A DNA stretch of 64,000 bases from Okeania sp. KiyG1 (GTDB taxonomy: Bacteria > Cyanobacteriota > Cyanobacteriia > Cyanobacteriales > Microcoleaceae). Shown piece by piece: positions 1-64,000 of this stretch. A program made the position numbers and the translations under genes. Each line of letters begins with the position of its first letter. The first letter of the stretch is position 1. The DNA is taken from positions 28,461-92,460 of the forward strand of contig NZ_BLZO01000024.1 in assembly GCF_014132355.1 (NCBI RefSeq). Direction: 5' to 3'. Below the pieces are notes generated by a model that saw only the letters and a program-made list of their open reading frames with translations, did not search any database and was not told where the DNA came from.

Positions 1-777
1 CAGCAATTAGTAATTTTCATTACTTCTAAGGTGTAGGAAGGGGACTTTAACAGTAACTCTTATTCTGTCTCAATTTCTCAATTATTTTTACCGAAAAATT
101 CTGGTCTAAAGCCTCCCCTTTTAAGCTATCCCTTATAAATAACTCCTGAAAACCTTGTGGGGAACAGGGGAGTAGGGAGCAGGGGAGAAAGGAGAAAGAA
201 TCATAGTAGATAGGAAAAACTACTTAAGTTATCAAAAAAATGTACTTTTTCATACATTTTTTCTCTGACAAAAACCTTTTAAAGACTTACGCATAACTTG
301 TCTATGTTGTCAAATTTTATGTTAAGAAAGATGTTTATAAAGCATAGCTTTTAAGGGGATAAAAAAATAGCATATTCCTTATGTTAAACCTCCTTATTGC
401 AGAGGTACTGATAACTGATAACTGAAATTACCTTCCACAAAATTAATAGCTAATAGCTGAATACTTACTATTAGAGTTGTTGGAAAATAACTCGAAAAAG
501 CGAATTAAAGTCACAGAAATCATCTAACTTTCTTGCTGCTTTTCCTCCATGAACTTTTCCTGACGACAAACAAAATATAGCAATATGATTTGAGTTGTGA
601 GATATTGGAGACTTTTGTTCTAGGTATGGAGGGAATAGGGAATAGGTATGGAGGGAAGAAACGAATACATAAGAATAAAAAACTGCTATATTCTATGCTT
701 TAAAAAAACACCTCAATTCTCACATCTGATTCCTGATTGCTATAGATTTATAACCGAAATTATTAGTAGTATTTAAG
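1..777. other. Intergenic region without a recognised gene
   Basis: No convincing coding frame is visible. The stretch carries short dispersed motifs that recur in this window: an 'accgaaaaattctggtctaa' motif near 90, an 'actgataactgataactg' run near 405-424 and a 'ggtatggagggaa' duplication near 623-655. The Uma2 gene starts directly after it. Confidence 0.6.
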
Positions 778-1440
778 ATGCTTATTTCAACAGAAAAACC
801 GGATATTAAGTTAATGACTTTAGAAGAGTTTTGGGACTGGTATCCTGATGGTTATGGTCGCTTTGAACTACATAATGGAGAGGTTGTTCAAGTGCAACCT
901 ACTGGAACTCACGAAAAAGTAGCTGGTTTTCTAGCTTTGGAATTAGGTGTGGAAATTAAACGCCTGAATTTACCTTTTTTTATCCCTCGACAGGGACTAA
1001 TTAAAACCATAGATTCGGATAAATCGGCTTATATTCCTGATGTAATGGTATTAGATGATAATGCTATTAAAGCGGAAAATCCCCCCCAACCCCCCTTTGA
1101 AAGGGGGGATGTTAATGAGTCAATGTGGAATAAGCGATCGACTATTACTCAAGGTAAAAGTGTTAAATTAGCCATAGAAGTAGTAAGTACCAATTGGCAA
1201 GATGATTATTTAAATAAGCTTGGAGAATATGAAAAATTAGGGATAAACGAATATTGGATAGTTGATTATTTAGGTTTAGGAGGTCGCCGATATATTGGAG
1301 ACCCCAAACAACCAACTATTTCGGTTTGTAATTTAGTTGAAAATGAATATGCGATTAATTTATTTAGAGGTCAAGATGTGGTGCGTTCCCCGACTTTTCC
1401 AGAACTCAATTTAACCGCAGAACAAATATTTGGAAGTTAA
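778..1440 (+). CDS. Uma2 family endonuclease-like protein (DUF820)
   Basis: The 220-residue product matches the Uma2/DUF820 family, which is greatly expanded in filamentous cyanobacteria and has a PD-(D/E)XK nuclease fold. Visible family features are the N-terminal LEEFWDW segment, the IPDVMVLDD block (Asp88), the AIEVVS block (Glu134) and the following DYLNKLGEYEKLGINEYWIVD (Lys147); these are the likely catalytic residues. The in vivo role of the family is poorly known, with mobile-element or repair functions suggested. Residues about 102-112 are read from a GC-rich palindromic repeat inserted in frame. No operon partner is seen; a long tandem array follows the stop codon directly. Confidence 0.88.
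   Translation: MLISTEKPDIKLMTLEEFWDWYPDGYGRFELHNGEVVQVQPTGTHEKVAGFLALELGVEIKRLNLPFFIPRQGLIKTIDSDKSAYIPDVMVLDDNAIKAENPPQPPFERGDVNESMWNKRSTITQGKSVKLAIEVVSTNWQDDYLNKLGEYEKLGINEYWIVDYLGLGGRRYIGDPKQPTISVCNLVENEYAINLFRGQDVVRSPTFPELNLTAEQIFGS
1081..1111. repeat. Short palindromic repeat inserted in frame in the Uma2 gene
   Basis: Six C residues, TTTGAAA and six G residues form a near-perfect hairpin at 1090-1108. It is translated in frame as NPPQPPFERGD. Similar C-run/G-run palindromes occur between genes in this window (near 20340-20430, 29625-29715, 34840-34990), so this looks like a dispersed repeat that landed in a coding region. Confidence 0.7.
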
Positions 1441-3245
1441 AAGTTAAAAGTCAAAAGTCAAAAATTAAAATTCAAAATGCAAAAGTCAAAAGTCAAAAGT
1501 CAGATTTTATCCGCTCAAAACTTGAAAGTTTGGGCGTTGCTGAATCAAGAGATGAATATTTTTTGAACAGGTAAATCTTATCCTTAATTAAAAGTCAAAA
1601 TTCAAAAGTCAAAAGTTATCAAATCAAAATGCAAAAATCAAAAGTCAAAAGTCAGATTTTATCCGCTCAAAACTTGAAAGTTTGGGCGTTGCTGAATCAA
1701 GAGATGAATATTTTTGAACAGGTAAATCTTATCCTTAATTAAAAGTCAAAATTCAAAAGTCAAAAGTTATCAAATCAAAATGCAAAAATCAAAAGTCAAA
1801 AGTCAGATTTTATCCGCTCAAAACTTGAAAGTTTGGGCGTTGCTGAATCAAGAGATGAATATTTTTTGAACAGGTAAATCTTATCCTTAATTAAAAGTCA
1901 AAATTCAAAAGTCAAAAGTTATCAAATCAAAATGCAAAAATCAAAAGTCAAAAGTCAGATTTTATCCGCTCAAAACTTGAAAGTTTGGGCGTTGCTGAAT
2001 CAAAGGATGAATATTTTTTGAACAGGTAAATCTTATCCTTAATTAAAAGTCAAAATTCAAAAGTCAAAAGTTATCAAATCAAAATGCAAAAATCAAAAGT
2101 CAAAAGTCAGATTTTATCCGCTCAAAACTTGAAAGTTTGGGCGTTGCTGAATCAAGAGATGAATATTTTTTGAACAGGTAAATCTTATCCTTAATTAAAA
2201 GTCAAAATTCAAAAGTCAAAAGTTATCAAATCAAAATGCAAAAATCAAAAGTCAAAAGTCAGATTTTATCCGCTCAAAACTTGAAAGTTTGGGCGTTGCT
2301 GAATCAAGAGATGAATATTTTTTGAACAGGTAAATCTTATCCTTAATTAAAAGTCAAAATTCAAAAGTCAAAAGTTATCAAATCAAAATGCAAAAATCAA
2401 AAGTCAAAAGTCAGATTTTATCCGCTCAAAACTTGAAAGTTTGGGCGTTGCTGAATCAAGAGATGAATATTTTTTGAACAGGTAAATCTTATCCTTAATT
2501 AAAAGTCAAAATTCAAAAGTCAAAAGTTATCAAATCAAAATGCAAAAATCAAAAGTCAAAAGTCAGATTTTATCCGCTCAAAACTTGAAAGTTTGGGCGT
2601 TGCTGAATCAAGAGATGAATATTTTTTGAACAGGTAAATCTTATCCTTAATTAAAAGTCAAAATTCAAAAGTCAAAAGTTATCAAATCAAAATGCAAAAA
2701 TCAAAAGTCAAAAGTCAGATTTTATCCGCTCAAAACTTGAAAGTTTGGGCGTTGCTGAATCAAGAGATGAATATTTTTTGAACAGGTAAATCTTATCCTT
2801 AATTAAAAGTCAAAATTCAAAAGTCAAAAGTTATCAAATCAAAATGCAAAAATCAAAAGTCAAAAGTCAGATTTTATCCGCTCAAAACTTGAAAGTTTGG
2901 GCGTTGCTGAATCAAGGGATGAATCTTTTTGAACAGGTAAATCTTATCCTTAATTAAAAGTCAAAATTCAAAAGTCAAAAGTTATCAAATCAAAATGCAA
3001 AAATCAAAAGTCAAAAGTCAGATTTTATCCGCTCAAAACTTTAAAGTTTGGGCGTTGCTGAATCAAGGGATGAATCTTTTTTGAACAGGTAAATCTTATC
3101 CTTAATTAAAAGTCAAAATTCAAAAGTCAAAAGTTATCAAATCAAAATGCAAAAATCAAAAGTCAAAAGTAAGATTTTATCCGCTCAAAACTTTAAAGTT
3201 TGGGCGTTGCTGAATCAAGAGATGAATCTTTTTTGAACAGGTAAT
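1441..3245. repeat. Tandem array, 12 copies of a ~152-bp unit
   Basis: The anchor 'gattttatccgctcaaaact' starts at 1503, 1655, 1806, 1958, 2110, 2262, 2414, 2566, 2718, 2870, 3021 and 3173, giving periods of 151-152 bp. Copies are nearly identical; the last three show most changes (cttgaaag to ctttaaag, 'gagatg' to 'gggatg'). Each unit contains 'gggcgttgctgaatcaa', which resembles the terminus of the MITE family at 20217 and 29597, and runs of 'aaaagtcaaaagtcaa'. No open reading frame spans the unit. Confidence 0.95.
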
Positions 3246-4014
3246 ACCAAATTGATAAATGTTTGCTACAAATAGTTAGGGTATTTATTCTAATGCGCGA
3301 ATTTAGAATTTAGAATGCAGAATGGATATATTTAATACAATTTTTGATGTTGCAAATTACCTTTTTCGTGAAATAGACTTTATATGAAAGTCTTTTTATG
3401 GTGCTTACTATTCGTAACATTCTTTTTAAAAATTGGTATAAATCTCATCCTTAATTAAAATTCAAAATGCAAAAGTAAGATTTTATCAGTTCAAAACTTT
3501 AAAGTTTGGGCGTTGCTGAATCAAGGGAGAAATCTTTTTTGAACAGGTAAATCTCATCCTTAATTAAAATTAAAAATGCAAAAGTAAAAAGTAAGATTTT
3601 ATCAGTTCAAAACTTTGATGTTACAGTAATTTACGGAAGTTATTTAACATTAAAAGTTTGAATACTCGGTTACTCAAGTGTAAATCCATTTTATGTTATT
3701 TATTCTATCTTAAATTAGGGCTTACCGATTAAATCTAAAAGTCTTTATAGATAAAGGTAAGAGCCTTTTTAAGTATCAAAAAGTGCGAGGTTTTAGGTGC
3801 TAATGGTTCAAAAATTTAGGATTTTGCTCAAGAGTTGGGGAGAAAAATCAAGGGACGATTCTTCCTACTATCTCCTCTATAATTCCCCTAACTCCATTCT
3901 CCTGACTCAGTATTTCAAGCCTCCTATTCAGTAGGAGGTACTGATAACTGATAACTGATAACTGATAACTGAAATAACTCCTTCTTCAATAGTTTAATTA
4001 GTAGAGAAAATTTT
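3246..4014. repeat. Spacer with two degenerate copies of the 152-bp unit
   Basis: After the array, two partial diverged units begin at about 3479 and 3595 ('gattttatcagttcaaaact'). The rest holds no gene that I can support. Just before the ATPase start is a run of 'actgataactgataactg' (3940-3975), a dispersed simple repeat of this genome. Confidence 0.65.
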
Positions 4015-6345
4015 ATGCAACTTGCCCCCAAACCAGAAACAGCAAATATCGATCGCTCCCCAGCAGAAACCATCACCCTAGATGTCAGTGGGATGAAATG
4101 CGCCGGATGTGTCAAAGCAGTCGAACGCCAACTCACCCAACAAACAGGCGTTATCTCCGCTCTAGTCAACCTCGCAACCGAAGTAGCAACCGTCCAATGC
4201 CAAACAGGGGCGATCGATCCAAACACCCTCGCCGAAAAACTCACAAATAACGGTTTCCCCACTCAACCACGTCTCGATACCTCCGAAATAGACGCAACCA
4301 AAAAACAAACCGAACGCCATAACCAAGAAATTAAACAACAAATTAGACGGATAGCGATCGCTGCCTTCCTCATTATTCTCTCAGGTATGGGACATTTGGG
4401 TCACTTGATTGGTCTAGAAATTCCCATTGTGAGCAATATTTGGTTTCATGCAGCATTAGCAACCTTAGCTTTATTATTACCAGGACGCGAAATTATCATC
4501 GATGGTGTTCAAAGTCTTTGGCGAAACGCTCCCAACATGAACACCTTAGTTGGTCTCGGCGCCATGACCGCTTACATTGCCAGTATTGTTGCTCTACTAT
4601 TTCCCGAATTAGGTTGGGAATGCTTTTTTGACGAACCCGTAATGATCCTTGGTTTTATTCTTCTTGGCAAAACCCTCGAACAACAAGCAAGATATCGAGC
4701 AGCATCTACCCTCCAGTCATTAATAGCACTGCAACCTGCCACCGCACGTTTAGTCCCCCCACCAAACGGGGAGAATAATTCTGAGTCTGTAGAAATTCCA
4801 GCTTCACGAGTCAAAGTCGGAGAATATCTCCAAGTATTGCCTGGAGAAAAAATTCCTGTGGATGGAGAAATATGTAATGGCAGAACAACAATAGATGAGT
4901 CGATGCTGACAGGGGAGTCTATACCTGTAACAAAAGAATGTGGCGCTAAAGTTACTGCCGGAACTATCAATAACTCAGGCGCTATAGTTATCCAGGCAAC
5001 TCACATAGGTTCAGAAACTACATTAGCTCAAATAGTTAAATTAGTAGAAACCGCTCAAACCCGCAAAGCACCCATTCAAAATTTGGCAGATACCGTGGCA
5101 GGTTATTTTACCTACGGCGTAATGACCATCGCTTCCGTAACCTTCCTCTTTTGGTATTTAGCAGGTACTAATATCTGGCCGAATGTGTTGCAGATGACCG
5201 ACCATGAAGGGATGATGATGGCACATTCCACTTCCACTTCCCCACTATTATTAAGTTTGAAATTAACTATCGCCGTTTTAGTTATTGCTTGTCCTTGTGC
5301 ATTAGGTTTAGCCACACCCACAGCAATATTAGTAGGTTCTGGTGTCGGTGCAGAAAGAGGTTTATTAATTAAAGGTGGGGATGTGCTGGAAAAAGTACAT
5401 GAATTAGATACTATTGTCTTTGACAAAACTGGAACATTAACCACAGGTCATCCCACTGTTACAGATATTGTCGGCGATAACCCGCAATGGTTATTACAAG
5501 TTGCAGCGACGGTGGAAAGTGGCGCGAGTCATCCCTTGGCAAAAGCAATTTTACAAAAAGCTCAACAAGAGAATATCTCATTACTCACAGCAACAGACTT
5601 TCACACCGAAGCTGGTTTAGGAATATCTGCTGTTATAGATGGTAAATCTGCTTTAGTGGGAAATTTGGAATGGTTGAAAAGCCATGAAATTGTTATCAAT
5701 GCTGAAAATATCCCCACTTTAAACGGCAAAACAACAGTTTATATTGCTGTGGATGGAATATTAGCTGGAGTTATCGGAGTTAGCGATGTGCTTCGGGATG
5801 ACGCTAAAGCAACAGTGCAGCGTTTACAAAGTATGGGTTTAAGAGTGATGTTATTAACAGGCGATCGCTCTTCTGTTGCCGAAACTATTGGACAACAGTT
5901 AAATATAAATTCAAAAGATATTTTGGCAGAGGTGGCACCATCTGGAAAAGCAGAGGCGATCGCTTCTTTGCAGTCAAATGCGGGGAAAGTGGCAATGGTG
6001 GGAGATGGTATTAATGATGCTCCTGCTCTAGCTCAAGCAAATGTGGGTATTGGGATGCAAGCTGGTACAGATGTGGCAGTGGAAGCTGCTGATATTGTGT
6101 TGATGCAGGATAAATTGATGGATGTGGTGCAGTCTATTAAGCTCAGTCGTACTACTTTCAACAAAATTCGTCAAAATTTATTTTGGGCTTTTGCCTATAA
6201 TATTGTGGGCATTCCTGTAGCTGCGGGAGTGTTGTTACCGAGTTTTGGTATTATTCTCAACCCTGCTGCAGCGGGTGCTTTTATGGCATTTAGTTCCGTG
6301 AGTGTTGTGACAAACTCTTTATTACTGCGTAGAACATTTCGTTGA
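4015..6345 (+). CDS. Copper-translocating P1B-type ATPase (CtaA/PacS/CopA family)
   Basis: The 776-residue product is an integral membrane ATPase that should move Cu(I) across the cytoplasmic or thylakoid membrane, coupled to ATP hydrolysis through an aspartyl phosphate. Seen in order: an N-terminal heavy-metal-associated domain with GMKCAGC (Cys29, Cys32), an actuator TGES (299-302), the metal-site CPC (426-428) in a membrane helix, the phosphorylation motif DKTGT (Asp470), the nucleotide-binding SHP motif (505-507), and the hinge GDGIND (663-668), followed by terminal helices. CPC plus the CxxC domain indicate monovalent copper. The length is normal. CtaA (import side) and PacS (thylakoid) cannot be separated by eye; the downstream tmk is weak context for CtaA. 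Confidence 0.95.
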   Translation: MQLAPKPETANIDRSPAETITLDVSGMKCAGCVKAVERQLTQQTGVISALVNLATEVATVQCQTGAIDPNTLAEKLTNNGFPTQPRLDTSEIDATKKQTERHNQEIKQQIRRIAIAAFLIILSGMGHLGHLIGLEIPIVSNIWFHAALATLALLLPGREIIIDGVQSLWRNAPNMNTLVGLGAMTAYIASIVALLFPELGWECFFDEPVMILGFILLGKTLEQQARYRAASTLQSLIALQPATARLVPPPNGENNSESVEIPASRVKVGEYLQVLPGEKIPVDGEICNGRTTIDESMLTGESIPVTKECGAKVTAGTINNSGAIVIQATHIGSETTLAQIVKLVETAQTRKAPIQNLADTVAGYFTYGVMTIASVTFLFWYLAGTNIWPNVLQMTDHEGMMMAHSTSTSPLLLSLKLTIAVLVIACPCALGLATPTAILVGSGVGAERGLLIKGGDVLEKVHELDTIVFDKTGTLTTGHPTVTDIVGDNPQWLLQVAATVESGASHPLAKAILQKAQQENISLLTATDFHTEAGLGISAVIDGKSALVGNLEWLKSHEIVINAENIPTLNGKTTVYIAVDGILAGVIGVSDVLRDDAKATVQRLQSMGLRVMLLTGDRSSVAETIGQQLNINSKDILAEVAPSGKAEAIASLQSNAGKVAMVGDGINDAPALAQANVGIGMQAGTDVAVEAADIVLMQDKLMDVVQSIKLSRTTFNKIRQNLFWAFAYNIVGIPVAAGVLLPSFGIILNPAAAGAFMAFSSVSVVTNSLLLRRTFR

Positions 6346-6967
6346 AAGAGGAATTAACAATAGACATCTCCTCCACCCATAGGGAGTAGGAAGTAGGGGT
6401 CATTTCAGTTATCAGTTATCAGTTATCAGTACCTCCGACTAAAACCGGAAGCTTGAAAATACTGAACTGAATATTTTTTCATCCCCTTAAAAGGGGAGGC
6501 TTTAGACCTCACTTTTTGGTAAATAATTGATAATTTCTGTGCGATAATTGACTTTATTTTTTATCATCTGGTTAAAAGGGGAGGCTTTAGACCTCACTTT
6601 TTGGTAAATAATTGATAATTTCTGTGCGATAATTGACTTTATTTTTTATCATCTGGAGATGTCTAATTTATTTTATAGCAGGGAAAAGTGGTGCGACTCC
6701 GTGAGGAAACAGTGGGAAAAACTTTTCCCTTTCCCGTACTATAAATTAATCGGTAGTCCTGTATATGTAATGATATTATATCCGAATAATTAGCGGTCAA
6801 AAAATTTCCTCCTTTTCCTCCTTTTTATTATTATTTTCTTCTTCTTTCTTCCCTCCTGACTCCTCCATCGTTTATTTATAAGTATTCAACTGGGCATGAT
6901 ATGATAAGTCAATATCAGCGATTAGTTCTTGACATTAATCTTGAAAAGATTAGGTTTTTTCTACAGT
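6346..6967. repeat. Spacer with an 85-bp direct duplication and a hairpin
   Basis: An 85-bp segment starting 'ttaaaaggggaggctttaga' occurs at 6487 and again at 6572. A hairpin-forming pair 'gggaaaagt'/'acttttccc' lies at about 6682-6730. The sequence 'tttatttataagtattcaac' near 6868 recurs at about 8340 and 12568, upstream of the two tmk genes. No gene is supported. Confidence 0.7.
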
Positions 6968-7636
6968 TTATGTCCGATAGTGATGGTATTCATACAATAA
7001 AAACAAAAGGTCTTCAATCATATAAACTTCAGCCCATTCTTCCACTGGTAATTTTATCCCTAATTCTTCTTCAATTCGCAAAGCCAACTTAGAGCTAAGT
7101 ACATCTGGATCTATTTTCAAATCATCAACTAACCTATCATCTAATTCCAACTGTTTTTGAGGTCTATTTAAAATCTCTTCAAGAAGCTTAAAAAGAGCTA
7201 AATCAATTTCTTTTCTCTTTTTTAAAATTCTTTCAGCTTCCTTTTCTCCTTTTTTTGTTGTAATTAGCCAAGCTATCTCACCAAGACTAGGTATTCGACC
7301 TAGCTCATCCCATTCTCTTTCAATGCGGTTAATTATACCTTCAATATCTAGATTCCATATTTGATATTCCAAATTATTTTTATCAACATACTCAAACATT
7401 CCAATTTCCATGAAACCAGTCTCCAGTATCTCTCGGGTTGCTTCAAGAGTCATCAACTTTATTTCTTGTGAATTTGCTTGTGGGAACTTTTCCCTAAACC
7501 GACCTATGATTTGCCATAAACCTACATAGTCTTCTGTTCCTTCAATGATATAGTCATCCCAAAATTCATATTTCATAGCTTTTATCTCTATATAATTACT
7601 ACTACAACTAGGGCAGATTAATTGATAATTCGACAT
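6968..7636 (-). CDS. Unknown protein with N-terminal CxxC and ACP-like C-terminus, copy 1
   Basis: I do not recognise this 222-residue family. Its N-terminus has CPSCSS, a single CxxC that could be half of a zinc ribbon. A charged helical middle follows. The last 50 residues (DDLKIDPDVLSSKLALRIEE, then GIKLPVEEWAEVYMIEDLLF) resemble helices II-IV of an acyl-carrier-protein-like fold, but the canonical DSL phosphopantetheine site is not present, so a carrier role is doubtful. The start at 7636 (MSNYQ) is shared with the paralogue. No strong ribosome binding site is seen. It may be cotranscribed with the preceding small gene at 7708-8049. Confidence 0.8.
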   Translation of the reverse strand: MSNYQLICPSCSSNYIEIKAMKYEFWDDYIIEGTEDYVGLWQIIGRFREKFPQANSQEIKLMTLEATREILETGFMEIGMFEYVDKNNLEYQIWNLDIEGIINRIEREWDELGRIPSLGEIAWLITTKKGEKEAERILKKRKEIDLALFKLLEEILNRPQKQLELDDRLVDDLKIDPDVLSSKLALRIEEELGIKLPVEEWAEVYMIEDLLFLLYEYHHYRT

Positions 7637-7707
7637 CTGAGTTATAGAGATTTTTTATGATTACTATCATTAGAACATAGCATACTTTTAGACCGGAATG
7701 CTTAATC

Positions 7708-8049
7708 TTAAATAATGCTGTCTATATATTCCCAATTAGGGTTTTCTATTATCGACTTACTTAACAAATCAAATTTTTGACGGCAATGATTATCTAATTT
7801 TAAAGGAATTTCTTCATTTCTAAAAACTATATTTATGCCTATTTTTTCAGTATTACTTGCGATGTTAATATTGATATCTATAGTAACAAGTTTAGAGAAA
7901 ACAACTTGACCATGAACTTCACTAGCCATTAAATAGTTGCCTCGAATATACACAACTTCAAAACCACAATAACTGAGAATATCTGTCAAAATTAACTTTA
8001 GATTTTCTACATCGACAGCTACAGTAAATACACCAGTATAGCGAGCCAT
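7708..8049 (-). CDS. Unknown 113-residue protein, copy 1
   Basis: I chose the start at 8049 (MARYTGVFTVAV) because it follows a TTGGAG ribosome binding site at good spacing and because upstream in-frame residues are only translated polypurine simple repeat that differs between the two copies. The product looks soluble, with alternating hydrophobic residues suggesting a beta-rich fold (GQVVFSKLVTIDININI). No family recognised. A paralogue of the same length lies at 11832-12173. It is followed by the CxxC gene on the same strand, so the two may form an operon divergent from tmk. Confidence 0.75.
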   Translation of the reverse strand: MARYTGVFTVAVDVENLKLILTDILSYCGFEVVYIRGNYLMASEVHGQVVFSKLVTIDININIASNTEKIGINIVFRNEEIPLKLDNHCRQKFDLLSKSIIENPNWEYIDSII

Positions 8050-8693
8050 AAAAAACTCCAATAATAGAAAAATTATTTGAATTGAAGAAGGAAGAAAGAA
8101 AAAGTGGATTGGGACAGCCAACGACCTACCACTTCCTGTCTACAAACCCCAACAAGCTTGTAAAAACTGCGGATGACGGCGGGGTATTAAACCCAAAATA
8201 AAAAGATAAAATATAAACTAATATTCTATATACTCTCTATAGGTAATAATATTATATTATTTCCGTTTTCTTGGCGAACAAAAAAACAGATATTCTCGTT
8301 TAAACTGCAAATATATCCATTTTTCCTGTTCCAGTTTTCATTTATTTATAAGTATTTAACCAGCCATGATAGAATAATTTGATTGATAGGAATTCTAGAT
8401 AATTAGTAAGAATTTTATTACTTCGATGTCTGCCATTCCTGATTTCCTAAAAAGAAGGGGTGGGGCGGGTTCATCTAAATTTAATGTTCAACAATTAAGA
8501 ATAGCGCGGAACCCGACCCTACTATGTCTGCCATTCCTGATTTCCTAAAAAGAAGTGGGGCGGATTCATCTAAATTTAATGTTCAACAATTAAGAATAGG
8601 GCGGAACCCAACCCTACTATCTAATATTTATTTGACAAACACTCTCTTAGCAAATTATAAAAAAGCAGTTAAAAATAGACAAATAAATGCAAA
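8050..8693. repeat. Spacer with a ~97-bp direct duplication upstream of tmk
   Basis: The segment starting 'tgtctgccattcctgatttc' occurs at about 8426 and 8525, each followed by 'ttcatctaaatttaatgttc' and a 'gcggaaccc' block. The copy-2 spacer has only one related sequence (near 12811), so this duplication arose after the segmental duplication or was lost there. Polypurine simple repeat lies at 8085-8102. Confidence 0.7.
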
Positions 8694-9344
8694 ATGATAG
8701 GTAAATTAATTGTCTTTGAAGGTGTAGAAGGAGGGGGGAAAACCACTCAAATTCAACTTTTACGAAATTGGCTATTAGAAAAAAAACAATCAAGCAAACT
8801 TTTCTCAAAGTTTATAGATTTAGAAGTAATTGTCACACGAGAACCAGGAGGAACAAAATTAGGTCAAGCTTTACGAGAATTACTATTAAATACAGATATA
8901 TCTGGAGAACAAATTCAAGAAAAAGCAGAATTGTTACTATACGCAGCAGATAGGTCTCAACATATTGAAAACTTGATTAAACCCTACTTAGAAAAAAGGG
9001 CTATAGTATTGTGCGATCGCTTTATTGACTCGACTATTGCTTATCAAGGATATGGTCGTGGTTTAGATTTAGATTTAATTCAAAAACTCAATCATATTGC
9101 TACAGGTGGCTTAAAAAACGAATTAACTTTTTGGTTAGATATTGATGTTAAAATTGGTTTAACTAGAGCTAAAAATAGGGGAAAAATTGATAGAATGGAA
9201 CAAGCAGATATTCAATTTCATCAAAGAGTGCAACAAGGCTATCAAGAATTAGCTAAAAGTAATCCTTCAATAGTACGAATAGATGCTAATTTGACTATAG
9301 ATAAAATTCAAGAACAAATTCAAAAAGTTCTGAGAAAAAATTAA
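8694..9344 (+). CDS. tmk: Thymidylate kinase (dTMP kinase), copy 1
   Basis: This enzyme phosphorylates dTMP to dTDP with ATP, an essential step in dTTP synthesis. The 216-residue product shows the P-loop GVEGGGKTTQ (about 9-18), the TREPGGT motif, and the DRFIDSTIAYQGYGRG signature with the catalytic DR. Length is typical. The ATG starting MIGKLIVFEG is preferred; an ATG a few bases upstream is out of frame. Compared with copy 2, it lacks two residues (FIDLEV versus FIDIDLEV), and one missing base near 9328 ends it early as VLRKN instead of VLMKKLIEWA. The lost tail is short, so activity is plausible. Confidence 0.93.
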   Translation: MIGKLIVFEGVEGGGKTTQIQLLRNWLLEKKQSSKLFSKFIDLEVIVTREPGGTKLGQALRELLLNTDISGEQIQEKAELLLYAADRSQHIENLIKPYLEKRAIVLCDRFIDSTIAYQGYGRGLDLDLIQKLNHIATGGLKNELTFWLDIDVKIGLTRAKNRGKIDRMEQADIQFHQRVQQGYQELAKSNPSIVRIDANLTIDKIQEQIQKVLRKN

Positions 9345-9585
9345 TAGAATTGGCTTAACGAAGTCAGAAGTCAGAAGTTGTTTTTGTAAAGGGGATTTGA
9401 GCAAGCCTACAAAAACATTCGCCTTAAAAGGTGGGATTTTAGACCTAATTATTTTGATAAATTTCTTAAGTATTTGTAGATAAATTTTATGATATTAACT
9501 TTACTAATATAGAAATTAGGAATGATTTATGAGATATTTAAGAACAATTAATATCAATCAAAATCCTTTTATATTATGACTCCTG

Positions 9586-9780
9586 ATATCATGTCCGTTT
9601 AAATCGTTTGTGTAAACCCAAGGGTGAATATCTACAGGAAATAATGGTTTTTTTCTTGCGAGGGTAGCTTTCCTCCCTCTTTCCTCTTCTCTCTTCCTTC
9701 TTCCTTCTTCCTTCTTCCTTCTTCCTTCTTCCTTCTTCCTTACCTTTGCCATACAATACCGATGCTACCGGACATGATAT
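9586..9780. mobile_element. MITE-like element, family 2 (ATATCATGTCCG ends)
   Basis: Perfect 12-bp inverted ends ATATCATGTCCG / CGGACATGATAT bound a 195-bp element. Direct repeats 'gactcct' flank it (9578-9584 and 9781-9787), a likely target duplication. The interior has the family block 'gggtgaatatctacaggaaa' and a (CTTCC)n simple-repeat core at about 9667-9742. The right sub-end 'gatgctaccgg' is shared with the copies at 21149 and 33274. It encodes no transposase. Confidence 0.85.
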
Positions 9781-9827
9781 GACTCCTAATTATTACTAAA
9801 ATCTTATAACTGAAATATAATTGCTAT

Positions 9828-10430
9828 ATGTTAAAACTATACGAATTTTCTACTTCTGGTAACTGCTATAAAATCCGTCTACTGTTAACTCAGTTAGAAA
9901 TCCCTTTTGAAAGAATTGAAATTGATATTACAAAAGGAGAAAGTCGTACCCCAGAATTTTTACAAAAAAATCCTAATGGCAAAATACCTACTTTAGAAAT
10001 AGAACCAGGAAAATATTTATCTGAGTCTAATGCAATTCTTTTTTATCTCAGTGAAGGAACAAAATTTTTGCCTAGTGATAAATGGGAAAAAGCTCAAGTT
10101 ATGCAATGGTTATTCTTTGAACAATATAGCCATGAACCTTATATTGCCACATCTCGTTATTGGATAAGCATTTTAGGAAAAGCAGAAGAATATCAAGCAG
10201 AAATTAAGCATAAACAACCAGAAGGTTATGCGGCTTTAAATGTCATGGAAAAACATTTAGAAAATAATCAATTTTTTGTAGGTAATACTTATACTATTGC
10301 TGATATTTGTTTATTTGCTTATACCCATGTTGCTCATGAAGGAGGATTTAATTTAAACCAATTTCCAGCAATCCAAAATTGGATAGAAAGAGTCAAAAAT
10401 CAGCCTCTTTATCGTTCTATATTAAGTTAA
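9828..10430 (+). CDS. Glutathione S-transferase family protein
   Basis: The 200-residue product has the two-domain GST layout. An N-terminal thioredoxin-like half (MLKLYEFSTSGNCYKIRLLL, with cis-Pro in KIPTLEI about residues 63-69 and the ESNAIL glutathione-binding motif) is followed by a helical C-terminal half ending in ADICLFAYTHVAHEGGF. The SGNCYK region suggests Ser or Cys as catalytic residue. The substrate cannot be told from sequence; detoxification or protein deglutathionylation is typical. It is a single gene lying between the two copies of the segmental duplication, so it was not duplicated with its neighbours, or its second copy was lost. Confidence 0.9.
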   Translation: MLKLYEFSTSGNCYKIRLLLTQLEIPFERIEIDITKGESRTPEFLQKNPNGKIPTLEIEPGKYLSESNAILFYLSEGTKFLPSDKWEKAQVMQWLFFEQYSHEPYIATSRYWISILGKAEEYQAEIKHKQPEGYAALNVMEKHLENNQFFVGNTYTIADICLFAYTHVAHEGGFNLNQFPAIQNWIERVKNQPLYRSILS

Positions 10431-10834
10431 ATATACATTTCCGAAAATTTTCAATCAGAAGTTGTATGTATTTAGTAATAACGTAGTTATTCTGGGAGAT
10501 TAAATTAGATTGAGATTAACTAAATCAAAAAATCTCATCTAAATTTATTAATATTTTACCGAATAATTAAGGTTTAAAGCCTCTCCTTTAAAGGAGAAAC
10601 AAGCGGTCGTTTTGCTTCGCATAACTACGTTAACGGCTGTCGCCGAATGTTTGCGCAGCATGACCTAGGAAAAAGCGCAGCTTCCCGAAGAGTGAGATGG
10701 CAAGGTCTCGGAGCTTGCCGACCATCGACCAATAGAGAAAAAATTTTCCTTTTATTCAATCCTCTCCGTAAAAGGAAGAGGTAATTATCAATTATCCATG
10801 ATCAATTATCAATTAATGAAGTTTTTTCTAAAGT
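10431..10834. other. Spacer without a recognised gene
   Basis: This contains a dispersed 'taccgaataattaaggttta' motif at about 10557 and a GC-richer segment 10610-10730 made of short repeats ('gcgcagcatgacctagga', also near 33217). No coding frame can be supported. Confidence 0.5.
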
Positions 10835-11503
10835 TTATTTCAGATCGTGATGGTATTCATACAATAAAAACAGAAGGTCTTCAATCATATAAACTTTAGC
10901 CCATTCTTCCACTGGTAATTTTATTCCTAATTCTTCTTCAATTCGCAAAGCAAACTTAGAGCTAAGTACATCTGGGTCTATTTTCAAATCATCAATTAAC
11001 CTATCTTTTAATTCCAACTGTTTTTGAGGTCTATTTAAAATCTCTTCAAGAAGCTTAAAAAGAGCTAACTCAATTTTTTTTCTCTGTTTTAAAATTCTTT
11101 CAGCTTCCTTTTCTCCTTTTTTTGTTGTAATTAGCCAAGCTATCTCACCAAGTCTAGGTATTCGACCTAGCTCATCCCATTCTCTTTCAATGCGGTTAAT
11201 TATACCTTCAATATCTAGATTCCATATTTGATATTCCAAATTATTTTTATCAATATACTCAAACATTCCAATTTCCATAAAACCAGTTTCAAGTATCTCT
11301 CGGGTTGCTTCAAGAGTCATCAACTTTATTTCTTGTGGATTTGCTTGTGGGGACTTTTCCTTAAACCGACCTATGATTTGCCATAAACCTACATAGTCTT
11401 CTGTTCCTTCAATGATATAGTCATCCCAAAATTCATATTTCATAGCTTTTATCTCTATATAATTACTACTACAACTAGGGCAGATTAATTGATAATTCGA
11501 CAT
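10835..11503 (-). CDS. Unknown protein with N-terminal CxxC and ACP-like C-terminus, copy 2
   Basis: This is the paralogue of 6968-7636 and has the same length of 222 residues when the start is placed at MSNYQ (11503). An upstream in-frame extension (MIVIPQKISIIK) exists only here and is not conserved. CPSCSS at the N-terminus and the C-terminal GIKLPVEEWAKVYMIEDLLF segment are both preserved. Substitutions are scattered and mostly conservative, which suggests that both copies are, or recently were, under selection. Function unknown. Confidence 0.8.
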   Translation of the reverse strand: MSNYQLICPSCSSNYIEIKAMKYEFWDDYIIEGTEDYVGLWQIIGRFKEKSPQANPQEIKLMTLEATREILETGFMEIGMFEYIDKNNLEYQIWNLDIEGIINRIEREWDELGRIPRLGEIAWLITTKKGEKEAERILKQRKKIELALFKLLEEILNRPQKQLELKDRLIDDLKIDPDVLSSKFALRIEEELGIKLPVEEWAKVYMIEDLLFLLYEYHHDLK

Positions 11504-11831
11504 CTTAATTATAGAGATTTTTTGGGGAATTACTATCATTAGATAATAGCATCTTTTTAGACCAGAATACTAGGGGTTAATTTCTCATAATTTGATAGCT
11601 AATTATATGTAGCGTCAGCTCTGTCTCAGCAATCGGCTAGACAATAAATTTTAACTTTTTAAGCAGGAAAAACATAATATTTTCAATATTAATTTCAAGA
11701 ACTAATCACTTATATTGACTTGTCACTACCTACCAATTAATCTTTTCCTTATTGCTCAGTCTATCTGATACTAATTTAGAGTTTTTTGGTAATTACATGA
11801 TGGCTAACTGCTGAGAGCTGAATGCTTAATA
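11504..11831. other. Spacer without a recognised gene
   Basis: No reading frame, array or MITE end is visible. This spacer is much longer than the 71-base gap between the same genes in copy 1, so about 250 bases were gained here or lost there. Confidence 0.5.
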
Positions 11832-12173
11832 TTAAATAATACTGTCGATAAATTCCCAATTAGAATTTTCTATTATCGACTTACTTAACAAATCAAATTT
11901 TTGATGACAATGATTATCTGATTTTAAAGGAATTTCTTCATTTCTAGCTACTAGATTTATTTTGATTTTTTCAGTATTAGTTACTATGCCAACATTTATA
12001 TCTAAAGTAACAAGTTGAGAGAAAATAACTTGACCATGAACTTCACTAGCCATTAAATAGTTGCCTTGAATATAGGCAACTTCAAAACCACAATAACTAA
12101 GAATATCTGTCAAAATTAACAGTAGATTTTCTACATCGACAGCGACAGTAAATATACCAGTATAGCGAGCCAT
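11832..12173 (-). CDS. Unknown 113-residue protein, copy 2
   Basis: Paralogue of 7708-8049. The start at 12173 (MARYTGIFTVAV) follows TTGGAG. Upstream in-frame residues (SFFLLPSSFFLLPSS) come from a (GAAGAAG)n simple repeat at 12195-12257 and should not be counted as protein. The product has the same DVENLLLILTDILSYCGFEV and GNYLMASEVHGQVIFS segments as copy 1. No known family recognised. Confidence 0.75.
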   Translation of the reverse strand: MARYTGIFTVAVDVENLLLILTDILSYCGFEVAYIQGNYLMASEVHGQVIFSQLVTLDINVGIVTNTEKIKINLVARNEEIPLKSDNHCHQKFDLLSKSIIENSNWEFIDSII

Positions 12174-12937
12174 AAAAAACTCCAATAATTTAATTGAAGA
12201 AGGAAGAAGGAAGAAGGAAGAAGGAAGAAGAAAGAAGGAAAAAGAAAGAAGGAAGAAATGGATGGGGACGGTCAACGACCTGCCACTTAGTGTCTACAAA
12301 CCCCAACAAGGTTGTAAACGCTGCGGATGACGGCGGGGTATTATAGCGCTACGCGCAAGTCAAAAGTCAGAAGTCAGAAGTAATTCCTGACGCTTGTTTG
12401 AAGATTTATCAATGTCCGCGCCTTATTTGCGTTGCTATAAAGTCAAAAGAAAAAGATAAATTAATATTCTATATACTCCCTATAGGCAATAATACGATAT
12501 TATGTCAGTAAAAAAACATATCTTCTCGCTGCAATAACAAATATTTCTATTTTTCCTGTTCCAGTGTTCATTTATTTATAAGTACTTAACTAGACATGAT
12601 AGAATAATTTAGTTGATAGGAATTATAGCTCGTTATTCAATAATTGATAATTGATAATGGATAATTGATAATTACCTCTCCCTAAAAGGAAGAGGATTGA
12701 ATAAAAGGAAAAAATTTATTTTTTCCCCTTGAAAGGGAGGCTTTAAATCTGAATTATTGAATTATTGAATTATTGAATTATTAATTCTTCGGTAAGAATT
12801 TGATTACTTCTATGTCTACCATTCCTTATTTCCTAAAAGTCTAGGAAAACAACTAAAATCAAATTGTTGGTATCAAGAAATTAGCGGTCATTAGCAAATT
12901 CTGAAAAATCAGTTAAAGATAGACAAATAAATGCAAA
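12174..12937. other. Repeat-rich spacer upstream of tmk copy 2
   Basis: This contains polypurine repeat (12195-12257), 'aagtcagaagtcagaag' (12357-12380), 'ggataattgataattgataa' runs (12640-12680) and 'aattattgaattattgaatt' (12752-12785). Part of it matches the copy-1 spacer ('catttatttataagta' near 12568). No gene is supported. Confidence 0.55.
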
Positions 12938-13609
12938 ATGATAGGTAAATTAATTGTCTTTGAAGGTGTAGAAGGAGGGGGAAAAACCACTCAAATTCAA
13001 CTTTTACGAAATTGGCTATTAGAAAAAAAACAATCAAGCAAACTTTTCTCAAAGTTTATAGATATAGATTTAGAAGTAATTGTCACACGAGAACCAGGAG
13101 GAACAAAATTAGGTCAAGCTTTACGAGAATTACTATTAAATACAGATATATCTGGAGAACAAATTCAAGAAAAAGCAGAATTGTTACTATACGCAGCAGA
13201 TAGGTCTCAACATATTGAAAAATTGGTTAAACCCTATTTAGAAAAGGGGGCTATAGTATTGTGCGATCGCTTTACTGACTCGACTATTGCTTATCAAGGA
13301 TATGGTCGTGGTTTAGATTTAGATTTAATTCAAAAACTCAATCATATTGCTACAGGTGGCTTAAAAAGCGACTTAACTTTTTGGTTAGATATTGATGTTA
13401 AAATTGGTTTAACTAGAGCTAAAAATAGGGGAAAAATTGATAGGATGGAACAAGCAGATATTCAATTTCATCAAAGAGTGCAACAAGGCTATCAAGAATT
13501 AGCTAAAAATAATCCTTCAATAGTACGAATAGATGCTAATCTGACCACAGATAAAATTCAAGAACAAATTCAAGAAGTTCTGATGAAAAAATTAATAGAA
13601 TGGGCTTAA
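12938..13609 (+). CDS. tmk: Thymidylate kinase (dTMP kinase), copy 2
   Basis: This 223-residue dTMP kinase shows the P-loop GVEGGGKTTQ, TREPGGT and DRFTDSTIAYQGYGRG. It appears to be the intact copy: it keeps the C-terminal LMKKLIEWA that copy 1 lost to a one-base deletion, and has an extra Ile-Asp pair (FIDIDLEV) from a 6-bp duplication. Other differences are few. Having two near-identical chromosomal tmk genes is unusual because one normally suffices. Confidence 0.95.
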   Translation: MIGKLIVFEGVEGGGKTTQIQLLRNWLLEKKQSSKLFSKFIDIDLEVIVTREPGGTKLGQALRELLLNTDISGEQIQEKAELLLYAADRSQHIEKLVKPYLEKGAIVLCDRFTDSTIAYQGYGRGLDLDLIQKLNHIATGGLKSDLTFWLDIDVKIGLTRAKNRGKIDRMEQADIQFHQRVQQGYQELAKNNPSIVRIDANLTTDKIQEQIQEVLMKKLIEWA

Positions 13610-13620
13610 ATAAGTAGTCA

Positions 13621-13715
13621 TATCATGTCCGCTGGGACGCGTTTGTGTAAAATAAAGGGTGAATATCTACAGGAAATTTACGTTTTTTCAAGCTTTTAAC
13701 CCACATTCCGCACTT
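13621..13715 (+). mobile_element. Solo left end of MITE family 2
   Basis: The sequence 'atcatgtccgctgggacgcg' followed by 'agggtgaatatctacaggaa' matches the left part of the element at 21149-21313. No matching right end is found downstream. The block 'acccacattccgcac' at about 13697 is repeated in inverted orientation in the 221-bp duplication that follows, so the right part was probably replaced or rearranged. Confidence 0.65.
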
Positions 13716-13940
13716 CAAGAGCGTAACATAAAAATTAGTATAAAATCCGTAGCTTGCTTAGGTCTTTATACTATATAAATTATCTTCATTTACCTCAATC
13801 GAGAGTCAAATTCTCAGATTACTTATGCCAGCATAAACACTTACTGAATCCTTGACTCCTATTGACCACTATAATTTACTTCTTACTTCTTACTTCCTTC
13901 TTTCTTACTTCCTTCCTTCTTACTTCCTTCTTACTTCCTT

Positions 13941-14382
13941 CTTAATGCATGACTTTTGACTTTTGACTTATTTTTTATACTACATTTTGTGGTGCGGAAT
14001 GTGGGTTTTAAGCCTTCTTCCCTCTTCCCTCTTCCCTCTTCCCTCTTCCCTCTTCCGCGATCGCAAACTGTTTGGCAAATTCTACCCGTCCAACCCAAGC
14101 ACCTAGGGTCTCCCGTACAATTTACAAAAGAGTCTCCGATCAAGTAAATTCTAATTTCCATCTTAATGCATGACTTTTGACTTTTGACTTATTTTTTATA
14201 CTACATTTTGTGGTGCGGAATGTGGGTTTTAAGCCTTCTTCCCTCTTCCCTCTTCCCTCTTCCCTCTTCCCTCTTCCGCGATCGCAAACTGTTTGGCAAA
14301 TTCTACCCGTCCAACCCAAGCACCTAGGGTCTCCCGTACCATTTACAAAAGAGTCTCCGATCAAGCAAATTCTAATTTCCAT
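13941..14382. repeat. Direct duplication of a 221-bp segment
   Basis: The segment starting 'cttaatgcatgacttttgac' occurs at 13941 and 14162, with near identity to 'attctaatttccat' at each end. Each copy has a (CCCTCTT)n tract, a HIP1 site and 'acccaagcacctagggtctc'. The translations MTFDLFFILHFVV and its complement are simple-repeat frames, not genes. Confidence 0.85.
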
Positions 14383-14438
14383 TCAATTATAAATCAAACA
14401 AATTAATAGCTAATCCTAATTAATATTAGGCAAGTAAT

Positions 14439-15734
14439 TTAATCTTCTCTACCAATAGTAGATAACCCTTCTAAAATTACATGAGGAGTGTAACAAGAGC
14501 CATTCCACTCGCCATCACTTCCCAATACTGCTAACTGCTTTAATGCTGTATAAACATTTCCAGCAACCATCGTATTCTTAACTCTACCAACTATTTCACC
14601 CCTTCTAACACGATAACCAAGTTCAACATTAATAGAAAAATCACCAGAAATACCAGCACCACCACCGAGAATTTGATCGACTATAATTCCATCATCCAAC
14701 ATCTCGATTGATTCTTTTAACGATCGCTCTCCTGGCTCAACTATAAAATTAAATAATTCTGGTGTAGGGTAGCTTCCCAGATCAGGGCGAAACCCATTAC
14801 CAGTAGTCCCACTACCCAATAATCTACCAGTCGTCCGGTCTGTATAAAACAATTGTAAAATACCATTTTCAATAAATTTTATCGAGCGAGTAGGAATACC
14901 CTCATCATCAAAAGGACAACTAAAAGGTCCCTCCTCTGGTTGTTGAGAAATAGTCAATTGTTTGCTAGTGACAACTTCCCCCAGGCGATCGCTCCAAGGA
15001 GAAGCACCTTCCAGCACCTGCTTACCGTTCAAAGCTGCGGAAATTGTACTCCATAGTAAATCTGCTGCTTTAGCTGTAAACAAAATAGGTACTTTCCCCC
15101 TGGGGGACATCACATTTTTGTTCGCCCAATCTAATCGCTGCAAAATTCGATTTGCAACTTTCCTGGGGTCAAGGGTATTTCGCTGAATTTGGCCATCAGA
15201 TATATTTAATAAGTCGTCACCTCTGACCCAATCAGTTTCAACATAGCCACTAAGGGTTGTATCTATATGATGACAATCTAGCCCTAGGGAATTAACTAAA
15301 CGAGTAGATTCAATTTCGCAGTCCCATTCCCCATGACAAATCACATCTGGATAAATTTCTCGAATTAATGCGATCGCTTCTTTTCCCCAAGTAACCAGTT
15401 GTTCAACTGATATAGATATTCCTTGGTTGGGATAATATCGATTTTTCGCTTTCGAGGATAGTTCAATATATTCTGGTTCATTAAGACTACTGATAGACAG
15501 GGCAAGTTCTACTAAAGCATTGGGTTCCACTGGCCCATGAGCTACAGCTATTCCTGGACATCCATTTCGCCAAAGTCGGAGCGCTATACCCTCTGACTGA
15601 GTGCTTTCTAGTTGCTTGAGTCGATTGCTTTCAAAAAATACGGGCCGGGAGTGCGATCGAGCTTGAAATACCTCTGCTGCCTCAGCTCCCGCTTTGGCAG
15701 CTACTTCTAGCAGTTTTTCTGCTAATTGGGTCAT
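14439..15734 (-). CDS. pmbA: PmbA/TldE family protein (TldD-TldE protease partner)
   Basis: TldD/TldE is a heterodimeric metalloprotease that trims unfolded or modified peptides. This 431-residue protein aligns with the family along its length: FESNRLKQLESTQSEGIALRL near the N-terminus, FTAKAADLLW in the middle, and ILGGGAGISGDFSINVELGY then GEIVGRVKNTMVAGNVYTAL near the C-terminus. No HExxxH zinc motif is visible, so it fits the TldE/PmbA subunit, not catalytic TldD. I placed the start at the ATG 15734 (MTQLAEK); the upstream frame opens only with TTG. TldD is not in the window. Confidence 0.9.
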   Translation of the reverse strand: MTQLAEKLLEVAAKAGAEAAEVFQARSHSRPVFFESNRLKQLESTQSEGIALRLWRNGCPGIAVAHGPVEPNALVELALSISSLNEPEYIELSSKAKNRYYPNQGISISVEQLVTWGKEAIALIREIYPDVICHGEWDCEIESTRLVNSLGLDCHHIDTTLSGYVETDWVRGDDLLNISDGQIQRNTLDPRKVANRILQRLDWANKNVMSPRGKVPILFTAKAADLLWSTISAALNGKQVLEGASPWSDRLGEVVTSKQLTISQQPEEGPFSCPFDDEGIPTRSIKFIENGILQLFYTDRTTGRLLGSGTTGNGFRPDLGSYPTPELFNFIVEPGERSLKESIEMLDDGIIVDQILGGGAGISGDFSINVELGYRVRRGEIVGRVKNTMVAGNVYTALKQLAVLGSDGEWNGSCYTPHVILEGLSTIGRED

Positions 15735-15879
15735 AAAATTCTGTTTGGGATTTATGATTTTGGACAATAGAACTGTTAGTAGGATTTTACCGAAAAACTG
15801 GATCTAAAGCCTCGTCTATAAGCAGGCGACTTTTTGATTGATTAAGTAGGAAGAAATTATGCTATAATAATATTCTTGT

Positions 15880-16056
15880 AGCGGGTGGGCAATTCGAGAC
15901 ATTAAACGGACGCGGAGAGAAGCGTAACCCACCCCCATCCCCTCCCGGGAGGGGAGCAAGAGGAGTGGGTACAGCACCCGAAGAAACGTCAACCTACCGA
16001 GGACCTTAGGCTCGGCAGGGATCTCTGTATCTTTAAGCCAGGGAGGATGTCAACAA
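15880..16056 (+). ncRNA. Solo IS200/IS605 right end with omega-RNA-like structure
   Basis: Between pmbA and tab2 lies a GC-rich segment with hairpin 'cctcccgggaggggagc', 'ggaccttaggctcggcaggg' and the end 'gccagggaggatgtcaac' (16033-16050). The 'ggaggatgtcaa' end matches that at 55283-55298 and, on the minus strand, the ends near 21540 and 42470, which lie at or near tnpB genes or remnants. In IS200/IS605 elements the 3' end of tnpB and the right end encode the guide RNA of TnpB. No tnpB remains here. Confidence 0.5.
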
Positions 16057-16077
16057 CGTCCAGTACCCAAAAATTAA

Positions 16078-16938
16078 CTAGATATTAATTTCTTGCAGCA
16101 ACCAAAAACCAGCAAATGATTCAGATTCTGGATTTGACTGTACAGCCAGAAAATGAACTTGTTTGACCTTAGACTTTGCTTCAGAAAATCTTTTAGCTTC
16201 CTCAATAGTTGATGAATTAGCTAGATTAGCTAAAATCCAACAATCATTACCTCCAGTTTCTAGCAGTAGTCTAGCTGGAGGACCTGAATTAAATTTGACA
16301 AAAGCTAGCTCTAATCCTGACATCCAAGCAGCTAAAGGTTTTGCTCTAGATGAATAAATAATTAAACCAGGAATCTGTAAATTGGGTGCAAGACCGATGG
16401 CGCTGAGGGGAAAAGCTTCTCCAAAGTCAATGTCCCACTCTGACATTTCTGCAAAAGCCTCTGTTTCTAAACTAACAAATGTCCATTTTTCTCCAATTAA
16501 GGCATCTGGTAGAGGTTGTGGTGCAGGACTCATGTATTGAACCGAAGGATTTGTTCCTGCTTGATAATTAGAATAAGTGGGATAAACTTCTTCCATTCGT
16601 TGTTGTAGCCATTGGTTAAGCGCGTAGGTGCGACGACTTAGAACCGCCGGAATGGCCATTTCTGTACAAGCTTTGGTAATCATGTTGTTCATTTGACGAC
16701 GGAAAAAGCGAATTTTTTGAGGAGCTTCTGGAGCATCAGCGATCGCTTTTTCAATGGCGCTCTTTAGCCAAATAGAGTTTACCTGTTGATTACTTGTAAA
16801 CTCAGAGTAACGATACAAAGAGTCTGTAGGATGATTAATATCTAGGGGACTTTCGCATATTAAGAGTTCCCAGAGTTTTTTTTGTCTTTCATCAAGTATT
16901 GGACGACTGTAAAAGTCTAGTTCCCAAATAGTTCCCAT
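16078..16938 (-). CDS. Tab2/Atab2 family RNA-binding protein (DUF1092)
   Basis: The 286-residue product opens with GTIWELDFYSRPILDERQKK, the family's diagnostic start, and ends with the conserved LLLETGGNDCWILANL and FAGFWLLQE segments. In algae and plants Tab2/Atab2 binds RNA and supports translation of photosystem mRNAs such as psaB; the cyanobacterial member is thought to act likewise in photosystem synthesis. Length is typical. The ATG at 16938 gives the conserved N-terminus. No operon partner is visible. Confidence 0.92.
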   Translation of the reverse strand: MGTIWELDFYSRPILDERQKKLWELLICESPLDINHPTDSLYRYSEFTSNQQVNSIWLKSAIEKAIADAPEAPQKIRFFRRQMNNMITKACTEMAIPAVLSRRTYALNQWLQQRMEEVYPTYSNYQAGTNPSVQYMSPAPQPLPDALIGEKWTFVSLETEAFAEMSEWDIDFGEAFPLSAIGLAPNLQIPGLIIYSSRAKPLAAWMSGLELAFVKFNSGPPARLLLETGGNDCWILANLANSSTIEEAKRFSEAKSKVKQVHFLAVQSNPESESFAGFWLLQEINI

Positions 16939-17090
16939 GCCTTACTCTTAAATTAATAGTATAGTTATTTTAAGCTATGCCGGGATATGATAAATGTTTG
17001 TTACAAAGACTTAGGATATCTCTAATAGTCCTAATAAAGAGCCTAGCCATTTATAGCAAAATTTATCTAAATGTTGGCTTTTATCAACAG

Positions 17091-17148
17091 GACTTACGCA
17101 AAATCTCAAATTATACACCACCTATAGGGGCGTTCTGCGTAAGTCTCG
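17091..17148. mobile_element. MITE-like element, family 3 (AGGACTTACGCA ends), short copy
   Basis: AGGACTTACGCA at 17091 and TGCGTAAGTCT ending at 17148 form inverted ends 58 bp apart. The same ends occur at 18467-18600, 30362-30452 and 31220-31304. It lies in the 357-bp spacer between tab2 and the small CxxC gene, which otherwise holds nothing recognisable. Confidence 0.65.
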
Positions 17149-17295
17149 ATCAAAATAATTTGGTCGCGCAACCCAATTATTTTGATAAATGGATATTATA
17201 ATCTTCAATTTTCGTACTGAAAAAATAAGAAGTCTCAAAAAGACTCCTTAACATTGTCTACAAATAAAAAATATTTTTCAGCAGATGGGAATAAT

Positions 17296-17514
17296 TTATG
17301 CTGAAATGCCTATTAATTCCCTAGAATTTTGTTTACGAGTACTTAACCAGTTTCCACCAGGCTGAAATACTTGAGACTGAAATACTTGAGAACGACTTAA
17401 TAGCATTGATTCTAGGTCAGGCATTTCTTCCCGACATCGAGGACAATACCAGTAAATACTATTATGGCGTACATGGCGTAGTAATGTTGTAGAGCAGCAA
17501 GGACAAGTGTGCAT
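17296..17514 (-). CDS. Small zinc-ribbon-like protein with two CxxC motifs
   Basis: The ATG at 17514 (MHTCPCCSTTLLRH) follows GAGG at six-base spacing, so the 72-residue form is preferred over an upstream start. CPCC and CPRC, 26 residues apart, can bind one zinc ion. The second half is polar and contains a tandem SQVFQ SQVFQ duplication. Similar small two-CxxC proteins are common in cyanobacteria and have no assigned function. No gene close by suggests a role. Confidence 0.7.
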   Translation of the reverse strand: MHTCPCCSTTLLRHVRHNSIYWYCPRCREEMPDLESMLLSRSQVFQSQVFQPGGNWLSTRKQNSRELIGISA

Positions 17515-17699
17515 AATATACCTCAAATTTATTTTAAAAATATGACAAGATTTAAAAACAAACACCTAATAAATAACTGATAATTTCATCAGGGTAATTA
17601 AAATAAGACTAAATATTGAAGCCTTGTATCTACATAGATAGATTTAGCTACAAAAATCATAAAATTTATTTTAAAAAGGTTGAAATAAGCTTATTTTAA

Positions 17700-17942
17700 T
17701 TAATTGATATCTTCGCTATCTAGTAAGTAAACTTTGTGAAAACAGAATAAACTAAGCACTATGAAAAACTGAAGAATTAATGGAGAGCAAGCAAAACCCC
17801 AGAATAAACTGATTAACCCCGTTGATATAGCTAAAATAAAAGATATGTCTTCAGAGGTGTGCTTATAAATTAATGCAGAACTCACAGAAAGAGTTAATAG
17901 AATTATATAAACTGATTGCACTTCTCCGTTCTCCAAATGCAA
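17700..17942 (-). CDS. Small hypothetical membrane protein
   Basis: The 80-residue product has two or three hydrophobic stretches (VYIILLTLSVSSALIY; FILAISTGLISLFWGFACSPLILQFFIVLSLFCF), so it is likely an inner-membrane or thylakoid protein. No family recognised. It follows a 134-bp AT-rich gap and is on the same strand as the CxxC gene. It may be real, because frame length and hydrophobic pattern exceed what random AT-rich sequence usually gives, but there is no motif support. Confidence 0.45.
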   Translation of the reverse strand: MHLENGEVQSVYIILLTLSVSSALIYKHTSEDISFILAISTGLISLFWGFACSPLILQFFIVLSLFCFHKVYLLDSEDIN

Positions 17943-18466
17943 ATTTGATATTTAGATCTCAGCTTTTAGGTTAAGTTGTTAACCTTACCAAGTAAGTTAA
18001 TCTATAAATATGAAGAACTTGTGAAGATAGAGAAAATTGTCACAAAAGTTGACACTATAATCGCAATCCTATAGAGTGCGGACATTCCTCTATTTCTTAT
18101 TCTCTACTCCCTTTTCTCTCAAATTTATTGTCAAATGCTAAAGAAGGTACTGCGCATACTTTTTCAGCAAACCCTAAATAGATAGGCGTTAAAATTTATA
18201 GTAGGGGCGAATGGCATTCGCCCTCTTAGATGAAGGCAGAGAGCAGAAGGGAAGAAGTTTCAAAACTACTTTACTTTTTGTTACATACTTAGTTTTTTGG
18301 CATTGCATAATTGCAGGATGATTTTGTCACCAGAGCAGAAAGCATAATCCCCGTGTTGACCTGTCTCCGTGTCCCCGTGGAGCGCCGAAATCATCCCAGT
18401 ATCCAGCAACGCCTTCGTGCCTACCTACTTATGTCTATACCTTACATCTTTATCTATTTTGGAATC

Positions 18467-18600
18467 AGGACTTACGCACGGACACTAAATCCAGTGAGGG
18501 GGCAATTCGGAGCTTTGCGGAGCGCAAATGCCATTTGCTACGCACAACTACGTTAACGCCCCTACACATGGTGTTGTCAAGGTTAATTTGCGTAAGTCCT
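18467..18600. mobile_element. MITE-like element, family 3, 134 bp
   Basis: Perfect 12-bp inverted ends AGGACTTACGCA / TGCGTAAGTCCT. The interior holds a GC-richer stretch with 'aatgccatttgc' and 'cgttaacgcccc'. It encodes nothing. The short frame at 18311-18556 on the plus strand runs into this element and is not considered a gene. The rest of the 17943-18630 spacer shows only dispersed motifs. Confidence 0.75.
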
Positions 18601-18639
18601 GGGAATAAAAGGAACACCTTAATTGATAGTAGTAAAGAA

Positions 18640-18774
18640 AGATATTTGACACTCCACGGGATAAATCCGCGTGGATTCTGACGGTTGTAAAAACAGGGGA
18701 TAAATCCACCTGTTTTTACTTCTCATCAGTTGAGGGACTGTCATTGACCCCTACCTTTAAATCATCCATATCCA
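18640..18774 (-). ncRNA. Right end / putative omega RNA of the tnpB element at 18775-19891
   Basis: Downstream of tnpB on its strand lie two strong hairpins ('aaaaacaggtggatttat' with 'cccctgtttttac'; 'ccacgcggatttatcccgtg'), ending in 'ggagtgtcaaat' near 18645. This is the usual position for the TnpB guide RNA scaffold and the right transposon end. It is paired with the hairpin-rich left end at 19900-19990. Confidence 0.5.
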
Positions 18775-19891
18775 TTACAGATACAGTTTTCTGTTGGCGA
18801 AGCCTGCCGGAGGCATAGATTCAAAGGACATGAAAAACCAAGCCATTGACCAATATGGGTGTGAAGCATTCCAATCAGCATTGCAAGTGTAACCATCAAC
18901 ACCTGTAAAAGTATGTTTAACTCTTTTACCTATTACACCATGACGATGATCTGATTTACTGGTGTATGCTGCTGGTACAGACTCTACTGGTACACCTACT
19001 TTAATCGCTTTATACCTAGTAAATAACTCTAACTGATAAAAAGCCCAATGGTCTCGGTTTTTACTAGCATCTGACTTGGTTTTCTGCCGTTGCTTTGAAC
19101 TTTGTCTGATACCCGACAAATCCTCAAACCGTAAACCCATGTTGTAGTCTTGGGCAAATTGTACTAACTGTTTAGAAATTACATGATTGATGTGAGTCAT
19201 AATTCTGCGCTCACGCCTTTCGATGTCCTTGATTTTTTTCAGTTTCTTAGCTTCCTGAAGTTGTCTCCGTAATAATTGAAATTTACGCCTTAAACTTTTT
19301 ACTTGCTTTCCACTCCAAAATTTACCAAAGCTATGAGGCAATGCTGCAACTGCAATATTATTTTGACCTCTATCTACTCCAATCCAACCATTAACTAATT
19401 CCGGCTCTGGAACATCCATAGATACCGAAATTAGAGCATACCAAATACCTTTTCTAGATTTGGAGATTTTGAGAGAGCCCAAGAAACCATCTCCATGAAT
19501 AATTTTTTCTAAAGTTTCTTGGTGTGAAGCTGAATGAACTGAAGCGAGGTATTCGTTTTTTCTGGCCTCGATATAGACTCAGAGAAACTGTAAATAAATC
19601 GCCTTGACGACTAACCCTATATCCTTGGTTATTGACTTCTATTGGCAAACGTTTAAACTTTTTCACCTTGGTTTGAGCACAAGTATTCCTAATAGTTTGA
19701 TTAATCCACATTGAACCAATTTCAATATGATGAAAATCCTTGCTTGTATACTTGCGACGAACTGATTTATCAACACTTAGCAATGTATTAGCTACTTCAG
19801 TATTGAGCAAAGTCAGGCGCTCAAATTCTGCTGCTTTACAAGCATTAAGGCGATAAAAAGGTAGTTTTAGTGTCAAAGTTAATTTACTCAT
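18775..19891 (-). pseudogene. tnpB: IS200/IS605 family TnpB, frameshifted
   Basis: Two overlapping frames, 19454-19891 (N-terminal) and 18775-19482 (C-terminal), make one TnpB broken by a single frameshift near 19515-19530 (FSSFS in one frame continues as ASHQETLEKIIHGDGFLGSL in another). TnpB is the RNA-guided nuclease of these transposons. RuvC-like residues remain: Asp in GWIGVDRGQNNIAV, Glu in LRFEDLSGI, Asp in CNADWNAS. The zinc-ribbon cysteines are mostly absent: the segment reads TSKSDHRHGVIGKR where CxxC would be expected. No tnpA is nearby, so the element is non-autonomous. Confidence 0.85.
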
Positions 19892-19995
19892 AGGATTAAT
19901 GATAACACAACCCTACACAATTGTGTGGGGCACTACGGGATAAATCCCGTGGCTCATGTTTCATCGAGGGGTTGAAACCGCCTGGCTCTCATCTT
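19892..19995 (-). repeat. Left end hairpins of the tnpB element
   Basis: The inverted pairs 'acaattgtgt' and 'cgggataaatcccg' and the following 'gaggggttgaaaccgcc' lie directly upstream of the tnpB start. Subterminal hairpins of this type are typical of IS200/IS605 ends recognised by a Y1 transposase. Confidence 0.5.
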
Positions 19996-20216
19996 CAACT
20001 CAAACTTTTGTAGCAAATATTATTAGGCTATTAGGTACTTGAGAGTAATTTGCGACTTAATACAGATATTTTCCAGAAATATAGCAGTCGAAGGAAAGGA
20101 TGCAGACATATCAAAAGCTTAAAGCTCAGACAACGCAAGATTTTTCCTTCTTCCTTCTGCTATATCTACATCTTTATCTTTATATTCAAGATATCAAGCA
20201 GCAATATATATTATTT

Positions 20217-20457
20217 GGCGTTGCTGAATTGAAGTATGAATGCGCGATTGTTTGGTTCTCGCCTTCGCCCCCGCGCATCCCCCGTTCAAAAAAAGCGAAG
20301 CAACATTTGGCATCCCCGTTCAACAAAAAGCGTAGCATCCTCTGGCTTCCCTTTCCAAGGGGGACGGGAGGGGGATAAAAAAGGGGACTTTTAGAGTTTT
20401 ATTCCCCCAAAATTGGGGGGCTAGGGGGCTTGCATCATACCCATAATCAGCAACGCC
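20217..20457 (+). mobile_element. MITE-like element, family 1 (GGCGTTGCTG ends), copy A
   Basis: Ten-base inverted ends GGCGTTGCTG / CAGCAACGCC bound a 241-bp element. The 8-bp sequence 'tattattt' flanks it exactly on both sides (20209-20216, 20458-20465), a clean target duplication. Inside are 'gaagtatgaatgcgcgattg', several C-run/G-run palindromes and no transposase. Copy B at 29597-29813 is the same element in reverse orientation. Confidence 0.92.
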
Positions 20458-20792
20458 TATTATTTTTTATTTCAAGAAAGCAGGCAAGAATTATCATTTT
20501 TTATAAATAGGAATGAACATTACTTCAATACTAGCATGAACAACAAAGAAATCAGACAAAAAATATTAAATAAAAAGTTAAAATCAGCATTTTAGCGTAG
20601 CATTTGAGTAAATTCTCTAGGGTAGATATCAATTTTGAATACAAATAAAATTTATCAAAGTTCAGTAAGACTGCTGTTGAAGCATCAGTTTTTACTATTT
20701 ATGATCGTATTAGAACATCTGCAATACCTGAACTAGGTCATTATGTATAGATGTAAATGTGAGATTTATTCAAAAAAATCGCAATATAAACT

Positions 20793-20990
20793 ATGAAAGA
20801 GCAATACACTCAAACTAATGTCGCGAGACTTCTAGGAGTATCTTTTCAGAGGGTTCATACTCTTAGAATTAGGAATAAGATTAAGTTTTATTGGGATGCA
20901 AGCTTAAAGGCTTGGGTAACATCAGAGGAGCATCTTCAACAATATCTAACTGACAGAGGAAAAAAAGTACATTTGTCGTCTCATAAATAA
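20793..20990 (+). CDS. Small helix-turn-helix DNA-binding protein
   Basis: The 65-residue product starts MKEQYTQTNVARLLGVSFQR and continues with VHTLRIRNKIKFYWD, the shape of a MerR/excisionase-type helix-turn-helix with a short wing (TQTNVARLLGVSFQRVHTL about residues 6-24). The C-terminus is basic. Excisionase-like proteins of this size bind DNA ends of mobile elements or act as small regulators; which applies here is unknown. An intrinsic terminator follows 24 bases after the stop, which supports it as a real transcription unit. Confidence 0.65.
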   Translation: MKEQYTQTNVARLLGVSFQRVHTLRIRNKIKFYWDASLKAWVTSEEHLQQYLTDRGKKVHLSSHK

Positions 20991-21013
20991 TCAAATTGGA
21001 AATACAGAACTAT

Positions 21014-21044
21014 AAAAAAGGATACTAAATCAGCATCCTTTTTC
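21014..21044 (+). terminator. Rho-independent terminator
   Basis: 'aaaaaaggat' pairs with 'atccttttt' around a short 'actaaatcagc' loop, ending in a T run. It sits just after the HTH gene. Confidence 0.7.
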
Positions 21045-21148
21045 ACAGTTATTAACGATAATAGTGTGGTGTTATTATTACGATAACATTACTTATGTTG
21101 AATTTGAAGCAGTGAAGATTTGATACAAATATATGTTGCAAATAAGTA

Positions 21149-21313
21149 ATATCATGTCCGCTGGGGCGCGTTTGTGTAAAATCAAGGGTGAATATCTACA
21201 GGAAATTTACGTTTTTTCACACTTTTAAGCCCTCTTCCCTCTTCCTTCTTCCAACTTCGGTCTTCCTTCTTCCTTACTTCACTATATAATACCGATGCTA
21301 CCGGACATGATAT
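21149..21313. mobile_element. MITE-like element, family 2, 165 bp
   Basis: Perfect 12-bp inverted ends ATATCATGTCCG / CGGACATGATAT. The interior 'agggtgaatatctacaggaa' and right block 'accgatgctaccgg' match the copy at 9586-9780, with a (CCCTCTTCC)n-type core at about 21230-21280. Flanks share only 'aataa', so the target duplication is less clear than at 9586. Confidence 0.82.
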
Positions 21314-21529
21314 AATAAAGGACAGGAAACTTGATAATTATCACTTTGTTAAGAAACATAAAAAATAGGCAAATAAAGTAATGCCTATTTTTCTATTTAT
21401 TTTAACTTATCAAATATACTTTCCCTAGTTCTAGGAAGTAGTCAATGCTATCAAAATCTTACATGGAATTGACATTTACAGAAAGCTTGTGAAGCAATAT
21501 CAGCAGCCGAAGCAGTTGGAGTTAATTTT

Positions 21530-21582
21530 CGACCCTTGACATCATCCCGACACAAGCTCTGCGAGGGATTCCCATCCATCGA
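21530..21582 (-). other. Solo IS200/IS605-type right end
   Basis: On the minus strand the segment reads 'gggaatccctcgcagagc' followed by 'gtcgggatgatgtcaag'. This matches the right ends at 16033-16050 and 55250-55298. No tnpB is adjacent on that strand, so it is a solo end or the last remnant of an element. It lies just outside the lipoprotein gene stop at 21602. Confidence 0.55.
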
Positions 21583-21601
21583 CCGTTACTACCGATCGCC
21601 C

Positions 21602-22162
21602 TTATTTCACTTGATACGGCAGAGATGAATGGTGCAGATTGATTTTCAGATCGCCGTTTTCATCGCGAACATAACCAAAAGTGTATTCTACCTTGATCTC
21701 GCTACCGTCTGCTTTGGTGAAAAAATATTCACCCATCGAGGTAGCTGTATCGCAGTTAGTAATAATTCCTTCATTCTCAAAGCGCACATTGTTATAGGGC
21801 GCAAGAGCAAAACCTTTATCTTCGCTGATACTGCCACTGACAAAATAAGACAAAGCCTCTTTCTCTGTACCTCTGAATGGCTCATTGCTGGCCAGTGTTG
21901 GTTTGAACAAAACCGTACCAAGATCATAACCATAAAGCCTGTCAAGAGTACTTTGTGCTTCTGCTTCTGGGTTTTCTGCCTTGCCAATGGCGACAATGGC
22001 TTCGCCCCAGCTTTGCTGTGCAGCTAGAACATCGTTTTCTGTGACAGGATTTTCGCATGATGCAGATTGTACTATTGGCGTAGATTGAGGGTTCGTGCAA
22101 CCAGCCATTGTGGTTACTGCAGATACGATTAAAAGTGCAAAGAAATTTGGTTTCATGGTCAT
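21602..22162 (-). CDS. Lipoprotein with NTF2/SnoaL-like domain
   Basis: The 186-residue product has an N-terminal signal with hydrophobic stretch FFALLIVSAVTTM and lipobox MAGC (acylated Cys about 21), so it should be a membrane-anchored lipoprotein. The mature part (ENDVLAAQQSWGEAIVAIGK, then LDRLYGYDLGTVLFKPTLA and ALSYFVSG, ending GEIKV-like beta strands to HHSSLPYQ) fits an NTF2-like fold, which often binds small ligands or forms dimers. Specific function unknown. A second ATG two codons downstream is an equally possible start. The gene follows chpX on the same strand but is 358 bp away. Confidence 0.75.
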   Translation of the reverse strand: MTMKPNFFALLIVSAVTTMAGCTNPQSTPIVQSASCENPVTENDVLAAQQSWGEAIVAIGKAENPEAEAQSTLDRLYGYDLGTVLFKPTLASNEPFRGTEKEALSYFVSGSISEDKGFALAPYNNVRFENEGIITNCDTATSMGEYFFTKADGSEIKVEYTFGYVRDENGDLKINLHHSSLPYQVK

Positions 22163-22520
22163 CTTTTTCTTTTATAGGACTAGGCGTTAATAGGTTAACC
22201 TAATTTCCCCCTACAAGGCTACAACGACTACAGACAATTTTCTTGAGAAAGTTGCTGAAATTGTTCATCATTTCTAGATAATTGGCCAAGGAAATTTAAG
22301 GTTTAACGCTCAAAAGGAGCGCATTTTAGGCGCATAGTTGGGCAGAAAAATCTTGGGACAAAACGCCCGCTCCTACCTCCTCACTCATTCCCATTTCTCC
22401 TGTATTCCCCTCCTCCTGGGAGGGGTTAGGGTGGGTTGGGAGGGGTTAGGGGTGGGTTGTCTCCTGTCTCCTGTCTCCTACCCCTACTAAAAGACTAGTT
22501 AAGCGCAAACCCTAATTATA
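22163..22520. other. Spacer between lipoprotein and chpX genes
   Basis: Contains GC-rich 'ggggttagggtgggttggga' repeats (22420-22465) and a 'ctcctgtctcctgtctcc' tract. No gene is supported. Confidence 0.5.
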
Positions 22521-23804
22521 TTAACGATAACCTTGGCGCTGAATATCTCGCAACCGAGCTTCTGGACGCTTAAATCTATCTAGTTGTGCTTCAAAAAATG
22601 CACGATTTGCTTTTAAATGTTCTAGGTCTGGGTCATCTAAAGGATGTAATGTTGCCTGTCTTAATGCTTGAATAACTGCGGAAGTTACACAATACATTGA
22701 GCGTTGAAAAGTAACTCCTAACTGAATCAACATATCATCTTCCCCTCGACAATTTTGTTTGTAATAATCAACTAAAAATGATGGTAAAAAATGCAGCATA
22801 TCCTGCATTAATAATGTGGGAGGGATACCAGCATTTCCTACTGGAAAAACATCTGCATAAAGAATGCCATAATGAAAGTCTTTTTGATTTTCTGGTATCT
22901 GTTTTGCTTGAGCATTATAAGACTTTGTGCCACGGAAAGGTGCAGTGCGATAAAAGACAGCTTCTACATAAGGTAAAGCAGCTTCAAATAACCAAGTAAA
23001 ACCACAAGATTTGGGAATAATTTCGTATAATTCACCCCGAATATAAACATGATGATAAATCGGGCGATCTGCTACAGCAAAAATTCCATTTACTAGAAAA
23101 TTCATTGCTTCTGGAACGCTGGTTAGTTTACCTTCGTTATATAAGTCAAACATTTCAAAAAAAACAGCAGCCATTACTTCCCAAAATAAACCAAGATTAC
23201 TGTAATAAGAAAGTTGTCTGACCTGTTCGATAAACATTTCTGGGAACAATTTATATAAGCCTAACATTACAGGATTTCCTTTAAAATAAGCTTTAATTGC
23301 TTTATCTGCTGCAGCCTTATATTCAGGAGTATCTAAATAAGGGTCAAATTTACCTCCCATTTCCCGATGCCAAAACATTGCTCGCATACAAGCTTCGGCA
23401 AATTCCATATTAATTCTGTCATGCCATAAATGATGTAATAATTTTGATTTTTTGCCACTTTCTCCCTTTTCAATAAATGCTAAAAGTTCTGGATGAGCTG
23501 TTGCTTCTCCACGCCAAACTCTTAAGTCGGCATCATCACCTGCATAGTGGTTATGAAGTTCTAAATATTCTTTTGGCAGGAAGTATTTAAAGAATGGTAA
23601 GGGGTCTAAAAATACTCGTTCGGCAATATAAAGTAAGTCGCGCCAATAGAAATCCATTGGTACTGCATAAGCTTTATAAATACCGATAATTTGCATTAGG
23701 TTTTCTGGGGTATCTGGTAGCATTGCTCCACCTGCTTCGAGGCGGTGAATAATTTCGGCAAATTCATGTTGAGATGGGGGAAGTTTTGTTGTTGTTTGTG
23801 TCAT
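22521..23804 (-). CDS. chpX: CO2 hydration protein ChpX/CupB (NDH-1 CO2-uptake subunit)
   Basis: The 427-residue product belongs to the Chp/Cup family, soluble proteins that sit on NDH-1 complexes and hydrate CO2 to bicarbonate, driven by electron flow. Seen: an N-terminal RLEAGGAMLPDTPENLMQII block, HLWHDRIN (His128-Asp129-Arg130) in the likely zinc-site region, FTWLFEAALPYVEAVFYRTA, GILYADVFPVGNAGIPPTLL and QRSMYCVTSAVIQAL. The DFYWRDLLYIAERVFLDPLP and RGEATAHPELLAFIEKGE segments fit CupB (ChpX) better than CupA from my memory of the two types, and no cupS lies nearby. It is the third gene of ndhF4-ndhD4-chpX, although 838 bp from ndhD. Confidence 0.88.
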   Translation of the reverse strand: MTQTTTKLPPSQHEFAEIIHRLEAGGAMLPDTPENLMQIIGIYKAYAVPMDFYWRDLLYIAERVFLDPLPFFKYFLPKEYLELHNHYAGDDADLRVWRGEATAHPELLAFIEKGESGKKSKLLHHLWHDRINMEFAEACMRAMFWHREMGGKFDPYLDTPEYKAAADKAIKAYFKGNPVMLGLYKLFPEMFIEQVRQLSYYSNLGLFWEVMAAVFFEMFDLYNEGKLTSVPEAMNFLVNGIFAVADRPIYHHVYIRGELYEIIPKSCGFTWLFEAALPYVEAVFYRTAPFRGTKSYNAQAKQIPENQKDFHYGILYADVFPVGNAGIPPTLLMQDMLHFLPSFLVDYYKQNCRGEDDMLIQLGVTFQRSMYCVTSAVIQALRQATLHPLDDPDLEHLKANRAFFEAQLDRFKRPEARLRDIQRQGYR

Positions 23805-24162
23805 TTCAATTATCAGTTATCAGTACTTTGTAGGTTGGGTTGAGGAACCCCGTTAGCGGAGCTTATCCGGAGGATAAACCCAACAACGAGTTTGTATAGC
23901 ACTACGCAAATAGGGCGCGGATCTTCCTCTATTTCCTACTCCCTACTCTCTTTTCATTTTAATTTATTGTCCTAACCAAAGAACGTACTGCTATATCTGT
24001 ATCTGTTGGGTTGCGCTACCGCTTAACCCAACCTACGGTATTATAAACTTTCTGTTTTTATCTCTAGCAAAAAAACCTAATTTCTCTACTCCAGGAAATT
24101 AAAATCTGCTATCTGCTGTATTTATCAAGCTATAGCAAAGAACGAGTTGGTTAGCTAGTAGT
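23805..24162. repeat. Spacer with palindromic GTTGGGTT/AACCCAAC repeats
   Basis: 'gttgggttgcgctaccgctt' near 24006 is followed by 'aacccaacctacggtatta'; related copies occur at about 24399 and 24501. A segment 'ttataaactttctgttttta' plus 'tctctagcaaaaaaacctaa' appears at 24041 and again at 24540, so this area was partly duplicated. Confidence 0.7.
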
Positions 24163-24303
24163 GGACTGTTTCACCTAAAATAGTGCATTAGCTTTTTTAG
24201 TCACCCCATCCCCCATCACCCCCAAATTCCCCTCCACCGGAGGGGTTAGGGGTGGGTTCCCATCACCCCATTTTCTAATGCAACATTTAAGATGAAACAG
24301 TCC
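24163..24303. mobile_element. MITE-like element, family 4 (GGACTG...CAGTCC ends)
   Basis: Imperfect inverted ends 'ggactgtttcacctaaaata' with 'tgcattag', and 'ctaatgcaacatttaagatg' with 'aaacagtcc', bound a 141-bp element with a GC-rich core. Related elements lie at 56044-56211 and, as partial ends, at 56218-56415. Confidence 0.75.
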
Positions 24304-24390
24304 AGTAGGGTGTGTTAGAGGTAGCGTAGCACACCAAAACCCTATATCTATTAGACATCTTGAAAGTGAATTGGTATAACAACGAGGTTG

Positions 24391-24642
24391 TATTTGTTGG
24401 GTTGCGCTAGCGCTTAACCCAACCTACGGTATTATCAATAATTATCTGAACTTTGTAGGTTGGGTTGAGGAACCCCCGAAACCCAACAACAATAATTGTA
24501 TTTGTTGGGTTGCGCTAGCGCTTAACCCAACCTACGGTATTATAAACTTTCTGTTTTTATCTCTAGCAAAAAAACCTAATTTCTCTACTTCAGGAAATTA
24601 AAATCTGCCATATTTATCAAGCTATAGCAAAGAACGAGTTGG
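24391..24642. repeat. Two further GTTGGGTT palindromic repeats downstream of ndhD
   Basis: The block from 'gttgggttgcgctagcgctt' to 'aacccaacctacggtatta' occurs at about 24399 and 24501, separated by 'gtaggttgggttgaggaacc'. These can fold into stem-loops and might act as transcription terminators or mRNA end structures for the ndhD transcript (inference). Confidence 0.65.
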
Positions 24643-24790
24643 TTAGGACTTATGCAGATGATAAACCTTAGACAGGGAAGTGTTTTTCCTACTGTTCCCT
24701 GTTCCCTGTTCCCTGTTCCCTGCTATAGCTAAATTTTGACTTTTGACTTTTGACTTTTGAATTTCTATATTTGACTTTTGAATTTCTACA
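24643..24790. repeat. Simple repeats forming the NdhD C-terminal tail
   Basis: 'ctgttccctgttccctgttc' (24693-24720) and 'ttgacttttgacttttgac' (24737-24760) are dispersed repeats of this genome, seen between genes elsewhere (1441-1500, 31375-31400). Here they are in frame with ndhD. Confidence 0.7.
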
Positions 24791-26247
24791 GGAGAATTAG
24801 TCACTAAAAATTTGGAAGTTGCTTCACTCCAACGCACTAACCAAGTAGGTTGAATTCCTAAAAAGAAAATGACTACTGCTAATACTAAAGCAGGGGTACG
24901 TTCAGACCAAATAACTTTAGGATAATAAGCTGTCTCATTATCTAGTTTGCCGAAACAAGTACGGTTTAACAAAATCACAAAATAAACGGCAGTTAAACCA
25001 CTGGCAATAATACACAACAGAGTCGGAATAGGAAACACCGGAAAACTTCCCTGAAATACCAGAAACTCAGCAGCAAAACCAACCATTCCCGGAATACCTG
25101 CACTTGCCATTCCACCCATAATTAATAAAGCACTCGTCAAAGGTAAACCACGCACCGGACTCATCAAACCATTCAACACAGATAATTCACGAGTACCAAC
25201 TTTGCTTTCCACCACACCCACTAGGTGAAATAGAATCGCTAAAATTAAACCGTGAGCAACCATTTGAGAAATAGCTCCCACTAAACTCAAAGGTGTATTA
25301 GCCGCAGCAGCAACAATAATATAACCCATGTGACCAATTGAACTGTAGGCCACCATTCGTTTAATGTCTTGTTGAGCGATCGCTGCTAATGCTCCATACA
25401 AGACGCTAAAAGTACCAAGTATCGCTATTCCGGGGGCGACTATTTGCCAGGTTTCAGGAAATAATCCTAAAGCAAAACGCAATAGTCCATAAGTGCCTAA
25501 TTTTGCTAATATGCCGCCTAGAAGAATGGTGACAGGGGGAGATGATTCGACATAAGCATCTGGCAACCAAGTGTGTAAAGGTACTAATGGAATTTTGATG
25601 CCGAATCCTACTAAGAGAATAGTTAGTAAGATAAGTTGGGTTTTTAGTGATAGTCCTTGGGTTGAGATTAGGTCATAATCAAAACTGGGAGAATTGCTTA
25701 ACCAAGTTACTCCTAAAAATCCTGCTAATATTAGAATTCCGGATACTGCTGTATAGATCAGAAATTTTGTTGCTGCATAACCTCGTTTTTGACTACCCCA
25801 AATTGCTATTAATAAATAGATTGGGATTAATTCTAGTTCATAAAAGAGAACAAATAATAATAGGTTTGCGGAGAGAAAAGCACCTGCTATTCCGGCATTT
25901 ACTAACAAAATTAAGGGGTAGTATAATCGCGGGCGATCGATATTATTGCCATAACCATAAACTACGATAAATGTTAGTAAGGAATTTAGGGCGAGTAAGG
26001 GTAAGGATAAACCATCTATGCCGATACTATAGGTTAAGCCTAATTGGGGAATCCAGGTAAAATGTTCTTGAAATTGTAAACCTGGATTATTTAGGTTAAA
26101 TTTAATGGCAATTTCTACAGTCCAAGCTATTAGAGATAGGGCAATTGCTAAGGTGATTTTTCGTAATTTTTCATCGGTAATTTTTCCGGGAAAAAATCCG
26201 ACTAAAGCTGCCCCTAAAATTGGGATTATAATTAAAACACTGAGCAT
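24643..26247 (-). CDS. ndhD4: NAD(P)H-quinone oxidoreductase subunit 4, CO2-uptake type (NdhD4)
   Basis: NdhD is one of the antiporter-like proton-pumping membrane subunits of NDH-1. The 534-residue product shows many membrane helices and conserved NdhD segments: ELELIPIYLLIAIWG with the membrane Glu, FGIKIPLVPLHTWLPDAYVE with conserved Lys, LAKLGTYGLLRF and MVAYSSIGHMGYI. The variant is assigned from the neighbours ndhF and chpX (NDH-1MS'). The C-terminal roughly 45 residues (IEIQKSKVKSQNLAIAGNRE onward) are translated from intergenic simple repeats, so the ancestral stop was probably lost and the protein extended. Start at 26247 gives the usual MLSVLIIIPILGA. Confidence 0.9.
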   Translation of the reverse strand: MLSVLIIIPILGAALVGFFPGKITDEKLRKITLAIALSLIAWTVEIAIKFNLNNPGLQFQEHFTWIPQLGLTYSIGIDGLSLPLLALNSLLTFIVVYGYGNNIDRPRLYYPLILLVNAGIAGAFLSANLLLFVLFYELELIPIYLLIAIWGSQKRGYAATKFLIYTAVSGILILAGFLGVTWLSNSPSFDYDLISTQGLSLKTQLILLTILLVGFGIKIPLVPLHTWLPDAYVESSPPVTILLGGILAKLGTYGLLRFALGLFPETWQIVAPGIAILGTFSVLYGALAAIAQQDIKRMVAYSSIGHMGYIIVAAAANTPLSLVGAISQMVAHGLILAILFHLVGVVESKVGTRELSVLNGLMSPVRGLPLTSALLIMGGMASAGIPGMVGFAAEFLVFQGSFPVFPIPTLLCIIASGLTAVYFVILLNRTCFGKLDNETAYYPKVIWSERTPALVLAVVIFFLGIQPTWLVRWSEATSKFLVTNSPVEIQKSNIEIQKSKVKSQNLAIAGNREQGTGNSRKNTSLSKVYHLHKS

Positions 26248-26269
26248 AATTTTTTGTTATTTTTCTGTT

Positions 26270-27240
26270 GATTAAATTTCAGTCTGTCACGACATATATT
26301 TTTGATTTTGATGTGAGAATTATTCATCGGAATGATTGAAAGTTTTGCCTCATAACAATTACTATTAACCAGCTTAATCATAGAGTAAAACTAATCAAAA
26401 TAATAGCCTGCCACGACATAGATTTTTAATTCTGATGTAAGAATTATTCATTTGAGATTTTTTCTGTGAATTAACCCGCTGCTAAATCAGCTTAAAAATT
26501 TCCCAAATATTAGCCAACGACCAGAGTTATTTTTCAGTGTCATGTAGGGATGATTTGCCGGAATAATTGATTGAATTTTTTCCTGTCAATCAACTCACTA
26601 CTAAATCAGATTAGATTCAACATCTCAAAATTTTAGTCTAGTACAACCAACGGGTAATTTTTCAGTATCATCTACAGATTATTCATCGGAATAATTGAGA
26701 TTTTTCCGTAAATTAACTGACTGCTAAATCAGCTTGATTATCTGCTTAAAAAATTCCCAAATATTAGCCTAGTACCAGAGTTATTTTTGAGTGTAATCTA
26801 CAGATGATTTCCCAAATAAATTGATTGAAATTTTTCCTCAAATCAATCCACTACTAAATCAATTTAGATTTAATATCTCAAAATTTTAGTCTGGCAAAAA
26901 CTATAATTTTTGAGTGTAATCTACGGATGATTTACCGAAATAATTGATTGAGATTTTTCCTGTAAATTAACTGAATACTAAATCAGATTAGATTCAACAT
27001 CTCAAAATTTTAGTCTACTACAACTAACGAGTAATTTTTAAGTGTAATCTTAAGTGTAATCTACAGATTATCCATCGAAATGATTTAGATTTTTCCGTAA
27101 ATTAACCTGCTGTTAAATCAGCTTTATGGCAGGCTTAAATATTTCAAAAATTCAAGGCAAGCATTACAGTTATTTTTGACTATGATATACAGAAAATTAA
27201 TCAGAATATAAGCTTTCTCAAGTTATAAATTTTCTCAATG
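26270..27240. repeat. Old degenerate tandem array between ndhF4 and ndhD4
   Basis: A motif 'cggaataattgagatttttc' followed by 'gtaaattaactgactgctaa' and 'atcag' recurs in diverged form roughly every 120-140 bp (near 26325, 26450, 26555, 26692, 26820, 26935 and 27075). Copies differ at many positions, unlike the fresh arrays at 1503 and 47316. It occupies most of the 1.28-kb spacer, which has no gene. Confidence 0.75.
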
Positions 27241-27408
27241 AAGTTGCGCTTAATAAAAGATAACAGCCATTAGTAAAATTCAGGTTTTGGTAAAAATTAT
27301 TAAGCGCATTGTTACAGAGAAATAGTATCAGCTATTAGCGGTCAGCTCTTCCTAGGTCATGCTACACAAACGGCTTTTTAATCAATGAAGTAAAAATTTG
27401 TTTAACTC

Positions 27409-27420
27409 AGGACTTACGCA
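27409..27420. mobile_element. Solo end of MITE family 3
   Basis: AGGACTTACGCA followed by 'aatttacttttaaaccacaa' and a 'gtattcgccctcc' block like the one at 31265. No inverse end is found before ndhF. Confidence 0.5.
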
Positions 27421-27528
27421 AATTTACTTTTAAACCACAATTTGTAGGGGGAAAATGGTATTCGCCCTCCCTATATATAGCTGACCGCTGATAGCTGAAA
27501 TGCTGACCGCTATATAGCTGACCGCTTT

Positions 27529-29367
27529 TTAAAATAAACCGACTACTAACCAACTTAATAATAGAGTCATACCAATCAAAATTGTCAATACATAAAACTG
27601 AGACTGACCAGAAACATTATATTTCAAACCTTGACCGCCAAACACAGTCGCTAAACCCACAAAATTAACTACACCATCCACAAGATAGCGGTCAACCCAA
27701 GAAATAATTCTTGATACCAAACCAACCACAAAAATAATAGTAACTCTATACAATTTGACAGTGTAAAAATCGTAGGCAAAAAAGTCTTGTATTGCTGGGA
27801 AAGGAAATTTAATCGGTTTCTCCCACTTATCATTTAGATAAATCAAACCACCAATACCAAAACCAAGCACGCTCGATAACAATAATAAACCAGCAACAGC
27901 TTTATTAATAGTCGCGATATCCGGCAGTAATTCCCATTGCGCCAACAACAGAGGAACATGCAACGTCAAACCAGCCAAAATAGTCATCGGCAAAACTAAC
28001 GCCCATAAACCTTCAGGCGATCGCTCAGTCATTTGCTTAGGTTTACCGCAAAAAATCAAACCAAACTCGCGAATAATACCAAAAGCAGTGAACCCATTCA
28101 CCAACAACAACACACCTACTAACCAAGGTTGACTACTCCACAAATAATCTGTCATTTGCAACAGTACCCAGAAACCACCCAAAGGAGGCAAAGCAACTAA
28201 ACCAGCAGCACCCACTAAATAAGAAATTCCGGTAATGGGGCGACGAGACCACAAACCACCATATTGAGTTAAGTCTTGACTAACACAGTTTAAAATTACC
28301 CCACCCGTACTCATTACCAACAACGCCATCGCACAAGCGTAAGTAAATAACAACATCAAAGCAGTTTCGTCTTGACCAGTTCCCACAGCAATAAATACCA
28401 AACCCATATAAGTACTAACCGAATAAGAAAGCGATCGCTTAATATCAATTTGGGCAATAGCAATTAAAGAAGCACAAACTGCGGTAAATGCTCCCACTCC
28501 AATCATTACTATAGAAGCAACAGGTGATAAAGCTAAAACAGGTTGCACTTTAATTAACACCCACGCTCCGACCGCTACCACCACCGAATTCCGTAAAATA
28601 GTACTTGGCACTGGTCCTTCCATTGCTTCATCTAACCACAGATGTAGGGGAAACTGAGCGCATTTACCCAGAGGTCCGGCAATTAAAGTTAGACTTAATA
28701 AGGTAGCAGTTGTAGGAGCAATGTTTGCAGTTTTTGCCCACTCAGCTAACTCTGTATAATTCCAAGTTCCTGCTAGGGGTAATAGAGTAACTACTCCCAT
28801 CAGCAAAAATAAATCTCCCACCCGTTTTGTTAGGAAAGCATCTCTTGCTCCTGTCACTACTAATGGTTGACTAAACCACAACCCCACTAATAAATATGTA
28901 CCCAGAGTGAGAATTTCTAAAATGATGTAACTCCAGAATAGGGAATTACACAAGACTAAAGCACACATTCCAGCTTCAAATAATGCCAGTAAAGAATAAA
29001 AACGTGCCCATCCCCAATCCATTTCCATATAGGCGATCGCGTAAATTTGGCTCAGAAGATTGAGACCAGTAATTAACATAGTCGCCCCAATAGTAAGGGT
29101 AGATATTTCTACAGAAATGCTAATATTTAGCCCTGCCACATCTAGCCAAGGTATTAATAATTCTTTAGTTGGTTGATTCCAAGCTACTGATAGAGCGATT
29201 AAGCCATGTAAGAAAGCGATGAAGGTCATAATCAGATTAATATAACCTGCTGGCCTTGGCCCAGTAAGTTTAATAATTCCGGGAGACCAGGGTATGGCTG
29301 AAACTGCGCCGATGATGGCATAGCAAGGTATTAACCAAACTGTTTCTAGAAAGTCATTTGATAGCAT
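27529..29367 (-). CDS. ndhF4: NAD(P)H-quinone oxidoreductase subunit 5, CO2-uptake type (NdhF4)
   Basis: NdhF is the distal proton-pumping membrane subunit of NDH-1, with a long lateral helix. The 612-residue product is shorter than respiratory NdhF1, as expected for NdhF3/NdhF4. Conserved segments include LEILTLGTYLLVGLWF with the membrane Glu, GPLGKCAQFPLHLWLDEAMEGPVPSTILRNSVV with the key Lys and Trp-Leu, and AQIDIKRSLSYSVSTYMGLV. It is the first gene of the ndhF4-ndhD4-chpX series; assignment as type 4 rests on the ChpX-like partner and on the missing cupS. The gap to ndhD is 1281 bp, whereas these genes are usually adjacent. Confidence 0.9.
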   Translation of the reverse strand: MLSNDFLETVWLIPCYAIIGAVSAIPWSPGIIKLTGPRPAGYINLIMTFIAFLHGLIALSVAWNQPTKELLIPWLDVAGLNISISVEISTLTIGATMLITGLNLLSQIYAIAYMEMDWGWARFYSLLALFEAGMCALVLCNSLFWSYIILEILTLGTYLLVGLWFSQPLVVTGARDAFLTKRVGDLFLLMGVVTLLPLAGTWNYTELAEWAKTANIAPTTATLLSLTLIAGPLGKCAQFPLHLWLDEAMEGPVPSTILRNSVVVAVGAWVLIKVQPVLALSPVASIVMIGVGAFTAVCASLIAIAQIDIKRSLSYSVSTYMGLVFIAVGTGQDETALMLLFTYACAMALLVMSTGGVILNCVSQDLTQYGGLWSRRPITGISYLVGAAGLVALPPLGGFWVLLQMTDYLWSSQPWLVGVLLLVNGFTAFGIIREFGLIFCGKPKQMTERSPEGLWALVLPMTILAGLTLHVPLLLAQWELLPDIATINKAVAGLLLLSSVLGFGIGGLIYLNDKWEKPIKFPFPAIQDFFAYDFYTVKLYRVTIIFVVGLVSRIISWVDRYLVDGVVNFVGLATVFGGQGLKYNVSGQSQFYVLTILIGMTLLLSWLVVGLF

Positions 29368-29596
29368 TATTTTTATTTTTGTGAGATTTTGATAAATAAC
29401 TTGCTACTTTATTTAATTAATAGTTAATTTTATATTAAGTTCGATACAAATATTAATATTTTTGTTTGGCCAATAATTTGAATTGTTTATGTGTTGGTTA
29501 TACCAGCTTAATTTGATATAGAGCTGACACGCCTAAAATGTGGCAATAGTAGGGGCGGGTTCCGCGCTATTGTTAATTGCTCAACATTAGATTTAG
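29368..29596. other. Upstream region of ndhF4
   Basis: AT-rich first 150 bases could hold the ndhF4 promoter but no clear -10/-35 pair or LysR-type TnA11 site can be named. 'gctgacacgcctaaaatgtggc' near 29523 resembles a left end of MITE family 4. The 96-bp repeat family starts to appear at about 29545 ('gtaggggcgggttccgcgct'). Confidence 0.45.
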
Positions 29597-29813
29597 GGCG
29601 TTGCTGATTCTGGGTATGATTTTGCCCCCCTAGCCCCCCAATTTTGGGGGGAATAAAACTCTAAAAGTCCCCCTTTAATCCCCCTCCCGTCCCCCTTGGA
29701 AAGGGGGAAGTCAGAGGATGCTGCGCTTTTTGTTGAAAGGGTTATTTAGGGGGCTTGACCAGAACCAAACAATCGCGCATTCATACTTCAATTCAGCAAC
29801 GCCAGATTTAGAT
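29597..29813 (-). mobile_element. MITE-like element, family 1, copy B
   Basis: Inverted ends GGCGTTGCTG / CAGCAACGCC and 8-bp flanking repeats 'agatttag' (29589-29596 and 29814-29821) define a 217-bp insertion. Read on the minus strand it matches copy A (20217-20457), including 'gaagtatgaatgcgcgattg' next to one end. It has split a copy of the 96-bp repeat sequence. Confidence 0.92.
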
Positions 29814-29870
29814 AAACTCCCCCCATCCCTGATAGTAGGGGCGGGTTCCGCGCTATTGTTAATTGCTCAA

Positions 29871-30525
29871 CATAAAATTTAGATAAACCCGCCCCATCCC
29901 TGACTGAGAAAGGGAGCAAGATGCTCCCACTGTCTATACCATTACAATATTAAATTAATTGCTCAACATAAAATTTAGATAAACCCGCCCCATCCCTGAC
30001 TGAGAAAGGGAGCAAGATGCTCCCACTGTCTATACCATTACAATATTAAATTAATTGCTCAACATAAAATTTAGATAAACCCGCCCCATCCCTGACTGAG
30101 AAAGGGAGCAAGATGCTCCCACTGTCTATACCATTACAATATTAAATTAATTGCTTAACATAAAATTTAGATAAACCCGCCCCATCCCTGACTGAGAAAG
30201 GGAGCAAGATGCTCCCACTGTCTATACCATTACAATATTAAATTAATTGCTTAACATAAAATTTAGATAAACCCGCCCCATCCCTGACTGAGAAAGGGAG
30301 CAAGATGCTCCCACTGTCTATACCATTACAATATTAAATTAATTGCTTAACATAAAATTTATAGGACTTACGCAGATACGCTATATATAGTACTTGTAAC
30401 TATTGGACAATAGTTACTGGACTCTATACATAGTTTCTTTGCGTAAGTCCTGATTTAGATAAACCCGCCCCATCCCTGACTGAGAACGGGAGCAAGATGC
30501 TCCCACTGTCTATACCATTACAATG
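29871..30525. repeat. Tandem array, six copies of a 96-bp unit with hairpin
   Basis: Units begin 'cataaaatttagataaaccc' at 29871, 29967, 30063, 30159, 30255 and 30351, exactly 96 bp apart; the sixth is interrupted by a family-3 MITE. Each unit has a perfect hairpin GGGAGCA-aga-TGCTCCC. Copies are almost identical, differing only at 'gctcaa'/'gcttaa' and one base in the last unit, so expansion is recent. Confidence 0.95.
30362..30452. mobile_element. MITE-like element, family 3, inserted in the 96-bp array
   Basis: AGGACTTACGCA (30363-30374) and TGCGTAAGTCCT (30440-30451) bound a 91-bp element containing a second inner palindrome 'aactattggacaatagtt'. The array sequence is duplicated as 'attta' on both sides (30357-30361 and 30453-30457), which defines the insertion and a 5-bp target duplication exactly. 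Confidence 0.93.
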
Positions 30526-30748
30526 CACCACTACCGTTTTATGGTTTTAGGGAATAAGGAATGAAGAAAAATTATAGATTAGTCTTAAAACTATGCCTGA
30601 CGCGGACAGCTCAAGAGTCTAAAACTTAGACCAGGTAAGATTTTTCCTTCTACCCTCTGCCTTCTGCCTTCTGCCTTCTGCTATAAAAACACTATATAAT
30701 TAGATAAAATAATTTAATCGCGATTAAGAGGAGGTTAAAAGAATAAGT

Positions 30749-31111
30749 ATGGCAAGTTTTTTAATCACTTGGTTAATGGCAACTTTATCACTTTTAATTA
30801 CAGCTTTTGTTGTACCTGGTGTGAGAGTTGATAGTATTCCGGCAGCAGCAGTTGCAGCAATTGTTTTAGGGTTAGTAAATGCGTTTGTGAAACCAGTTTT
30901 AACAATATTAACTTTGCCTCTAACAATTTTAACTTTAGGGTTGTTTTTATTAGTAGTAAATGGAATTTCTCTATCATTGGCAGGATATTTTACTCCTGGT
31001 TTAGAAGTTGATGGTTTTTGGCCGGCAGTTTTGGGGGCAATTGTATTATCTTTGGTTTCTAGTTTTATTGGCAGATTTGTTAATAAAGAGGAAGCATCTC
31101 AAGATATTTAA
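30749..31111 (+). CDS. YvlD-like small membrane protein (phage holin family 4 type)
   Basis: The 120-residue product is nearly all hydrophobic, with four predicted membrane segments (FLITWLMATLSLLITAFVV; AAAVAAIVLGLVNAFV; LTLPLTILTLGLFLLVVNGI; VLGAIVLSLVSSFIGRFV) and conserved NAFVKPVLTILTLPLTILTL. This is the YvlD/DUF360 family, often labelled phage holin family 4 although most members are chromosomal and of unknown role in the envelope. An AGGAGG lies 14 bases before the ATG, somewhat far. No operon partner. Confidence 0.88.
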   Translation: MASFLITWLMATLSLLITAFVVPGVRVDSIPAAAVAAIVLGLVNAFVKPVLTILTLPLTILTLGLFLLVVNGISLSLAGYFTPGLEVDGFWPAVLGAIVLSLVSSFIGRFVNKEEASQDI

Positions 31112-31219
31112 TCAGAAGGAAGAATTCATTAACTGATAATTGATAATGGATAATTGATAATTACCTCTGGTTAAAACCGTTCCCTTTCCTTCGACTGCTA
31201 TATGTCTAAATATATTTAC

Positions 31220-31304
31220 AGGACTTACGCAAATCCGCCTTAAAAAGGCTATATGTAGGGGCGAATGGCATTCGCCCTCACTGGAGTTTCTGTGTGTAAG
31301 TTCT
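31220..31304. mobile_element. MITE-like element, family 3, degenerate right end
   Basis: AGGACTTACGCA at 31220 and a decayed inverse 'tgtgtgtaagttct' ending at 31304 enclose 'gtaggggcgaatggcattcg', a block seen also near 18202. An older copy than that at 30362. Confidence 0.6.
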
Positions 31305-31381
31305 GATTTATAGCAAAGAACGAGTGGGTGTTTGACTTATGCTGATGATAAACCGTAGTTTTTCCTACTATTCCCTATTCC

Positions 31382-33177
31382 CTATTCTCTGTTCCCTGCT
31401 ATATTTTTTTTGTCTTTCCACTTACTCCAAATAAATCCTACTATTAGAGGCAACCATAACCAGTATCTTTCCATCGAAGTTAAAACCCAACTATTATCTC
31501 CTAAAGTTTGTCTGTATGGCAAAACAAAATAAATAAATACTGATAAACTCACCCATCTTATCCCTAAATTTCTAGTTGCTACAGCAAAAGGAATTAACCA
31601 AGTAAAATACCAAGCATGAACAATAGGAGATAAAGTTAATAATAAGAAAAATACCATTCAGCAAAATCAACAAATCTACGACAATTCCAGATTAAAACTC
31701 CTACTCCCAAGCAAAGAGGAATTCCATAAATCCAGTTAAATTTTGTAGATTGTTCCGAAACAAAGCTCACTAAATAAGGAATTAATTCAGCACTACGACC
31801 ATTAACAACAAAATTTGAACTTGTAGGAATAAGCGAACATTTTCCAGGTTCACAAAAATTTAGAGCTGCAACACACATTGGTAATAAACAAATTAATAAT
31901 AAAAAACCTGCTTGTGGAACTTGTAGAATTTTTGTATAGAAAAAATTGCTAATTAAATTAGTATTATTCCTCTGAATATCTTGTTCCCTAAAACATAATA
32001 TTTTCTGCCAAACGACAAAAGATAAAATTGGTAAAGAAACCCATTTTATTGCCACACTTATACCAATTAAAAAAGCACTCCAATACCAACGATAATTATC
32101 TTGTTCTTTTGAGTTTAATACCCCGCCGTCTACAGAGTTTTTACAATTGTTTGAGGTTTGAGTATCCATCCACTTTTCCCAACTGAGGTCTTTCCTTGTT
32201 CCTTCTTCCTCCTTCCCTCTTCCTTCTTCAACAGGAGTTTGAATCTCCATCCACTTTTTCCAACTGAGGTCTTTCCCTCTTCCTTCTTCAACAGGAGTTT
32301 GAGTATCCATCCACTTTTCCCAACTGAGGTCTTTCCTTGTTCCTTCTTCCTCCTTCCCTGTTCCTTCTTCAACAGGAGTTTGAGTATCCATCCACTTTTT
32401 CCAACTGAGGTCTTTCCTTGTTCCTTCTTCCTCCTTCCCTGTTCCTTCTTCAACAGGAGTTTGAGTATCCATCCACTTTTTCCAACTGAGGTCTTTCCTT
32501 GTTCCTTCTTCCTCCTTCCCTGTTCCTTCTTCAGCAAAAACTAACCATGCTCCCACTAATGGTAAGATAAACCAACTATCATAATGACCACCTCCAGCAA
32601 AGGAATAAATAATCAAAGGATTCCAAGCATAAATCAAAGTTTTTTGCAGGCTAAATTTTCTAGTTAATAACCAACAAATACCTAAATCTGCCAAGATAAA
32701 AGCAAACTTAAAGACAAATACTGAGGGGCTAATTAGTGCTAAAAATCGAAACCCTAATTGAATCAAAGGTGGGTAAATAGCAGAAGTATCAGAATGATTA
32801 ATTAATGACCACCACTCTGTTCTATAGGCAATTAATTCTAAAGCATTTGGCGCCAAGTTATATGGACTAAAACCCAAATTTTGAATGTAACCTTCCCACA
32901 AATAACGCCAAATATCACTCCCCGGTTCCATAGGAATTAATATTAGTCTAGCCAGAATAGTTATACTCCAAAACCAAGCATAATTAATTGACGGTATTGC
33001 CCAAGAAATTATAAAACCTAAACTAATTATACTGATACCAATCCAAAATTTTATGACAATACCAGTTTCCTGAAAACCACCGTAGGGAACGATGAAAATT
33101 GCACCTACTAATATCAAAAATGAACTTAGTAATAAAGGCAGATTTTTCCTAATAGAACTTACACAAAATAGAGTCAT
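31382..33177 (-). pseudogene. Multi-membrane glycosyltransferase (GT-C, DUF2029-like), frameshifted
   Basis: Two frames, 31636-33177 and 31382-31657, form one protein of about 590 residues. The change of frame lies at an A5 run (31647-31651): one extra A restores YFFLLLTLSPIVHAWYFTWL. Such proteins transfer mannose or similar sugars from a polyprenyl-phosphate donor outside the membrane. EPGSDIWRYLWEGYIQNLGF, with the loop Asp and Arg, is typical, and about ten membrane segments are seen. Between two helices, after AWLVFA, a repeated hydrophilic insert is read in frame from a minisatellite. The nearby GT2 gene could make its lipid-linked donor. Upstream, the start at 33177 is not well fixed. 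Confidence 0.75.
32165..32540. repeat. In-frame minisatellite (81-bp units) inside a glycosyltransferase gene
   Basis: 'tccatccactttt' recurs at 32165, 32246, 32306, 32387 and 32468, giving spacings of 81, 60, 81 and 81 bp. All are multiples of three, so the reading frame survives. The encoded 27-residue unit begins EEGTGKEEEGTRKDLSWKKW; one unit is shortened to 20 residues. The pyrimidine-rich part (ttccttcttcctccttccc) matches simple-repeat cores seen between genes. Confidence 0.95.
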
Positions 33178-33273
33178 TTCAGTTATCAGTTATCAGTTAT
33201 CAGTACCTACTGCTGTTTGCACAGCATGACCTAGGAAAGCATGAGGCATTAACGAAGTCAGAAGTCAGAAGTC

Positions 33274-33484
33274 ATATCAAATCCGGTAGCATCGGTGTAA
33301 TTAGATGGGGAGATGGGGGGATGGGGAGATGGGAGGATGGGGAGATGGGGAGATGGGGGGATGGGGAGATGGGGAGATGGGGAGATGGGAGGATGGGGAG
33401 ATGGGGAGATGGGGAGATGGAGAAATATTTGGTGATCGTTGAAGATGGAACATTTTTTTATACCGAATTAAACGGATTTGATAT
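33274..33484. mobile_element. MITE-like element, family 2, variant ends, with minisatellite core
   Basis: Inverted ends ATATCAAATCCG / CGGATTTGATAT differ slightly from the family consensus, but 'ccggtagcatcggt' just inside is the reverse of the family's right sub-end. Flanking direct repeats 'cagaagt' suggest target duplication. The core (33301-33420) is a (GATGGGGA)n-type repeat with more than ten copies. Confidence 0.8.
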
Positions 33485-33784
33485 CAGAAGTTAACCCACC
33501 CCTCGCCCCTCCTCCCAACCCACTCCCAGGAGGGGAGGGGAAGTAGGGAATTTTGAGCAACTCTCCAAAAATATTTCGCCTTAAAAGGTGGGGTTGCGCG
33601 ACCCATATTATCTTGATAAAATACTGAATTTTACTTTCTCTTGGTCGATTGGATATGGCAAATAATTGATTTATTTAGTTGCAATAATTGATTTGATTTT
33701 TGATTATTGGAGATATCTATTTATGTACTTAAATATAGGGAGATAGGAAGATGTGGAATCTGGGGCAAAATTTCAACTTTTTTC

Positions 33785-33955
33785 TACTGTTTTATTTCTC
33801 CCCTACTCCCCACTCCCTACTCCCCCACTCCCTACTCCCCACTCCCCCACTCCCCACTCCCCCACTCCCCACTCCCCTACTCCTCTACTCCCCCACTCCC
33901 CCACTCCCCACTCCCCCACTCCCTACTCCCCCACTCCCTACTCCCCTGCTCAAAA
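33785..33955. repeat. CCCCACTCCC simple repeat
   Basis: About 170 bases consisting of 'ccccactccccactccc'-type units with small variations such as 'ctactcc'. All three plus-strand frames are open across it only because of its composition; none is a gene. Confidence 0.9.
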
Positions 33956-34024
33956 ATTTGTTAGTATTATTCTGCAATTCTATATTTTTCCACAGGTATT
34001 TTAAATACAATTTACCAAGAGTTG

Positions 34025-34681
34025 TCAGAATAATTGTTCCAGCCTGAAAACTACCTTTATAGTACCTGATATTTTTGAACGTCCACCCTGACGACGACGA
34101 TAACCAACAGGAATTTCAGTTATTTTTAAATCGCATTCTACAGCTCTAGCTTGCATTTCTACCGTCCAACCAAAACCTCGGTCTTGCATTCTAATTCTCT
34201 CTAAACTAGACTTCCGAATTAAACGCAACGGTCCTAAATCTTGATACCAATATCCCCACCCTAAACCAATTAAAAAAGTAGCTAACTTATTACCAAAATT
34301 TTGTACGGGAGTCATAGCAGACCTACCTGCTTTTGTAGCACGGCGATCGCCTAATATTAAATCGTATTTATTAGTAGCAGTTAAAAATTTTGGTAGTTGC
34401 TTTAAGTCATCACTACCATCTCCATCACAAAATAAAATCCAATCACATTCTACAGGTGTATTTTGGATGCCACGCCAACAAGCTCTACCATAACCTGCTA
34501 TAGGTTCTTTGATAACTTTTGCACCTGCTTTTTTCGCTTTTTCTATACTTTTATCGGTGCTACCATTATCAACTACCATGATATTTTTTAGTCCGTAAAA
34601 TTGTAATGATTTAATTACATTTGTAATAGTAGATTCTTCATTCAAAACAGGAATAATTACGAATATTTTTTCTAATAGCAT
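34025..34681 (-). CDS. Family 2 glycosyltransferase (polyprenyl-phosphate sugar transferase type)
   Basis: The 218-residue product begins MLLEKIFVIIPVLNEES and shows the GT-A nucleotide-binding fold, VVDNGSTDKS, the metal-binding DGDGSDD and the C-terminal ITEIPVGYRRRQGGRSKISG found in dolichol-phosphate mannose synthase-like enzymes without membrane helices. It probably charges a polyprenyl phosphate with a hexose from a nucleotide sugar. I placed the start at ATG 34681; an upstream start would be TTG. Gene order (GT-C enzyme, GT2, DUF547) on one strand suggests a glycan pathway. Confidence 0.9.
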   Translation of the reverse strand: MLLEKIFVIIPVLNEESTITNVIKSLQFYGLKNIMVVDNGSTDKSIEKAKKAGAKVIKEPIAGYGRACWRGIQNTPVECDWILFCDGDGSDDLKQLPKFLTATNKYDLILGDRRATKAGRSAMTPVQNFGNKLATFLIGLGWGYWYQDLGPLRLIRKSSLERIRMQDRGFGWTVEMQARAVECDLKITEIPVGYRRRQGGRSKISGTIKVVFRLEQLF

Positions 34682-34759
34682 TTGTTTTAATTTTTTTTCT
34701 GAAAAATGAAGCAAGTATTTGTTTATAGCAGTTCTTTAATAGTTTTAGATCGCCCCCCT

Positions 34760-35265
34760 TAGAAAGCTATGCTTTATAAGCAAAATTATTTACAAAGGAC
34801 ACTAGGAGCTTTCAGCCACTAGCAATATATCACGCGCCCCCTAAATCCCCCAAAATTGGGGGACTTTTACCAGCTAATAGATTCTTGTTCCCCCCAGAAT
34901 TGGGGGCTAGGGGGGCAAAATTCAGTATTCAACAACTTTTCAAACATCCTCTAAGTAAAGATGTTTATAAAGCATAGCTTTCTAAGGGGGATTTAGGGGG
35001 ATCGTAAATGTACTTCATAACTGTGGGAATTGCCATAACCTCTACTACATTTAAAATAGCTGATAGCTAATAGCTGATGGCTAAAAACTTAAATATTATT
35101 GAACATTTATGAAGTCTTCAAAGTCCCCCTTAGAAAGGGGGATTTAGGGGGATCGTAAATGTATCTCATAACTGTGGAAATTGCCATAACTTTTACTACA
35201 TTAAAAAAATAGCTGATAGCTGATAGCTGACGGCTGAAAACTTAAATATTATTGAACATTCAAAG
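34760..35265. repeat. Spacer with ~155-bp direct duplication overlapping a gene end
   Basis: The block from 'gggggatttagggggatcgt' to 'cttaaatattattgaacatt' occurs at about 34986-35107 and 35141-35262. The second copy runs into the end of the DUF547 gene, whose last codons lie in it. C-run/G-run palindromes (34840-34920) resemble the inner part of MITE family 1. Confidence 0.8.
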
Positions 35266-36102
35266 ACCAATCATAATTAGAATATTTAACTTGATAACCA
35301 CCCTGTTTTAAATACTTTTGATCGTCAGGATTTACATATTTATGAGCATAATTTACGATTGCCGTTTCTGTTTCATTCAAACCATCAATAGTTGGTTCTT
35401 GACCATAAGTTTTTTTATAATCTTCACCGAACCATTTAAAAATTGAAGAAAAATAAACAGCATTATTTTCACGGTCAATTCGGAAGCCTTGATTATTGAT
35501 GAGAAACTGGTTAGCTTGGTCATTTAGTTGTTGTTCTAATTGATTGCCAGTAAAAGCTTCTCGTCTCAGAGGAGGGCAACTTATTGCAGCACAAACTAAA
35601 GCAACATGAATTCCTGGCTCATTAAATTCTTTCCTTAAAATCTGATGTTCGATATGGTCTAATGTCAACTTTTCCCCAACTATATCGAACTTACGAATCT
35701 TCCAAACACCAATAATATTTCTAATGCTTTTAGTGGGGTAATTATCAATAATAGATTCTAAAGTAAAAGAGTTATAAGCATTAACTAAAAAAGCAATTTT
35801 TTCTGCGTCTGTCCAAGAATCATAGTGCTTGGCGTTACCGCCCCAATAGTAGCATTATATTCATCAAGTTTTTGCCTATTTTCTTTTAATCTTTCGTAGT
35901 CAACTAACCCTTCTGCGTTGACATATTCCTTTAAAATTGAGTTGTAGGTTTGATAATTAAATGGTTGAGCTGAAGTAGCAGTAGACTCTTGTGTACCTTG
36001 ATTGTTTTCCCCTAGATTTGTCGGACTATTGAAAACACCACAGCTAGCTAAAAATATAAGTAGTGGTAAGAAAAATAATAACTTCTTAATTTGATATCTC
36101 AT
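35249..36102 (-). pseudogene. DUF547 family lipoprotein, frameshifted
   Basis: The N-terminal frame (35785-36102) has a signal with lipobox FLASC and runs to VTPST; the C-terminal frame (35249-35668) has IHVALVCAAISCPPLRREAF, the diagnostic DUF547 motif with conserved Cys pair. The intervening bases encode YDSWTDAEKIAFLVNAYN in a shifted frame. Adding one T at about 35824 joins everything into a roughly 284-residue protein. DUF547 proteins are secreted or membrane-anchored, of unknown biochemical role. A one-base error in the sequence would explain the break as well as true decay. Confidence 0.8.
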
Positions 36103-36469
36103 AAATTATTCTGCCATTTATAGTAATTTCATTCCATATCCATGAAAAACTAACGGCATGAGTAACTTGTGAAATTTAGCTTAATTTTGACTTAAAAATT
36201 TAGATTTATACTAATTATTCAAAGGGTCGTAGTGTATGATTATTGTTTCAGTAACCGTTATAGTTAGGGTTTTAGCCTTCATTTACCGTTACTATACACG
36301 GCTATCTAAATATAATATTTTACCATTCTGATAAATAAAGTATTTTTACTTAATCAAATCTCTTGTGTATTACCATGAGTTACAAAATTATTACTTTCGC
36401 CAACAGTATCTTCTAACCTTTGTAATTAACTCAAGTGCTTCTTCCGCTTTTTTATCTTGTTTTTGAAGT
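36103..36469. other. Spacer without a recognised gene
   Basis: AT-rich, 367 bases. It contains an inverted pair 'aaccgttatagt'/'accgttactata' (about 36250-36297) that could form a weak stem. Nothing else seen. Confidence 0.45.
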
Positions 36470-37472
36470 TCAAATCAAATGAAATATAGGTTTTATGTCT
36501 AACAACTCAACTGCCAGCGATGAATTCGACAAAGAAAGTTCCCCTGATTTGATTTTTTCAACATCTGATTTCCATAATCTATCTAGGTTTAATCTTTCTT
36601 CACTTCCAAGTCTAGTTTCTTCACTTGTAGTTAGAGAACCTTGCCTTTTCCGTCTTATGTATAAAAATTTATCAATGTTTCTTATATTCATTGAAAAATA
36701 AGCTCTTAATAGAAGCTGTGAGTCCGATGCAAATCTTCTAACAGTGGAGAATCCACCAGCTTTTAAAATACTATTTCTCTTTACAAATGAAGTTGGAAAA
36801 AAAGAGAATGGCTTGCTTTTTTACATAAAGCTTTTGTTACTTCAATAGGAAACCTAATAGCAATAATTTTTTTCTGAATTTCGTCAATTCTTAATTCATG
36901 ACATCCAGCCATCTCAACAAAGGGATTTTGTACCACATAATTGTATAATTCAATGAAGCGATCTTTCGTGGGTATATCATCCGAATCTTGAAAACATAGA
37001 TATTGACTATTAGCTTCCTGGTACCCATGATTTCTAGCAACATAAGGACCAAGATTAAACGGTTTTACTGCTCTATAGACATAAGAAAATTTTTGACTCG
37101 CGAGAGAAATATGTTCTTCACGTATTTCCTCATCAAAGTAAACCCAAATATTTTTTGGAGTTTTCATACTATTGTGCATTTGACTAAGGCAAATATCTAG
37201 ATAATTTAAATCTCCCTGATGAGGTATAATTACAGTAAATTCGCTAGACAAGTTATAAGATGAATTAGGACAAGATAAGTCTTCATAGGATCGTGCCATA
37301 ATATTTGGTTCATTTTTTTATCAATTATGCTTTTAGCAGATAAATAGCATAATTTTTCTATACTACTTGGCTTATCATATTTAATAATTTCATCTAAGTA
37401 TTCTTTTAAAAATAGCATTTGTAACAATTTCATCATTTCTGGCACTATCTGTTGGAGGTAGTTTTGGCTCAA
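36470..37472 (-). pseudogene. Family 2 glycosyltransferase broken by two homopolymer frameshifts
   Basis: Three frames join to one protein: 37472 to about 37320 (YLDEIIKYDKPSSIEKLCYL), then MARSYEDLSCPNSS with EFTVIIPHQGDLNYLDICLS and the metal-binding QDSDD, then FVKRNSILKAGGFSTVRRFA to 36470. The breaks lie in T7 (37313-37319) and A7 (36797-36803). With both corrected, the reading frame is continuous for about 330 residues. It is probably a GT-A sugar transferase. Its first codon (TTG) overlaps the stop of the next upstream gene, as in an operon. Either a sequence error or real decay. Confidence 0.75.
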
Positions 37473-38400
37473 TTAAAAAGATAGTCTAACTGCTGGTCTT
37501 CAAAAAATTTTATTATGTTGTTAATCTTTTGAGAAATAAAATTGAAGCTCGTAACTGATATTACAATACAAAAATCTACATTTTGTTCTTGAATAATAAA
37601 TACATAATTTCCTTCTAATATTTGCTTTTCGTAAAACATATTTTTTAAATCATTTAAAGTTGTTTTAAATAACTTATAATTCATAAACTTTTCTTTTTTG
37701 TAATAATATTTTCTATTTTTCTCAATATGATGATCTTCTTTCCACATTAAGTCATCACTATGATTCAAATGGATATATATCAGTTTTGGGGATCGTAAAA
37801 AGTAGCAGTTTTTTGTATATCTTTCTATCAAATCTTGATCTTCTGCACCCCATCCAATGTATGCCTCATCCCATGCTTTTACTGAAAGAAGAGTTTCCTT
37901 TCTAAAAAATGGAACAACACCAAACTTTTCTTGATCTACAAGTTGTTTAAAGACGGCTGTTTCTTTATCTTCTGGGGCTACTTTGCAAATAGATAAATCT
38001 ATATCGAATATACTATCTCTATCTATATAATCTTCCGGATACATCATCCTATATCCCATAAAAGAGAATCTTTATATTTAGAGGCTATAGCAAGATGCAT
38101 TTTAAGTGAATCTTTTATGGGAACTAGATCAATATCAAAAGGTGCTATAAATTCCGCGTTAGATAAATTTAATCCTATATTTAAAAGTCTAGATTTGTGA
38201 AAAATACCATTATCACATACATGATGATACTTGATGCCATATTCTAGACACATATTTTGACATGAAGGGGAGTTTGATTGCTCTACTAAAATAAATTCAA
38301 AATCAGGACTTTCAAAATAACCTAGCCCACTTGCCCAATTTATAAGCGTTTTTAGGTGATTTTCTCGGTTTCTATAGGCTATAAGGAGAGCTACACTCAT
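37469..38400 (-). pseudogene. Galactosyltransferase-like protein, frameshifted
   Basis: Frames 38044-38400 and 37469-38059 join when one base is added to the A4 run at 38060-38063 (reading KYKDSLFMGYRMMYPEDY), giving about 310 residues. Seen: MSVALLIAYRNRENHLKTLI at the N-terminus, the metal-binding FDIDL, and AYIGWGAEDQDLIERY, the GWGxED motif typical of the C-terminal part of beta-1,4-galactosyltransferase-like (GT7) and related GT2 enzymes. The start ATG overlaps the stop of the upstream gene by four bases, which indicates translational coupling. Acceptor unknown. Confidence 0.78.
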
Positions 38401-39086
38401 ATCAATTCTAATTTTGCCTCTTCAACATCTTTACTAAGAGTACCATAAAGATTGTTGCTTAATTTCTTATTTTCATACCTTTTAAGATTTATAGTACGAG
38501 AATCTTGCTTACTCTTAGTGGCATAATTTTGCATTCTTTCATCATCATCATGAGACAAGTGCAAGCCATAACCAAGTCTAACAATATCTTTACCAAAAAG
38601 ATACATTCTGTTTAGAATATCTAAATCTTCAAAACCCCAACCTATATAACTACTGTCATATCCTTCTATACTAAGAAATGAATTTCTAGTTCCGCATACA
38701 ATTCCATAACCAGGTCTTTCTTCATCACTTTCACTTTCTTTGACAGTTTTGAGTGAAATAAAAACATCTTTATAATTACGTATATAGCAATCCCATTTAT
38801 TTAGCGTCACTTCATCTATCAATACATCTGCATCACAACATATAATGTAATGTGAAGTTGCACAATTAATCCCAATATTTAGCGCAAATGATTTGTTGAA
38901 ATACTTTCTATATTTCAACCAAATATGATTAACTATTGTATACTTTTTATGTAACAAGCTATTTGTGTATTCTGGTAAATAATCTACAAGTAATATGTTG
39001 TTTAAATACAGTTTTTGATTACTGTAATACTCCAGTGGTTGCTTGATACATTTTTTCTTCATTATAGGTATAACTAAATCAAACAT
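38397..39086 (-). CDS. Galactosyltransferase-like glycosyltransferase (GWGxED motif)
   Basis: The 229-residue product is intact and shows GINCATSHYIICCDADVLID with the metal-binding DAD, and GYDSSYIGWGFEDLDILNRM with GWGxED. The LHLSHDDDERM segment follows. It is the first gene of a three-gene glycosyltransferase series joined by 4-base overlaps (stop 38397 / start 38400). Together they probably add successive sugars to a surface polysaccharide or glycoprotein. An N-terminal portion may be short compared with full GT2 enzymes. Confidence 0.82.
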   Translation of the reverse strand: MFDLVIPIMKKKCIKQPLEYYSNQKLYLNNILLVDYLPEYTNSLLHKKYTIVNHIWLKYRKYFNKSFALNIGINCATSHYIICCDADVLIDEVTLNKWDCYIRNYKDVFISLKTVKESESDEERPGYGIVCGTRNSFLSIEGYDSSYIGWGFEDLDILNRMYLFGKDIVRLGYGLHLSHDDDERMQNYATKSKQDSRTINLKRYENKKLSNNLYGTLSKDVEEAKLELI

Positions 39087-39447
39087 ACTTTCTGATTATT
39101 AAGACACTAGATTAAGTAGCATTTTGTAGGATATACAATATTACAGCGGTTTTCATTTGGGTAGACCACAATAGGGACGTTCCATGGAACGTCCCTACAA
39201 GGTTTTGTTTGTGAAGATGTGGTTCATCAACTTGAAAAGCGCTGTAAAAGAAAACTAGATTAGCTTTCTAATAATATCACTAAGCCCCTTAATGTTAAAT
39301 TCCCTTAATCTCTTGGTGTCAATAGAAGGTTGGCGCGACGAGGGGAAACCACCGATTGAAACTATTGAAGCGATCGCTCCTATAGAAAAAAAGTAAGCGA
39401 TCGCTATCTTTACTCATCCCTAATTATAGAAAAAATTAGGGGTAAAA
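39087..39447. repeat. Spacer with perfect palindrome and a short possible ORF
   Basis: A 24-bp palindrome, 'agggacgttcca' followed by its reverse complement 'tggaacgtccct', lies at about 39174-39197 and could be a terminator or a REP-type repeat. A short frame (39292-39396, plus, 34 codons, with LLVSIEGWRDEGKPPIETIE) looks protein-like and contains HIP1 sites; it may be the tail of a lost gene. Two HIP1 octamers are at 39370 and 39398. Confidence 0.5.
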
Positions 39448-42002
39448 TTAATCCACTCTTTCTAATTGCCAGAGAAGTTAAACTAAGCAATTCTGTCACC
39501 AGAAATGCTCGTCTCCAAAACCGGACGTGAGACTTTCACCTCATCCGGCTCCTCAGTGATTTGGCTCTAATCAAAATGAGCACCTCTACCACTATTTTTA
39601 GCAGTTTTCAGAGCGTAGCAATGTCTATGCAATTCAATATTATTCAAGACTTTCCCTTTCTTAAGTTGAATGAAAGTCCTTTTGCCTACTCCAATAAAAC
39701 CAGTCCTTCTTAACATTCTCCTGTCTAACAATAGGAACTTCTGTGTGTTTCAACAGCTTCACTCGGCTGCCATCCTCATAACTACACGAAAATTCCTTTC
39801 TGTTTTCCCCAGAATGCCAATACTTTTGAGAAATCCAGTCATTATTTTTGTTAGAATGTCTTCTTCTTGCCCAACGCCAGAGTTTTTGGTACACTAAATG
39901 ATCCAAATCCCTAAAAGCTTTCTTACTCACCACAGCCGAATAATAGTTGACCCAATCCCGAATAATAGGATTAAGCCTTCTAATTAAAACAACTTGTGGT
40001 GCAGACTTATGTCCATCTATAACCTCAGCGATTTGACGATAATGACTCTTCATGCTCTGGTCACTTGGTTTGACCTCAGTTTTAAAACCAAGCTTACTTT
40101 GATTTTTGCCCACCTCAAATTGTCTGATGTTGAACCCCAAGAAATCAAACCCTGGTTTTTCTCCACCATACCCATATAAAGTATGAACTATTCTTGTTTC
40201 ACTTGGTTTTAACTCCAACCCCATTTCAGACAACCACTCTCCAACCTTTACGAGGCATTTTTGAACCACATCTATATCTTTGTGAGCGATCGCCAAACTA
40301 CTACCATAGCGAACCAAACCCAAGTATTTACTCCTATCCACCCTTGATACCTCATACCCGCTTTCCACAGATTGAAAATCAAAAATTTCAGTATACTCCT
40401 TGATTTGCTCCTCCATACCATGAAGAGCCACATTTGCCAGAAATGAAGAAATAACCCCACCCCTTGCCATCTGCTCCTCCGTTGGAAACAACTCTTCCCC
40501 ATCCATCACACCAGTCTTCAACCAAGCTTTGATTTTTCGACGCAATGTAGGATAAGTACCCAGCCTTTCCAATAATAGTTGGTAGTTAATACCCTCAGAA
40601 GACTTAGCAATGTCAGCCTCAAGCACATACTTAGGCTCCAGCTTGACAAAACCAAAAATTGCTTCTACGGCATCTTGAAGCGATCGCCCCGGCCTAAACC
40701 CATAACAACTAGATTCAAAAATAGCCTCCCATTCTGGCTCCAGAGCCATCTTGACAAGTATTTGTAGAGCGTAGTCCTCCATAGTGCCTCTCCTAGACTT
40801 AACCTTGCCAGTTATGTCCAAAGTTTCAGCCAAAGCAAACAGCTTTTCCGAAGACAAAATTTCCTTACTCTGGTTATCTTGAATCACCCCACGCACTGCC
40901 AATAACTTAGCGTACCAGGACTTCAGCAAAGTTTTTTGGGGCTTACGAAATGCAACATAATCACGACTCTCAGAGGCTCTGTAGATTCTGTCCTGTAACT
41001 TAAAGACGTGACGCTCAACCTTTAACCAGTTAATATCGCGCCATTCTTCCCATTCCGCCGTAGTCTTCAAACTCGTATTGGACATTTCTATCACCTAATC
41101 AAACTCTACATTCCAAATCACCGTGTGTCCGTCAGCCTATCCCATTACATTAAATAAGGGCCTTTGCTTCTGACACAATCCTTCCCAATCAAACATCCGG
41201 TTAGCACCTACTTGATTCAGTTATCAGTTATCAGTTATCAGTTATCAGTTATCCATACCTATAGCTGAAGGCAGAAGGGTGAGCATAGCTGAAAGCTGAT
41301 TGCTGAAAGCTGATTGCTAAATAATTCAAGAGTTTTTCATGGGTTACTTCGTTCCAAATGACCTTATTTATATACCTTTAGGATGATGCTTTACGCCGGG
41401 TTTACGGGAAGTGCTTATTAGTCGAACCAAATCTCGCTAACTCCCTATCCTGTGCCTTTTGGCTCCAGTGTCACAGCTTTTTTCACTGGTTGAAAATTAC
41501 GACGCTTCAATTACATCTTCGCTTTTCACTATCCAATGGGTATTGTGCTTGATGGAAACTCTTTTAAGCTAAGAGCTTTACCACCTTTTTACCCCGCTTT
41601 ACGGATTGGTCGCTACTCGCTACCGTAGGGGTAATGCTGTCAACCCTGCACCTGGGCGGAAGGAATCTCACCTCCAAGGTCATTTAGTTATAAGGCTTAT
41701 GGCCTTACTCTACTCACGTCTTAACCTGATGGCCTTAACTTTTAGCAGAAACGAATCGCACTTTGGTTTCCTTCACGACGTACTCTAGATACTACCCAGT
41801 TCCGCCAGACCCAATGGTCTCCACGACTGGTGACAGCACTGGCATTGATGTCCATTAAATCTGCTAACTCTGAGCTAGTGATTAGATAGCCTTTACTGGC
41901 CACTTCATCAGCTATGTGTAAGGTTTCTATTAAGTTGCGCAGTTGCCCAACCCTCTGCTCCCTGGGCATATTTTCGAGTAATTCGTTATTTGTGTCATTC
42001 AT
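39448..42002 (-). CDS. Small conserved protein interrupted by a group II intron (exons 42002-41762 and 39476-39448)
   Basis: Exon 1 (241 nt, from ATG 42002) encodes a protein with ITSSELADLMDINASAVTSR and GDHWVWRNWVVSRVRREGNQ. Reading on into the intron gives a stop after six nonsense residues. Exon 2 (29 nt) supplies LWQLERVD and a stop. Joined, 270 nt make 89 residues ending NQILWQLERVD, which agrees in my memory with a small cyanobacterial family having a helix-turn-helix-like start. The function is unknown; DNA or RNA binding is possible. Intact exons imply that splicing still occurs. Confidence 0.78.
39517..39551 (-). ncRNA. Group II intron domain V
   Basis: The minus strand reads 'gagccggatgaggtgaaa' then 'gtctcacgtccggtttt', a 35-nt hairpin with the canonical GAGCCG start, internal bulge and GAAA-like loop. 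This is the catalytic core of the ribozyme. Confidence 0.9.
39661..41085 (-). CDS. ltrA: Group II intron maturase with inactive reverse-transcriptase motif (YGSS)
   Basis: The 474-residue product aligns with intron-encoded proteins: AEWEEWRDINWLKVERHVFK and SWYAKLLAVRGVIQDNQSKE (RT-0/1), SSCYGFRPGRSLQDAVEAIF (RT-2), EADIAKSSEGINYQLL (RT-3), ARGGVISSFLANVALHGMEE (RT-4), KPGFDFLGFNIRQF (RT-7) and maturase domain X (LNPIIRDWVNYYSAVVSKKA). The catalytic YADD is replaced by Tyr260-Gly-Ser-Ser263 (40297-40308). RT-3 has SSE for the usual CFD and RT-4 has ARGGVISS for PQGGVISP. No HNH domain follows. It should bind and help splice the intron but not reverse-transcribe it. ATG 41085 follows AGGTGA. 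Confidence 0.9.
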   Translation of the reverse strand: MSNTSLKTTAEWEEWRDINWLKVERHVFKLQDRIYRASESRDYVAFRKPQKTLLKSWYAKLLAVRGVIQDNQSKEILSSEKLFALAETLDITGKVKSRRGTMEDYALQILVKMALEPEWEAIFESSCYGFRPGRSLQDAVEAIFGFVKLEPKYVLEADIAKSSEGINYQLLLERLGTYPTLRRKIKAWLKTGVMDGEELFPTEEQMARGGVISSFLANVALHGMEEQIKEYTEIFDFQSVESGYEVSRVDRSKYLGLVRYGSSLAIAHKDIDVVQKCLVKVGEWLSEMGLELKPSETRIVHTLYGYGGEKPGFDFLGFNIRQFEVGKNQSKLGFKTEVKPSDQSMKSHYRQIAEVIDGHKSAPQVVLIRRLNPIIRDWVNYYSAVVSKKAFRDLDHLVYQKLWRWARRRHSNKNNDWISQKYWHSGENRKEFSCSYEDGSRVKLLKHTEVPIVRQENVKKDWFYWSRQKDFHST

Positions 42003-42459
42003 GGTAATTTTCAGACTATGTGGTCAGATACTACGGCTTACGATTCTATCGTTATTGTTACCAATCTTGCTTAATTAGTTTTGAATATTCTAGGCTAACT
42101 CTGGTTCAGAATTGCCGTTAGAGGTGAAAGATTGTTTTCTATTCACAACTTTTTTTAAGCTTAAGACTGGTTTTAATATAGTATAAAGTTATGTCTATAA
42201 ATAGAAGATCATTGTTCCTTGAAATTACATATATCATTTGAAAGCTGAATTTTTTATTTCCCCTATATCCCGCAGAACTTTCTTTTGCCGTTAACAAGTC
42301 CACATTTTGAATCTTTTTTCTTTTGTAGATATTCTTTATAAGTATCAATACTAAAACTACTATTTTGGCCTGATATTTTACAGCTTAAACTTTTTAATAG
42401 TTAAATGAATATTTAGGAGAGTGAGGGGTATTTTCTGACTACTTACTGTTAAAAATATC
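42003..42459. other. Spacer upstream of the intron-split gene
   Basis: AT-rich, 457 bases. It probably holds the promoter of the small gene. A short minus-strand frame (42139-42348) lacks any protein-like pattern and is not called. Confidence 0.45.
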
Positions 42460-42462
42460 CCT

Positions 42463-42565
42463 TTCATTGACATACTTCCGGCATCAAATCACAGATTGTG
42501 ATGCGGGATTCTCATCTTTGTTGATGATTCTACGCTCACAGAGACGACTTAGATTGGCAATATTG
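42463..42565 (-). ncRNA. Right end / putative omega RNA of the tnpB element at 42566-43901
   Basis: Downstream of tnpB on its strand: 'ctctgtgagcgtagaatc', a hairpin around 'gcatcacaatctgtgatttg' and the end 'gccggaagtatgtcaatg' near 42470. The closing 'gaagtatgtcaa' resembles the right ends at 16050, 55298 and 62316. Confidence 0.5.
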
Positions 42566-43901
42566 CTATTGCGCTCGCCAGAGGTCGGACTCTCCCGTAG
42601 CTTTTGGGTTTCCCCCAGGTTCCGAGTGCCCCTCGGTACTGTTTACTATTGCCCCCAACATTTCTAATCCTTTTGCCAAAATGTTCTTTGCTGCGTTATG
42701 GTCACGGTCTGCTATATAACCACAATGAGGACATTTGTGAGTCCTAACAGACAACGATTTTTTAACAGTTTGACCACAAGAAGAACAATTTTGAGATGTG
42801 AAATGTGGAGGTACTGCTATGCAAGCAATTCCATGGGACTTAGCATAATATTCCAGCCATTCGGTGAACTGATACCAACTTGCATCAGATATAGATTTAG
42901 CTAAGTGATGATTTTTAACTAGGTTAGCAATCTTCAAATCCTCGTAGACTACCAAGTCGTGAGATTGGATTAACGCCCTTGCAGTCTTTACTGCATGGTC
43001 TTTACGCAGTAAAGCTGATTTTGAGATGCTGCCTGGCTAATTGCTTTCTGGCTTTATGGTAATTATTTGACTGAGGTTTCTTACCTTTCTCGTGGCGACG
43101 CGATACTTTCCGTTGTAGCTTTTTTAGTCGTTTTTCTGACTTTTTTAAATACTTAGGATTTTCTACAACATCACCATTACTATCAGTATAGAAAGCGTTT
43201 AAACCTAAATCTATTCCTACTACATTGCTTTGAAAATTATGAGTTTCTTTTCTCTCTACATTTACTAAGAATTGACAATAATAACCATCAGCTCGTCTCA
43301 CAATTCTTACACGACTTATTTGTTGCTCTGAATACCAGACTAAATCGCGACTTGTCCATAGTTCAAATACACCTGCTTTAAAACCATCTTTAAACTCAAT
43401 TTTCTTTCTGTCTGGAGATAGTTTATAACCAGTTGTTTTATACTCTATTGAACGAGTAAACTTTTTGAATTTAGGATAACCCTTTTTACCTGGTAATTTC
43501 AGTCTACAATTTTTGTAGAATCGTTGTATTGATTGCCATGCTCTATCGGCTGATGCTTGTCTTGCTTGAGAATTTAACTTTTTAGCCCAAGGAAAATTGG
43601 CATTTTTGGCTAGCACAGAACAAAGCTTTTGTAAGTCGTTGCGTTTGACATCTTTATTATCCATCCAATAGCGCAAACAACTGTTTCTGATGAATTGACC
43701 TGTGAGAATCATTTCATCTAAAACTTTGTACTGATTTTGACTACCTTTTAATTTGGCCTCAATTACTAGCACTCGCGCTTTGTTAATTCCTTGACTAAAT
43801 TGATTATTATAACTAAATTTACCTAAAATGTATACTGGATAAACTATTAATATTTGTGTATAATTATGACATCGAATCATAATTATACACGTATCATTCA
43901 T
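42566..43901 (-). pseudogene. tnpB: IS200/IS605 family TnpB (OrfB), frameshifted
   Basis: Frames 43002-43901 and 42566-42955 form one TnpB. Deleting one base of the T4 run at 43019-43022 restores HLKSALLRKDHAVKTARALI into VVYEDLKIANLVKN. All three RuvC-like acidic residues are present (GIDLGLNAFYTD, YEDLKI, DRDHNAAKN), and the zinc ribbon is complete (NCSSCG and CPHCG). The N-terminus is uncertain: typical family sequence starts around VLVIEAKLKGSQNQYKVLDE, while residues upstream look like read-through from the left end. No tnpA in the window. Confidence 0.85.
43857..43890. repeat. Left-end hairpin of the tnpB element
   Basis: 'gtgtataattatga' and 'tcataattatacac' are perfect inverted repeats with a six-base loop. 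It lies at the 5' side of tnpB where IS200/IS605 left ends have their transposase-binding hairpin. Confidence 0.6.
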
Positions 43902-44314
43902 CCAGGCGCGCTCATTAAAAATTATAGCGCTGGCCTTCTGATGCGTTTAGGTAATATTATCTTTGCGTTCCCTATTTTTTAGTTGACTAAAAAATCATGC
44001 TTATATGCGAACTACCCATAATACTTTTACTATATCAAAATTTTTTCTGGTGCGCAACCTTAATTTAATCCGCTACGCCATTTTACTGGAGTGCTGAACA
44101 GAATGAATGACTTTAACAATGGCTGTCTATAAATTTTTAAGAATTAATAAAAATTAAGTCTGCTAAAATAACTAAAAGTTAAGTTATTGTAGGAAAATAC
44201 TGGCAATTTTTGGTAACAATAATTTATAGCAGTTTGTGTACTTGAAAACTAGACAAGATAAAGAAAAAAAATCTGACTGCTCATGGGCGATATGCTAATT
44301 GCTATATATGTTTT

Positions 44315-44478
44315 ATTGAAAAAGTGGGGAAACTCCGGTGCAAGTCCGGGGCTGTGCGGCAACTGTAAATCGACAAAAATAGTTAATAGAAAAAATCAAT
44401 AACTACTTACTAATTAATCGATCAGCCAGAACACCTACTTGTCACTTGTAAACCCTAACTTCCTGCCTGACACGGGAA
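44315..44478 (+). promoter_or_regulatory. Cobalamin riboswitch
   Basis: 'gaaactccggtgcaagtccg' with 'gggctgtgcggcaactgtaa' and, about 80 bases later, 'cagccagaacacctac' (B12 box region) are hallmark AdoCbl riboswitch segments. It lies in the leader of cbiX and should lower its expression when cobalamin is plentiful. The 400 bases before it (43902-44309) hold no gene. Confidence 0.92.
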
Positions 44479-44488
44479 AGGATAATAA

Positions 44489-45532
44489 ATGAAATATTCA
44501 ACTCAAAACTCCGAAATCAAAGCACAAGAAATTATAACTTCAACAGAAGAAATAAGTAGTATCTCTACAAGTCATAAATTACCTCCATTACCACTACAAA
44601 GACCTTTATTATTGATAGGTCACGGGACACGAGATGCTGATGGAAAAGAAACTTTTTTAGATTTTGTTGCAGCTTATCAAAATTTAGATAAATCTCGACC
44701 CGTAATACCTTGTTTTCTAGAATTAACAGGTCCAACTATTCAAGAAGGAGTAGATAAATGTGTAGAACAAGGTTACACAGAATTATCTGCTTTACCAATT
44801 TTATTATTTGCAGCTCGCCACAATAAATTTGATATTACCAATGAATTAGACCGGGCAAGACAACGACATCCTCAAATAAAATTCCATTATGGGCGACATT
44901 TTGGTATTACTCCCAAGATTTTAGAATTGTGGCGATCGCGTCTTACAGAATTAGAAGAAACTAATTTTAATCCCTCCGAAACAGTCTTATTATTTGTAGG
45001 GCGAGGTTCCAGTGATCCTGATGCTAATGGAGATGTTTATAAACTAGCTCGAATGTTATGGGAAGGCAGTGGGTATCTAACAGTTGAAACTTGTTTTATT
45101 GGCATTACTCACCCTCGTTTAGAAGAAGGTTTTCGGCGAGCTAGATTATATAAACCGAAGCGTATTATTGTTTTGCCCTACTTTTTATTTACCGGAGTTT
45201 TAGTCAAGAAAATATTTGATATTACAGCCCAACAACAAGAACAATATCCAGATATTTCTATGACTTGTCTGCCAGAAATGGGAGCGCATCCAATATTATT
45301 AGAATTATTGCGAGAAAGAGAAATAGAGACACAGTTAGGAGAAGTACAAATGAACTGTGAAATGTGTAAGTTTCGGTTAGCTGCTGTTACTAATGGAGAA
45401 CATTCTCATAGTCATGGTCATCATCATCACGACCATTCTCACTCACATCATAGTCACGACCATAATCATTCTGTAGTTGACCCCTACGCTCAACCACAAC
45501 AATATCATCAACGTATTTGGCAAGTTCCTTAG
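44489..45532 (+). CDS. cbiX: Sirohydrochlorin cobaltochelatase CbiX (long form)
   Basis: CbiX inserts Co2+ into sirohydrochlorin, an early step of anaerobic corrin synthesis. The 347-residue product has two tandem CbiX domains: [20 protein letters not shown] with metal-site His about residue 45 and [13 protein letters not shown], then [20 protein letters not shown] and [12 protein letters not shown]. The C-terminal region has MNCEMC, which in long CbiX proteins belongs to a 4Fe-4S site, and a His-rich tract ([19 protein letters not shown]) suited to metal storage. The riboswitch directly upstream confirms the role. Confidence 0.95.
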
Positions 45533-46118
45533 ATATTATTGCTTGGAAATAGGGAACAAAAGGAATGGGAAAAAACTAACTATTTGCCAGCATAACTATA
45601 GAGGTTTGGTCGCCAAACCTCTTGATAAATTGTTGTGGCAAACTACTCCCTAATTTTTTTATTACACATCTCCAAAAATAAAAAATAAATCAATTATTTT
45701 TCCCTGTTCCCTTTTTTGGAGGAGATTTCTATAGTGGTTATACAAATAGACATAACATAATATCATGTCCGAATAATTAACGATAAAAAAAGTTTTTGTT
45801 TGTAGTAGGGCTTTAGCTCTAACACTATTTTTTCGCACTTGGTATAATTAGGATAAGTCTCTTAAAATGTAAGAATTTCCTGCGGAATGCTGCGCAAACA
45901 GCTATTAGCGGTTAGCTCTTCCTACGGAATGCGCTCACATTCAGCTTTTTGATTAATCAAGCAAGCATTTGCTTAACTTCTACTACATTTTAAATAAAGA
46001 ATTGAAGGACAAAAACAACTAGCTTAAATTGTCCACTAAAGGTAAGAAAGCTGATGGCTGAAGTGCTGACGGCTGAATGCTTACCTCCTACTTTTAAAAT
46101 TTCCTTTGCCACAAAAAG
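45533..46118. other. Spacer without a recognised gene
   Basis: Contains a possible family-2 MITE end ('atatcatgtccgaataatta' at 45761), also seen in altered form near 6776, and short dispersed motifs. No coding frame supported. Confidence 0.5.
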
Positions 46119-46627
46119 ATGATTCAAGAATTAGAAGATTTAAAAAATAGTATATTAGAGCAACGCTATGAAGACGCTCTAACTTTAATATATGAATTAG
46201 ATGGAATGAGTCGGCAAACAAAAATAAATGCCATTGAATCTTTTGTAATTAGGATGTTAATACATCTCATTAAAAATCAGCTAGAGCAAAGATTAACAAA
46301 TTCTTGGGCAGCTTCTATTCGTGGTTCCTTAATTGAAATCAAAAAATCAATCTTCAAGAAAATAAAAATCCTATTATATAAAACAAGACCAGTGGCAAGA
46401 GATATTAGAAGAAGCCATAGAAGTTGCAATTCGTGATGCTAGTATAGAAGTTTTAGGTGGTGCTTATACATCTTTTCAACTACTCAATATGGTTGATAGA
46501 AATCAAATAATGACTATAGCTGAAAATCTACTAGAACTAACTTATAATTATTCTAAAAAGAATTACCAAAAGTTGTTGATGATTTTTAATTAAGTTACCT
46601 GGTGGGGAAGAATGGGGGCAGAATTAA
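46119..46627 (+). pseudogene. DUF29 family protein, copy 1, multiple frameshifts
   Basis: The start MIQELEDLKNSILEQRYEDA continues to NSWAASIRGSLIEIK, the typical DUF29 N-terminus. The remainder (WQEILEEAIEVAIRDASIEV, FQLLNMVDRNQIM, LPGGEEWG) is found in other frames. Shifts map to A and T homopolymers, for instance A5 where copy 2 has A6 before GAATTACC. DUF29 is common in cyanobacteria; its function is not established. A second copy starts 654 bp downstream. Confidence 0.8.
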
Positions 46628-46772
46628 CGAAGTCAGAAGTCAGAAGTCAGAAGTCAGAAGTTATTTTTGTAACGGGAATTTGAGCAATACTCCAAAAATA
46701 TTACGCCTTAAAAGGTGGGATTTTAGACCCATGTTATTTTGATAACAAGTAAATATTACAGAAGTAACAGCA

Positions 46773-47286
46773 ATGATTCAAGAATTAGAAGATTTAAAAA
46801 ATAGTATATTAGAGCAACGCTACGAAGACGCTCTAACTTTAATATATGAATTAGATGGAATGAGTCGGCAAACAAAAATCAATGCAATAGAATCTTTTGT
46901 AATTAGAATGTTAATACATCTCATTAAAAATCAACTAGAGCAGAGATTAACAAATTCTTGGGCAGCTTCTATTCGTGGTTCATTAATAGAAATTAAAAAT
47001 CAATCTTCAGGATAATCGAAAATCTTATTACATTCAGCAAGACCAATGGCAAACCATCTTAGAAGAAACGATAGAAGTTGCAATTAGTGATGCTAGTGTA
47101 GAAGTATTTGATGGAACTTATACACCTTTTCAACTTTTAGATATGGTTGATAAAAATCAAGTAATAACAACAGCTCAAAATTTACTGGCACTTACTTATA
47201 ACTACTCTAAAAAAGAATTACCTACAATAGTTAATAACTTTTTGACTGAGTTACCTGGTGGAGAAAATTGGAGATTAGGAAAATAA
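46773..47286 (+). pseudogene. DUF29 family protein, copy 2, one frameshift
   Basis: Its first 70 residues are nearly identical to copy 1. Reading stops at SSG after IEIKNQ; removing one A from the A5 run near 46995-47000 restores INLQDNRKSYYIQQDQWQTI and continues cleanly to LPGGENWRLGK at 47286. With that correction it is a complete DUF29 protein of about 170 residues. A large tandem array follows the stop codon. Confidence 0.8.
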
Positions 47287-47315
47287 TCATAGGGAGTAGG
47301 GAGTAGGGAGTAGGG

Positions 47316-49556
47316 TTCAAAGAAATAAGGTATCTTCTTTGAAATTGGTATAACAACTTATTAGGTTACGAGTAACAAGTTTAGAACTTACCCAGAGACT
47401 ATAATATATCTAGCGTTTAAAACTATAACGTTATGGTTTTTGAACTTTATATAGGGAGTAGGAAGTAGGGAGTAGGGAGTAGGGAGTAGGGTTCAAAGAA
47501 ATAAGGTATCTTCTTTGAAATTGGTATAACAACTTATTAGGTTACGAGTAACAAATTTAGAACTTACCCAGAGACTATAATATATGTAGCGTTCAAAACT
47601 ATAACGTTATGGTTTTTGAACTCTATATAGGGAGTAGAATTCAAAGAAATAAGGTATCTTCTTTGAAATTGGTATAACAACTTGTTAGGTTACGAGTAAT
47701 AAATTTAGAACTTATCCAGAGACTATAATATATGTAGCGTTCAAAACTATAACGTTATGGTTTTTGAACTTTATATAGGAAGTAGGGAGTAAGGAGTAGG
47801 GAGTAGAGTTCAAAGAAATAAGGTATCTTCTTTGAAATTAGTATAACAACTTGTTAGGTTACGAGTAATGAATTTAGAACTTACCCAGAGACTATAATAT
47901 ATGTAGCGTTCAAAACTATAACGTTATGGTTTTTGAACTTTATATAGGGAGTAAGTAGTAGAGAGTAGAGTTCAAAGAAATAAGGTATCTTCTTTGAAAT
48001 TGGTATAACAACTTGTTAGGTTACGAGTAATGAATTTAGAACTTATCCAGAGACTATAATATATGTAGCGTTCAAAACTATAACGTTATGGTTTTTGAAC
48101 TTTATATAGGAAGTAGGGAGTAAGGAGTAGGGAGTAGAGTTCAAAGAAATAAGGTATCTTCTTTGAAATTAGTATAACAACTTGTTAGGTTACGAGTAAT
48201 AAATTTAGAACTTACCCAGAGACTATAATATATCTAGTGTTCAAAACTATAACGTTATGGTTTTTGAACTCTATATAGGGAGTAGAGTTCAAAGAAATAA
48301 GGTATCTTCTTTGAAATTGGTATAACAACTTGTTAGGTTACGAGTAATAAATTTAGAACTTATCCAGAGACTATAATATATGTAGCGTTCAAAACTATAA
48401 CGTTATGGTTTTTGAACTTTATATAGGAAGTAGGGAGTAAGGAGTAGGGAGTAGAGTTCAAAGAAATAAGGTATCTTCTTTGAAATTAGTATAACAACTT
48501 GTTAGGTTACGAGTAATGAATTTAGAACTTACCCAGAGACTATAATATATGTAGCGTTCAAAACTATAACGTTATGGTTTTTGAACTTTATATAGGGAGT
48601 AAGTAGTAGAGAGTAGAGTTCAAAGAAATAAGGTATCTTCTTTGAAATTGGTATAACAACTTGTTAGGTTACGAGTAATGAATTTAGAACTTATCCAGAG
48701 ACTATAATATATGTAGCGTTCAAAACTATAACGTTATGGTTTTTGAACTTTATATAGGAAGTAGGGAGTAAGGAGTAGGGAGTAGAGTTCAAAGAAATAA
48801 GGTATCTTCTTTGAAATTAGTATAACAACTTGTTAGGTTACGAGTAATAAATTTAGAACTTACCCAGAGACTATAATATATCTAGTGTTCAAAACTATAA
48901 CGTTATGGTTTTTGAACTCTATATAGGAGTAGAGTTCAAAGAAATAAGGTATCTTCTTTGAAATTGGTATAACAACTTGTTAGGTTACGAGTAATAAATT
49001 TAGAACTTATCCAGAGACTATAATATATGTAGCGTTCAAAACTATAACGTTATGGTTTTTGAACTTTATATAGGAAGTAGGGAGTAAGGAGTAGGGAGTA
49101 GAGTTCAAAGAAATAAGGTATCTTCTTTGAAATTAGTATAACAACTTGTTAGGTTACGAGTAATAAATTTAGAACTTACCCAGAGACTATAATATATCTA
49201 GTGTTCAAAACTATAACGTTATGGTTTTTTGAACTCTATATAGGAGTAGAGTTCAAAGAAATAAGGTATCTTCTTTGAAATTGGTATAACAACTTGTTAG
49301 GTTACGAGTAATGAATTTAGAACTTATCCAGAGACTATAATATATGTAGCGTTCAAAACTATAACGTTATGGTTTTTGAACTTTATATAGGAAGTAGGGA
49401 GTAAGGAGTAGGGAGTAGAGTTCAAAGAAATAAGGTATCTTCTTTGAAATTGGTATAACAACTTGTTAGATTACGAGTAACAAGTTTAGAACTTACCCAG
49501 AGACTATAATATATCTAGTGTTCAAAACTATAACGTTATGGTTTTTGAACTTTATG
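47316..49556. repeat. Tandem array, 14 copies, with higher-order periodicity
   Basis: 'ttcaaagaaataaggtatct' starts at 47316, 47492, 47640, 47809, 47971, 48140, 48288, 48457, 48619, 48788, 48935, 49104, 49252 and 49421. Spacings after the second are 148, 169, 162, 169, 148, 169, 162, 169, 147, 169, 148, 169, so a four-unit block of about 648 bp is itself repeated (47640-48287, 48288-48934). Each unit has stems TTCAAAGAA/TTCTTTGAA and GTTCAAAA/TTTTTGAAC with 'ataacgttat'. No ORF. Confidence 0.96.
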
Positions 49557-49734
49557 TATAGTACCTTTGCCTAAGTCCTGAAGTTGTTAGCTTGTGGGTA
49601 GAGACTAGGAAAATAATTAGGGTTTGGTCTCCAAACCCCTACAGTTTTTTTTCACCGAGAAAGATGTCAAAAATCATTGCATAAAAATCAAGAGACGATT
49701 TTTCCTCCTACCTCCTTTATGATTCCCATTTTTT

Positions 49735-49800
<66 letters not shown>

Positions 49801-49809
49801 ACCTAAACC

Positions 49810-52434
49810 CTAATTACTTTCCGCTTTTGACTTTGTAGACTTCCTACCACGACCAGACTTTTTACTACTAGCTTTAGCCTGCAAAAGTTCCACAGCCTTT
49901 TCCAAAGTTACATCCTCAACAGAGACATCCTTTGGCAAAGAAGCATTTACCTTACCATGTTTGACATAAGGTCCATACTTACCATCATAAATACCCACTG
50001 CCTCACCATCTTCAGGATGTTTACCCAAATCTTTCAGTGGAGGTGCAGCTTTAGCACTACCACGCCTCGCCCTTTTAGGTTGAGCTAATAACTCCAAAGC
50101 ACGTTCCAAAGTAATAGTCAAAACATCATCCCCAGCTTTCAAAGAACGATAATCTTTACCAACCTCCTTACCTTGGTCGTGAACAACATAAGGACCAAAA
50201 CGTCCTAAATTAGTCTGAATTTTGCAACCCGTTTCTGGGTGAACGCCCAAAGTACGAGGTAAAGACAATAACCCTACTGCCATATCCAAAGTCACATCTT
50301 CCATATTTACACCCTTCGGCAAAGAAGCTCGCTTTGGTTTTTTCTTACTTCCCTCTACCTCATCACCCAACTGTACATAAGGACCGTAACGACCAGTCAT
50401 GATATAGATAGGTTTATCTTCTTCTGGATGAATTCCTAATTCCTCAGGACCTTCTGTTTTTTGCTTCAGAATTTTCTCTATTTGTTCTGGGTCCAAGTCT
50501 GATGGAGTTAAATCTTCAGGAATAGAAGCCTTGACCACACCTTCACCATTTTCTGCCTCAATATAAGCACCAAACTTACCGATACAGATACGATAAGTCA
50601 TCTCTGGTTCCTCATCCAAATTATCTAATTCAATGGTGCGGGCTAATTTGGGGTCGATATGCTCTTCCTGTTCCTTAATTTGAGTATCCAACCCACTTTC
50701 TCCAGAATAAAATTCTCGTAGATATGGCAACCATTGAGCTTCACCAGTAGAAATATCATCCAGAGTCCGTTCCATACGGGCAGTAAACTTAACATCCACA
50801 AATTCAGGAAAGTGCTTTTCTAATAGACTTGTCACCCCAAAAGCAGTAAAAGTCGGAACCAAAGCATTATTCTGAAGTTTGGCATAACCACGGTCAACAA
50901 TAGTACCAATAACAGTAGCGTAAGTACTCGGACGACCAATACCTTCACTTTCCAGAGTTTTAACTAGAGATGCTTCAGTAAACCTAGCAGGTGGCTGAGT
51001 TTCATGTCCTACTACTTCTATTTCTTTGCAATTTGGATGATCGCCTTGTTTCAAAGGAGGTAAAAGTACTTCTTGGTCTTCCAAAGCTGCTTCTGGGTCA
51101 TCGGAACCTTCAACATAAGCCCGGAGGAAACCAGGAAAGTCTATACGCTTACCATTAGAACGAAAACCCGCATCTTCTACTTGCAAGTTAACTGTAATGT
51201 GAGTTTGGCGAGAGTCAGCCATTTGACAAGCTACTGTCCGTTTCCATATTAAGTCATAAAGAGAAAGTTCTTGACCACTCAACCCTGTTTCCTGGGGCGT
51301 GCGAAAAGTTTGACCAGCAGGACGAATAGCTTCATGAGCTTCCTGCGCTCCTTTACTTTTAGTAGTGTATTGTCGTGGTTGGGGACTAAGATATTCTGGA
51401 CCATACATTTTTTCCACACAACTCCGAGCAGCAGCGATCGCCTCATCGGACAAATGAACAGAGTCTGTCCGCATATAAGTAATAAAGCCCTGTTCGTATA
51501 GATTTTGTGCTGTCCGCATAGTTTGTCTAGCACCCATTCTTAGCTTACGGTTAGATTCCTGTTGTAAAGTAGAAGTAGTAAAGGGTGGAGATGGTTTACG
51601 TTTAACAGCTCGTTCTTCAACACTATTAACAGTCCAAGGCTTATCTTGCAGCCTTTCCTTCAGAGCTTCTGCTTGAGCCTCATCCAACAAAACAACATTT
51701 CTACCCTCAGCTATTTTGCCTGTATTTTCATCAAAGTCACTACCAGTAGCAACTTTTGTCCCCCCAAGAGTAACAAGTTTAGACTCAAAAGGTTTTTTTG
51801 CCTGTTCTAAACTGGCCTTTAAATCCCAATAGCCTCCTTGTTTAAAAGCTCGACGTTGACGTTCTCGGGTTACCAATAGTCGAACTGCTACTGACTGTAC
51901 CCTACCAGCAGAGAGACCCCAGGCTATTTTTTTCCACAGTACAGGCGAGAGAGTATAACCGTAAAGTCGGTCTAGAATACGTCTTGTCTCTTGTGCCCTG
52001 ACTAATTGTTCGTCTATGTTGCGACAGTTTTCGATCGCCTTACGGATAGCTTCTGGGGTAATCTCGTGGAATACCATCCGTTTAGTAGGAACTTTTGGTT
52101 TTAGTAGTTGCAGTAAATGCCAACTTATGCTTTCCCCTTCCCGGTCTTCATCTGTGGCCAGAACTAATTCATCAGCTTCTTTCAAAGCATCTTTCAGTTC
52201 TTTCACAGTTTTCTTCTTGTCTTTAGGGACAACGTAGAGGGGTTCAAAATTTGACTCTACATTTACGCCTAGATGTGCCCACTTTTCTCCTTTATATTTT
52301 TCTGGTATTTCATCAGCAGAAGGTGGCAGGTCACGCACATGACCCATAGATGCCTCCACACGGTAGTCAGAGGGTAGATAGTTGCGTATAGTGCGGGCTT
52401 TAGTGGGAGATTCTACAATAACAAGGGTTGACAT
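49810..52434 (-). CDS. topA: DNA topoisomerase I (type IA)
   Basis: TopA relaxes negative supercoils through a 5'-phosphotyrosine link. The 874-residue product shows the Toprim domain ([27 protein letters not shown] with the metal-binding acids), [16 protein letters not shown], the active-site segment [13 protein letters not shown] (Tyr320) and [20 protein letters not shown]. The C-terminal third has four repeated GxxGPYV-type units ([41 protein letters not shown]), the cyanobacterial form, which replaces zinc fingers, and a basic tail. Complete and probably essential. ATG 52434 gives the conserved start. Confidence 0.97.
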
Positions 52435-53060
52435 AAGACTCTATTTAAGATATTACAAACTGGGATTTTATATTAAGTAATTATATGCACCAGTGGTCAA
52501 TGGGTCATTTCAGTTAGCCTCCTCCGGAGGAACTTCGTTAACAGTTAGCCTCCTCCGGAGGAGCTACGCTAACAGTACCTCTGCAATAAGGAGGCTTGAA
52601 ATCTAGAATATTCTCTTTTTTATCAAAATAATTGGGTCGCGCAACCCCGCCGGGAAATGGCAAAATGTTTTTGGAGGCTTGCTCAAATCCCCTACTTCCC
52701 CTCCCCTCCTGGGAGGGGCGAGGGGTGGGTTAACTTCTGAGTTATGACTTCTGAGTTATGACTTCTGACTTTGTTAACCCCTGAAAAGGGGAGGCTATTG
52801 ACCAGATTTTTTTGGTCAGGATAAATAGAATTTTATTGTTTAGTTTGGTTGGGCATTACAGTATAAGGTCCTTTTTTTCTACGCTATCTTAATTTTTTGT
52901 TTCTGCCAAAATCTATAGCAATTTGCAACTTTACAAAGTACTGAGTTACTGGGTTTTTAAGATTTTTACTGAACAGAGAACTGGTATTAGAGCATTCTGG
53001 GTTTTGCTCCATCTTTATAATTAACTTATCTACAATCAGCTATATGTTTGATGGACATAA
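52435..53060. repeat. Spacer with short palindromic direct repeats
   Basis: 'gttagcctcctccggaggag'-type units occur twice (about 52514 and 52550), each with the palindrome 'cctcctccggaggagg'. 'gagttatgacttctgagtta' repeats near 52738-52765. No gene is supported. Confidence 0.6.
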
Positions 53061-53065
53061 GCTTT

Positions 53066-54960
53066 AATTTATTGACTACTCCCCTGGCTCTTGCCGAGGG
53101 GATTCTAAGTAGATACTACGCAACACCGATAAATCCGTGTTGCTCCGTCTGTTCTTAGCTGACCAAAGATATATTCTTTGGGGACAATTTCCGCGGTGCC
53201 CCTACACAGTCGGCTTAAGTAGGGGCGTTAACGATAGTTATGCGCAAGCTTTCGGCCGTTTGCCCCTACTGCTTTGCGGCTTACTTTTGTGATAATATTT
53301 GCAGCAACCTTATACCAAATTCAAAAAAGGTCGCTACAGTATTAATCTCAAAACTCCTACCAACAGAATAAAGCACTGTAACAGTATTTTTTGAAAATGG
53401 TATTACAGTCTGCAGTCTTCACACCAATTATTAGCACTTCTATACAAACCACGCTGTCTTGATGCAGTCGCTCATGGGGGAAACCCCCTTTGGCGGCGCT
53501 GCATCGCTTTATTCTTTTTCCTGTTTCGCTGCGCGACATGAAAAGCGTTTGCGTAGCATTCCGTAGGAAAGCTTGTCTGAAAGACTTAGGTTTCCAATCA
53601 TTGGGTTTCTCACCATAATTAGGTAGATAGTCACCATCTAAAAATGAAGGGGCGAATGGCTATTCGTCCCTACAAGTATAACTTTCCTAAGTTTCTATAA
53701 ATATAATTCCATATTCAGAGCATGATTGAGCTATTCTCTGTTTAAGTCTAGCTGTAGGAATTGCTACAAACTCAGAATTACTTTTTTTTCCTAATTCTAT
53801 TTGATTTTTCTGACCTTTATTCCAACCAAAAACAATTGTACCAATAGAATTTTTGTGCGCAATGATTAATTACTATTCTGGCTGCTTTATTAATACCCAA
53901 ATCGCATTTTGCGGTTACGCTTTTCTGTAATGCCAGCTAGTTTATTTGACCAAAATCCAGTCGGTTGATTTTCTTTGATAGTTGATACCTGTTTGTTGTA
54001 CCAACCCACCCCTATCCCCTCCCGGGAGGGGAACTAAAGGGGTGGGTGTTTACCATCTACAACCCGCGCTAGTACCGACATTCGATACACAGATCAACCA
54101 GTTATTTAAACCGTAGTCTATTCCTAATACATTGTCTTGATTTAATAGAGGTTTAACTACTACTTCTTTTTCATAGAAAAATTCCCAATAAAAACATATG
54201 TTCCTCGGTAATATTCTCAGTTCTTCGAGAGTAGAAAATGCTAGATTACTTGGCAGAGGAATATAAAAGCTATCTACTCCAAACCAGCGTTTACAAGTAT
54301 TCTAAGCGTGGTACTATAATTTGATTATCTTTAAGTTTTAATGCATGAGTTGGGTAACTAACTGTAGCCATTCCCTTTTTTTTCTGTAGTTAGGAATACT
54401 TGGTCTGTCTGATATTTTTCCTGAACTATAGGCAATAATAAGACCATCCTGAAGAGCGTATGGGATTCAGCTACAGTTCTCAATATTTGTTGTGCTGAAG
54501 AGCGAATATAAAACTTTGTAATGATAGTTGTGTTTATAGACTTTTTCCAACTCAAACTTGCCCAGAGTTTTGTGAGACTTAAAATACAATTGCCGACCAT
54601 AATATATTCCCATGTTAGTTAGCTTGTGAGACTGTTCACATAAGAATGTTAAGATAGCAATTAATTCAGAATTTTTATTTACTAAAACTTGCTGACAAAA
54701 GTACATTGGAAACGGGCGGACCGAAAAGTTATTGTCGATCATAGTAACAGAGGACAACTAAAGTTGTCTAGTCTCAACGATTCCCTTGTTTTCATGTCCC
54801 GGTTCAAACACGGGGAGCTTCAACGTTGCTTTTCGGTGAAATAAAATACTTCGGATTAAAATCCGACTCCTCGCCTTTGATCCATCGCTTAAAAGACGAT
54901 GGCTTTCATTCTCCCGTGTTGTTTAGGTAATTACCTTATACGATTTGCTAGCATTACTTA
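53066..54960 (-). mobile_element. Decayed IS200/IS605 element with tnpB relic
   Basis: The right end is marked on the minus strand by 'aatcccctcggcaagagc' then 'aggggagtagtcaataaa' near 53075. The left part (54780-54905) carries hairpins 'ccatcgtcttttaagcgatgg'-like (54880-54905 region) and 'tcggattttaatccga'. A broken tnpB lies between. No tnpA. Confidence 0.6.
53357..54757 (-). pseudogene. tnpB: TnpB pseudogene with several frameshifts and an inserted repeat
   Basis: Pieces in order on the minus strand: LTFLCEQSHKLTNMGIYYGR and GKFELEKVYKHNYHYKVLYS (54467-54757); SAQQILRTVAESH (54358-54600); FYIPLPSNLAFSTLEELRIL and DNVLGIDYGLNNWLICV (about 54100-54290); WSNKLAGITEKRNRK and IGTIVFGWNKGQKNQIELGK (53800-53960); DGDYLPNYGEKPNDWKP and GKRIKRCSAAKGG (53440-53640). 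These are a well-known TnpB subtype. A GC-rich 'cctcccgggaggggaac' repeat interrupts it at about 54005-54050. Confidence 0.78.
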
Positions 54961-55013
54961 TTATTAATGTCAATATAATTAATAATTTTTTTATCTAAAC
55001 TTTGGTTGAAGAC

Positions 55014-55320
55014 CCGCGCTCTCCCGTTGGCGGGGCCTAGCGGCAGCTATTAGGGGAGCGGAGAGATGAGAAAACCAATCAATTTTGCGACGCATGCCAA
55101 TAGTGTGTTAGACTTAAATAAGGCTGGTGGGCTAGCAGTGTCAGTCTGTGGAGCGACCGTAAGACCAAAAAGAGGCTTGACCTTGGAGGCTGGTGCATTG
55201 TTAGCGCAGCTCCTCTGCAAGAGGCAGCAGAAAGACCTAATAGCGCGATGGTTAGGAATCCCACGCTTTCTCGTAGAGCAGCGTCGGGAGGATGTCAAAT
55301 TAGACCTCTTGCAAAAGTAA
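55014..55320 (+). pseudogene. TnpB C-terminal fragment with right end
   Basis: The frame contains GGLAVSVCGATVRPKRGLTL, which resembles the last residues of TnpB proteins ending in ACGGTVRPK, and continues through the non-coding right end to 'gcgtcgggaggatgtcaaat' (about 55279-55298). Only the 3' part of the element survives, in opposite orientation to the relic at 53066-54960. Downstream bases up to 55573 hold simple repeats and a family-2-like 'gatgctaccgg' at 55524. Confidence 0.6.
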
Positions 55321-55573
55321 AAATTAAATCTTTTTGGGTCGATTTTTCCTCAAAATCCATTCCTGTGTTCCCCATTTCGGTTGTCCTGCTCGCTAACGTG
55401 TGAATATATATATTTTTTAATTTCTGACCACACTCCCCACATTCCCCTCCTGGGAGGGGAGGGGCGAGGGTGGGTTCCCACACTCCCCACACTCCTTCCT
55501 CATCTCCCCACACTAATTACTCCGATGCTACCGGAAATGTAGAATAAAATATAGATAATTCTAAGATAAAACT

Positions 55574-55957
55574 ATGAATGTAACACTTGAAGAAGTAAAC
55601 ACCATTGACGAAAAACTTTCAAAACGTCATATAGACCTCGATGCAGGTGGTTACTTTATTATTTTTCTTGACCGAGAAGCAGGTTTAATATGTGCAAAAC
55701 ACTTTACTAATATTATTGACGAACATGGTTTAGCTATAGACCCAGAAACAGGAAAACCTATTCCAGCAAAAGGCAAAGTAGAACGTGCTCATACGAGAAT
55801 ATTTACTGCCAGAACAGCAAAAGAAATATGTGTAAAAATATTAGAAGAAACCCGCCCCTGTCCAGTCACAATGTTAGATCATGCTGCTTATTTGGGGCGG
55901 GAATTTGTGCGTGCAGAAATGGCTTTATTAACTGGTAAGGAATATATTCAGGATTAA
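55574..55957 (+). CDS. DUF4346 family protein
   Basis: The 127-residue product contains DLDAGGYFIIFLDREAGLIC, KHFTNIIDEHGLAIDPETGK, PAKGKVERAHTRIFTARTAK and PVTMLDHAAYLGREFVRAEM. This is DUF4346, widespread in cyanobacteria, alone or fused to a dihydropteroate-synthase-like domain. Its function is not established. It appears complete as a single-domain form. The reading starts with ATG 55574 after an AT-rich leader; no partner gene is adjacent. Confidence 0.88.
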   Translation: MNVTLEEVNTIDEKLSKRHIDLDAGGYFIIFLDREAGLICAKHFTNIIDEHGLAIDPETGKPIPAKGKVERAHTRIFTARTAKEICVKILEETRPCPVTMLDHAAYLGREFVRAEMALLTGKEYIQD

Positions 55958-56043
55958 TTAATTAAGGATATTTTGATCGGGACTTAGCACACTAACAATA
56001 GATATAGGGTTTTGTGCGTTACGCTACCGTTCACACACTCTAC

Positions 56044-56211
56044 TAGACTGACACACCTTAAATGGTGCATTAGATTCAATTCAAAAGTCAAAAGCGAGTG
56101 CGTAATTCTGAGGTTTCCTCAGAATGTAAGACGCACTCAAGACAGTCAAAAGTCATGCATTAAGAATTTTCAAGTTAAAAGCTAATGCACAGTTTTAGCT
56201 GTGTCAGTCTA
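56044..56211. mobile_element. MITE-like element, family 4, 168 bp
   Basis: Inverted ends TAGACTGACACA / TGTGTCAGTCTA, with inner 'ggtgcattag'/'ctaatgcac'. The interior includes 'aaaagtcaaaag' and a perfect inverted pair around 56089-56150 ('gagtgcgtaattctgagg' / 'cctcagaatgtaagacgcac'). Confidence 0.8.
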
Positions 56212-56217
56212 CTAGAA

Positions 56218-56415
56218 ATAAAAATCTATTGCACAGTTTTAGCTGTGTCAGTCCACTACTAGCGCGTCAAGCTTGAAATAGTGTTTTAGGAAAATTCTCC
56301 AAACCTTAGTCAGAGAAAGAATTATACTAAAAATTTAATACACCATTTTCAGCTTGACACCCCACTAGAAATAAAAATCTATTGCACAGTTTTAGCTGTG
56401 TCAGTCCACTACCAA
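56218..56415. mobile_element. Cluster of partial family-4 MITE ends
   Basis: 'aaaatctattgcacagtttt' with 'agctgtgtcagtccactac' occurs at about 56220 and 56378. Between them an element with ends 'gcgtcaagcttgaaatagtg' and 'caccattttcagcttgacac' (about 56265-56362) looks like a more diverged member, inserted into or beside its relatives. Confidence 0.6.
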
Positions 56416-56446
56416 TAGTGTTCATGCGTAAGTCCCATAGATGTAA

Positions 56447-56552
56447 GTGCGACTCGTTGGCTGAAAAAAATGAAAGCTTCACGTCCGGGTCTGTCATGCA
56501 GCTCCCCTGGAGGGGACAGACGAGTCGAGTAGGGTAACTTACCTACCTTAGA
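56447..56552 (+). mobile_element. Internally deleted group II intron relic
   Basis: GTGCGACTCGTTGGCTG matches a group II intron 5' end. It is joined directly to 'tgaaagcttcacgtccggg', which resembles the second half of domain V, and to a hairpin-rich segment ending 'gagtagggtaacttacctac', like domain VI and the 3' end. No maturase or domain I remains. The call is tentative. Confidence 0.45.
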
Positions 56553-56714
56553 TTAGCCTACACTTTTACCGAAAAATTCAGGTATAAAGCCTCTCCATTC
56601 ATGGAGAAAAAAGGAAAAAAATCCTTTTATCCAATGCTCTTAATTTACAAAAAGAGGTAATTCTAAATTCTTAATTCTAAATTCTTAATTCTTGAATATT
56701 CTCCTTAATTTTTA

Positions 56715-57440
56715 TCAAGAAAAACCTTGATACCAAAAATAAGTAACCATTGGTACAATTGTAGCTACAACTAGCAATACAACAACTAAGATAGTTGCAC
56801 TTTGATCGTCAGTTTCTTCTGCTGATTTAAAAGTAGCTACTACTTGTCCTGCAAGCTCATCCTTAACTTCCGGAGGGCCTGGATCTGATTCTCCAGATAA
56901 TACAGCACTCAGGCGATCGCTAGCTGCTAAAAAAGCTTCATTGTATTTGTTGCCATCTCTAATAGGTACTTGAATGGTTTCATCAACTACACTTTGAGTA
57001 ATGTCATCAGAAATCAGTTCTTTAACTGCATCGCCGGTCCGAATAGCATCATTATTGGTGAGAGTATCTAATACTATTAAAGTTTGATTGACTTTTGTTT
57101 CTGGGGTCGGAAACCATTTGTCAAATAGCTTTTCCGTAAAACTATCCACAGTCTCGCCATAGTCTAGACGACGGATAGTAACAAATCTAACTTCATTCCC
57201 AGTAGTATTGGCCAAAGTTTCTAAGGCATTGTTCAGCTTACTTTTTGTTATCCTACTGAAAACTTCTGCATCATCAACTATAAATGTACTATCTCCTGCC
57301 GCTAAACTTGGCATTTGATAAACTCCAGTTGCGGATGCAGAAGATACTGGCACAATAGTAGCCATAATAACTAATAGCAAAGATACTATTAAAGTATGGA
57401 AATTTTGAAAATTGAAGGTTTTATTGAATAGTTGTACCAT
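56715..57440 (-). CDS. psb32: Psb32-like TPM-domain protein (photosystem II repair)
   Basis: The 241-residue product has an N-terminal signal or anchor (LIVSLLLVIMATIVPVSSASA), a TPM domain (FIVDDAEVFSRITKSKLNNA; NEVRFVTIRRLDYGETVDSF; NQTLIVLDTLTNNDAIRTG) and a C-terminal membrane helix (ATILVVVLLVVATIVPMVTY). This layout is that of Psb32/TLP18.3, a lumenal thylakoid protein that protects and helps repair photosystem II. Length is normal. ATG 57440. Confidence 0.9.
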   Translation of the reverse strand: MVQLFNKTFNFQNFHTLIVSLLLVIMATIVPVSSASATGVYQMPSLAAGDSTFIVDDAEVFSRITKSKLNNALETLANTTGNEVRFVTIRRLDYGETVDSFTEKLFDKWFPTPETKVNQTLIVLDTLTNNDAIRTGDAVKELISDDITQSVVDETIQVPIRDGNKYNEAFLAASDRLSAVLSGESDPGPPEVKDELAGQVVATFKSAEETDDQSATILVVVLLVVATIVPMVTYFWYQGFS

Positions 57441-58487
57441 CAGATACTTTCCAATGTTTGGTAAAAGTTAATTTTTTTGAGAGTTAAAGCTTTTTGCCAC
57501 AGTCTATGAAAGTGGGAAAGCTTTACTAGACTTTACTAACTTTATCATTCTTATTTACTGGACAGCAAAAAACTAACAGAACCCACGCACTGTTAATTAA
57601 ATTATCTTAGGTGAAGAAGAAGGCACAGGGAAGTTATGCTGAAGAATTAGAGAGGAAGGGCGAAAAACTTGATGCATGATCACCGGACTTGGTATGATAT
57701 CGCGTGTTCACCTTGACACGCATTCTACTTTTTTCTCTGGAGGAATTGTTTCTGTATTAGACATCTCCATAAAAGAGGGAACAGGGAACATGAAACTTGG
57801 AATAGTGAGGAATAATTGATAATTTATGTGTAAGAATTGATTTTATTTGTGATTTTTGGAGATGTCTATTGTATGTTAATTCTTTCTTTCTCGGCTTTTT
57901 CGTGGGTCAGCTTGATGTTAACAAATTCTTTCTATAATCCCTGAAAGCCTCCATATACATGAATTATCACTTTCTAAAGACACAAATTCTATCAGTTTTT
58001 CGGTTGTGCATCAGTAAAGTGTGGGATAAGTAAGTAGGGCTGGCCTATATAATCTAAAAGTACTGATATATCAAGGTTGAGCGCATTTTTGGAGCGAAAA
58101 AAGTGCAAATTTTTCAGCCTTTAAGACTAAAAAGTTAGGACGGGTGAGAGACACTTCCCAAAAAGATACAGGTACAATTATTCCTCCTACTTTCGAGGGT
58201 CTTCCCACACTTCCCACACTTCCCACACTTCCCACAATTCCCACACTTCCCACACTTCCTTGACGTACTACCAGTTTTTCTTCTCATCAAATGTCTTATA
58301 CCAAATTAATATAAAGTTGCATAGAACAATATTTTAACCAGGGGTTGCCTGTACATTAAAGAAAGACTTGTTAATAAATTTCATAATTATGCGCCACCGC
58401 GCTATCCAATACCTAATACCCAATACCGCGCCACCTAAAACCTACCACCTAACAACTAATTCTATGCAGCCTCACATAAAATTGGTA
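57441..58487. repeat. Long spacer with a (CCCACACTT)n minisatellite
   Basis: About six copies of a 9-bp unit 'cccacactt' lie at 58204-58258. 'ggagatgtctattg' near 57857 repeats motifs seen at 6655 and 33707. The minus-strand frame 58071-58253 (GSVGSVGSVG) is a repeat translation, not a gene. Nothing else is recognised. Confidence 0.6.
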
Positions 58488-58991
58488 TTAGATTTTTGTC
58501 CCATCAATGCCTTCATATTTATTTAGCAAAACTACAGCATAAGCAGCAATACCTTCTTCTCGACCTACAGGACCTAATTTTTCATTAGTAGTAGCTTTTA
58601 TGCTGACTTGATCTGCTTCTAGTTCTAAAGTAGCAGCGAGGCGCGATCGCATTTCTTTAATATGTGGTTTGAGTTTAGGACGTTCTGCTACTACTACTGA
58701 GTCAATATTACTAATTTGCCAGCAGCTAGCTTTAACTAAATGATTGACACGATTCAACAATTCTATACTATCAGCTCCAGCCCATTGTGGATCGCTTGGA
58801 GGGAAAAAATGGCCAATATCACCCAAGCTGAGAGCGCCCAACATTGCATCCATAATTGCATGGGTCAGAACATCCGCATCGCTATGACCAACTAATCCCA
58901 TTTCATGGTCAATTTTGACTCCTCCAAGTATTAGAGGTCTTCCAGGTCCTAACTTATGGATGTCGTAGCCATTACCTATGCGAAGATTCAT
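58488..58991 (-). CDS. ispF: 2-C-methyl-D-erythritol 2,4-cyclodiphosphate synthase
   Basis: IspF makes the cyclic diphosphate of the MEP isoprenoid pathway that feeds carotenoids, phytol and quinones. The 167-residue product is full length and shows [20 protein letters not shown] with the metal-binding Asp and His, [39 protein letters not shown] and [20 protein letters not shown]. It functions as a soluble zinc-binding trimer. In some genomes ispF adjoins trmD; here the orphan PqqD-like gene lies between them on the other strand. Confidence 0.97.
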
Positions 58992-59102
58992 TTTTTTAAC
59001 TTATACCTTAAATAGTAATTTGTTATTAAGTTTATTGTATAGTATATTTTGACTGTACAAAACTACTTTTTTATTAATTTTATTGTCGGTAGAGGTTAAG
59101 TT

Positions 59103-59420
59103 GTGAAGATTATATTAACTCAACAAGTGCTATTAACGGATAATTTTTTTTTAGCAGAAGATGAGGGAGAAATTTTTTTGGTTAACTCTCAAAAAGAAGG
59201 TGAAGATTTTATTTTGGATGATATGGCGGCTAAAATGTTATTTGCTTTAATAGGTTCTGGGTCGATTCAAGAGGCTTATGAGGATTTATTAGAGGAAGAG
59301 CAGGTAGAGCCAGAAGTACTTAAGAATGATTTATTAGAATATATTAGAGATTTAACAAATGATGGAGTTGTCAAAGTTATCGATCAACAAGATAATTTAT
59401 CTGTTGTTAAAAAAGGGTGA
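59103..59420 (+). CDS. PqqD-like small protein (RiPP recognition element fold)
   Basis: The 105-residue product shows the PqqD pattern: NDFFLAEDEGEIFLVN-like beta strands, then LDDMAAKMLFALIGSGSIQE, a variable helix (AYEDLLEEEQVEPEVLKND) and LEYIRDLTNDGVVKVI. This winged-helix fold binds leader peptides in RiPP pathways such as PQQ and lasso peptides. The start is GTG at 59103, after AGAGG. No radical-SAM, transglutaminase or precursor gene is seen nearby. A 16-codon frame (59450) follows and may be the remnant of a next gene. Confidence 0.7.
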   Translation: MKIILTQQVLLTDNFFLAEDEGEIFLVNSQKEGEDFILDDMAAKMLFALIGSGSIQEAYEDLLEEEQVEPEVLKNDLLEYIRDLTNDGVVKVIDQQDNLSVVKKG

Positions 59421-59741
59421 AAAAATAGTCAATTTACTTGAGTTATATAATGAAATTTAACTATGATTTTCCGTCAAAATTTCTGGTATTAATTAAATAG
59501 GTTGATAGATGAAATTATTTAGGTATTAACTATAGCAATTATAAATGATTTGTGAGATTTTTTATAATAGTTAAGAGTGATGAAAAACCTTGAAAATTCT
59601 AACTCCTGACTTCCCCTCCAGGGAGGGGTTAGGGTGGGTTGACTTCCTCCAGGGAGGGGTTAGGGGTGGGTTGACTTCCCCTCCTGTAAAAATACTTTTT
59701 CAGCAAAGCCTACTTATAAAAAAGCAGCTTTCAAACCATTA

Positions 59742-60431
59742 TTATATCGAATCATCATCATTTTTTATCAAATCTGGGCGACGATATTTTGTTCTTTGAA
59801 TTTGTTGTTGATAACGCCATTCTGCTATTTTAGCATGATTTCCAGAGAGCAAAACTTCTGGTACTTTCCAACCACGAAAATTAGATGGTCGAGTGTAATG
59901 AGGATAGTCAAGTAACCCATATTCAAAACTTTCATATTTTAGTGACTCAGCTTTGCCTACTGTTCCTGGAAGTAACCTCACTACACCATTAATTAAAGCC
60001 AAAGCTGGTATTTCTCCACCTGTAAGGACAAAATCTCCTAGAGATACTTCTCTAGTAACTATATGTTGTACTCTTTCATCAATACCTTCATAATGACCAC
60101 AAATTAAAATAAGCTGGTCATAGTCTATAGCCAACTGCTTAAATAGCTGCTGACACATTGTTTCTCCCTGAGGAGTTAAAAGAATAACTTCTCGTCGCGG
60201 TTTAGTTGTTAATGACTCTACAGCAGCAAATATAGGTTCTGGTTTTAACACCATTCCTACTCCTCCACCATAAGATTCATCATCAACCTTATGATACTTG
60301 TCTGTGGTATAATCACGAGGGTTAACTAAATTAACCTTAGCAATATCTTTATCAAGGGCTTTCCCTAACAAACCTGAACTTAGTGGTGTTGTAAAAAAGT
60401 CTGGAAACAGAGTAATAACATCAAATTGCAC
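59742..60431 (-). CDS. trmD: tRNA (guanine-37-N1)-methyltransferase
   Basis: TrmD methylates G37 next to the anticodon with S-adenosylmethionine and prevents frameshifting. The 229-residue protein shows MQFDVITLFPDFFTTPLSSG, DDESYGGGVGMVLKPEPIF, LICGHYEGIDERV and the trefoil-knot segment GDFVLTGGEIPALALINGVV, then LDYPHYTRPSNFRGWKVPEV. Complete and standard length. The flanking spacer 59421-59741 holds GC-rich 'ggggttagggtgggttgact' repeats. Confidence 0.97.
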   Translation of the reverse strand: MQFDVITLFPDFFTTPLSSGLLGKALDKDIAKVNLVNPRDYTTDKYHKVDDESYGGGVGMVLKPEPIFAAVESLTTKPRREVILLTPQGETMCQQLFKQLAIDYDQLILICGHYEGIDERVQHIVTREVSLGDFVLTGGEIPALALINGVVRLLPGTVGKAESLKYESFEYGLLDYPHYTRPSNFRGWKVPEVLLSGNHAKIAEWRYQQQIQRTKYRRPDLIKNDDDSI

Positions 60432-60682
60432 AAAACTTAAAAAGTATACTATAGTGTCTTAAAAAATTTAGAAATTGTTGAGATTAATCTTTATTTAGAC
60501 TATGCCAGAAGTTGACAAGTTAATCCAGCCAATTGAAATTTAGATTCTGACTAAATCAAATGATTTGTTGAAAAATTCAATAGTTAGCTGGGGACTTGCA
60601 AGGTTATAAGATAGTCTAGTATTATAACAGATTATTGAAATTATTGAAATTGAATGTGTACCTGCTGTCCAAGACTAATAAA

Positions 60683-61555
60683 ATGATACAGTTAGAGTCT
60701 CAAGCTTCAGAACTAGATATATTACGTCCCACAAAAACAACTATTATGGTCATCGGAGGGGCCGAAGATAAAGTTCATGGAAAAGAGATTCTACAAACTT
60801 TTTTTAATCGTGCAGGGGGAGTAAATGCCAAACTAGCAGTGATCCCTTCTGCTTCTAGAGAACCAGCAGCCCAAGGAGATAGATACCGTAAGGTATTTGA
60901 AGGTATGGGTGCTGTAGGTCTCAAGATATTTGATATCCGGGAAAGGTATCAGGGAGAAGACCCAAGATGGTTAGAATCCTTAGAAGATTGTACCGGAGTA
61001 TTTATGACTGGTGGAGACCAACTGCGTCTTTGTGCTTTACTTGCTGATACACCTTTGATGGACGAAATAAGAAGTAGGGCTATAGAAGGAAAAATTGCTC
61101 TAGCTGGAACAAGTGCCGGAGCAGCAGTGATGGGACATCAGATGATAGCAAGTGGTGGTAGTGGCTCATCCCCCAATAAGTCTTTAGTTGATTTGACAAC
61201 TGGCTTGGGCATATTGCCAGATTTAGTTATAGACCAACACTTTCATAATCGAAATCGTATGGCCCGTTTATTGAGCGCCATTGCTATCCACCCGGACAAA
61301 ATAGGTATAGGCATAGATGAAGATACCTGTGCATTATTTGAAGGAGATAGTCAAATTCAAGTAATAGGTAAAGGTACAGTCACAATTATAGATACTACAA
61401 AAATGTCATATACAAATGCTACAAGAGTAGATGTAGAAGACCCTTTGAGTATGTCAAATTTAAGAGTACATATAATGTGCCACGGCGATAGCTACGATCT
61501 CCATTCCCATACCATGAAACCAGGGCTATCTGAAACAATTATGCCTCTTGATTAG
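60683..61555 (+). CDS. cphB: Cyanophycinase
   Basis: CphB is a serine-type exopeptidase (family S51) that cuts cyanophycin into beta-Asp-Arg dipeptides. The 290-residue product shows [51 protein letters not shown], the nucleophile motif [14 protein letters not shown] and [15 protein letters not shown] chose ATG 60683 (MIQLESQ); the longer frame opens with TTG and its extra residues are not typical. Normally cphA follows at once; here a tnpB relic lies in between. Confidence 0.95.
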
Positions 61556-61558
61556 TTA

Positions 61559-62224
61559 ATGTAATTTCTGACAGTCGTAAAGCAGATGGTTATTATGTGA
61601 CTTTATCCCTAGAAGACAAATCAGTTCCAGCTTTAACAACTAAAGTTGAACCTACATTAAAAAACACTCTGGGAGTTGATATGGGGTTGAAGGAACTCTT
61701 AGTAACAAGTGAAGGAGAATCTGTCCCCATACCTCATAAATATCGAAAATCTCAGCAGCGATTAAAGACTCTACAAAAACGTTTATCTCGAAATAAAAAA
61801 GGTAGCAAAAGGTGGTTAAAGGCTGTTAAAGCTGTAGCTAAACAATATAAAAAGGTTGCCGATAAACGTAAAGACTTTCATTTCAAAACAGCCAATGAAT
61901 TGTTATCGAAAGCTGAAGTTATTCAATACGAAAACTTAAACATTAAAGGGCTAGCAAAGACTCATTTGAGTAAATCAATTAATGATGCGATTTGGGGGAC
62001 AATTCCTAACTATTTTAACTGTCAAAGCCGGAAATGCTGGACAGAAGACTATAGCAGTAAACCCCAAAAATACTAGCCAAGATTGCTCAAATTGTGGTGA
62101 AAAAGTCAAGAAAGAATTAAACATACGAACTCATTCTTGTCCACATTGCGACATAGTAATAGACCGCGACTTAAATGCGGCGATAGATATCAAAAATAGG
62201 GCGACAGGGCCCAGACGTCCTTAA
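61559..62224 (+). pseudogene. tnpB: TnpB fragment, 5'-truncated and frameshifted, between cphB and cphA
   Basis: Similarity begins three bases after the cphB stop ([20 protein letters not shown]) with no start codon, so the N-terminal half is missing. [18 protein letters not shown] and [20 protein letters not shown] carry two catalytic acids. A G5 run (61994-61998) breaks the frame; with four G it reads on to [30 protein letters not shown] and DRDLNAAIDIKNRATG. The relic should be inactive. Confidence 0.85.
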
Positions 62225-62318
62225 AGCACGCGCTTGCCCGACGGGACACCGGGGCAGGGAAACGAGAAGCCCACACTATAGCGCCAGCAAGCGTGTGGGA
62301 GTATGTCACACAGTGTGA
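62205..62318 (+). ncRNA. Right end / putative omega RNA of the tnpB fragment
   Basis: GC-rich and hairpin-forming: 'cgcgcttgcccgacggga', 'caccggggcagggaaacg', and inverted 'cccacactatagcgcc' / 'gcaagcgtgtgggagtat'. It ends 'gggagtatgtcac' near 62316, similar to the other right ends in the window. Confidence 0.5.
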
Positions 62319-62383
62319 GCTGAAATTAAAAATAAAACTGCCATTGCTTCTGTAGAATCTGAGCATCACCTTCAAATCCTCCT

Positions 62384-64000
62384 ATGAAAATCCTCAAACT
62401 CCAGACATTACGTGGTCCAAACTACTGGAGCATCCGCCACCATAAACTGGTGGTTATGCGTCTAGACTTAGAAGACCTGTACGAAAGATATACATCCGAT
62501 ATTCCTGGCTTCTACAAAGGGTTAATCGAGGTACTACCAAGTCTTGTAGAGCATCATTGTTCCCCTGGAGTCAGGGGCGGTTTTCTCAGTCGCGTTGAAA
62601 AAGGGACACTAATGGGCCATGTGATAGAACACGTTGCCCTAGAACTTCAACAACTTGCCCAAATGCCAGTTGGTTTTGGTCGGACACGAGAAACATCGAC
62701 TCCTGGAATATTTCAGGTAGTAGTAGAATATGGAAATGAACAAGCAGGTCGCTATGCTGCACGAGCAGCTGTTAGACTTTGCCAAAGTATTGTTGAGACA
62801 GGTACATATCCTGCAACCGAATTACAGCAAGATTTAGAAGACCTGAAGGAATTCAAAAATCAGGCATCTTTAGGGCCAAGCACAGAAGCTATAGTTAAAG
62901 AAGCAGAAGCCAGAGGTATTCCCTGGACTCAACTAGGAGCCAGATTTATGATTCAGCTTGGCTATGGTATAAATCAAAAAAGAATCCAGGCCACTCTAAG
63001 TAATCAAACAGGGATTCTTGGTGTAGAACTTGCTTGTGATAAAGAAGGTACAAAAACCATTCTCAAAGATTCTGGAATACCAGTACCTCGTGGTACAGTT
63101 ATTCGCTACTTTGAAGACCTTCAAGGCGCCATTGAAGATGTCGGAGGCTATCCCATTGTAATTAAGCCACTAGATGGAAATCATGGTCGTGGCATTACTA
63201 TTGATGTGAGAAACTGGGAAGAGGCTGAAGAAGCTTACGATTTAGCTAGCAAGGCTTCCAAAACAAAAACAGTAATTGTAGAACGTTACTACACAGGCAA
63301 AGACCACCGAGTATTGGTAGTCAATGGTAGAGTTGTAGCTGTGGCCGAACGAGTACCTGCCCATGTAGTGGGAGACGGTAAGTCCACGGTGGCAAAACTG
63401 ATTGAAGAAACTAATAAAGATCCTCAAAGAGGGGATGGACATGATAACGTTCTGACTAGAATCAAAGTGGACAAAGCTGCTCTGGCGATTCTGGAAAGAC
63501 AAGGGTATAGCATTGATTCAATACCAAAAAAAGAAGAGATTTGCTTTTTAAGAGCAACAGCTAACCTCAGTACTGGAGGTATAGCAGTAGACCGTACTGA
63601 TGAAATACATCCAGAAAATGTCTGGTTATTTTCCAGAGCTGCGAAGATTATAGGTCTAGATATAGCAGGTATAGATGTAGTTACTGAAGATATCTCTAAA
63701 CCTTTGCGAGAAGTAGAAGGGGTCATAGTAGAAGTTAACGCTGCTCCTGGTTTCCGGATGCACGTCGCTCCTAGTCGAGGTTTACCTAGAAATGTTGCCG
63801 GAGCAGTTATAGATATGCTGTTCCCTGGGTCTAAAAATGGCAGAATACCAATATTTTCAATTACTGGTACTAACGGCAAGACAACTACTACACGCTTGCT
63901 AGCTCACATAATGAAGCAGACTGGAAAAGTAGTGGGCTACACTACTACTGATGGTACTTATCTTGGTGAATATCTAGCAGAATCAGGGGATAATACTGGA
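62384..64000 (+). CDS. cphA: Cyanophycin synthetase (5' part, runs off the window)
   Basis: CphA polymerises Asp and Arg into cyanophycin using two ATP-dependent ligase sites. The 539 codons present show the N-terminal domain (MKILKLQTLRGPNYWSIRHH; GFLSRVEKGTLMGHVIEHVA), the ATP-grasp domain for Asp addition (GVELACDKEGTKTILKDSGI; PIVIKPLDGNHGRGITIDVR; EVNAAPGFRMHVAPSRG) and the start of the Mur-ligase-like domain for Arg addition, with P-loop SITGTNGKTTTTRLLA. Full proteins are near 870-900 residues, so about 40 percent is missing beyond 64000. No strong ribosome binding site is seen. Confidence 0.97.
   Translation, partial: MKILKLQTLRGPNYWSIRHHKLVVMRLDLEDLYERYTSDIPGFYKGLIEVLPSLVEHHCSPGVRGGFLSRVEKGTLMGHVIEHVALELQQLAQMPVGFGRTRETSTPGIFQVVVEYGNEQAGRYAARAAVRLCQSIVETGTYPATELQQDLEDLKEFKNQASLGPSTEAIVKEAEARGIPWTQLGARFMIQLGYGINQKRIQATLSNQTGILGVELACDKEGTKTILKDSGIPVPRGTVIRYFEDLQGAIEDVGGYPIVIKPLDGNHGRGITIDVRNWEEAEEAYDLASKASKTKTVIVERYYTGKDHRVLVVNGRVVAVAERVPAHVVGDGKSTVAKLIEETNKDPQRGDGHDNVLTRIKVDKAALAILERQGYSIDSIPKKEEICFLRATANLSTGGIAVDRTDEIHPENVWLFSRAAKIIGLDIAGIDVVTEDISKPLREVEGVIVEVNAAPGFRMHVAPSRGLPRNVAGAVIDMLFPGSKNGRIPIFSITGTNGKTTTTRLLAHIMKQTGKVVGYTTTDGTYLGEYLAESGDNTG

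Follow-up and report, generated by a model that had tools for sequence, protein, structure and literature searches.

The window analysed in the present study, a stretch of 64,000 nucleotides from Okeania sp. KiyG1, contains a group II intron whose encoded protein has lost the catalytic motif of its reverse transcriptase (RT) but keeps the splicing domain X. The intron interrupts a conserved cyanobacterial gene, and the same insertion with the same loss occurs in three genera, where the protein frame has stayed open. The intron is very likely domesticated and no longer mobile, and its protein a maturase devoted to splicing alone, the function being assigned from comparative data.

The intron and its host gene

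The intron occupies positions 39477..41761 of the minus strand (2285 nt), starts with GTGCG and ends with AC. It has the GUGYG/AY ends and the domain V hairpin of group II introns, together with exons that join in frame and an EBS1-IBS1 pairing. Domain V (39514..39554, minus strand) matches RF04357 with 62.4 bits and RF00029 with 56.7 bits. Domain VI (39477..39513, minus strand) contains a candidate branch-point A, located 7 nt upstream of the 3' end, the bulged A being read from the alignment by eye. The probable IBS1, AACCAAA, comprises the last 7 nt of exon 1 (41762..41768, minus strand) and is identical in the 14 introns printed. Its 7-bp complement TTTGGTT, the probable EBS1, lies at intron position 331 (41425..41431, minus strand), and this motif is present in all 14 orthologous introns; by a hand estimate, a given 7-mer is met by chance in 668 nt of one sequence with a probability of about 4%. 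Mean column identity of domains V and VI is 97% among 13 introns, and none of 26 base pairs is changed on both sides, a degree of conservation too high for a covariation test of the structure.

The host gene encodes a conserved cyanobacterial protein of 89 aa with an RNase HI-associated domain. Exon 1 lies at 41762..42002 and exon 2 at 39448..39476, both on the minus strand. The intron splits an Ile codon after its first base, so that exon 2 encodes (I)LWQLERVD and the stop codon; the same exon 2 is found in the published Trichodesmium gene. The joined exons are in frame, and the protein ends with RREGNQ followed, from the split codon on, by ILWQLERVD. The gene is near-universal in cyanobacteria; of the 291 genomes searched in the order, 275 have a homologue of the host protein. 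Within the family, 21 of the 23 genomes searched gave a match (G004 and G053 did not). The match ends at residue 81 in 12 of the 23, all from Okeania, from a genus known from a 'Trichodesmium' MAG (g4) or from a Trichodesmium-type genus (g11); it reaches residue 89 in genera g2, g3, g6, g7, g8 and g9 and falls into two pieces in G045 (g10). No uninterrupted second copy of the host gene was found in the 14 intron-bearing genomes, each of which has a single match at E <= 1e-8.

The intron-encoded protein

The open reading frame of the intron-encoded protein (IEP) lies on the minus strand, which the earlier note had not given, and extends over 39661-41094 if started from GTG or 39661-41085 if started from ATG (474 aa). 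The ATG appears to be the better start, because a stop codon stands right before it (VI*MSNTS) in three of the five Trichodesmium-type orthologues examined. Numbered from this ATG, residues Tyr260-Gly-Ser-Ser263 (40297..40308, minus strand) replace the catalytic YADD, as the earlier note had read. The other sequences it quoted were also found: EADIAKSSEG in RT-3 (40591..40620, minus strand; DADIAKCFDR in intact relatives), ARGGVISS in RT-4 (40444..40467, minus strand; PQGGVISP in intact relatives) and LNPIIRDWVNYYSAVV in domain X. A Pfam search recognised RVT_N (E 6.6e-18), RVT_1 (3.9e-17) and the domain X family GIIM, PF08388 (2.5e-22; 39817..40053, minus strand). It returned no endonuclease match, in agreement with the reported absence of an HNH endonuclease; the IEP lacks the C-terminal part in which, by eye, an HNH-like pattern is visible in all six relatives printed.

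The description of the remainder of the protein as full length holds for the open frame and the intact domain X but not for RT-1. There, a stretch of 17 residues, VWIPKPGxxEKRPLGIP, is missing between residues 99 and 100 (40788..40789, minus strand), as found by alignment. All 17 non-orthologous relatives in alignment A1 have RT-1, and its text pattern was matched in 60 of 74 loci of wider relatives. The other 14 loci comprise six with a variant, two interrupted by inserts (L098 and L112), one where the pattern is read through stops (L167) and five with nothing similar. Besides this deletion, the host gene and insertion site, the conservation across genera and the published orthologous intron had escaped the earlier note.

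An AlphaFold2 model of the IEP built with 26 sequences has a mean pLDDT of 74. Seven of the eight ten-residue blocks of domain X score 88-94 and one scores 71, while residues 191-210, before and into RT-4, score 49 and 39. The best PDB matches of the model are the group II intron ribonucleoproteins (RNPs) 8fli and 6me0 (E 7e-21 and 1e-19), and 6me0_C is also among the best matches by sequence. The maturase of these RNPs, from Thermosynechococcus elongatus, is the closest solved relative by both sequence and fold; its RYADDF is intact, whereas the IEP of the window has YGSS.

Orthologues and the probable loss of the polymerase

The same intron sits at the same host site in 14 of 14 sampled genomes, namely six Okeania, one g4 and seven g11 genomes. 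In 12 of them both splice junctions were located by script; G059 is assigned by the 5' flank and a 3' match, and G056 by the 5' flank alone. At E <= 1e-150 the IEP itself was detected in 12 of 62 genomes of the family (6/6 Okeania, 1/1 g4 and 5/7 g11). In the remaining g11 genomes, G061 has an open IEP frame with a small insert, and the frame of G056 is broken at an ambiguous assembly stretch. G055 is T. erythraeum or its like, since its intron length (5124 nt) and its host protein are the same as in PMC4649490, and from this genome we infer that g11 as a whole is Trichodesmium.

None of the 14 site orthologues has YxDD. The motif reads YGSS in six, YGGN in four, YAGN in two, YASN in one and YAGD in one, G057, which retains the second Asp. 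The catalytic Asp of RT-3, one of three, survives in 10 of 12 aligned orthologues, a point against the interpretation preferred below. The five aligned g11 proteins have lost the QGG of RT-4. When 99 proteins were placed in a tree without the catalytic columns, the site orthologues among them, 12 in number, formed one clade with an SH-aLRT value of 100. A further seven sequences that lack YxDD are dispersed in this tree: five stand alone as single tips, while L123 and L133 share an unresolved trio with one intact sequence. The trees were built by a 'quick' method from sequences with at least 330 aligned residues, identical ones being entered once.

Since all 14 orthologues share the RT-1 deletion, a single loss of the polymerase in their common ancestor is probable. 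The simplest history would be one insertion and one polymerase loss before the three genera parted; the intron may also have been transferred between them.

Proposed function and action on other introns

In the preferred interpretation, the intron would be of group IIB type, domesticated and immobile within the conserved host gene. The maturase would be translated from the precursor RNA, attach to the intron that encodes it by way of its N-terminal RT region and domain X, and aid folding and splicing of the ribozyme, which would allow the nine C-terminal residues of the host protein to be synthesised; the maturase would no longer make cDNA. Thus the protein presumably promotes splicing, acts mainly in cis and is devoid of polymerase activity. 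Mutants of other IEPs in YADD still splice. A splicing assay described in the accessible part of PMC12590461 includes a YAAA mutant as its control for absent RT activity.

The earlier note suggested that the protein may also act in trans on other introns, such as one related to a relic at 56447. One alternative is a general maturase of the kind that MatK is considered to be, which besides its own intron would splice, in trans, introns without an open reading frame (ORF) elsewhere in the genome; it is unlikely, though the best placed of those considered. Such introns are available: the genome has 43 domain V hits, and of the 30 loci fetched and compared with the 5' region of the window intron, 11 have no IEP match within 1.5 kb upstream. 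PMC4649490, in the part of the text available, also cites work that showed trans-acting splicing factors for ORF-less Trichodesmium introns in E. coli. However, the 5' regions of the 11 ORF-less introns are unlike that of the window intron, with no match longer than 28 nt after masking of low-complexity sequence; unmasked, one of them (L074) has a 47-nt simple-repeat match. Among protein-bearing loci, L090 has a core match of 74 nt with the window intron, and the matches of L062 are repeat-like. Furthermore, the 3' ends of the ORF-less introns (for example CATCGACTATAAC, CATCGACTACATC, CATCGACTCTATC) resemble by eye that of the C152-C154 intron (CATCGACTCTAAC) and not that of the window intron (GCTTAGTTTAAC), and the C152-C154 intron carries a YADD protein. 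The relic itself (56447-56560, plus strand) is a group II intron remnant of about 110 nt with the start GTGCGACTCG, a domain V fragment and a domain VI-like end; examined by eye, it is without the core needed for splicing. The suggested trans action thus found no support.

Selection on the protein

The ratio dN/dS was computed by NG86 with a codon bootstrap for six Okeania and five Trichodesmium-type sequences. In Okeania it is 0.30 for the whole protein (95% interval 0.21-0.41), 0.46 for RT0-2 (0.23-1.05), 0.45 for the palm (0.28-0.81) and 0.11 for domain X (0.03-0.26). The Trichodesmium-type values are 0.41 for the whole protein (0.32-0.52), 0.47 for the palm (0.31-0.72) and 0.38 for domain X (0.20-0.77). 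A ratio near 1 across the frame, named beforehand as an outcome that would speak against a retained function, was not seen. In 14 polymerase-intact control pairs the ratios are 0.09-0.19 (whole), 0.09-0.23 (palm) and 0.06-0.25 (domain X); all these pairs exceed the Okeania set in dS, which can lower their ratio. Sixteen pairs had been listed, and L113/L122 (motif of L122 damaged) and L130/L143 (saturated) were left out.

Judging from these substitution patterns, the IEP is under purifying selection that is relaxed relative to mobile-type relatives, most clearly in the palm. The palm/X distance ratio of between-genus pairs of polymerase-dead proteins has a mean of 1.61 (1.03-2.21, n=41; ratio of means without motif columns 1.51) and that of intact pairs of like X distance a mean of 0.82 (sd 0.23, maximum 1.46, n=123), the ranges overlapping at 1.03-1.46 and the pairs not being independent. 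In the Trichodesmium-type genomes, domain X is hardly tighter than the palm (the intervals overlap) and looser than in the intact pairs. The whole protein may therefore be drifting there, which counts against a simple story.

A slowly decaying pseudogene, in an intron that splices by itself and leaves the protein unused, would account for part of these data. The polymerase motifs vary between species, as do the C-termini; both whole-protein ratios exceed the range of the intact pairs, themselves more diverged than the Okeania set; and the ribozyme parts examined look intact, so splicing without the protein might be possible. Nevertheless, this explanation is improbable. All 13 gap-free orthologues over the three genera lack an internal stop or frameshift, their C-terminal ends being variable. 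In neutral simulations on a star tree, which overstates independence, all frames remained open in none of 2000 runs for either genus, and single tips remained open in 6% (Okeania) and 0.07% (g11) of cases. The upper 95% bounds of the whole-protein ratios also argue against it. The open frames and the Okeania ratios of the whole protein and domain X support the proposal of the earlier note that polymerase function was lost while the splicing protein was retained.

Even less probable is RT-independent mobility, in which the RNP would reverse-splice and host polymerases or the YADD protein of another intron would supply the cDNA. The intron RNA ends and the EBS1/IBS1 pairing are intact, and other YADD proteins exist in the genome, but the intron occupies a single site inherited by descent and the next best match to the IEP in the genome is 54% identical. 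An assembly or sequencing artefact, for which the draft state of the genomes and the broken frame of G056 might speak, is contradicted by the agreement of YGSS between the window and five further Okeania records and by the other substitutions that orthologues carry at these residues, and can practically be dismissed.

Comparison with known introns

The closest described counterpart is Tr.e.I7, the outer (host) intron of the T. erythraeum twintron in Tery_4732 (Pfreundt and Hess 2015, PMC4649490, main text). It shares with the window intron the host gene, the codon and the intron ends, and it encodes an orthologous protein of 449 aa. According to the same source, its splicing in vivo was demonstrated by RT-PCR and northern blot. 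In contrast to Tr.e.I7, the window intron has no inner intron: no second intron protein was found within it or in any of the six Okeania genomes. Among the seven g11 genomes, the orthologous intron harbours a nested second intron protein in four (G055, G059, G060 and G061; loci L233-L236), where the host intron is split at about position 151; the nesting is absent from the other three and from g4. We take the nested intron to be the published inner intron, Tr.e.I8, and the twintron is probably younger than the polymerase loss.

The available text of PMC4649490 describes the insertion as confined to Trichodesmium and the twintron as stably kept in the genus. Both statements need amending on the genomes compared here, because the intron is present in all six Okeania and the inner intron in only four of seven g11 genomes. 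The main text of that paper has 0 hits for the terms YADD and Okeania, and its available text makes no mention of a polymerase loss. In the open-licence literature no report was found of the polymerase loss of this intron or of its presence in Okeania; the accessible parts of PMC9950141 and PMC8919778 are silent on both points.

As stated in the available part of a 2015 review (PMC4424553), organellar introns include numerous IEPs that have lost RT motifs, and O.i.I2 of Oceanobacillus iheyensis, inserted in radC, was the only known degenerate IEP of bacteria. By its description there, O.i.I2 resembles the IEP of the window in being bacterial, lying in a protein gene, and lacking YADD and other RT motifs while having no stops. 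It differs in being of ML class and a single intron, whereas here an orthologous set over three genera and selection tests are at hand. The window case is thus a new and better documented example of a kind that is known but rare, and the comparative evidence for it is unusually complete.

The earlier note aptly likened the protein to organellar maturases. MatK of the plastid trnK intron, as described in the accessible literature, and other organellar maturases have likewise lost RT motifs and kept domain X, in introns fixed in an important gene; MatK differs in being organellar, belonging to a group IIA intron, being more degenerate and being proposed to serve many introns. The passage from a mobile selfish intron to a captive that needs a splicing helper is a central open step in models for spliceosomal introns. 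Organelles represent the end state, and bacterial cases are very rare, the above review, in its available part, naming one. The present series, ordered by phylogeny and undated, runs from relatives with YADD and an HNH-like region through the shared loss of RT-1 to active sites that have decayed in divergent ways while the splicing domain was retained, and it includes cultured T. erythraeum, whose intron is already known to splice. It is conceivable, though rather doubtful, that this is a bacterial counterpart of early MatK evolution: mobility would have been lost once, in an ancestor shared by several genera of marine cyanobacteria, and the host would have retained the protein as a splicing factor controlling a conserved RNase HI-associated gene, possibly en route to serving other introns.

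Other features of the genome and the window

Ten other IEP genes show a different alteration, in which one and the same short sequence (TATGAGTCTYGACTT, +1 nt) has taken the place of the codons for YADD (TATGCTGATGACTTT or similar). The upstream frame is thereby shifted out and a new ATG frame (MSLDFVIL...) is opened at the active site. Four carriers belong to the genome of the window (C130:42154, C118:152787, C22:5760 and C88:1700), and the other loci are L246, L247, L249, L251, L253 and L255. When 389 genomes of the order were searched for this pattern, it was located at 11 places in four genomes, three of Okeania and one of g11 (L259). In trees of 16 copies, 10 with the replacement and 6 without, clustering of the trait does not exceed that of shuffled labels, the six trait-free copies coming from the genome of the window only and one branch being long. 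The replacement may reflect a repeated site-specific event, gene conversion or a functional split protein; its novelty possibly exceeds that of the main finding. Another IEP of the same genome (L038, C47:2168-3493) has RYADNF and a damaged RT-3 and forms a single long tip in the tree.

In the window, the host gene is adjoined by a TnpB-like transposon protein, named by eye, in two ORFs (42566-43901, minus strand). A cobalamin riboswitch (RF00174) was detected at 44291-44456 on the plus strand with 32.5 bits at a cut-off of 31.5, and the ORF that follows it (44489-45532) resembles by eye a CbiX-type cobaltochelatase with a His-rich tail.
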